From a virus, in the IMG/VR virus record IMGVR_UViG_3300044522_000118, positions 1 to 28,021 of that record: DNA of 28,021 nt; one strand, 5' to 3'. Of this stretch, positions 1-28,021 are shown piece after piece (positions within the stretch are counted from its first letter, which is position 1; every line of letters starts with the position of its first letter). A program made the translations under genes and the position numbers. The notes beneath the pieces are model-generated. The model saw nothing but the letters and a program-made list of their open reading frames with translations. It made no database searches and was not told the origin of the DNA.

Positions 1-259
1 TAGCCATTGACTTGATTAAAGCATTAGCCAAAGTCTTTTCTAATATTGTGCTTTCTTTATTATCCCATACCGCTTTAAGTTCATCAACAGTCATTGCCAT
101 TAATACCTGAATGCAATCCATTACCTGAGCATTCTTATATCCGTGTGGTGCAAGTTCGGTTATATACTTTCTAGGTCTGCCATTACGGTTGCCTTTCCAG
201 GCTGCACCTTTCTCGTATCGGTTTAAATATCCTCCGTGTGGTTGTTTTTCTAAAGACAT
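1..259 (-). CDS. Probable small terminase subunit, DUF5681-like (partial, 3' end beyond window)
   Basis: The reading frame opens at an ATG at 257-259 and stays open to the left edge, giving the first 86 residues; the C-terminus is outside the window. The N-terminus carries the motif GAAWKGNRNGRPRKY (about residues 18-32), which resembles the KGxSGNPxGRPK signature of DUF5681-type phage proteins, often encoded beside the large terminase. A basic N-terminus of this kind fits a DNA-recognition subunit of the packaging motor. It overlaps the end of the upstream methyltransferase gene by 10 bases, so it belongs to the same transcription unit. The role is inferred from the motif only; a large terminase gene would be expected just beyond position 1. 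Confidence 0.6.
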   Translation of the reverse strand, partial: MSLEKQPHGGYLNRYEKGAAWKGNRNGRPRKYITELAPHGYKNAQVMDCIQVLMAMTVDELKAVWDNKESTILEKTLANALIKSMA

Positions 260-780
260 AGTTTAAATAGTTTACTCCAAGATGTAGGATTAAATAAATG
301 CCTATCTAATTCATAACCCATCTTTTTAAACATTGCTACCCATTCGGCTTGTTGCTTTACGTTTATATGCCCCCATTGTTCATCGTAGTCTGTTTTCTCA
401 CTCGTTGAACTAAATAGTACATAAGTAGGTTTAACGCTCTTAAATAGGCTTAGAATCTCTTTATCGGTCATATGCTCCGCTACTTCAATAAATGCCATTA
501 AATCGGTTGTAATTGGCTTATCAATGATATTAAGATGTGGCGCATTCTCTTTGATATAAACCTTATGCTCTTTCCATATCTCATAAACAAAGGTTTCATA
601 TCCTTCATTATGAAAGGCATCGGAGTAAACTCCAGTACCTGCACCGAAGTCCATTACTGTTTTAATTGGTAAGTCTGTAAATTGTTTAGCAGTTACAGAT
701 GCCAAGTTCTTAAAACTAGGATTAGCAAAACTAATTCCCCACTCCAATTCTTTCTCTAGAAATTCTTTAGTTGTTATCAT
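250..780 (-). CDS. Class I SAM-dependent methyltransferase
   Basis: The 176-residue protein has a Rossmann-type SAM-binding motif, VMDFGAGTG (residues 42-50), and the later AFIEVAEHM segment (96-104), which resembles the post-II/motif IV region of small-molecule or glycan methyltransferases rather than the NPPY/DPPY motifs of adenine DNA methyltransferases. A soluble enzyme transferring a methyl group from SAM is therefore likely; the acceptor is unknown. It lies in an overlapping gene run with a glycosyltransferase at 981-1976, which suggests, but does not prove, that both modify the same glycan or nucleotide. The start overlaps the end of the preceding small gene by 14 bases. The family call is firm; the substrate is not. 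Confidence 0.8.
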   Translation of the reverse strand: MITTKEFLEKELEWGISFANPSFKNLASVTAKQFTDLPIKTVMDFGAGTGVYSDAFHNEGYETFVYEIWKEHKVYIKENAPHLNIIDKPITTDLMAFIEVAEHMTDKEILSLFKSVKPTYVLFSSTSEKTDYDEQWGHINVKQQAEWVAMFKKMGYELDRHLFNPTSWSKLFKLCL

Positions 781-1060
781 ACCATCTATATATTAAGTTT
801 AAAAAATCAATTACGCATACATTACAATTATTATTATAATGATAATAAGCATCCTTTACTCTACGATATTCATTTAGTAGTTCTATCTGTACATCGTGAT
901 GAAAGTTTACTATTTCTCCAGTCCTATGATAGAAGTCGTAGTAATGCCTGTGCTTATCAAATATTACATTTGTTTCTTTCTCAACTAATAATGCTTTTGT
1001 AGGCATCGTATCGTTGCTGATTAATTTCTTGGAAGTTGTACCTTTTGGACGCCCACGCAT
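767..1060 (-). CDS. Small protein of unknown function with AT-hook-like N-terminus
   Basis: This 97-residue protein is not recognised as a named family. Its N-terminus, MRGRPKGTTSKK, resembles an AT-hook (GRP core flanked by basic residues) and could contact AT-rich DNA. The C-terminal third has a Cys-x2-Cys pair (NNCNVCVID) followed by an aromatic tail. It overlaps the end of the glycosyltransferase gene by 80 bases in another frame. A later ATG at 1006 would shorten the overlap to 26 bases but would remove the GRPKG motif, so the longer start is preferred. It also overlaps the next methyltransferase start by 14 bases, consistent with translational coupling. Confidence 0.6.
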   Translation of the reverse strand: MRGRPKGTTSKKLISNDTMPTKALLVEKETNVIFDKHRHYYDFYHRTGEIVNFHHDVQIELLNEYRRVKDAYYHYNNNCNVCVIDFLNLIYRWYDNN

Positions 1061-1976
1061 AAAGTTCGTTGCCTAAATTTTCCCTTAGACTAGGATTATT
1101 GGTTAATAAATTAATATACCTGAACCAGTCCTTTTGATTGTTAACCCATAATACAGGTGCATCTACATCCATATTATAAGGTGCTACGTTTGAACAAATG
1201 ACCGGCAACCTTTTTGCTGCTGCTTCTAATATTTTTAAATTGCTTTTGCAAGCGTGCCATTCTGAATCTTCTAAAGGTATTAATACAATATCTGCAAAGT
1301 TGTACATATCCATATACTGAGTAGGACTAGCTGAATGTAATTTTATAGATGGCAAATTACCAGTAAACATAGAAAACATTTTATCCCATATTGATTTAGT
1401 ATAAGCATCACTATCATTATATCCACCCATTACCATTTGAATATCCTTTCTACCTTGTAACCTTTTTAATGGTTCTTTTAAAATCTTAATATCATTATCG
1501 TGGCTAATGCTCCCACACCAAAACAATCTTACCTTATCAGACTTAACTCTTGTATCGTTAAACTGATTTAATCCATAAGGTAAGGCATTAGGCATTACAA
1601 TTACATTATCATTAAATTGCTTTACTTTATTCAATAAATTGATATTAGTAACCGTAACTAAATCTGCTTGCATTAAATTCCTTTCAATCCTTTCAGCTAT
1701 ATCTTGATAAGTGTTATAATAAAGATGATTAATTGGTAGTTGCCAATGGTCATCTATATCCATAACTACTTGACATCCAAGTAATTCCTTAGTTTTGTTC
1801 CAATTTAAATCGTATTGGCATATCCTATTATACAGTAAAATATCCCAATCATCGGTCTTATCTTCTGTTATATAATTGGTTACATAGCCTTTAATATCAT
1901 TCATAAAAGCAAGTGGTAACATTACTCTATGATATCCGCATCCTGATTCTTTATTTGTTACTCCTATGATGTTCAT
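981..1976 (-). CDS. GT-B fold glycosyltransferase (GT4-like)
   Basis: The 331-residue protein resembles phage-encoded GT-B glycosyltransferases. A glycine-rich N-terminal segment (KESGCGYHRVMLPL) is followed by an acidic DIDDHW motif near residue 73. The C-terminal half has the segment LFWCGSISHDNDI and the donor-binding region SNLKILEAAAKRLPVI, typical of GT4-type enzymes where a Glu contacts the nucleotide sugar. It should transfer a sugar from a nucleotide-sugar donor. The acceptor could be host surface glycan, a virion protein or modified DNA; nothing in the sequence decides this. Downstream genes overlap it (AT-hook-like protein, methyltransferase), and the tRNA-like gene lies just upstream. 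Confidence 0.82.
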   Translation of the reverse strand: MNIIGVTNKESGCGYHRVMLPLAFMNDIKGYVTNYITEDKTDDWDILLYNRICQYDLNWNKTKELLGCQVVMDIDDHWQLPINHLYYNTYQDIAERIERNLMQADLVTVTNINLLNKVKQFNDNVIVMPNALPYGLNQFNDTRVKSDKVRLFWCGSISHDNDIKILKEPLKRLQGRKDIQMVMGGYNDSDAYTKSIWDKMFSMFTGNLPSIKLHSASPTQYMDMYNFADIVLIPLEDSEWHACKSNLKILEAAAKRLPVICSNVAPYNMDVDAPVLWVNNQKDWFRYINLLTNNPSLRENLGNELYAWASKRYNFQEINQQRYDAYKSIIS

Positions 1977-1998
1977 CTAGTGCTTTTGTATGTTTTAG

Positions 1999-2113
1999 TA
2001 GTCAGGGCAGGATTCGAACCTGCAATGCAACCTTATGCTTTGATTACTAGAATCTGCACATCCGACAATAGTTGCTACGGTATACTCGCGTTTACCAATT
2101 CCGCCACCTGACT
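1999..2113 (-). tRNA. Aberrant class II tRNA-like gene (Leu-like), anticodon not resolved
   Basis: Read on the minus strand, a perfect 7-bp acceptor stem (AGTCAGG with CCTGACT; 2107-2113 and 2000-2006), a perfect T-arm (GCAGG TTCGAAT CCTGC; 2007-2023), discriminator A (1999) and a class II D-arm (GCG GAATTGGTAAA CGC) are visible. The D-arm and A73 suggest Leu. CCA is not encoded. The region between the D- and T-arms is 64 nt, about 30 nt longer than usual, and contains no 5-bp/7-nt/5-bp anticodon arm. The best local hairpin is GATT-CTAGT-AATC, with a TAG triplet. Its 5' end overlaps the stop codon of the upstream membrane protein by 2 bases. It may be a divergent tRNA, a degenerate tRNA or a tRNA mimic. 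Confidence 0.6.
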
Positions 2114-2351
2114 ATTTTATTTTAATTGATATAAACCCTGCTCCGAATATTATTGCTATTAGTTCTACTGTATGTATAGGTAAAAAACTAAATAATACAG
2201 CACTCCATACTGTTAAACATTGGATGCAGTCAAAGGGTCTTAGTCTCTTTACTAAAGGGATTTTGAATATGCGCTTTAGTATGATATGCCCATTAAATAC
2301 ATTAATAAAATAATAAGCAAATGTAAATGCTGCTATTGGTATAATATACAT
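2112..2351 (-). CDS. Small integral membrane protein with CxxC
   Basis: The 79-residue protein has three predicted hydrophobic stretches: about residues 2-18, 46-60 and 62-75. Basic residues between the first two (KRIFKIPLVKRLR) suggest that this loop is cytoplasmic. The motif RPFDCIQCLTVW at 39-50 has a Cys-x2-Cys at the membrane edge, a pattern seen in small membrane proteins of many phages. It acts in the host inner membrane, but its job is unknown; it is far from the lysis cassette, so a holin role is not favoured. Its stop codon (2112-2114) overlaps the 5' end of the tRNA-like gene. It overlaps the sigma-like gene upstream by 19 bases. Confidence 0.65.
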   Translation of the reverse strand: MYIIPIAAFTFAYYFINVFNGHIILKRIFKIPLVKRLRPFDCIQCLTVWSAVLFSFLPIHTVELIAIIFGAGFISIKIK

Positions 2352-2845
2352 TTTAATTCTTTTTTTACTTTGTTAGTGATATTACAAACGTGGTTAACTG
2401 GTATTCCGTAATACTCTGCTACTTTTCTATTGCTTCCAAGTTCTACGTATTTATTGAATATTCTTATTTCGTGGTCTGTTTCTATGTCTATGTTATTTTT
2501 TGTGAGCGCTTTTGTTGCCTCGACTGCTAAACTTTCTGGAATCGTAGGTAAATCTAATTGACTGTTAAAATACTCAACTGCCTTTAATAAATCACTTTTT
2601 TTATACTTATAATAGAATTCTGATGTTTTAGAAGTAGCCATAAACCAACATATCTTAATAGCATACCTTAATAAGTTATTAGAGGCAAATAAAGCTGCTA
2701 TCTTATCACAAGGCTGAAGTAGTAAGCTAACTGCTATTTCTTGTCTTAAATCGTCTTGTATTGATTCAGGCTTTGTTTTGCTTATCGCTTTTATTAGGTC
2801 AGGATGGTTATATATCTCTAGTACTATATCATTACACTTGTTCAT
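2333..2845 (-). CDS. Sigma-70-like / helix-turn-helix transcription regulator candidate
   Basis: The 170-residue protein has two parts. The first (about residues 28-90: IQDDLRQEIAVSLL, then an LLRYAIKICWFMATS helix and a basic aromatic segment) resembles the helical region 2 of small sigma factors. The second (about 137-165: LGSNRKVAEYYGIPVNHVCNI followed by a basic helix) is a helix-turn-helix resembling sigma region 4. Together they suggest a phage sigma-like factor or late regulator that acts with host RNA polymerase. Region 2 is weak, so a simpler HTH regulator is possible. It overlaps the ParB-methyltransferase gene by 14 bases. Confidence 0.55.
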   Translation of the reverse strand: MNKCNDIVLEIYNHPDLIKAISKTKPESIQDDLRQEIAVSLLLQPCDKIAALFASNNLLRYAIKICWFMATSKTSEFYYKYKKSDLLKAVEYFNSQLDLPTIPESLAVEATKALTKNNIDIETDHEIRIFNKYVELGSNRKVAEYYGIPVNHVCNITNKVKKELKCILYQ

Positions 2846-4067
2846 CTAACCATTTTTGCGTTTCATCAATCCCATTCCTTTTAACACTTAATGTTGGGTC
2901 AAGTTTAATCATTCTGTTTACTATCACTTGGCAGTACTTTGGGTCAAGTTCCATACCATAGCATTTACGTTTAAGTTGGTGTGATGCTACTATTGTAGTT
3001 CCATTTCCTGTAAATGGTTCGTAAACTATTTCATTTTCTAATGAATAAAGTTTAATATATCTTGCAGGTAATTCAATAGGAAAGCCTGCTTTATTTTCTT
3101 GCTTATCTCCTTTTATATCTGTCCAATCGCTTTGCTGAACCCAAGATTCACTAATTCTGTTTTGTCCCCTACTTTTACTTCCTGCTTTGTAAAATGTTAA
3201 TAGATACTCTATACCACAATAAACAACATCATCAATAGGTCTTCTTGGTGTTGATGCACCTCCACCTTTTATCCAATGCCTTATATATCTTAATTTCCAT
3301 TCATTATCTAATAAAATATTTATCCATTTATCAAGTAATAAAATAACTCTTGTATCTTTTTCACTTTTTAAAGATGTTGCTCTTCCTGTACCTGTATTAA
3401 TAACAATTCTTGAGTAATTATCGTGCATAGCCAATAAAGAAGTATTTGCTATGTCAATAATAAATTTTTCAATTTCTTCTTCGCTTTCTTGTATTTCGTA
3501 ATCTTTACCAACCCAATAAGGAGGAGAAGTCATTAATAAATTAGCTTTACAATCATTCATTAATCTTAAAACTGCATCGCTATCAGTTGAATCTCCGCAT
3601 AACAAACGATGCTCTCCTATCTCAAATAAATCTCCTATTACAATATCAGTTTCTAATCCACCATCCGGCACATCAAAATCATCTTCTTCTGCTTCTATTT
3701 CTTTATAATCAAATACAGGTAAATCCATTCCCCAACCTTCTAACTGCTCCATATCCCAACTATTTGCAATCTCATCCCATTCCCATTCTCCAAAACCTAC
3801 ATTGTCTTTAATAATAAATTCGTTCTGCTTATCCTCGCTCCAGTCAACTACTTCAACATTAACTTCTTTATATCCGCATTCAATCATAGCTTTATATCTC
3901 ATATTGCCACCCAATATAACCATATCTTTATTTACTACAATCGGTCGGACTGATTCCATTTCAGGGAAATCTTTAATAGATTTTACAAGTTTTTTAAACT
4001 TTTCATCCTTTATTAATCTTGGATTCTTTGGATTGCTTTTTACTTTATCTACCTTAACTTTTATCAT
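2832..4067 (-). CDS. ParB-like nuclease domain fused to N4/N6 DNA methyltransferase
   Basis: The 411-residue protein has a ParB/Srx-like N-terminal domain (residues 1-90; ILGGNMRYKAM takes the place of the usual GERR motif) followed by an amino-methyltransferase. Catalytic motif IV, SPPYW (181-185), precedes the SAM-binding motif EPFTGNGTT (350-358), the order of beta-class methyltransferases; SPPYW-type motifs occur in N4-cytosine and some N6-adenine enzymes. It probably methylates phage DNA in the cell, either to resist host restriction or as part of a modification programme; no cognate restriction enzyme is evident. The N-terminal domain may give sequence recognition or nicking, which is inference. 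A GGGA-rich region near 268-275 lies between the motifs, perhaps part of the target-recognition region. Confidence 0.88.
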   Translation of the reverse strand: MIKVKVDKVKSNPKNPRLIKDEKFKKLVKSIKDFPEMESVRPIVVNKDMVILGGNMRYKAMIECGYKEVNVEVVDWSEDKQNEFIIKDNVGFGEWEWDEIANSWDMEQLEGWGMDLPVFDYKEIEAEEDDFDVPDGGLETDIVIGDLFEIGEHRLLCGDSTDSDAVLRLMNDCKANLLMTSPPYWVGKDYEIQESEEEIEKFIIDIANTSLLAMHDNYSRIVINTGTGRATSLKSEKDTRVILLLDKWINILLDNEWKLRYIRHWIKGGGASTPRRPIDDVVYCGIEYLLTFYKAGSKSRGQNRISESWVQQSDWTDIKGDKQENKAGFPIELPARYIKLYSLENEIVYEPFTGNGTTIVASHQLKRKCYGMELDPKYCQVIVNRMIKLDPTLSVKRNGIDETQKWLDEQV

Positions 4068-4233
4068 TGATTAATTTTTTAATATAAAATACTGAATCTA
4101 GTAACTCTTCGTATAAATGATTTAGCAATTCTTCTTTATTTAAATTAGCATCATCTAATGTAGTTCCGTAAGTGTTGATTCCTTTAGCTTCGCGCTTTTG
4201 TAAGTCTGCATTAATCTCGTCTAATAACTTCAT
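4054..4233 (-). CDS. Small MazG-like conserved phage protein (59 aa)
   Basis: A 59-codon frame runs from ATG at 4231-4233 to TAA at 4054-4056. The translation begins MKLLDEINADLQKREAKG and continues with INTYGTTLDD, then an HLYEELLDSVFYIKKLI helix. The YG-T-LD segment followed by an EELLD helix recalls small phage proteins of the MazG/all-alpha NTP pyrophosphohydrolase type, in which acidic helices bind Mg2+. The protein is short for a full enzyme. It overlaps the HNH gene by 23 bases and the ParB-methyltransferase start by 14 bases, exactly filling the gap between them, which supports it as a real gene. The enzymatic role is tentative. Confidence 0.65.
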   Translation of the reverse strand: MKLLDEINADLQKREAKGINTYGTTLDDANLNKEELLNHLYEELLDSVFYIKKLINDKS

Positions 4234-4465
4234 TATGTTTATCTTTTAAAAATTGCATATACTGTTCTTTATCTCCAAAATCTAAATGGCATTGACGACA
4301 TAGTGCCTGTAAGTTTTCAATAATATCTTTTGTATTACTTCCACCCATACCTCTAGCTTCTATATGATGGATGTCAACTGCTCTATTATCGCATACCTCG
4401 CAAGCAATGTAGTCATCAATGCCATAACCAAAATACTTCAAATATATTTTAGTGTGGTTTTTCAT
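4211..4465 (-). CDS. HNH endonuclease
   Basis: The 84-residue protein is a compact HNH nuclease. Zinc-binding Cys pairs are at 22/25 (CEVC) and 56/59 (CRQC), the catalytic DIHHI core is at 31-35, an Asn at 51 lies in NLQALC, and the last His follows at 60 (CH). Such proteins nick or cut double-stranded DNA using one metal ion in the beta-beta-alpha-metal fold. It could be a packaging-associated nuclease, a recombination nuclease or a homing enzyme; the overlap with its neighbours (TAATG junction with the upstream gene) makes it look like an integrated part of the operon rather than a recent insertion. Motif identification is firm, role uncertain. Confidence 0.85.
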   Translation of the reverse strand: MKNHTKIYLKYFGYGIDDYIACEVCDNRAVDIHHIEARGMGGSNTKDIIENLQALCRQCHLDFGDKEQYMQFLKDKHNEVIRRD

Positions 4466-4734
4466 TAAAACGGTAAATCGCTTTTAGTATTTATATTAAT
4501 TGAGTTAGTTTCTACTTTTGCTTTTGGTTCAAAATCGTTCAAAGTTATCTTTACATTTTTTCCAAATTGGTCCGGCTCAGCATAAATATTAATATTTACT
4601 TTAACATATTTCTTTCCATTGTATTCGTATGAATGCTCTAGTGCATCTGTAATACATAGGCTTGAACTTAAAAAAGTTTCATTAATCTTTTTACCGCTTC
4701 CTAATCTGATTTGTTGTTTTTTTTCTGTGTTCAT
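4465..4734 (-). CDS. Small OB-like protein with SSB-type acidic C-terminal tip
   Basis: This 89-residue protein is not a recognised named family. Its middle (YNGKKYVKVNINIYAEPDQ then KNVKITLNDFEPK) looks beta-rich, and it ends in KSDLPF, resembling the D-D-x-P-F tail by which bacterial SSB recruits replication and repair proteins. It lies between a VRR-NUC nuclease and an HNH nuclease in a DNA-metabolism block. A role as a single-stranded-DNA-binding protein, or as a decoy or adaptor for SSB partners, is an inference from the tail and neighbourhood. The gene is tightly packed: 2 bases separate it from the upstream stop, and its own stop overlaps the HNH start. Confidence 0.6.
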   Translation of the reverse strand: MNTEKKQQIRLGSGKKINETFLSSSLCITDALEHSYEYNGKKYVKVNINIYAEPDQFGKNVKITLNDFEPKAKVETNSININTKSDLPF

Positions 4735-4736
4735 TG

Positions 4737-5114
4737 TTATTGGTTTAAATATTCGTTTATGATTTTAATTGTATGTCCAAAACCTTGCCCAAACTCTGCT
4801 TTGTATCCCTTACCTCTTAACTTCATCATCATTATTTCCTGCTCCTCGTGGTGGGCATTCTTTCGCATTGTGCCATCTTTTTTAAATACTATGTTATTAA
4901 CTGTTTTTAATTCTATGAATAAACCTGCATAATTTCCTTTAGGCTCAGCAATAAATAAATCAGGATAAGCGTTTGAATACTGCAATGCTTTATGTCGCTT
5001 TGCCATCCCTATACTCATTCTCATTCCTGAACTAAAGTCAGTCCTAAATATAACGTATGGGTAGATTTTACGTATGTAGTCGCAAACTAACCTGTGTAAG
5101 TCTTTCTCTAACAT
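4737..5114 (-). CDS. VRR-NUC domain nuclease
   Basis: The 125-residue protein matches the VRR-NUC branch of the PD-(D/E)xK nucleases. The catalytic acidic residues are visible in YPDLFI (Asp52) and in FIELK (Glu68, Lys70), and a downstream HHEEQ segment (88-92) carries the Gln often found in the helix after the active site. Family members cut branched or flap DNA; in phages they are often standalone and sit in replication or recombination operons, as here. Its likely job is processing DNA junctions or replication intermediates. A 50-bp AT-rich gap precedes its start. Confidence 0.85.
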   Translation of the reverse strand: MLEKDLHRLVCDYIRKIYPYVIFRTDFSSGMRMSIGMAKRHKALQYSNAYPDLFIAEPKGNYAGLFIELKTVNNIVFKKDGTMRKNAHHEEQEIMMMKLRGKGYKAEFGQGFGHTIKIINEYLNQ

Positions 5115-5164
5115 AAAATAAAATTAAAATAAAGTTATTCACATTAATAAAAAAGTTATCAATA
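5115..5164. other. Short AT-rich intergenic gap with one DnaA-box-like site
   Basis: This gap between the Cys-rich gene and the VRR-NUC gene is almost entirely A/T. It contains TTATTCACA at 5135-5143, which fits the DnaA-box form TTATNCACA, and a weaker TTATCAATA at 5156-5164. A single 9-mer in AT-rich DNA is weak evidence; it is recorded because the phage encodes a protein with a DnaA-domain-IV-like C-terminus (8675-9052). Confidence 0.25.
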
Positions 5165-5359
5165 CTAGCTTTCTATTTTATTCCACATCTTTTCTCCATC
5201 CTTACCCCAGTAGTGGTCGCATTTACCATCTTTTAATGGTAGTTCCATAAAGTAACTTTGATATAGTTCATCTTCTTTTGCTGTAAATCTGTAGCATTTT
5301 TCTTTATAGGGGCAAATGATTGCTCCTATTTCGCCCTTGCATTTACATATGTCGGTCAT
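5165..5359 (-). CDS. Small Cys-rich protein, unknown function
   Basis: The 64-residue protein has cysteines at about residues 5, 7, 16, 22 and 47 and a CPYKEKCYRFTA segment; similar short Cys-rich proteins with YRFTA and QSYF motifs are, to my recollection, common in Bacteroidetes phage early regions. The Cys spacing suggests a small metal-binding fold, probably zinc. It has no signal peptide and no membrane segment, so it is probably cytoplasmic. Its function is unknown. It sits 5 bases after the preceding small gene, in the same operon as the nucleases that follow. Confidence 0.65.
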   Translation of the reverse strand: MTDICKCKGEIGAIICPYKEKCYRFTAKEDELYQSYFMELPLKDGKCDHYWGKDGEKMWNKIES

Positions 5360-5364
5360 AGTAT

Positions 5365-5595
5365 TTATTTTTTATATGTTTCGCTATAATAATCTTCGGC
5401 TTGTCTTGCTTTTGTGTTGCTATCTGAATATATATAATCATAAGCATCTGACCAACCTTCTAAATGTGCATTTATTATCTGCTCTTTTTCTTTTTCAAGT
5501 TTTTCTTTTACTAATCTTATAGTTAACTCTTTATATTTATAATTTTTAATTGATTCTAATTCATCAATTAATTCTTGCATAACACTTTTACTCAT
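5365..5595 (-). CDS. Small helical protein, unknown function
   Basis: The 76-residue protein is highly charged and probably all-helical: MQELIDELESI, then a Lys/Glu-rich stretch (VKEKLEKEKEQI), then an aromatic tail (GWSDAYDYIYSD). The heptad-like spacing suggests a short coiled coil. Similar small EKEQI-containing proteins occur in Bacteroidetes phage operons without assigned function. It overlaps the end of the GIY-YIG gene by 8 bases. No enzymatic motif is visible. Confidence 0.6.
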   Translation of the reverse strand: MSKSVMQELIDELESIKNYKYKELTIRLVKEKLEKEKEQIINAHLEGWSDAYDYIYSDSNTKARQAEDYYSETYKK

Positions 5596-6013
5596 AGTAT
5601 CTAAATTTTAATTTTTTAAATGTTTTGTGTTGCAAATGTCCTTGCAAATGTTTTGTTAAGTTTCCTGACTTTGAATTAAAATATCTTTCACATTCTCTTA
5701 CACTATTGAAAATAATTTCGTTATCAATACATTGTACTTTCTTTTGCCTATAACTACTTGGTTTATCTTTCAAGCATTTATCTGATTGTGTTTTTCTCCA
5801 ATTATTTCCATATATGTAACCTAAATAAGCATTTGTTATTTGATATTCTTCTTCAAATCTTAACGCTTCTTCTTTAGATTCAAATTCAGCAATAACCTGT
5901 GCATTAGTTATATCCCTATTGGATATATTTTTATGCTCCCATAATCTTTTACTTAAATCTCTTTTTGTTACACCACAATACTTTTCCTTTGGCAATACAT
6001 ATACTTTATACAT
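5588..6013 (-). CDS. GIY-YIG homing endonuclease with NUMOD-like C-terminus
   Basis: The 141-residue protein has an N-terminal GIY-YIG nuclease core: KVYVL (3-7) in place of GIY, YCGVT (12-16) in place of YIG, then RLWEHK with the conserved Arg/His region, and a Glu-rich helix (ESKEEALRFEEEYQI). The C-terminal segment (about 90-141; VQCIDNEIIFNSVRECERYF, then a basic HLQGHLQHKTFKKLKF) resembles NUMOD1/IENR repeats that bind DNA in homing endonucleases. It probably makes site-specific cuts and spreads itself. It stands alone, without a visible intron, at the edge of a 259-bp gene-free region, which fits a mobile insertion. Confidence 0.8.
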   Translation of the reverse strand: MYKVYVLPKEKYCGVTKRDLSKRLWEHKNISNRDITNAQVIAEFESKEEALRFEEEYQITNAYLGYIYGNNWRKTQSDKCLKDKPSSYRQKKVQCIDNEIIFNSVRECERYFNSKSGNLTKHLQGHLQHKTFKKLKFRYYE

Positions 6014-6097
6014 AATTTATATTTTTACAAATATACTAAATATTCCGACTTGCATTGCAGTTTTCATAATTTATTTGTTTTTGTTAATGTGTCTTAT

Positions 6098-6127
6098 ATG
6101 TCACACATATTGATAAAATTGTGACAT
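6098..6127. repeat. Perfect 8-bp inverted repeat, operator-like
   Basis: ATGTCACA (6098-6105) and TGTGACAT (6120-6127) are exact reverse complements separated by 14 bases. A nearby TTAATGTGTC (6084-6093) is a degenerate match to the flank TTAATGTCAC implied by the right arm, so there may be three half-sites. The arms are close to TGTGA-type sites bound by CRP/FNR-like dimers, although the 14-base spacing is longer than the 6 bases typical for that family. Confidence 0.5.
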
Positions 6128-6140
6128 TAATGACTAGTTA

Positions 6141-6170
6141 TTGCATGAAATATCAGAAAAATTCATGCAA
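6141..6170. repeat. Perfect 9-bp inverted repeat
   Basis: TTGCATGAA (6141-6149) and TTCATGCAA (6162-6170) are exact reverse complements separated by 12 bases. As RNA on either strand this would form a 9-bp hairpin without a U-tract, so a terminator is unlikely. As DNA it could be a dimeric operator or part of an origin. Confidence 0.5.
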
Positions 6171-6272
6171 AATGTAAAGCTATTGGTTTACTTTTCCTAT
6201 AATTTGCGTAGTATTACTACTGATTTCGTCATCAAATGGCGGTTATGTCGGAAATATGTTGAATTTTCATCA

Positions 6273-7592
6273 TCATAATAATTCTTTAAATTCCATTCTT
6301 TCTCCGATAAATTGGAATGGTATATTTTTTAAACTTCCGTGCCTATTCTTAGCTATCTTAACTATACATTTACCTTCTGCATTATGTGTCATACCATCAA
6401 CTTCTATTTCTCTTATTCCGTAGGTCTCAGGTCGCATAAGAAAGATAACCGAATCAGCATCTTGCTCTATACCACCGCTTTCTCTAAGGTCTGAAAGTTG
6501 TGGCATCTTATCGTTTCTGCTTTCAACTGCTCTGCTTAATTGACTTAATGCAAGTACTGGTATATTTAATTCCTTTGCTATTATTTTACATCCTCGACTA
6601 ATTTCTGCAATCTCACTTTCCCTATTACCTTTCCTATCTACTCCGCTCATAAGTTGCAGATAATCAATACATAAGAACTCAATTTGATATTTTCTTTTAA
6701 GGATTGCAGCCTTACTTCTAAGGTCTCTAATGTTTAAACTTGGTGTGTCATCAATGTATAATTTAGCTTTTTGTAACCTATCTTCTGAAGCCATTAACAT
6801 AAACTTGTGCGCTTCTGTAAGTTTATTAGTCCTTAGCAAATGATGTGCAATACCTGAATCCAAACTAATTAACCTATTAACTAATTGCTCTCCACTCATT
6901 TCTAAACTAAATATCCCTACTGGCTTGTCTTGTTTTAAAACGTTTAAAATACCATTAAGCATAAAGGCAGTCTTACCTTGTGCCGGTCTTGCTGCTAAAA
7001 TTACTAAATCAGGGTTAACCCATCCGCTAATATATCTATTTAAACTCTGCCATCCTGTATCTATTCCTATTTGCCCATTTTCAATTACTGCATCCCTTTC
7101 TTTTGCTAGGCTCATAATGTAATGCGCCATCCCTTTCTCACTATTCTTATAAATGCTTTCCTGAGCATTTAAAATCTTAGTTGAAGCATTATTTAGATGG
7201 TTCTCAATATCTCCTACATAAGAATCATTTACTAATTCTTGACCTATTACTATTCCTTTTCTTTGTAAATAACATTGCTGCAGAATTAATATCCAGTCAT
7301 TCATTGAACTGCTGCCTGTTACATTATTGGTTAACTTTACAATCTCATAAGCACCGCCAACCGTATCCATCTCCTTTTTATTTGTCAAGTATTGACTAAC
7401 CGTTACTATATCAATAGCAGACATTTTATCATAAAGTGACTGAATAGCTTTAAAGATTAATTGATTTTTAGTCTGATAAAAAAACTCACTTGTAATTTTT
7501 GCTATATATGTATGAACTGAATTTTGTTCAATCAATAGCACTCCAAGAATCCTATCTTCTACCTCTTTATTGTTTGGTGGTGTTTTAGCCAT
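6273..7592 (-). CDS. dnaB: Replicative DNA helicase, DnaB family
   Basis: The 439-residue protein covers the full DnaB architecture. The N-terminal domain (about 1-110, beginning NNKEVEDRILGVLL) mediates helicase-primase and loader contacts. The linker is followed by a RecA-like ATPase domain with Walker A ARPAQGKT (about 200-207), Walker B LCIDYLQLM (near 298) and the later SQLSRAVE and DLRESGGIEQDAD motifs with the arginine-finger region. It forms the hexameric ring that unwinds DNA at the phage fork. The length is slightly short of the cellular enzyme (about 470), usual for phage copies. The upstream gene is a Lin1244-like initiator or loader candidate, a typical pairing. No intein is visible. 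Confidence 0.95.
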   Translation of the reverse strand: MAKTPPNNKEVEDRILGVLLIEQNSVHTYIAKITSEFFYQTKNQLIFKAIQSLYDKMSAIDIVTVSQYLTNKKEMDTVGGAYEIVKLTNNVTGSSSMNDWILILQQCYLQRKGIVIGQELVNDSYVGDIENHLNNASTKILNAQESIYKNSEKGMAHYIMSLAKERDAVIENGQIGIDTGWQSLNRYISGWVNPDLVILAARPAQGKTAFMLNGILNVLKQDKPVGIFSLEMSGEQLVNRLISLDSGIAHHLLRTNKLTEAHKFMLMASEDRLQKAKLYIDDTPSLNIRDLRSKAAILKRKYQIEFLCIDYLQLMSGVDRKGNRESEIAEISRGCKIIAKELNIPVLALSQLSRAVESRNDKMPQLSDLRESGGIEQDADSVIFLMRPETYGIREIEVDGMTHNAEGKCIVKIAKNRHGSLKNIPFQFIGERMEFKELL

Positions 7593-7720
7593 TTTAAGCC
7601 TGTTTTTAGGTTGGTTAATGTATTCGTGATAGATTACCTCAAAAGTTATTTAAAATCGAAATTTACTATCTTAAAATGCGTTTAAATGATATTTATACTT
7701 ATTAGAAGATAAAAATTGTA

Positions 7721-8155
7721 TTAAAGAACTATTTTTGTTAAAAAATCCCCTTTATTTATTTCTTTTCTTTCTTTCTTTGCATAGGGGTACCCAATGGGTG
7801 CCCCATTAGGGTTCCCATTTTTCCACCTCTTTAAAGCGTTAATTTTACCCTTTTCTTGCATAGAAGTTCTGATTTTTAAATGGTCATTTAATCGTCTAGA
7901 AAAGAAACCTTCTTCGGCTATTTCAAATAAATTAAATTGCTCAATTACTGCCTTAACTTTTACTTCGCTTGTTTGCATCTGCATAGCTAAAACTGGAGTA
8001 ATATTTAAAGGTAAAATCCCACCTGCTTGTGCAAGATTCTCAACTAAAAACCAATATATTCCATACCCTTCCATTCCTAATTGTTGCCTTAAAAATAAGA
8101 TTTTAACATCATTTGCAGAATTATAATCGTGGCTAAAGTAATAACTTTTATTCAT
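7721..8155 (-). CDS. Lin1244/Lin1753-like (DUF4373) replication protein, short form
   Basis: The N-terminal 100 residues match the Lin1244/Lin1753 (DUF4373) winged-helix domain: YYFSHDYNSANDVKILFLR, then GMEGYGIYWFLVENL. Such proteins sit next to DnaB in many phages and are thought to act as replication initiators or helicase loaders. The C-terminus is short: after a GNPNGAPIGYP linker and a basic KKERKEINK stretch it stops at 144 residues, whereas relatives often continue with a longer tail. The tail is coded by a CTTT-type tetranucleotide run (7761-7780), so slippage truncation is possible, but neighbouring frames show no clear continuation. Function is inferred from the family and dnaB context. 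Confidence 0.75.
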   Translation of the reverse strand: MNKSYYFSHDYNSANDVKILFLRQQLGMEGYGIYWFLVENLAQAGGILPLNITPVLAMQMQTSEVKVKAVIEQFNLFEIAEEGFFSRRLNDHLKIRTSMQEKGKINALKRWKNGNPNGAPIGYPYAKKERKEINKGDFLTKIVL

Positions 8156-8378
8156 TTATTTTTATTTTACGTTTGTTATCCTCAAATGTTATTTCTATTA
8201 GCCCTGTATCTTTTAATTCATTTATCCAATTATTTACTGTCATAGTTGATACCTCAAAAGCATCTGCATAATAGGCATTAGATTTATTTAATCTTTTTGT
8301 ATGCTCAAGGTAAATATAAAAAATCTTTGCTGAATTATTTATTCTATACTCTAAAATATCTTTTTTAATGTTAATCAT
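8148..8378 (-). CDS. Winged-helix DNA-binding protein
   Basis: The 76-residue protein is almost entirely one winged helix-turn-helix: a first helix (AKIFYIYLEHTKRLNKS), then the HTH (NAYYADAFEVSTMTVNNWI with recognition helix NELKDTGLIEI), then a beta-wing (ITFEDNKRKIKI). It resembles the HTH domains of replication initiators and phage regulators. It overlaps the Lin1244-like gene by 8 bases and is preceded by a stable hairpin (8392-8412), so it may be an accessory initiator or a small regulator. No partner domain is present. Confidence 0.65.
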   Translation of the reverse strand: MINIKKDILEYRINNSAKIFYIYLEHTKRLNKSNAYYADAFEVSTMTVNNWINELKDTGLIEITFEDNKRKIKINE

Positions 8379-8391
8379 AAGTTAAATTTAA

Positions 8392-8412
8392 GGGGTGGCG
8401 ATTAACCACCCC
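8392..8412 (-). terminator. Perfect 7-bp GC-rich hairpin, attenuator or weak terminator
   Basis: GGGGTGG (8392-8398) and CCACCCC (8406-8412) are exact reverse complements around a 7-base loop. On the minus strand the hairpin is followed by TTAAATTTAAC, not a clean U-tract, so termination may be partial. It occupies the short gap between the stop codon of 8420-8671 and the ATG at 8378, where it could tune read-through or protect the upstream mRNA end. Confidence 0.55.
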
Positions 8413-8419
8413 AAGTTAA

Positions 8420-8671
8420 TTAATTAATTTCTGTGTAAATTTTTCTTGCTTCTCTTTTGTTTAATATTGAAAATAAACCATAGGTATTATTTCTACCAAA
8501 CTTGTTAGTGTGTTTAATATCATCGCAAATGATATTTACTCCCATTTCTCTAAGATTAGCAATTCTTGCATTTGAATTTAAAATTCCAATTTCTTTAAAA
8601 TCAGAAGTTGTTTTTTTTCCATTTAGAAGCATATATAATACTTCTGTAACTTGATTTTTTGGTGCTTTCAT
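8420..8671 (-). CDS. Small helix-turn-helix protein
   Basis: The 83-residue protein resembles short HTH proteins common in Bacteroidetes phages. It begins MKAPKNQVTEVLYMLLNG, followed by SDFKEIGILNSNARIANLREMG (helix-turn-helix) and then a wing-like segment ending near FGRNNTYGLFSI. It is probably a DNA-binding regulator or replication accessory. It lies 3 bases after the DnaA-like gene and before a hairpin. No effector or dimerisation domain is apparent. Confidence 0.6.
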   Translation of the reverse strand: MKAPKNQVTEVLYMLLNGKKTTSDFKEIGILNSNARIANLREMGVNIICDDIKHTNKFGRNNTYGLFSILNKREARKIYTEIN

Positions 8672-8674
8672 TTT

Positions 8675-9052
8675 TTAAGGTTTAAAGTGGTTTACGAGAT
8701 GAATAATACTGGAGTGGTGCATTTTTAATTTCCTGCCAATATCGGTTAAAATAAATCCTTTTTCTCTAGCTGCTTTTGAATATTCAACCCTTCTTTTTAC
8801 GGTTTCATATTTACGATTATTTTCTACTAATTGCTCGTAAGTTATTTTATTTGCCTTTAAATAATCATTTGTAAAATCGTCTATACTTTCGGTATTCTTT
8901 ACAAATTCTTTTACTTCCCTTTCAACTACCTGAATCTTAACAGTTTCTAAAGGGTAACGGTCAAATAATAGAGCAATCTTTTTCATATCATAATCGCTGC
9001 AGCTTGTATAAATTTGAATGTACTTTAAAATACTTTTTAAATTATCTGTCAT
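8675..9052 (-). CDS. Protein with DnaA domain IV-like DNA-binding C-terminus
   Basis: The 125-residue protein has an unassigned N-terminal half and a C-terminal half (about 84-122) resembling DnaA domain IV: VKRRVEYSKAAREKG, then DIGRKLKMHHSSIIHLV. In DnaA the comparable motif is GxxF/LxxRDHTTVxxA; here the RDHTT-like segment is MHHSS. It lacks the AAA+ module, so it cannot be an ATP-dependent initiator by itself; it could bind DnaA boxes, recruit or compete with host DnaA, or act as a small initiator. It overlaps the exonuclease gene by 11 bases in the recombination/replication operon. Confidence 0.7.
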   Translation of the reverse strand: MTDNLKSILKYIQIYTSCSDYDMKKIALLFDRYPLETVKIQVVEREVKEFVKNTESIDDFTNDYLKANKITYEQLVENNRKYETVKRRVEYSKAAREKGFILTDIGRKLKMHHSSIIHLVNHFKP

Positions 9053-9683
9053 TACTTAATTGATTATAAAGATTATTCATAAATTCTCCTGCCTGTTCTA
9101 TCTTAGATAATAATAATTGCATATCCTCAATATTAGCTTCAATCCTAAAGATAAACATTTTTAGATTATCTGCAATTTGTGGGCAATAAGAAACAAAATC
9201 ACAAAACTCACTTTCCGTTATCATCATATCGCTTTGGCATTGCCAGTAGTATTGTTTATAGTTTTTCTTAAAATACTCTTGACTTTCAATTAAACCATTG
9301 TTAATATGATTAGTATAATTATACGGACATTTAACTTGAATGATTCCACCGCCTTCAATTAAGCCATCAGGTGTGCCACCGTACAATCCATTAATCATTT
9401 CAATATAACCGCCTGACTTTACGGTTGTACCGGTCTTACCTTCATAAAATTTAATGGCTTCGTTCTCTAATTCTAGTCCGTGATTAGTGGCATTAGAAGT
9501 AAATTCCCTTTGCACTCCTGTAAGCCTTTCAGCTAGTTTAGAAGTTAAATACTCTTTTGTGGTTGCTGATAAATTACCAGCTTCTGACTTTAACTTAGGC
9601 TCAGTCATTAGATTGTAGATGGTTGAACTGGTTATCTTACCCATTCTTTGCTCAAACCATTCGCTTGAATATTGCTCTATCAT
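9042..9683 (-). CDS. YqaJ/lambda-exonuclease-like recombination nuclease
   Basis: The 213-residue protein matches the YqaJ viral recombinase family, 5'-3' exonucleases related to lambda Exo. Family features are the start SSEWFEQRMGKITSS (6-20), the GLELENEA helix (69-76), the active-site segment GGTPDGLI (Asp106) and IIQVKCP (Gln116, Lys118), and the Tyr/Gln-rich YYWQCQSDMMIT helix. The usual Glu of the E-x-K motif is replaced by Gln. The enzyme should resect double-stranded ends to yield 3' overhangs for the adjacent ERF annealing protein. Adjacent, coupled genes strengthen the call. Confidence 0.88.
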   Translation of the reverse strand: MIEQYSSEWFEQRMGKITSSTIYNLMTEPKLKSEAGNLSATTKEYLTSKLAERLTGVQREFTSNATNHGLELENEAIKFYEGKTGTTVKSGGYIEMINGLYGGTPDGLIEGGGIIQVKCPYNYTNHINNGLIESQEYFKKNYKQYYWQCQSDMMITESEFCDFVSYCPQIADNLKMFIFRIEANIEDMQLLLSKIEQAGEFMNNLYNQLSNDR

Positions 9684-10210
9684 TATTTCATTGCTTTAAT
9701 AGTTAATAAATCTTTATCTCTTAATACTAGATGTGCTTTTGCTTTCTCAAATACATCTCTTTCGCCTTCGTTATACCTTGCTATCAAAGATATCATTTGG
9801 TGGTCAGTCATAAAAGGTTTCTCTGCTCTACCGTGGTCATTTGTAGCATCTGCATCCTTAGTATCATCTATTAAAAATAAACCATTTAAAGCATATTTTC
9901 TAGCATAACTACTGGATGCTCCGAAGGATTGTGCTATATCCATTCCTTTACGGTTTGGCTCAATACCTGCACAAGCAGTAGTATAATAATTTTCTATACC
10001 ATCGGTGAATACAATCCTGCTTTCGCAGTAAATAACTCCACCTGCTTCTTTAATTGTATCGCTAATAATTAGCTGACAATTATACTTTAGAAGTAAAGGT
10101 TTAACCGCTTCGAGAATATCCTCGCAGCTTCTGTACTTGTACTTACCAAACGCATTCGTTTGATTCTTGGGTGCTTTTAGTTCGTTTTGAATTTTGATTA
10201 AATTACTCAT
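9683..10210 (-). CDS. ERF-family single-strand annealing protein
   Basis: The 175-residue protein matches the ERF superfamily. Typical features are the N-terminal LIKIQNELKAPKNQTNAFGKY segment followed by KYRSCEDILEAVKPLL (about 25-42), and the conserved AQSFGASSSYARKYALNGL stretch (about 92-111). ERF proteins bind single-stranded DNA and anneal complementary strands in RecA-independent recombination. It pairs with the YqaJ exonuclease encoded immediately downstream; the ATG of one overlaps the stop of the other. A short charged C-terminal region (beyond about 130) is typical of the family. Confidence 0.9.
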   Translation of the reverse strand: MSNLIKIQNELKAPKNQTNAFGKYKYRSCEDILEAVKPLLLKYNCQLIISDTIKEAGGVIYCESRIVFTDGIENYYTTACAGIEPNRKGMDIAQSFGASSSYARKYALNGLFLIDDTKDADATNDHGRAEKPFMTDHQMISLIARYNEGERDVFEKAKAHLVLRDKDLLTIKAMK

Positions 10211-10476
10211 ATTAGGTTTATTAAATAGTTACAAGATTGGGTTAAATTGGTTTTAAATTCTTCTTTAGATATTTCTTGATAGTCTTTATCTAAGGTTAAT
10301 TTTGCTATGTGTTCAGGGAATCTGCCTATTAATATATCTCTGCCACCCCAATTAGATATACATAAATCATCTTTAAGAATAGCAAAGTAAGAATCCTGAA
10401 TAACACCATTATTTAATTTAAAATATAATGGTAGATTAATTTCTATTTCTTCTGTTGATTCGATTTTAAATTTCAT
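10207..10476 (-). CDS. Small protein of unknown function
   Basis: The 89-residue protein is not recognised. It appears mostly beta-stranded in its first half (KFKIESTEEIEINLPLYFKL) with an ISNWGGRDILIGRFPEH central segment, then a charged helix. No catalytic motif, signal peptide or membrane span is visible. It overlaps the ERF gene by 4 bases (ATGA type), so it is translated in the early recombination operon. Confidence 0.55.
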   Translation of the reverse strand: MKFKIESTEEIEINLPLYFKLNNGVIQDSYFAILKDDLCISNWGGRDILIGRFPEHIAKLTLDKDYQEISKEEFKTNLTQSCNYLINLI

Positions 10477-10477
10477 A

Positions 10478-10750
10478 TTAATTTAAATTAGCAAGTTTAT
10501 AAATATTGTTTTTAATTTTTAATTCTGTAGTCTTTTTATCTTCTCCTAAAAACTGATTTCTATATTTACCAGTTGTTTTAGAATAATCCCAATAATATTC
10601 ATCTAAATAAACTACTCTTTTACCATCCTCAAAAGTTGTTTTTATTATTGTTGAATTATAACTTTGGAATAAAGTAAATTCAGGAGTATGAATAATAAAT
10701 TGGTTTGGTACTTTATTTCCTTTTTTAGATTCAAAGTTTGAAATTTTCAT
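10478..10750 (-). CDS. Small phage protein, DUF8033-like
   Basis: The 90-residue protein has the distinctive segment YYWDYSKTTGKYRNQFLGE, preceded by LFQSYNSTIIKTTFEDGKRVVYLDE. This pattern recurs in small phage early proteins that I recall as DUF8033; the assignment is from memory and function is unknown. The sequence looks like a compact beta-sheet domain. It lies 1 base from the next gene and shortly after a 28-residue membrane peptide, within the early operon. Confidence 0.6.
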   Translation of the reverse strand: MKISNFESKKGNKVPNQFIIHTPEFTLFQSYNSTIIKTTFEDGKRVVYLDEYYWDYSKTTGKYRNQFLGEDKKTTELKIKNNIYKLANLN

Positions 10751-10752
10751 AA

Positions 10753-10839
10753 TTAAAAGTTTAAAAGGTTGTCGGCTAATAATGCGCCAATAATAAGGAT
10801 TGAGATTAGGATTGCGTCTTTAATTTCTTGGTGTGTCAT
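10753..10839 (-). CDS. Candidate 28-aa single-span membrane peptide
   Basis: A short frame from ATG at 10837-10839 to TAA at 10753-10755 gives MTHQEIKDAILISILIIGAL followed by LADNLLNF. It holds one hydrophobic span with an acidic N-terminal lead. It fills the gap between two genes and overlaps the preceding 33-codon frame by 20 bases, consistent with the packing style here. Chance open frames of this length are common, so the call is tentative. Confidence 0.4.
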   Translation of the reverse strand: MTHQEIKDAILISILIIGALLADNLLNF

Positions 10840-10921
10840 AGTTTTGTTTTATTAATGAATAAATGTAATTAATCCAGTTGTTAAAATCACTTGGTGGATT
10901 TGGTGGTTGTACTGTTTTCAT
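10820..10921 (-). CDS. Candidate 33-aa small protein
   Basis: A frame from ATG at 10919-10921 to TAA at 10820-10822 encodes MKTVQPPNPPSDFNNWINYI followed by a short polar tail. The Pro-rich start and Trp/Tyr helix look protein-like. It overlaps the upstream 61-residue gene by 35 bases and the downstream peptide by 20 bases. It is supported only by packing and composition. Confidence 0.35.
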   Translation of the reverse strand: MKTVQPPNPPSDFNNWINYIYSLIKQNYDTPRN

Positions 10922-11072
10922 TTAAGTTTGAATAAATTGTTAAACAAAATTGTGGATAGCTAAAGTTCTTTTCAACTTCAGGAATTTTATTAAATTCTTT
11001 TTGAAGCAAAGTTTCATTTGCGCCCATAAAGTTATATACACTTTCGAGCAATTTTAATTCAGATGGTTTCAT
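10887..11072 (-). CDS. Small protein, first gene after the early promoter
   Basis: The 61-residue protein is not recognised. It appears helical (SELKLLESVYNFMG) with a low-complexity Asn/Ser/Thr-rich C-terminus. It is the first open frame downstream of the strong Bacteroidetes-type promoter at 11105-11136, about 26 bases after the predicted transcription start, so it should be among the earliest and most abundant early products. Confidence 0.6.
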   Translation of the reverse strand: MKPSELKLLESVYNFMGANETLLQKEFNKIPEVEKNFSYPQFCLTIYSNLNENSTTTKSTK

Positions 11073-11104
11073 TTGTTTTTAGTTTTAATTGTTATTTGAT
11101 AAAT

Positions 11105-11136
11105 CAAAGATAAAACGAATATTCCATACCACCAAA
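11105..11136 (-). promoter_or_regulatory. Bacteroidetes-type promoter (-33 TTTG, 20 bp, -7 TATCTTTG)
   Basis: On the minus strand TTTG lies at 11133-11136, followed by exactly 20 bases and then TATCTTTG at 11105-11112. This is a full match to the Bacteroidetes primary-sigma promoter (TTTG, 19-21 bases, TAnnTTTG). Transcription would start about 5-7 bases downstream (about 11098-11100) and run into the gene at 11072. It should be read by host RNA polymerase with no phage factor, fitting an early promoter. Confidence 0.8.
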
Positions 11137-11220
11137 TAAATTTTAAAGTATTTTTTAAATTAATTTATATTATATATATTTAAATTTTAATAACTATTGA
11201 TTCTATTGGGTTTCAGGCAT

Positions 11221-11250
11221 AAAAAAACCCACCCTAAAAAGGGCAGGTTT
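11221..11250 (-). terminator. Intrinsic terminator ending the virion/lysis transcription unit
   Basis: On the minus strand the RNA would form an 11-base-arm hairpin (11225-11235 with 11240-11250, two central mismatched positions, 4-base loop) running into a T-tract of seven (11221-11227, the first part shared with the stem). It lies about 22 bases after the stop codon of the HExxH gene and upstream of the early promoter, so it insulates the two blocks. Confidence 0.85.
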
Positions 11251-11271
11251 AAACCAAAACTAAAAAACAAA

Positions 11272-11580
11272 CTATCTTTTTGACCTTTCGTATTCAATTA
11301 GCTTATCAGCAAACATATCGACAAACAATTCATTATACTTTAATTTCTCTAAGTTCATTGCATTTAATATATGGTGTATTAATTCGTGGTAGAATATCTG
11401 CTCCTTACTTCTTTTATTAACTTTCTTACCGCCATATTCATCACATAGCGTAATTATATTCAAAGTAAAATCAGCTTCTCCCATACATTTATTGTCTTGA
11501 CAATAATCATTATCAATTATTACTTCAATGGTCTTACCATTTAATTTAAATTTTTCAGGTATTAATATTGAGCCGTTCAT
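11272..11580 (-). CDS. HExxH zinc metallopeptidase-like protein
   Basis: The 102-residue protein carries HELIHH (His65, Glu66, His69), the zinc-binding and catalytic motif of gluzincin-type peptidases, followed by an acidic helix (NELFVDMFADKLIEY) that may supply the third ligand, as in ImmA/IrrE-like minimal zincins. It has no HTH, signal peptide or membrane span, so it probably acts in the cytoplasm. ImmA-like proteins cut phage repressors or other regulators; whether this one does is unknown. It is the last gene before the terminator and overlaps the phosphoesterase gene by 4 bases. Confidence 0.7.
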   Translation of the reverse strand: MNGSILIPEKFKLNGKTIEVIIDNDYCQDNKCMGEADFTLNIITLCDEYGGKKVNKRSKEQIFYHELIHHILNAMNLEKLKYNELFVDMFADKLIEYERSKR

Positions 11581-12410
11581 CCTTTATAAATTATTCCGTT
11601 ATAATAACATTCGCCATTTAAAATCAAAGTAGGTTGTGCAAAGAATCCTGTCTTTGTAAATACTACCTCTATGAATCCCTGCTGCCAATCTGCAGTCTTA
11701 CCAGTTGGGAAGAATTCTACCTCTTTGGTTAACCTAGTGCAACCTGATTCAAGCCATACATACGGATTCTTTCTATTTGTTAAATACTTAGAATTTAATC
11801 GGTGTGTATGACCGGTAGAGCCACTACCCATATATTCAAATATGTTTTTTTCTGCTGCAGTTTTATTTAAACTTAATCCATGCGTGATGTCGAAAATATT
11901 GAATAAATTGTACACGTCGCTTTCGTCATATATAAAGCCATCGCTTTCCTTTAAATCTAACATTTCATTATACTTAGTAGAATTATAATTTTTATATAAT
12001 ACTGCCAATCTTGCCAACTGCTTATCTCCTAAATTATACGGATTAGTTATCCTTTCATCGTGGTTGCCTAGTCTTACCCTTATCTTAGCATCTGTGCTTA
12101 ATCGTAAAGGCTTGAGTATCTGCTCTTTAGTGTATTCAATTTCTCCAACTTCGGTATATCCTTTTAAAATACCATCCTGATATAACTTCTGACTATGCTT
12201 TGATATATAAGGCATATCCGTTACATCGCCATTAATTATAACCTCATCAAATTTATTATGTTGAAGCACTTGATTAATACAACGTAAAGCTGAAAGGTCT
12301 GCTAACCATCCGTGGCAATCTGAAAATATTAATACTTTATATAACTGCTTATCAAATAACTGTTTCTGTTGCCACCATTCCGTTTGTGTTTTATTGAATC
12401 TTGGGCGCAT
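11577..12410 (-). CDS. Calcineurin-like metallophosphoesterase
   Basis: The 277-residue protein shows the five metallophosphoesterase motifs in order: SDCHG (Asp31, His33), GDVTD (61-65), GNHDE (115-119), THGLS (His177) and GHTH (200-203). It coordinates two metal ions and hydrolyses phosphoester bonds, perhaps in nucleotides, nucleic acid ends or phosphoproteins. The WWQQKQ-containing N-terminus resembles other phage-encoded members. It follows the lysozyme gene by 5 bases and precedes a metalloprotease-like gene, an unusual place for a DNA-processing enzyme, so expression is late. The substrate cannot be told from sequence. Confidence 0.85.
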   Translation of the reverse strand: MRPRFNKTQTEWWQQKQLFDKQLYKVLIFSDCHGWLADLSALRCINQVLQHNKFDEVIINGDVTDMPYISKHSQKLYQDGILKGYTEVGEIEYTKEQILKPLRLSTDAKIRVRLGNHDERITNPYNLGDKQLARLAVLYKNYNSTKYNEMLDLKESDGFIYDESDVYNLFNIFDITHGLSLNKTAAEKNIFEYMGSGSTGHTHRLNSKYLTNRKNPYVWLESGCTRLTKEVEFFPTGKTADWQQGFIEVVFTKTGFFAQPTLILNGECYYNGIIYKG

Positions 12411-12415
12411 AAGTT

Positions 12416-12865
12416 TTATTTAGTGAAGTATAGTTTTGATTCGGTTGCTCTTCTAATTGTTAAACCTTTTAATTGTTTACCACCTGCTTTATCCCATCTC
12501 ATAAATTCAGCTTCAATAGTCTTATCGTTAGGATTTGCTTTTACTTTTTTAAATAGTGTGCTTCTGGTTAATGCTGCACTACCGCAATTATATTGGAATA
12601 ATAATAAAGCATCAAATTGATTCTGTGTAACCTCTGTCTTTCCTAGTTCTTTATTTAGGTATTTCGCTTTCTTATCAACCTCGTTTTTTAATAATGCTTC
12701 CGCTTCTGCAAGGCTTATCTTACTGCCCATTATTATAGAATTGCCTTTTAAATCCATTACACTACCATACCCAATAGTAACAACATTTGCCGGACATCTA
12801 TAAGCCTCTAATTTACAACCCTCAAATAATTTTAATAACCTGTAAAATTCATTTGATGGTGTCAT
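12416..12865 (-). CDS. Endolysin, GH24 lysozyme
   Basis: The 149-residue protein is a T4-like (GH24) muramidase. The catalytic arrangement is Glu15, then Cys24, then Thr30 (LFEGCKLEAYRCPANVVTIG), the E-x8-(D/C)-x5-T signature in its Cys variant. The rest (FDALLLFQYNCGSAALTRSTL, then an FMRWDKAGGKQLKGL region with RRATE) is also typical. It cleaves the beta-1,4 bond between MurNAc and GlcNAc. There is no signal peptide or SAR segment, so release depends on a holin. Its start overlaps the stop of the spanin candidate as ATGA, placing it in the lysis cassette. Confidence 0.92.
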   Translation of the reverse strand: MTPSNEFYRLLKLFEGCKLEAYRCPANVVTIGYGSVMDLKGNSIIMGSKISLAEAEALLKNEVDKKAKYLNKELGKTEVTQNQFDALLLFQYNCGSAALTRSTLFKKVKANPNDKTIEAEFMRWDKAGGKQLKGLTIRRATESKLYFTK

Positions 12866-13359
12866 ATATCTAGTATTTTTATTAATTTAATTAAGTAAGG
12901 TACGGATAATCCAATTAAAAAAGCAATTAACCAATAAATAACTTTATTCTTTCTGCCTACCTTACTGGTTAAATCCTCGTTAGACTTCTGAATTAAAGTA
13001 GTAACTTTTGTTAATGAATCAAACCTAGCATTTAAGATAGTTAATTTAGCAGTTGATTCTATTGACTTTGTTATATATACTGTTTTGTACGGTAATTTAA
13101 CGTACACTTTTTTTTCTAAAATTACTGTATCAATAACACTTGTATCAAAGTGAGGGTAAATTACCTCGATTGTTGTATCAAAGTGAGTGATGATTGTATC
13201 TACTTTAATAACATTGCAAGGAAACGAATCTAAGGCGATTTTAGCCACTATTTCTGGATAGCTGCCCAATGCCTTATTAACTTGTTTAACCGCCTTGTTT
13301 TGAGTGTAGCAGCCTCCTAATAAGAAAGCTGCTACTAATATCTTATAAACCCTTAACAT
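12862..13359 (-). CDS. Unimolecular spanin candidate (lipoprotein with C-terminal membrane anchor)
   Basis: The 165-residue protein starts with a lipoprotein signal (MLRVYKILVAAFLLGGC), with lipobox LGG-Cys17. It then has an approximately 120-residue periplasmic region rich in beta-forming segments (HFDTTIEV, HFDTSVIDTV) and a charged helix, and ends with a hydrophobic span (about residues 140-158) followed by a short basic tail. An N-terminal outer-membrane lipid anchor and a C-terminal inner-membrane span in one chain is the layout of a u-spanin such as T1 gp11, which fuses the two membranes after murein is degraded. Gene position, overlapping the lysozyme and holin-like genes, supports this. 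Topology is inferred, not shown. Confidence 0.75.
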   Translation of the reverse strand: MLRVYKILVAAFLLGGCYTQNKAVKQVNKALGSYPEIVAKIALDSFPCNVIKVDTIITHFDTTIEVIYPHFDTSVIDTVILEKKVYVKLPYKTVYITKSIESTAKLTILNARFDSLTKVTTLIQKSNEDLTSKVGRKNKVIYWLIAFLIGLSVPYLIKLIKILDI

Positions 13360-13525
13360 CGTGGTCTTTTGAGTATAGACCTAATAAAACTACTCCGATA
13401 GCAGCTACTAATTGTAAACCGCTTTTGCCTGTGAAAGCACCTGCATTATATGCCTCTAATAAAGCATCAACTATGAAAGGTACACCTGCCAATAATCCGG
13501 CAATACTTGTCTTAAAGTTTTTCAT
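13343..13525 (-). CDS. Holin-like small membrane protein
   Basis: From ATG at 13525 the product is 60 residues (MKNFKTSIAGLLAGVPFIVD and onward), with two hydrophobic segments at about 8-24 and 38-54 separated by a short Gly/Ser loop and followed by a polar SKDHDVKGL tail. An in-frame upstream ATG at 13534 would add MIK; the later start is preferred for spacing. Similar short proteins occur in Bacteroidetes phages next to lysozymes and are plausible holins that release endolysin. It overlaps the spanin gene by 17 bases and the 52-residue membrane protein gene by 14 bases. Confidence 0.65.
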   Translation of the reverse strand: MKNFKTSIAGLLAGVPFIVDALLEAYNAGAFTGKSGLQLVAAIGVVLLGLYSKDHDVKGL

Positions 13526-13670
13526 TTTTATCATTTTTTAAAAGTTTAAAAAGTGTGTAAGCTATTGATAATATTAATAATGTAATGCGTAGGTAAGTTT
13601 CAATGTTAGTCATTGATACCGAAAGCGCAAAGCCATTAAAAATATATATCTTATAATCCTGAAGGTTCAT
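13512..13670 (-). CDS. Cryptic 52-aa single-span membrane protein (lysis cassette)
   Basis: A 52-codon frame runs from ATG at 13668-13670 to TAA at 13512-13514. The product begins MNLQDYKIYIFNGFALSVSM, continues with TNIETYLRI, and has one membrane span (about 30-45, LLILSIAYTLFKLL) and a Lys/Asp-rich tail. The ATG overlaps the stop codon of the upstream gene as TAATG, and its end overlaps the holin-like gene, so it exactly fills the gap. A holin, holin partner or antiholin is plausible; the sequence does not say which. Confidence 0.7.
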   Translation of the reverse strand: MNLQDYKIYIFNGFALSVSMTNIETYLRITLLILSIAYTLFKLLKNDKNEKL

Positions 13671-14044
13671 TAGTCTTGTTTTACGAATCTTGGATATTGA
13701 GATAAGATAACCGAATCTATCGGAGTATTAGAAACACCCCAAACTGCAACAACTGATGCCGGTATATAACAATTAAAATCAGCTAACTGGTTGTTGTTTT
13801 TACCTCTTAATGTTACATAGGTATTGCATCCCTCTCCGTTGCTTGATAAGTTGTTTGCAGTCCAACTTAATGACCAAGCAAATTCGCCTTGATAGTTAAC
13901 GATTACTGGCTTAATTAAGATGCCACCTTTTTGATAGTAAATAGTGTCTTTTCCAATAATAGCAGTATCGCTAGAATTTCTAAACATTTGCGCTTTCGTT
14001 GACAATGATGCCAACACTAAAACTGATAGGATTATTTTTTTCAT
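13670..14044 (-). CDS. Exported protein of unknown function
   Basis: The 124-residue protein starts with a Sec signal peptide (MKKIILSVLVLASLSTKAQ, cleavage after Ala18 or Gln19), of the KAQ type common in Bacteroidetes. The mature part (about 105 residues) appears beta-rich and has two cysteines (in GEGCNTY and FNCYIP) that could form a disulphide. It is secreted into the periplasm or beyond, between the tail fibre and lysis genes. No enzymatic motif is seen. It could affect superinfection, lysis timing or the virion surface; none of these is supported directly. Its stop overlaps the next ATG. Confidence 0.65.
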   Translation of the reverse strand: MKKIILSVLVLASLSTKAQMFRNSSDTAIIGKDTIYYQKGGILIKPVIVNYQGEFAWSLSWTANNLSSNGEGCNTYVTLRGKNNNQLADFNCYIPASVVAVWGVSNTPIDSVILSQYPRFVKQD

Positions 14045-14045
14045 A

Positions 14046-14267
14046 TTACTTTTTTATTTCTTTAGGTTTATCTGCGATTAACTCATATTTACTAAGTGCT
14101 TCTAATACATAATTTGAAGCTGCTTTTGAATCTAATTGCTTTTGTATAATTGCAATTACGTTTTTAAAAGTTGTTGTATCCATCTTAACGATTAAGGTAT
14201 CAGATACTTGACTAAATGCTGCTGACATACTTAATGCCATTACTAGGGTTGTGATTGTTTTTTTCAT
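14046..14267 (-). CDS. Small exported protein of unknown function
   Basis: The 73-residue protein has a clear Sec signal peptide (MKKTITTLVMALSMSAAFSQ) and a mature part of about 53 residues that looks helical (TTTFKNVIAIIQKQLDSKA, then ASNYVLEALSKYELIAD). There are no cysteines in the mature chain. It is one of three consecutive genes with signal peptides (tail fibre, this gene, 13670-14044). It lies 1 base before the next gene. Its role is unknown; periplasmic action near lysis is one possibility. Confidence 0.6.
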   Translation of the reverse strand: MKKTITTLVMALSMSAAFSQVSDTLIVKMDTTTFKNVIAIIQKQLDSKAASNYVLEALSKYELIADKPKEIKK

Positions 14268-14283
14268 ATTTGATTTTTATTTG

Positions 14284-14373
14284 TTACCATTTTTTTCTGC
14301 GTCCAGTTTCGCATTGCTTAATTGATATTCTTATAATCCATATCCCAAATAAAATATAAAGTATAATTCCCAT
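14284..14373 (-). CDS. Candidate 29-aa membrane peptide after the tail fibre gene
   Basis: A frame from ATG at 14371-14373 to TAA at 14284-14286 encodes MGIILYILFGIWIIRISIKQ plus a basic tail, a single hydrophobic span with positive C-terminus (inside). The ATG is 1 base after the tail fibre stop codon (14375-14377), so it is placed for translational coupling, and it fills most of a gap of 107 bases. Short hydrophobic frames also arise by chance in AT-rich DNA. Confidence 0.4.
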   Translation of the reverse strand: MGIILYILFGIWIIRISIKQCETGRRKKW

Positions 14374-14374
14374 A

Positions 14375-17300
14375 TTATTTGTTTTCTAATGTTTCTATTC
14401 TTTTAATTAATGCTTCATTCTTAGCTGATAGTTCTTGGATAGCCTTTGTTAAATATGGAACTAAAAAATCTGTTTTTAAAGCTAACATTCCTGTTTCTTG
14501 ATTTGAAACACTTACCGCTTGTGGTATAATTTCTTGTATATCTTGAGCAATAAATCCTAAATTATCTTTTTGTCCATTTATATAATCAAAATGCTTCGGC
14601 TTCATTTTTAAAACCATATCCAACCCATTTTCAACATCTGATATATTTTCTTTCATTCTTCTATCAGAACCATATGCCCAAGATGATGCTTGTAAATAAC
14701 CATAGCCATCTGAACGTATATAAAAATTATCTGTACCTGCTGAATTTCTAAGAGAAAAAGGATAGGTAGAACTTGTAGTGCCACTTGAGTAAACTTGCAA
14801 TGCTACTGCTGTATTAACTGTTGTACTTCCTATTAATACACTACCCCCACTTGTAATGGTCATTCTATTAGCTACATTATTAGTAGCAAATGAAATTGAG
14901 TTTGTAGAAGTATTTATATATATAGCATTATTTCTATCTCCTGACCCTGTTAAACCTAATCCTGTACTTCCACCTTGAATATAAAGAAGTCCATTTGCTG
15001 AAGTAGTATATATTGAATTGTTATCAGTTGGAACTGTTGAAATAGTAGAGAATTGTAATAAACCCCCACTTGTAATACGCATTCTTTCTGTATTGTTAGT
15101 ACCAAAAACTAAAGGTACAGATGCAATAGTTCTTAATTGTACTTCAGCTGTATTATTATATAATTGACCATATCCTGTACCATTTGTTCCTAATTGTATT
15201 AATCCTCCATTAGTTACATTTTGTATATCTAAAATAGTATATCCACTAATTGTATTTGGACTTGTAGTTCCTATTCCTACATTTCCACTACTTGTAATAG
15301 TTTGCCTTATAACTCCATTAGTAAAAAAGTATAATGGATATGCACCTGTAGAATATATAAACCTTCCATAAGCAGTTCCTGTAAAATTTGCTCCTGCATT
15401 ATCATCTATACCTGCATAAAAAGTTCCACTTGTATTTGCTGCTTGAGTAACAACAAAATTAGTAGTTCCTGTTATTGACAATCTTGCTCCACTTGAAGAA
15501 GTAGAATAAGCATCTAATATATAAGAAGGTGTAATATTATTAATACCTAAACTTGTTCCATTATCAAAAACTAGACTATTTGCTAATGTTGTACTGCCTG
15601 TAAACTTAGCGTGATAGTTTGCAGTTCCTGTTCCTGTTGTTGGATTAGTTAAAGCATTTTGCTTACCATTAAATGTAGTCCAATCAGCAGAAGATAAAGC
15701 ACCTCTATTAGATGCAGAAGCAGTAGGTACATTTAAAGTAATTACTGGAGTAGTAGAACCATTTGCAACTGTACTTGATAAATCAGTACCGCTTGTGCCT
15801 AATGTTAAAGCAGCTACACTTGTAACCGTTCCGCTAGTATTTGATTTGTTATTAAAAGTTGTCCAATCAGTAGAACTCAAATATCCATTTACTGAACTGG
15901 TTGCAGCAGGAATAGAAATAGCAGGTGTAGTTCCTCCGCTTGATACTATTGGAGAAGTTCCTGTAACACTTGTAACATAAGTTCCTGCAGCTTGATACTG
16001 AGGAATGTTTAAAGTATTAGAAGTAAAGGTTGCTGCTCCACTTGTGCCTGTGGTAGTTAATGTTATTGCTGCTTGTTTAGAATTAATTGCGCTTTGATAT
16101 CCGCTAAGCATAGAAGCAGTATCTGAAATATTTAATTTTAAATTTATTCTATTACTTAAAGAACTTGTATCAGCCTTTCTTAAGTAAGGACTTAACATAG
16201 AAGCAGTATCACTAATATTTAATTTTAAATTAATTCGGTTACTTAATGAAGTTGTATCACTACTTATTGCTTGACTAGATAAAACTCCATTTGCATCTGC
16301 CACGACCATACGAGTACCTGTACCTGAAAGATTTGATATTACTACATTGCCACCTGCTTTTAATTTCATTACTGGATTAACATTTGATTCGTTAAAAACT
16401 AAATCATTGTTATCAGAAGAAAAATCCCATAACTTATTAGATGAAGATGTATTTTGAAATATTAAACCACCATTTGTATTGGTAGTATTCATTAAAATAT
16501 TACCATTATAACTTCCAACCTGTAAAGCACCAAAATTACCTATTGTAGTACTTACACTTACAACGTTTCCATCATCTTTAATATTACTATTTCCTATTGT
16601 AGTTGATGAAGTAAATTTAGCAACTGTGTTTGTAATTCCGCTTAGTGCATCCGCTTTTGCATTTATACGATTTGATAAACTTGCAGTATCAGTAGAATTT
16701 AATTTTGTATTTATACGATTAGATAAAGAAACTGTATCACTAGAACTTAATTTTAAATTTATTCTATTAGACAAAGAAGCAGTATCATTATAATTCATTT
16801 TACCATTAAACGTACTCCAATCAGCATTTGATAATGCACCTCTTTTAGTTGAAGATGCAGTAGGTAAATTAAATGTATGTGTATCTGTTAAGCTATTAAT
16901 TGCAAAGTCATTGCCACTTGTTCCTACTGCTAAGTATTGAGTATTTGCAGTTAATCCATTTAACGCACTAACTCCACCGGCAAAGTTTGTAATAATTTCA
17001 CAAAGATGTGAATTTTCTGTGTGCATTGTAATTGTCCTACCGCCTGTACTATTAACAATGTAAACTCTTATTACAAGTCTATCAGTAGCTAGTAAAGTTG
17101 TTTGAGGAATTGCCAAAGTAGTTACATATAAATCTATTGTAGTTCCGTTAGTAATTGCTTCGGGATTTGCAGATGATGATGCAATACTTGTAAAATTTGT
17201 TCCATCATATTTAAGTAGTTCAACATAGAATTCAGGATTACCACCTGAAGAAGATGCACTCATATACATTTCAAAATTCCAGTTACCAGCAGGAATTTCA

Positions 17301-18697
17301 AGTCTATTTGGGTCTGCAACATCAGTAATAAATTGAGAAATTAATCCATTCCCTGCTAGTGAAAAATCAGTACCTGCACCAATAACTGGAGTTCTGTTCA
17401 TCTCATAATAAACGCTTCCACCTATTGTACCTTGATTAACACTACCATTTAAATAGTAAGCTACCGAACTACCACCGCTTACACCTGATGGCAAAGTAGC
17501 TAATTGACCATCGCCTCTAATATATTGTGCTGCCGTTCCTGCTCCTGTTACTGTTAATGTTCCTGTGCTTGTTACAGGGCTATTAGTAACGTTAAATGCT
17601 GCCGGCATAGATAAGCCTACACTTGTAACTGCACTCTTTAAATAAGGACTAAGCATTGATGCCGTATCACTTATATTAAGTTTTAAATTTATCCTATTAG
17701 ATATTGAAGTGGAATCAAAAGTAGGTATAGTCCAAGTACGATTTGCACTTAAATCATAACCCACTCCGTTAATTGTTAAAACAGTTGCCTTGTCTGCTTT
17801 TAAATTAATCCTATTTGATAGGCTAACCGTATCTTCAACCAAAGCTAAAGTTCCATTTCTTACTGGTAAATTATATTCCCTTGTATTATTTTGCTGAGCC
17901 TGATTTGCATAATTAAATCTATTCGATTGAGTATAGGTACTTTGACCTTGAAGCCAACTTGTATAGAAGACGAAACCAGTTTTATCTGGAGTGATGCTTG
18001 TATAATCACTCGTGGGTGTGATGGAAAAGGGAGTATTTTTAACTTGTAATAAATAATCCGCTTTTATACCGTTAGCATTTAATTGATAAGCACCTAAATC
18101 TACATCCTTAATTGCTCCGACATAAGGCACATAATTATCTTGTAATGTATCGCTATACTTAGGAATGTTTAAAGTTGAACCTATTAAGGTTGAAGGACCA
18201 CTTTTAAAATTAGTAGTTAATGTAATTAAATTTTGTTTTTCGTCTATTCTTCTTGATAAACTTGCCGTATCTAGCTTTCTTAAATAAGGGTCTAGCATAG
18301 CTGCAGTATCAGTGTATTTAACTCTAAGATTAATCCTATTTGAAAGACTTAAAGTATCGGTCTTTCTCATATACCAACTAAGCATATAAGCGGTATCGGA
18401 TATATTTAATTTACCGTTTATTCTATTCGATAAATTAACACTATCTAAGTTAGCTTTAATCCAAGTATATCCTGTAAATACATATAAACCACTATCGCTA
18501 ATATTATACCTTATCTGTCCGGCATCCCTTCCACCTGTAATATTTCTTAACTGATTGATATTCAACGGAATAGTTAACACACTATCAAATAACATACGCT
18601 TAACAGGACCATAACCTGCCTGTGGCATAGCTTGATAAACCTGTGCTTTCAATCCAAAAGATAATAAAACTAATAATGTTATAATGGCACGTCGCAT
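14375..18697 (-). CDS. Tail fibre with signal peptide and C-terminal S74 intramolecular chaperone
   Basis: The 1440-residue protein begins with a hydrophobic signal (MRRAIITLLVLLSFGLKAQ). The body contains ten copies of a SLSNRIN-type repeat (one is SRRI), often linked to a SDTASMLSPYLRK spacer, and three GxLSxxDWxTFNxK modules (RGALSNADWSTFNGK, NGYLSSTDWTTFNNK, RGALSSADWTTFNGK). The C-terminal 97 residues (from Ser1344: SDRRMKENI, then GFIAQDIQEIIPQAV, then a coiled-coil end) match the peptidase S74 chaperone that trimerises fibres and then cuts itself off. It should be the host-binding fibre. A Sec signal on a virion fibre is unusual, because virions assemble in the cytoplasm. It overlaps the preceding gene by 19 bases. 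Confidence 0.88.
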   Translation of the reverse strand: MRRAIITLLVLLSFGLKAQVYQAMPQAGYGPVKRMLFDSVLTIPLNINQLRNITGGRDAGQIRYNISDSGLYVFTGYTWIKANLDSVNLSNRINGKLNISDTAYMLSWYMRKTDTLSLSNRINLRVKYTDTAAMLDPYLRKLDTASLSRRIDEKQNLITLTTNFKSGPSTLIGSTLNIPKYSDTLQDNYVPYVGAIKDVDLGAYQLNANGIKADYLLQVKNTPFSITPTSDYTSITPDKTGFVFYTSWLQGQSTYTQSNRFNYANQAQQNNTREYNLPVRNGTLALVEDTVSLSNRINLKADKATVLTINGVGYDLSANRTWTIPTFDSTSISNRINLKLNISDTASMLSPYLKSAVTSVGLSMPAAFNVTNSPVTSTGTLTVTGAGTAAQYIRGDGQLATLPSGVSGGSSVAYYLNGSVNQGTIGGSVYYEMNRTPVIGAGTDFSLAGNGLISQFITDVADPNRLEIPAGNWNFEMYMSASSSGGNPEFYVELLKYDGTNFTSIASSSANPEAITNGTTIDLYVTTLAIPQTTLLATDRLVIRVYIVNSTGGRTITMHTENSHLCEIITNFAGGVSALNGLTANTQYLAVGTSGNDFAINSLTDTHTFNLPTASSTKRGALSNADWSTFNGKMNYNDTASLSNRINLKLSSSDTVSLSNRINTKLNSTDTASLSNRINAKADALSGITNTVAKFTSSTTIGNSNIKDDGNVVSVSTTIGNFGALQVGSYNGNILMNTTNTNGGLIFQNTSSSNKLWDFSSDNNDLVFNESNVNPVMKLKAGGNVVISNLSGTGTRMVVADANGVLSSQAISSDTTSLSNRINLKLNISDTASMLSPYLRKADTSSLSNRINLKLNISDTASMLSGYQSAINSKQAAITLTTTGTSGAATFTSNTLNIPQYQAAGTYVTSVTGTSPIVSSGGTTPAISIPAATSSVNGYLSSTDWTTFNNKSNTSGTVTSVAALTLGTSGTDLSSTVANGSTTPVITLNVPTASASNRGALSSADWTTFNGKQNALTNPTTGTGTANYHAKFTGSTTLANSLVFDNGTSLGINNITPSYILDAYSTSSSGARLSITGTTNFVVTQAANTSGTFYAGIDDNAGANFTGTAYGRFIYSTGAYPLYFFTNGVIRQTITSSGNVGIGTTSPNTISGYTILDIQNVTNGGLIQLGTNGTGYGQLYNNTAEVQLRTIASVPLVFGTNNTERMRITSGGLLQFSTISTVPTDNNSIYTTSANGLLYIQGGSTGLGLTGSGDRNNAIYINTSTNSISFATNNVANRMTITSGGSVLIGSTTVNTAVALQVYSSGTTSSTYPFSLRNSAGTDNFYIRSDGYGYLQASSWAYGSDRRMKENISDVENGLDMVLKMKPKHFDYINGQKDNLGFIAQDIQEIIPQAVSVSNQETGMLALKTDFLVPYLTKAIQELSAKNEALIKRIETLENK

Positions 18698-19110
18698 CCA
18701 GTAAATTGATTTTGTGTTGAAATATTAATTGTTAACTCCACCCCTGCCAAATAATCTTCGTACTTATCCGATATCGCATTAAAAGTTACGTTATCATCTA
18801 TTGAATAATTATTTCTACCTGTACGCATTAAGCTAAGGATATCAGAAGCTATTTGCACTTGGTCGCTTATTACATCCTCTTCATATTCAGCCTCTTGACC
18901 ACTCTTATCTAAAAAGAAAAATTGAACATTGTATATCTGTTCTCTGCCTATATTTAAACTACCTGAATTAATTGAAAAACAAGCAATCGGATAAACTGGT
19001 TGTTCATCTCTTAGTAGCCACTCTTTCGGGGTTGCGTACTTTGCTGTTTTTATCATTTCGTGATTTTGCAGCAGACTTGTTATTGTTGTTATTAACTGGT
19101 TGTAGGTCAT
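18679..19110 (-). CDS. Tail completion / tail terminator-like protein
   Basis: The 143-residue protein has helices at the N-terminus (NQLITTITSLLQNH), a central beta-hairpin region (YNVQFFFLDKSG) with an acidic stretch (AEYEEDVISDQVQIASDIL), and a beta-rich end (GVELTINISTQNQFTGCDVPL). This resembles the tail terminator/completion proteins that cap tail tubes in siphoviruses, although sequence identity is weak and the call leans on position: immediately downstream of the DUF6712-like adaptor and upstream of the fibre gene. Confidence 0.6.
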   Translation of the reverse strand: MTYNQLITTITSLLQNHEMIKTAKYATPKEWLLRDEQPVYPIACFSINSGSLNIGREQIYNVQFFFLDKSGQEAEYEEDVISDQVQIASDILSLMRTGRNNYSIDDNVTFNAISDKYEDYLAGVELTINISTQNQFTGCDVPL

Positions 19111-19154
19111 AAAATAAAACTCTTTGAATTAATGCTTTTTTATAAGCCATAAAT

Positions 19155-19940
19155 TTATCTTATTGTGAATGAAAATAATTCTCCTTCTTGTGTTACATCT
19201 CCAGTAGGTAGCGTAATTACATTACCAACTATTTGTAAATACATAGGATTTGCAGTAGGTAAGTTTGTGATACCTTTAACCAATCCTGACCTCATTGCAA
19301 TTAACACTACTTTATTAACTAATCCACCAACTGAGAAACTACTATCTCCGGCTGCCGGTGTATGATAAATAGTTGTTGCTCCACCGCTTGTCGCATTGTT
19401 AGAGAATACCCTTACTCCGTCATTTACATTACCTAAATAAATAGGACTTGTATATGCTTTTAATTCAGGGAATATAACATCTAATCCGCTGCCTGGATTA
19501 AAGTATTCAGAAAATAACAAATAGTTTTCCCTTAAATAATTAATTAATCTTTGCTTGTAAAATTCAGCAGTCTTTTTATATTCATTACCAATCAATTCTA
19601 AATCTGCTCTACTTGGAGCATTGCTTTCTTCACTTGTCTTTTGTAATATCCCCTTACTGAAAAATTGATAACCTAATCCAAAGGGTAATAAACTCATTGT
19701 GTACCAAACTAAACAATCCGTAATAAAATTATCTAATAAAGATTTCTCTAAATTAGATAAGTTGTTAGCCTCTATTCCTGATTGTAAACGTAGGTATAAA
19801 GTACTTCCCAAAGCAGGTTGCAAATAAAGGTCTTGCGCTACTTTAATATGTGGCTTTAATTGTTTACCATCAATAGCATCACTTATTCCAGTTCTGCTTT
19901 TAATTAGATTCTCAGATATGAAAAGTATATTTGCGCTCAT
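19155..19940 (-). CDS. Head-tail connector-like protein, DUF6712-like
   Basis: The 261-residue protein has a helical N-terminal part (about 1-165): HIKVAQDLYLQPALGSTLY, then NFITDCLVWYTMSLLPFGLG, then a long helix ending YLRENYLLFSEYFNPG. This resembles DUF6712-type phage proteins placed between portal and tail genes, probably connector or adaptor subunits. The C-terminal about 90 residues form a separate beta-rich module (VVLIAMRSGLVKGI, then GNVITLPTGDVTQEGELFSFTI) that I do not recognise and that may decorate the connector. The start immediately follows the portal stop. The structural role is inferred from position and fold. Confidence 0.65.
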   Translation of the reverse strand: MSANILFISENLIKSRTGISDAIDGKQLKPHIKVAQDLYLQPALGSTLYLRLQSGIEANNLSNLEKSLLDNFITDCLVWYTMSLLPFGLGYQFFSKGILQKTSEESNAPSRADLELIGNEYKKTAEFYKQRLINYLRENYLLFSEYFNPGSGLDVIFPELKAYTSPIYLGNVNDGVRVFSNNATSGGATTIYHTPAAGDSSFSVGGLVNKVVLIAMRSGLVKGITNLPTANPMYLQIVGNVITLPTGDVTQEGELFSFTIR

Positions 19941-22037
19941 TTATTTTTTCTTTTGAATTATTACTGGTTTCCATTCGTGCCTGCAATGTGTTTCAATAGT
20001 TCCATTGTTATTCCAAAATCCTCCAACTCTATCAAATACGGAATAACCTAATACAACACTCATTTGCTGGATGTTAGCACTACTCCATAATCTTGTTTTG
20101 GCAAGTTCTACCATCTTAACACAAAACGGTCTTGATGTTGGTATAATAGATTCTCCTTTTGCATCTAGTCTTTTTGCATAAGTATAAGCAACCGACAACC
20201 TAATTGTTTTAGGTTTATCTATTTTGATATCAGTTTTCTTTCTTTCAATTATAACATCTTTACCAACCTTAACTTCTTTTGAAGCTATCACATTACTTTC
20301 AACTAAGTTTTTTAATGATGCCTCTATAACCTTCAAATCTTGCTTTAAAACCTCTGAAATAGTTTCGCTAGTGATTCTCTTATCCTTACTAATTAGATTC
20401 AAAATATCGGCTTCTAATTGGCTTAAAACCACTTCTTCTGCAAAGTGATTAAACTCTTTAGGAGATTTGCTTGTTATTACTTCATAATCATCTAAACTTT
20501 CGCTGAACCTTTCAAACATTTCTAACAACTCACTTTCCTTATCAACTGCGCTAAAAGTAGCAGGGTCTGAATCCAAACCTAAAAAAGTATTTACATCTGC
20601 ATCCGTAAATGCAAAACCATTCTTTAACATTAATGCAGCTTGTTCTTTTGAAAGTTTACCATTAGTAAACTGTCTAACAATCCTCATTACGTTTTGGTAT
20701 TGTCTGCCGGTTAAGTTTTTAATTGAATCGTTACCTAATACTTGTGGAGCAGGCATGGAACCATCAGGAACTACATTTCCACCAACTGCAGGAATTAAAC
20801 CTGCAAGTGAACGTATCTCATCTGTTGTCATTGATTCTAAAACCTTATTAGCAACCAATGGACTTAAAGCATTTATATTATCACTAATAATTTGCGCTTG
20901 TGTTTTAATTGATGGGTCTAAAGGTTCTTTACCCATTATTTGCCTTATCTCATCTTTAGTAAGATTTTGAGCCATTACACTTTCTCCAAATTCAAACCCT
21001 AATGGTTCAACTGGTATTAATTGATATTCTCCTTTAATACCTACATACTCAAATAGTTTGTTAAATATTTCTTCTATTGCTTGTTGTCTTTCATTCACAT
21101 AAGTATTTGAAAAAATAGTATAAGCATCTCTAATCTCTGTTGAACCGCCTAATTGTCCTTCTGTCTTAATACCAAACAATGATGGCGAAGTAACCTGATG
21201 ACAGGCAAATATTTCTTGTTGAATTAAATTATTTACGTTTGTAAAATCTTCTTTAGTTAACATTGTAGAAGATAATGGCAATATTTCAGCACTATTATCT
21301 TTTGACTTGTTAAACATAATAACAACCCTATCGCCTTCGCTACCTGTAAATTTCTTTTTGATTCCTCTTTCAACTGCCTCTTTCGCCTCCTCTGCAGGTT
21401 CACCACCATTTAAATTAATTAAAGTAGTAGCAACAAAACCATCTTTAGCATTACCTAAAATATGTCTACTTACCTGTACATCACTCTCAATGTAATTTAA
21501 ACCTTGAAAGTAGTTAGGTAAAGGGTAAATATCTGACTTAGGATTGTATTGTTTAACAAATAAAACCTGACTTGCAGTTGGGTCTTGAATATTAAAAGCA
21601 GGATAATGTCTAGGCTTCTCTTTGTTATCTTGCCAATCGTTCTTTACCTGAAATTCGTTCTGCTCTTTATTAGTCCTAACTTTATGATACTCAAGATGAT
21701 ACACATCTTTAATCTGACCTAGTAAATTATATATAACTTGTAGATAATAACCTCCGAAAAGTTCATCATCTAAAATACATTTTTTAGTAATTTGATTCCA
21801 CGTTTCTCCCTTAGTGTTTGCCTTCTGTTCAATACCATCCCATCCCTGACCGAAAATATAATTAGTTTTACTTTTAATGATAGCACCGTGTTTAGGAGAT
21901 TCATTAAATAAACCAATTAAATATTCAGGATAGTTATTATTGCCACCAAATTCAACATACCCTTTAGCCCTCTTTTCTTCAAATCGTGGTTGCTCCGCTT
22001 GTGCGAATTTTATTGTGATAATATTTTTATAATCCAT
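19941..22037 (-). CDS. Portal protein with C-terminal MuF-like extension
   Basis: From ATG at 22037 the protein is 698 residues; an in-frame ATG at 22082 would add 15 residues but overlaps the upstream gene by 56 bases, against 11 for the chosen start. The first about 400 residues match phage portals: NYPEYLIGLFNESPKHGAII, then FACHQVTSPSLFGI and LGGSTEIRDAYTIF, then the DEIRQIMGKEPLD segment. The C-terminus (about 415-698) has a winged-helix-like stretch (EADILNLISKDKRITSETIS) and a final domain (RPFCVKMVELAKTRLW, GYSVFDRVGGFW, THCRHEWKPVI) resembling the Cys/His-rich end of MuF-type minor head proteins. The portal forms the dodecameric DNA gate at the capsid vertex. Confidence 0.85.
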   Translation of the reverse strand: MDYKNIITIKFAQAEQPRFEEKRAKGYVEFGGNNNYPEYLIGLFNESPKHGAIIKSKTNYIFGQGWDGIEQKANTKGETWNQITKKCILDDELFGGYYLQVIYNLLGQIKDVYHLEYHKVRTNKEQNEFQVKNDWQDNKEKPRHYPAFNIQDPTASQVLFVKQYNPKSDIYPLPNYFQGLNYIESDVQVSRHILGNAKDGFVATTLINLNGGEPAEEAKEAVERGIKKKFTGSEGDRVVIMFNKSKDNSAEILPLSSTMLTKEDFTNVNNLIQQEIFACHQVTSPSLFGIKTEGQLGGSTEIRDAYTIFSNTYVNERQQAIEEIFNKLFEYVGIKGEYQLIPVEPLGFEFGESVMAQNLTKDEIRQIMGKEPLDPSIKTQAQIISDNINALSPLVANKVLESMTTDEIRSLAGLIPAVGGNVVPDGSMPAPQVLGNDSIKNLTGRQYQNVMRIVRQFTNGKLSKEQAALMLKNGFAFTDADVNTFLGLDSDPATFSAVDKESELLEMFERFSESLDDYEVITSKSPKEFNHFAEEVVLSQLEADILNLISKDKRITSETISEVLKQDLKVIEASLKNLVESNVIASKEVKVGKDVIIERKKTDIKIDKPKTIRLSVAYTYAKRLDAKGESIIPTSRPFCVKMVELAKTRLWSSANIQQMSVVLGYSVFDRVGGFWNNNGTIETHCRHEWKPVIIQKKK

Positions 22038-22395
22038 AAGTAACGAAATTATTATTTTGTTCTTCGTATTTAGTAGGTTCAAAAGGTGTAGCAGGATTCA
22101 AAAACATATACCCCTCTTCAAGAATTAATCCACTAACTGTTAAATCTCCTGAACTTACTTTTTGGTGTATTGTATAACCCCAAAATCCTTCCTCTTTTAA
22201 ATCGAAATAATTATTAACTGTAAATGCAAAACTATCGTATCTACCGGTAATACTTTGATTTGTAGCCATCAATTTAACAACATCGCCCGTTACTCTGTGG
22301 ATAAACACAAATAAAAAGTAAGGATTGCTAATGGTAGCCTTCTCGGTAGCCGTAAAATAAATAGTCTGTGTAAGTCCTTTTGTTAAATTAATCAT
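22027..22395 (-). CDS. Small conserved virion-operon protein (unknown), started at terminator edge
   Basis: The 122-residue protein is beta-rich throughout (QTIYFTATEKATI, NPYFLFVFIHRVTGDVVKL, SFAFTVNNYF, EEGFWGYTIHQK) and ends in a polar tail. Its pattern (short start, FVF-T core, GFW-Y-I) resembles unnamed proteins of Bacteroidetes phages between the capsid and portal genes; a structural adaptor or tail component is likely. Its ATG lies 2 bases after the T-tract of the terminator at 22398-22426, so its translation depends on read-through. It overlaps the portal start by 11 bases. Confidence 0.6.
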   Translation of the reverse strand: MINLTKGLTQTIYFTATEKATISNPYFLFVFIHRVTGDVVKLMATNQSITGRYDSFAFTVNNYFDLKEEGFWGYTIHQKVSSGDLTVSGLILEEGYMFLNPATPFEPTKYEEQNNNFVTYGL

Positions 22396-22397
22396 AG

Positions 22398-22426
22398 AAA
22401 AAAACCCCGACTTTCATCGGTCGGGG
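22398..22426 (-). terminator. Strong intrinsic terminator between tail tube and portal genes
   Basis: On the minus strand a 7-bp stem (CCCCGAC at 22405-22411 with GTCGGGG at 22420-22426) and 8-base loop are followed by seven T residues (22398-22404). The ATG of the next gene is at 22393-22395, 2 bases after the last T. A terminator this close to a start codon leaves no space for a separate promoter, so the downstream genes must depend on read-through, anti-termination or a stable processed RNA end. Confidence 0.85.
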
Positions 22427-22449
22427 CATAAATTAAAAATTAAAAAACT

Positions 22450-22968
22450 CTATCCTGCAGTAGTCAAAGCTATTCCAACTGCGTTGGTTACTTCAAAGAA
22501 ATCTTCTCTTTCTGAACCTTCAAATTTCAACATATAACCATTAGCATCTGCTGCCCCAGCACCACTTGTTCCTGTACTTCCTGCTAAGTATAGACCTGCG
22601 CCTTTACCGTACATTCTGTAAGTACCATCTTTATCAAGGGTAACCGCTACAACTTTATTTTTAGCTAAAGTAGTGATGATGTTTCTTGTGGTTGCATCTC
22701 TCTTATTGATAGGGAAATCTAAAGTTTGCTCAAAAAACAAAGTACCGTTTTCGATAGAACCTGTTGGATTGCTTGAAGCAACCGCACTAGATTTAGTAGG
22801 TATTTCAAATTTGTAGAATTTCTTTCCAGTCAATTTTGTAATTCCTGTAACGATACCACTAGCATCGTTTATTGTTACGTTTCCATATTCTGCGAAAAAA
22901 ACTGCATCTATACCACCAATGGTCTCTCTACAGTCTATTGTATATCCGCTAACTATTGCACAAGGCAT
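22450..22968 (-). CDS. Probable tail tube / major tail protein
   Basis: From ATG at 22968 (MPCAIVSGYTIDCRETIGGI) the protein is 172 residues; the longer frame from 23004 adds 12 residues that overlap the hairpin after the capsid gene. The chain is beta-rich with a Cys pair at the start (CxxxxxxxxxC), a GKKFYKFEIPT strand, FFEQTLDFPINKRDATTRN, and the acidic end FEGSEREDFFEVTNAVGI. This pattern recurs beside capsid genes in Bacteroidetes phages and fits a tail tube subunit, expected in high copy number. The assignment rests on position and resemblance, not on a named domain. Confidence 0.62.
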   Translation of the reverse strand: MPCAIVSGYTIDCRETIGGIDAVFFAEYGNVTINDASGIVTGITKLTGKKFYKFEIPTKSSAVASSNPTGSIENGTLFFEQTLDFPINKRDATTRNIITTLAKNKVVAVTLDKDGTYRMYGKGAGLYLAGSTGTSGAGAADANGYMLKFEGSEREDFFEVTNAVGIALTTAG

Positions 22969-22983
22969 ATTTATAAGTATTAA

Positions 22984-23012
22984 ATAGAGAGATGGGGTTA
23001 CCACCTCTCTAT
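22984..23012 (-). other. Stable hairpin after the major capsid gene
   Basis: ATAGAGAG (22984-22991) pairs with CTCTCTAT (23005-23012) and, after one mismatch, TGG (22993-22995) pairs with CCA (23001-23003). As minus-strand RNA this forms a 12-position stem with one mismatch, in the gap just after the capsid stop codon. No T-tract follows, so it is more likely an mRNA-stability or pausing element than a terminator. Confidence 0.6.
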
Positions 23013-23021
23013 GTTAGAAAA

Positions 23022-23987
23022 TTAGATTCCTGCTACGAACTTCACACATTCATTCGTGAAGGCTACGTTAACTCCTAGCTTAAATTCTACGCGGTAACGT
23101 ACATCGTTATTGTCTTCGGAGTACCACATTTTGTATGAACCTTCTTCGTCAACCAAATCAACTGCTAAAGCCATATTTGAAAGACTGATTGCATAAGCAT
23201 CACCAGTTCCGTTCAAACCATTTACACTTACTACTTCAACGTTAGTTGCAGGTAGGATAAATGAAGATGCTTGAGAATCTTGTGGATTGTAAGAGAACAT
23301 ATTTTTCTCTCTGTAAGCAAGGATTAATAAACGATACCAATCATTACCAACGAAGATTTTAACGTCTCCTTTGCTCAATACTTGAACAGGGATAGCTTTG
23401 TAGATAGCTTCAGTACAAGCGATAACGTTTGAAGCGTTAACAGTTGCAATAGCTGAACCACTGATTCCTGTGTAACCTGATACGTTTGCATCTACTGGAG
23501 AACCTGCAGCGATTAATTTTTGTAAACCGTCAAATTTGTTTGTGTTTGCAGTTGCACCTGTTGCATCTCCCTGCCATATTGCAGTCTCTAATTGAGAAGC
23601 AATTCTTGCGTTCTTTTTATCCAAGAATGCTTTTTGGAAATCAGCATTACCAAAGTCCTCGTAAGTCGAGCCAGCCTTGAGCGCCTCTTGCGTAAAGTAT
23701 GCTTCCATGTCCTTCGGGCAAATTTTTTCTTCTACTTTAATCTTACCTACTGTGATAGTACGTTGAGAGAAAGTAGTTGTACCACTTGCATCGAAAGAAC
23801 AAGATTGTGCAGCAAATACTGCATCTGTTTCCATCAAAGGAATAGCTACTGAACTTTTTACGTTCGGGATAACGATACCGCTTGATAAGATTAATTGTTG
23901 TGTCTTTGCGTCAAATACTGCACTTGTCAAAAGTGGTTTAACAAGTTGTTTAGTGTATGCGGATAATCCGCTAAAAGCTAATGCCAT
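23022..23987 (-). CDS. Major capsid protein, HK97-fold type
   Basis: The 321-residue protein has the features of a Bacteroidetes phage major capsid protein: an N-terminal helical stretch (LSAYTKQLVKPLLTSAVF), beta-strands with VKSSVAIPLMET, then the E-loop-like region (FSQRTITVGKIKVEEKICP) and a spine-helix-like segment (DKKNARIASQLETAIWQGD), followed by an A-domain-like half ending FKLGVNVAFTNECVKFVAG. It assembles the icosahedral shell around the scaffold. It is preceded by a protease and a scaffold-like gene and followed by a stable hairpin. GC is slightly higher than for its neighbours, as expected of a highly expressed gene. Confidence 0.85.
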   Translation of the reverse strand: MALAFSGLSAYTKQLVKPLLTSAVFDAKTQQLILSSGIVIPNVKSSVAIPLMETDAVFAAQSCSFDASGTTTFSQRTITVGKIKVEEKICPKDMEAYFTQEALKAGSTYEDFGNADFQKAFLDKKNARIASQLETAIWQGDATGATANTNKFDGLQKLIAAGSPVDANVSGYTGISGSAIATVNASNVIACTEAIYKAIPVQVLSKGDVKIFVGNDWYRLLILAYREKNMFSYNPQDSQASSFILPATNVEVVSVNGLNGTGDAYAISLSNMALAVDLVDEEGSYKMWYSEDNNDVRYRVEFKLGVNVAFTNECVKFVAGI

Positions 23988-24001
23988 TTTTTTATAATTG
24001 T

Positions 24002-24559
24002 TTAGTTAAATAAAATATTTAGTGTTTTCTTTTCTTCTACTTCTTTAAAAGCGTTTGAAGTTCTTACTGAATTGTCAGGTGCTTGTACTGGTGCTTCTAC
24101 TAATAAAGTAGATAGTTTCAATAATTCATCAATTACTTTGTTTGCCTTTTTCATTTTAACCTCGTAATCAGCAAAACGTTGTTCGTATGCAGAAAACTTA
24201 ATTTCATAATTAGCAAATTTTTCATTTGTTGATGATTCAAAAGCTGCAAATTTAGTTCCCATATCTTCAACGATAGGTTCAACCATTGGCTCTTCAGCAA
24301 CTTCTACCACTTCGATAGCAGTGATAACACCATTATCTCCGATAGTCATTTTTGTACCGTCTACCAATTCAGCTTCTCCTGGCAATGCAGCATTTCCGTC
24401 AATCATAACAATACCGCCAACCTCTAGTTTATCAATCATAACTTTACCGCCATCTTTTAATTCGTATTCGGTAACTTCCATCATTGGTTCAACTTCTGGT
24501 GCAGCAGCTAATTCGTTAAAATATTGCTTTACTTTTTGTAAAATTTCTTTTGCTTCCAT
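24002..24559 (-). CDS. Scaffold-like / capsid assembly protein
   Basis: The 185-residue acidic protein has a beta-rich first half (GGKVMIDKLEVGGIVMIDG, NGVITAIEVVEVAE) and a helical, heptad-like second half (KFAAFESSTNEKFANYEIKF, FADYEVKMKKANKVIDELL), then a short disordered-looking tail. Such acidic proteins between protease and capsid genes usually act as internal scaffolds that are removed during maturation. A decoration role is also possible because of the beta-rich half. The start is preceded by an AT-rich spacer of 19 bases. Confidence 0.65.
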   Translation of the reverse strand: MEAKEILQKVKQYFNELAAAPEVEPMMEVTEYELKDGGKVMIDKLEVGGIVMIDGNAALPGEAELVDGTKMTIGDNGVITAIEVVEVAEEPMVEPIVEDMGTKFAAFESSTNEKFANYEIKFSAYEQRFADYEVKMKKANKVIDELLKLSTLLVEAPVQAPDNSVRTSNAFKEVEEKKTLNILFN

Positions 24560-24578
24560 ATTACTATTATATTGATTT

Positions 24579-25304
24579 TTAAAAACTGTTTAAAATTTCT
24601 CTTAATTCTGCTAATTGTTTTTCATCTTCTGACAAAGGTGCTTCATAATCAAACATACCTTCAACGCTAAATCCTTTAACTTCTCCTTTTTTTATTAACT
24701 CCCATACTTTAGGATTCTCTACATAGAAACTGCCAAACCAAGTTCCATCCGGCAAGTCTTTAAATGCTTCCATTGGTTTAATCCCTCTTTTAGAATCGCT
24801 AATAAAACTCTCAAACATTGTAAGTCCTTCAACCTGCATATCTGCTTCGTGCATTAGGTTAACGTTCTTTTGATATCCCTTCTTGCTAAACTTAATAGCT
24901 ATCTGCTTAATGGTATCAACTGAAAACTTTACATAGTGCTCTCCGAATTGTTCTGAATTACGGTAGATTAATTGTTGTGGAATCATTAAAGGACCAGTAA
25001 TGATATGCTCACTTTCAGACTGTATAGCAAATGCCATAGGTTTCTCTTCAAAATGTTGTTCCCATAAACTATTACATATCGCTACTGCTTGCTCTGTTTC
25101 TTTACCCTCGTTAATTACGTAACTAATACAACGACTTAAAAACTCGTCTTTTTGTTCTCCTTTATTTGGGTCTATAAATTCTTCTTCTTTAAATGCAAGA
25201 AAGTCCTTTTTAATTGCAGGACTGTCAACGAGTGCCACAAAAGAAACCTCAGCATCATTATTCTCATCTTGATTTATAATTAAATCGTAAATAGGCAATT
25301 TCAT
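24579..25304 (-). CDS. Putative prohead serine protease, XkdF-like (Peptidase_S78_2)
   Basis: The 241-residue protein resembles the PBSX XkdF family: EVSFVALVDSPAIKKDFLAF, then the GPLMIPQQLIYRNSEQF segment, HYVKFSVDTIKQIAIKF, NVNLMHEADMQVEG (candidate catalytic His) and EVKGFSVEGMFDY (candidate Ser region). An inserted motif, FLSRCISYVINEGKETEQAV, occurs in related phage proteins. It should cleave the scaffold and capsid subunits during head maturation. The catalytic residues are proposed by resemblance. It lies immediately upstream of the scaffold-like and capsid genes, the normal order for this enzyme. Confidence 0.78.
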   Translation of the reverse strand: MKLPIYDLIINQDENNDAEVSFVALVDSPAIKKDFLAFKEEEFIDPNKGEQKDEFLSRCISYVINEGKETEQAVAICNSLWEQHFEEKPMAFAIQSESEHIITGPLMIPQQLIYRNSEQFGEHYVKFSVDTIKQIAIKFSKKGYQKNVNLMHEADMQVEGLTMFESFISDSKRGIKPMEAFKDLPDGTWFGSFYVENPKVWELIKKGEVKGFSVEGMFDYEAPLSEDEKQLAELREILNSF

Positions 25305-25334
25305 ATTTATAATATATAATTTAAAAATAGTTGT

Positions 25335-27221
25335 TTAGTTTATCCTCGCAGCCCTATTTAATCTTTGCGACCTTTCTTGGTTACTGCTTACATCACTTTC
25401 TAGTACATACGCTCTAGAAGTTGCTACTCCTATTTGATTAATTGATTGACTAGATAATGTTGTAGTTTCTGCCTGAGGTTTAATTGGTGCAGAAGCAGAA
25501 GACGCAACACTAGGTGCAGACATACTTGCACCGCCACCACCTCCGCCACCTTTAACTGATGATAATATTCCTTTTGCTTTACTAGCAGCAGTTAAAATAG
25601 CACCAACCTGACCAGCATAAAAGATAGGAAACGCAAATGCTGCTCCTGGTCCTGTAGCTGCTGCACTTTTTTGTGCAATATTTAAACCATTAATAAATCC
25701 CTTTGCTACTCCTATTGCAATTTCAGCTAGTGCTAATGCTTTTGCTGCTGCAGTATCTTTTTCAAATAAATTACCTAATGTTCCTAATGCTCCACCAATG
25801 GCATCTAAAAATTCTAACTTTGCTGCAAATGCTGCTTCATCTATTTTTTTTCTTTTATCAGCTTCATCTTCTAAAAGTTTTGTATAGTCTAATTCAACTT
25901 GCGCTACCTCATCCCAAAATTTCTTATCTTCCTCAGTCTTTTTTTCAGCTTCTGCTTTATCTTTTTCTGCTTTATCTGTAACAAGTTTATCTTGTTCTAT
26001 TTGTGCAGTCTCATTTATTAACCTTACATTCTCATTGTATCTTTCTAAATTAATTAATTTTTTATTGTATGATTCCGTTTCTTTATCAATTTCAGCTTGT
26101 GTTTTATTAGCCAACTCCATTTGACTTCTTGTAAAGTCATCTTTAATTGCTGCAAGTCTATTTTGATTTATTAATTCATCAGTGTTTTTTTCTTGTGCAA
26201 CTCTATTATCTTCAATCTCTTTTAATTTAGCAGCTTGTTTATCTGCTAATTCTTTTGCATCTGCATTATGTTTTTTATTCTTTTCTAGTCTGTCTTTTTC
26301 TGCATCGTCTTTTTCTTTTTTAATCCTTTTATTATTCTCTATCTCATTTACTGTTCTTTGTGTATTTAATTCTATTAATTTAGCATCCTCTTCTTTAGTT
26401 CTTTTTGTTTTTGCCAATAACATTTCAACTTCTCCTTCAGCCCTTTCTTGCTTTAGTTTATATATTGCAGCTTCTTGGTTTCCCATAGCACCAAGAACTT
26501 TCATTTGTTGGTCTATAGTTGCATTCCTTTCATTTGTTCTATCGTTTAACTTTTGTAATTCCCTTTCAGCTTCGCTTGTAACACCAACAAAATCGGTAAC
26601 CGCTTGAATCATATCTCCGAAGAAATCAGCTACCTTACCAAGTCCAGGTATTAAATTAAGCATTACCTCTTTAACCTTATCAAAGTTTGCTATCAATAAA
26701 CCTACACCAACAACCAAAGCACCAATACCCGTTCCTATGATTGCACCTTTTAAAGTGGTAAATGCTTTTACTACATTACCCTTAATTGTACCACCTAATA
26801 ATTTAAAAGAATCGATTGACCCTGCTATTCCGCTAATACCTTCTTGCAAAGCCATTGCGCTTTGTACCTTTAGCATCATTTTTTCTACATCCTTTCCCTC
26901 TGCACCAAATAATCCCATAGCACCCTGTAATGCGCTAAATCCTGCAGTAGCACCTTGTAATGCACCGCCTAAAGCAACAAACTTTTTATCAGGGTTAAAT
27001 GTTTCAGCTAATGCTTTTGCATCTCCAATGGCATCTTTAAGACTTGCTACTTTCTTTGCTGCATTAACTGCCTCTTTAGATGTCTCTCCAAATTGAGATG
27101 ACATATTGAGCAACTCATTATTGGCTTCCCTTAATTGTTTCTTAAAACTACCTACCGATGCTTCTGCTTGTTTGGAATCTGTTTTTATTTCAAATGCTAA
27201 AACTGTATTCGATGTCGCCAT
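25335..27221 (-). CDS. Tail tape measure protein
   Basis: The 628-residue protein has a charged helical N-terminus (LREANNELLNMSSQFGET), a hydrophobic middle (about 158-186; GAIIGTGIGALVVGVGLLI) followed by a LIPGLGKVADFFGDMI segment, a long Lys/Glu-rich coiled coil (about 225-470), a second hydrophobic stretch (AKALALAEIAIGVAKGFING) and a Gly-rich run before a low-complexity end. This is the layout of Bacteroidetes tape measure proteins. It fixes tail length and helps DNA cross the envelope. At about 0.15 nm per residue it would give a tail near 94 nm. It lies directly after a distal tail-like gene and before the head genes, an unusual order. Confidence 0.82.
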   Translation of the reverse strand: MATSNTVLAFEIKTDSKQAEASVGSFKKQLREANNELLNMSSQFGETSKEAVNAAKKVASLKDAIGDAKALAETFNPDKKFVALGGALQGATAGFSALQGAMGLFGAEGKDVEKMMLKVQSAMALQEGISGIAGSIDSFKLLGGTIKGNVVKAFTTLKGAIIGTGIGALVVGVGLLIANFDKVKEVMLNLIPGLGKVADFFGDMIQAVTDFVGVTSEAERELQKLNDRTNERNATIDQQMKVLGAMGNQEAAIYKLKQERAEGEVEMLLAKTKRTKEEDAKLIELNTQRTVNEIENNKRIKKEKDDAEKDRLEKNKKHNADAKELADKQAAKLKEIEDNRVAQEKNTDELINQNRLAAIKDDFTRSQMELANKTQAEIDKETESYNKKLINLERYNENVRLINETAQIEQDKLVTDKAEKDKAEAEKKTEEDKKFWDEVAQVELDYTKLLEDEADKRKKIDEAAFAAKLEFLDAIGGALGTLGNLFEKDTAAAKALALAEIAIGVAKGFINGLNIAQKSAAATGPGAAFAFPIFYAGQVGAILTAASKAKGILSSVKGGGGGGGASMSAPSVASSASAPIKPQAETTTLSSQSINQIGVATSRAYVLESDVSSNQERSQRLNRAARIN

Positions 27222-27223
27222 AA

Positions 27224-28021
27224 TTAATATTCTTTATTTATTACCCTTAAAAATTCCGCTTTTATTGTTTCATTTGATTCTGGTACGTAGTCTGTTAATT
27301 TAATTAGCCTATATAATCCACCATCTATGTATTTAAAAGATGCAAAACTTAAATTAAATATATCGGTATCGGTAAGCTTAACAAAGCATTCTAATAACCT
27401 ACTATTCTTATCTGTTATTTCAGCCATATAAGGACTGTAATAAATGTTAAATTGATTTTGATTTAATAGTCCACCTGCCAATGAATAAAACAATTCTCTA
27501 GTTGCTCCAAAGTTTAAATCATTACCAACTGTAACAGGACTATTAAAATGACCTGCATAACCATAAACGGTTAATGTAGTTAAAGTAGTTGCACCTTCTT
27601 TTAAATCCCAACTTGAAACACCTGTTATTTTCCTTGCTTGTAATATTCTAATATTACTATCAATTCTTTCCTCTAAGTTGTTTGTAAACTTATAAATAGT
27701 GCTATAAACTTTATCCTCATCCGTTATGCTTACCAATACAGTTGGAGAAAATATAATCTCTACGCTTTCAGTTTCTTTTGAAAATTCGTATTCACTATCA
27801 AATATCCTGCTTCCATATCCTTCATTATATCTTTTTCTGTATAACTCATTCCAATAATCACTATCGTCTTTATATTTAAAAGAATAATAACGACTATTTA
27901 ATTCAGACATCGGTTTTATTTTTATAGGCTTAGCCCTATCTATCTTTTGACTCCAATCTTCTACCGTACCATCGTAATAACTTGTATATGGCTTAATAAT
28001 TAAATGCTTTTCTTCAAACCT
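27224..28021 (-). CDS. Distal tail/baseplate-like protein (partial, 5' end beyond window)
   Basis: A Met at 27910 could serve as start, but the frame stays open for a further 37 codons to the right edge (HLIIKPYTSYYDGTVEDWSQ, then KIDRAKPIKIKP). The extension joins smoothly to the rest, so the true start is outside the window. The visible part is 265 residues. The C-terminus (FKYIDGGLYRLIKLTDYVPE, then IKAEFLRVI) resembles large Bacteroidetes phage tail proteins encoded next to the tape measure. It is probably a virion tail-tip or baseplate component; the exact role is unknown because the N-terminus is missing. It ends 3 bases before the tape measure start. Confidence 0.72.
   Translation of the reverse strand, partial: RFEEKHLIIKPYTSYYDGTVEDWSQKIDRAKPIKIKPMSELNSRYYSFKYKDDSDYWNELYRKRYNEGYGSRIFDSEYEFSKETESVEIIFSPTVLVSITDEDKVYSTIYKFTNNLEERIDSNIRILQARKITGVSSWDLKEGATTLTTLTVYGYAGHFNSPVTVGNDLNFGATRELFYSLAGGLLNQNQFNIYYSPYMAEITDKNSRLLECFVKLTDTDIFNLSFASFKYIDGGLYRLIKLTDYVPESNETIKAEFLRVINKEY

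What the first reader, a model, noticed from the sequence alone, without database searches (positions are those of the whole stretch)
1999..2113. 115-nt class II tRNA-like element lacking a normal anticodon arm
Acceptor stem, T-arm, D-arm and discriminator are all perfect and Leu-like, yet the region between D- and T-arms is about 30 nt too long and a full scan finds no 5-7-5 anticodon arm; the best candidate has a 5-nt loop or needs C at position 33. The element could be a tRNA mimic, an inserted or intron-bearing tRNA, or a decaying gene whose functional ends are kept. Its 5' end also overlaps a stop codon.
Basis: partly seen in the sequence, partly recalled or inferred. Interest (0 to 1): 0.6.

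Follow-up and report, generated by a model that had tools for sequence, protein, structure and literature searches.

The report
Anticodon-less leucine tRNA frame with cargo
A phage carries a gene that keeps the ends and core of a leucine tRNA but replaces the codon-reading arm with a folded insert, and hundreds of related genes with completely different inserts sit in other phages, which points to an undescribed class of tRNA-derived RNA that cannot work in ordinary translation.

Summary
At 2113..1999 (minus strand) there is a 115-nt element with perfect acceptor, D and T arms and no 5-7-5 anticodon arm. It is neither an intron-bearing tRNA nor plain decay. Six other phage contigs carry the same 115/116-nt element; 104- and 111-nt versions also exist.

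The frame is general. Searching IMG/VR for the 5' frame, the 3' frame and a version with other acceptors gave about 300 elements: constant Leu-type frame, insert of 16 to over 100 nt, about 180 unrelated insert clusters, up to 13 frame starts per phage record. Inserts are structured: the last helix ends 2-3 nt before the T-stem about five times more often than in shuffles, repeated in an independent set. The published leucyl-tRNA synthetase determinants are kept, and that enzyme does not need the anticodon arm.

Best reading: a natural 'tRNA scaffold', an RNA matured and probably leucylated like tRNA-Leu that presents a variable folded insert. Charging and biological role are inferred, not shown. 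No Rfam family beyond generic tRNA and no paper found describes it.

The parts
1999..2113 (-). whole tRNA-like element, 115 nt, Leu-type frame without anticodon arm
   Evidence: RF00005 42.3 bits, model 1-71; identical copy L003 and 104-nt copies L005/L006 at the same locus; same element in six other phage contigs
2107..2113 (-). acceptor stem 5' strand AGTCAGG
   Evidence: 7 of 7 pairs with 2006..2000
2000..2006 (-). acceptor stem 3' strand CCTGACT
   Evidence: fully paired in 139 of 158 distinct 5'-frame hits
1999..1999 (-). discriminator A73 (leucine identity base); no CCA encoded
   Evidence: A73 in 115/129 and 39/46 elements, against 202/309 of other normal tRNAs on the same loci
2088..2104 (-). 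D-arm GCG...CGC with A14, A15, G18G19, A20a
   Evidence: leucine determinants listed in PMC9976931
2007..2023 (-). T-arm GCAGG-TTCGAAT-CCTGC; base before it (2024) is U48
   Evidence: U48 in 123/129 and 46/46 elements
2024..2087 (-). 64-nt insert in place of anticodon and variable arms
   Evidence: core GTATACCGTAGCAACTATNGTCGGA invariant in the nine contigs hit and the window; two changes in divergent member L171
2070..2075 (-). insert helix b, 5' strand GCAACT (pairs with 2032..2027)
   Evidence: compensatory change in L171, GTAACT/GGTTAC
2027..2032 (-). insert helix b, 3' strand GGTTGC, ends 3 nt before the T-stem
   Evidence: helices ending 2-3 nt before the T-stem are enriched about fivefold across the class
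   Evidence: covaries in relatives: GACT/AGTC, AACT/AGTT, GTAC/GTAC
2035..2059 (-). short helix d GTGC (2059..2056) / GCAT (2038..2035) enclosing hairpin c
   Evidence: both strands missing together in the 104-nt relatives
2062..2080 (-). possible crossing helix a CCG (2080..2078) / CGG (2064..2062), making a pseudoknot with b
   Evidence: 3 bp, invariant and therefore unproven; L171 extends it to CCGT/ACGG
2112..2351 (-). upstream 79-aa gene whose TAG stop overlaps the element's first 2 nt
   Evidence: conserved at 85-96% in the relatives
981..1976 (-). downstream glycosyltransferase gene, same strand
   Evidence: phrog_7162, E = 1.9e-63; Pfam PF13692

Best explanation
The element is one member of a large, undescribed class of phage RNAs built as natural 'tRNA scaffolds'. 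A constant leucine-type tRNA frame (7-bp acceptor, D-arm with A14/A15/G18G19, T-arm, U48, A73) carries a structured and extremely variable insert where the anticodon arm should be. Shown by sequence: frame kept intact, no anticodon arm, inserts with their own helices and some compensatory changes, same-strand placement between genes, many copies with different inserts in one phage. Inferred steps: the RNA is cut out of the phage transcript by the host's tRNA-maturation enzymes (RNase P, 3' processing, CCA addition); the leucyl-tRNA synthetase can charge it, because that enzyme reads A73 and the D/T-loop core and does not need the anticodon arm; without an anticodon arm it cannot decode, so it acts outside elongation, as a stable carrier presenting a folded RNA module, most plausibly as an accessory function aimed at a host factor. 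The rapid turnover of inserts would fit an arms race, but no target is known.
For: (1) Frame kept with intact pairing: 139/158 fully paired acceptors; T-stem 5 bp in 143/147. (2) The acceptor can be entirely different yet still paired (34 acceptor sequences in 46 elements; 31 of 46 all Watson-Crick), and the same insert families occur on different acceptors (L348 with F2, L354/L438 with F1, L429 with F11), so structure rather than one sequence is conserved. (3) A73 in 115/129 and 39/46, U48 in 123/129 and 46/46; neither was part of the search patterns for those two sets; controls on the same loci 202/309 A73 and 152/309 U48. (4) The review PMC9976931 states that in E. [quoted passage not shown] (5) Insert helix ending 2-3 nt before the T-stem: 24% and 21.6% against 4.4% and 5.5% in shuffles, little at other offsets; repeated in the second set. 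(6) Compensatory changes in 16 of 30 insert clusters. (7) Same strand as the upstream gene 184/204 and the downstream gene 176/194; only 7 of 240 inside a long ORF. (8) At the window's site, 26 of 34 relatives are empty, 3 carry the element, 5 carry an ORF instead, as expected of an accessory locus. (9) The engineered tRNA scaffold, in which the anticodon stem-loop is replaced by a cargo RNA, shows that such RNAs accumulate in E. coli (PMC3753655).
Against: No expression, processing or charging data exist here. The minimum-free-energy fold of the window element (-34.4 kcal/mol) is not the tRNA-like fold (-28.7), and z-scores of the family are modest (-0.9 to -1.8). RNAalifold prefers another pairing for the 5' half of the insert. 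A pseudoknot is only modestly supported over the class (15 of 61 below 0.1). About 11-15% of elements lack A73. No gene is consistently nearby and there is no antisense signal, so no target is indicated. In one search, 24 insert pairs were inconsistent in at least one sequence against 41 compensatory ones.
Confidence: 0.6

Rival explanations
1. tRNA decoy or sponge: the frame alone is the working part. It occupies a host tRNA-directed enzyme (a defence nuclease or toxin that modifies tRNA-Leu ends, or LeuRS itself), and the insert merely prevents use in translation and can drift freely.
For: The frame is constant and inserts are very diverse (184 clusters, 152 singletons); several copies per phage; phages also carry normal tRNA sets.
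Against: Some inserts are strongly conserved across otherwise unrelated phages (F8 core invariant; F2 and F3 families), and inserts share a placement rule. A free plug would not need either.
Confidence: 0.2
2. A true tRNA-Leu with an unusual small intron or other insert that is removed to give a normal anticodon arm.
For: ARAGORN with introns allowed returns formal solutions; a weak GAGT/ACTC-type stem exists in some F8 members.
Against: The anticodons differ between near-identical copies (His, Leu, Arg and Cys); total lengths from 71 nt upward leave no room in the short ones; helix b starts a median of 18 nt after the D-arm; no known intron class of about 20-30 nt is removed from bacterial tRNAs (own knowledge); the helix needed competes with the covarying hairpin c.
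Confidence: 0.04
3. Decaying or recombination-scrambled tRNA genes: remnants whose frame persists only because it serves as a short homology patch for exchange between phages.
For: The frame sequence is nearly identical between copies; modules are swapped between acceptors; two decayed copies (L076/L079); homing endonuclease genes lie near some elements.
Against: Acceptor stems with quite different sequence stay paired; inserts show compensatory changes and a placement rule; identity bases are kept.
Confidence: 0.12
4. A miniature tmRNA-like ribosome-rescue RNA: a tRNA-like domain with pseudoknots in place of the anticodon arm.
For: Some element-bearing contigs also encode tmRNA (L080, L076, L077); tRNA frame plus insert, some pseudoknot-like.
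Against: Leu-type rather than Ala-type frame; full D-arm; inserts of 16-100 nt leave little or no room for a tag reading frame; no tmRNA match to the element.
Confidence: 0.04

Closest known systems
Engineered 'tRNA scaffold' for RNA expression (tRNA-RNA fusions, described in PMC3753655)
   Same: tRNA acceptor, D- and T-arms kept; anticodon stem-loop replaced by a structured cargo RNA
   Different: Man-made, from human tRNA-Lys3; here natural, Leu-type, in phages, with hundreds of different inserts
tmRNA (RF00023)
   Same: tRNA-like ends, anticodon arm replaced by other RNA, often pseudoknots
   Different: tmRNA is Ala-type, has a reduced D-arm, about 350 nt and a tag reading frame; none of these here
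Bacterial class II tRNA-Leu (RF00005)
   Same: U8, A14, A15-U48, G18G19, A73, T-arm; a helix ending just before U48 like the long variable arm
   Different: No anticodon arm; insert up to several times longer; cannot decode
Pseudo-tRNA 'tRNAOther' of Bacillus cereus (PMC3399842, abstract seen)
   Same: tRNA-like gene reported not to function in translation but with a cellular phenotype
   Different: A single bacterial gene flanking a genomic island; no variable-insert family; not compared in sequence here
YrlA / bacterial Y RNA (RF02553) and GOLLD (RF02032)
   Same: Phage- or mobile-element-linked structured RNAs with tRNA links; sub-threshold matches on one element-bearing contig (L182)
   Different: Neither model matches the elements themselves

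Membership tests
Elongator tRNA (RF00005) | 7-bp acceptor, D-arm, T-arm with conserved core bases | tested here: met
   RF00005 42.3 bits; pairs and core bases
Elongator tRNA (RF00005) | 5-7-5 anticodon arm with U33 | tested here: not met
   ARAGORN 0 genes; arm scan only mismatched candidates
LeuRS substrate (leucine identity set) | A73, A15-U48, G18G19, A20a, D/T-loop contacts | tested here: met
   for the window; for the class; determinants from PMC9976931
LeuRS substrate (leucine identity set) | Actually leucylated | not testable with these tools
   needs a charging assay
Intron-containing tRNA | Removal of an internal piece restores a normal anticodon arm at a consistent position | tested here: not met
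   Inconsistent ARAGORN solutions; helix positions
tmRNA | Match to the tmRNA model / tag ORF / Ala-type acceptor | tested here: not met
   No RF00023 match to the element in the window; found only at separate loci in L080, L076, L077
Described structured RNA in Rfam 15 other than tRNA | Match above the gathering score | tested here: not met
Constant-frame/variable-insert class proposed here | Leu frame + no anticodon arm + insert helix ending 2-3 nt before the T-stem + U48 + A73 | tested here: met
   Window: helix b ends 3 nt before the T-stem, U48, A73
H-type pseudoknot insert | Crossing helices a and b supported by covariation | tested here: inconclusive
   Window: a is 3 bp and invariant; class-wide enrichment modest

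The most novel reading that the evidence does not exclude
Phages of Bacteroidota use a leucine tRNA chassis as a general delivery format for a fast-evolving repertoire of small folded RNAs: matured by host tRNA enzymes, charged with leucine by a synthetase that ignores the missing anticodon, and diversified by module exchange within a constant frame, as counter-defence or host-takeover RNAs. It would be an RNA counterpart of other constant-frame, variable-core systems.
Probability: 0.35. Interest if true: 0.93.

Novelty: categorically new. Interest (0 to 1): 0.82.

Why it matters
If right, phages carry an abundant class of tRNA-derived RNA that gene finders score as broken tRNAs or miss (ARAGORN reports none in the window, and the copy in the isolated phage BS-TP2 is unannotated). 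It would show that tRNA maturation and leucylation can be used to make and perhaps label non-decoding RNAs, and would give a natural library of hundreds of structured modules on one chassis. BS-TP2 makes the question directly testable in culture.

Tried and rejected
Antisense or guide function: longest exact match of an insert to its own contig stretch is no longer than for shuffled inserts (mean 9.86 against 9.72, 229 elements); hosts and other phages were not tested. A dedicated partner protein: the commonest neighbour family is near elements in 13 of 155 loci. Known Rfam family in the inserts: none. Uniform pseudoknot topology: pseudoknot scores beat shuffles in 30 of 139 inserts at 0.05, but nested and hairpin alternatives do almost as well (26 and 25); a conditional test is only modestly positive. 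Shared sequence motif in all inserts: only weak k-mer enrichments. The large-phage BLAST match LR756501 is an ordinary tRNA-Leu. Literature: eight searches found no description; preprints and most subscription journals are not in that library.

Full report
WHAT IS THERE. The window is a 28,021-base virus record from IMG/VR. Its element at 2113..1999 on the minus strand matches the Rfam tRNA model end to end (42.3 bits, E = 5.9e-6) except for 47 nt between the D- and T-arms that the model cannot place. ARAGORN finds no tRNA. Acceptor, D and T stems are fully paired; A14, A15, G18G19, A20a, U48 and A73 are present; no CCA is encoded. No properly paired 5-7-5 arm exists. The element lies between, and on the same strand as, a conserved 79-aa gene (its TAG stop shares 2 nt with the element) and a glycosyltransferase gene.

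THE SAME ELEMENT ELSEWHERE. Of 34 relatives of this phage with both flanking genes, three carry an element at this place (one identical, two a 104-nt version), 26 have nothing and five have an ORF instead: an accessory site. A 25-base pattern from the insert (24 fixed positions) hits nine viral contigs, six of them outside this phage group, with the whole 115/116-nt element. A further 111-nt member, L171, came from the frame search. Alignment and a helix count show an invariant insert core; helix b, GCAACT/GGTTGC, with a compensatory change in L171 (GTAACT/GGTTAC); a hairpin c that changes by compensation (GATT/AATC, GACT/AGTC, AACT/AGTT, GTAC/GTAC); and a helix d whose two strands are missing together in the 104-nt version. 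The fold of the 5' part of the insert is not settled: RNAalifold proposes a different pairing, and the minimum-energy fold of the window element is not tRNA-like.

THE FRAME IS A CLASS. Most have the matching 3' frame but totally different interiors, total length 71 to over 190 nt. Searching for the 3' frame also reached the limit. Collected, there are 260 such elements with 184 insert clusters, 152 of them singletons; a few are nested double readings, and seven belong to class K described below. One 162-kb phage record has 13 copies of the 12-base frame start AGTCAGGTGGCG, all on one strand; the reversed-pattern control gives none in any of 32 records. A third search requiring a different acceptor end found, among 111 hits, 32 normal tRNA-Leu, 19 without a recognised 3' end and 60 frames without an anticodon arm: 46 distinct elements with 34 different acceptors, 31 of them fully Watson-Crick paired. 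Four of these carry insert families of the AGTCAGG set with 80-98% insert identity (L348, L354, L438, L429); two short inserts (L375, L422) also match L165. Modules are therefore exchanged while the stem pairing is kept. The isolated, integrase-bearing Bacteroides salyersiae phage BS-TP2 has one, unannotated, with acceptor GGTATCG/CGATACC.

NOT CHANCE, NOT RUBBISH. Among 158 distinct 5'-frame hits, 139 have a fully paired acceptor although the 3' side was not searched for, and 143 of the 147 with at most one acceptor mismatch have a 5-bp T-stem. Positions outside those search patterns are kept: A73 in 115/129 and 39/46, U48 in 123/129 and 46/46; other normal tRNAs on the same loci have A73 in 202/309 and U48 in 152/309, and normal Leu-type tRNAs in 48/48 for both. 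In one representative per insert cluster, a helix of at least 5 bp whose 3' strand ends exactly 2 or 3 nt before the T-stem occurs in 24% and 21.6%, against 4.4% and 5.5% in dinucleotide shuffles; other offsets show little or nothing. The independent other-acceptor set shows the same peak (28% and 26% against 7% and 6%; mononucleotide shuffles). The 5' strand of that helix starts a median of 18 nt after the D-arm, so it is not an anticodon stem; it sits where the long variable arm of a class II tRNA would end. Sixteen of 30 insert clusters have compensatory changes (41 pairs in all, against 24 pairs with an inconsistent sequence). Crossing helices look convincing in single cases: L126 against L213, AGAGCAA/TTGCTCT against GTTGAA/TTCAAC, and BS-TP2. 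They are only modestly enriched over the class.

HOW IT MOST LIKELY WORKS. Leucyl-tRNA synthetase is one of the few synthetases that does not read the anticodon. According to the review PMC9976931, in E. [quoted passage not shown] Exactly these features are kept here. The elements are read in the same direction as their neighbours (184/204 upstream, 176/194 downstream), so they are probably cut out of phage transcripts by the tRNA-maturation enzymes. The end product would be a stable, probably leucylated RNA that cannot decode and that presents a folded insert, the natural equivalent of the laboratory tRNA scaffold (PMC3753655). Steps shown: frame, missing arm, structured inserts, distribution. 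Steps inferred: processing, charging, role. No partner gene and no antisense target within the contig stretch were found. The strong diversity of inserts suggests different or moving host targets; a decoy role of the frame alone is the main rival, and it does not explain why some inserts and the placement of helix b are conserved.

HOSTS. The window's capsid-like protein matches Nonlabens (Flavobacteriia) phages P12024S/L at 29% identity; BS-TP2 infects Bacteroides; L346, a prophage-like record, shares terminase DNA with BS-TP2 and with Riemerella phages. Bacteroidota hosts are likely for these, not proven for all.

LIMITS. The leucine-determinant argument comes mainly from E. coli. Literature searches covered only the open library. 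'Categorically new' refers to the architecture (constant Leu frame, no anticodon arm, hypervariable structured insert); the parts, tRNA frames and structured RNAs, are known.

Noticed in passing
L080 478-635, L079 3600-3756, L116, L295-L341 (52 contigs): 'Class K' tRNA-like RNA of about 156-168 nt: acceptor such as TGTCAGG, extra hairpin inside the D-loop, a covarying 5-7-5 arm with conserved loop TCGTCTM (C at position 33), and a variable arm of about 70 nt with invariant core GGTKGACCACAAAGCCGGCT; no Rfam match above threshold on L080/L076/L079 and no INPHARED match.
   Followed up: partly
L035 321-468, L033 1040-1187, L061: A different 148-nt tRNA-like element (AGTCAGGTAGCTTAATGGTTAAAGC...) in sister phages of the window, about 3 kb upstream, also without a normal anticodon arm.
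   Followed up: partly
L182 4495-4593 and 5497-5635: Sub-threshold YrlA (Y RNA-like, 40.4 bits) and truncated GOLLD (68.7 bits, cut by the end of the locus) matches on the same contig as a tRNA-like element.
   Followed up: no
L080 952-1360, L076 8670-9115, L077 780-1248: Phage-encoded tmRNA genes close to the 115-nt element; in L076 and L077 followed by what looks like a GIY-YIG homing endonuclease ORF.
   Followed up: no
L079 about 2862-3600: 5' half of a Leu-like tRNA (AGTTAGGTGGCGGAATGCTCTAGAGCTTGG...) running into what looks like a GIY-YIG ORF, with no obvious 3' half before the next tRNA-like element starts at the ORF stop.
   Followed up: no
L177, L182, L191, L221 (AGTCAGGTTGGATACAAGGTCGG...), L357, L381, L205: Elements with a second T-arm-like hairpin (TTCGAGT or TTCGAGC loop) inside the insert.
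   Followed up: partly
L077 330-418: 90-nt Leu-frame element whose only arm has an 8-nt loop GACCGAAA; ARAGORN reports a 4-base anticodon 'ccga'.
   Followed up: no
L004/L014/L016/L019 and L025, between the 79-aa gene and the glycosyltransferase gene: Alternative occupants of the window's insertion site: a 119-aa ORF (L004/L014 read) and a 76-aa ORF (L025) with no Pfam match.
   Followed up: partly
window 2832-4067 (-): 411-aa protein combining an N-terminal ParB-like region and a DNA methyltransferase region.
   Followed up: no
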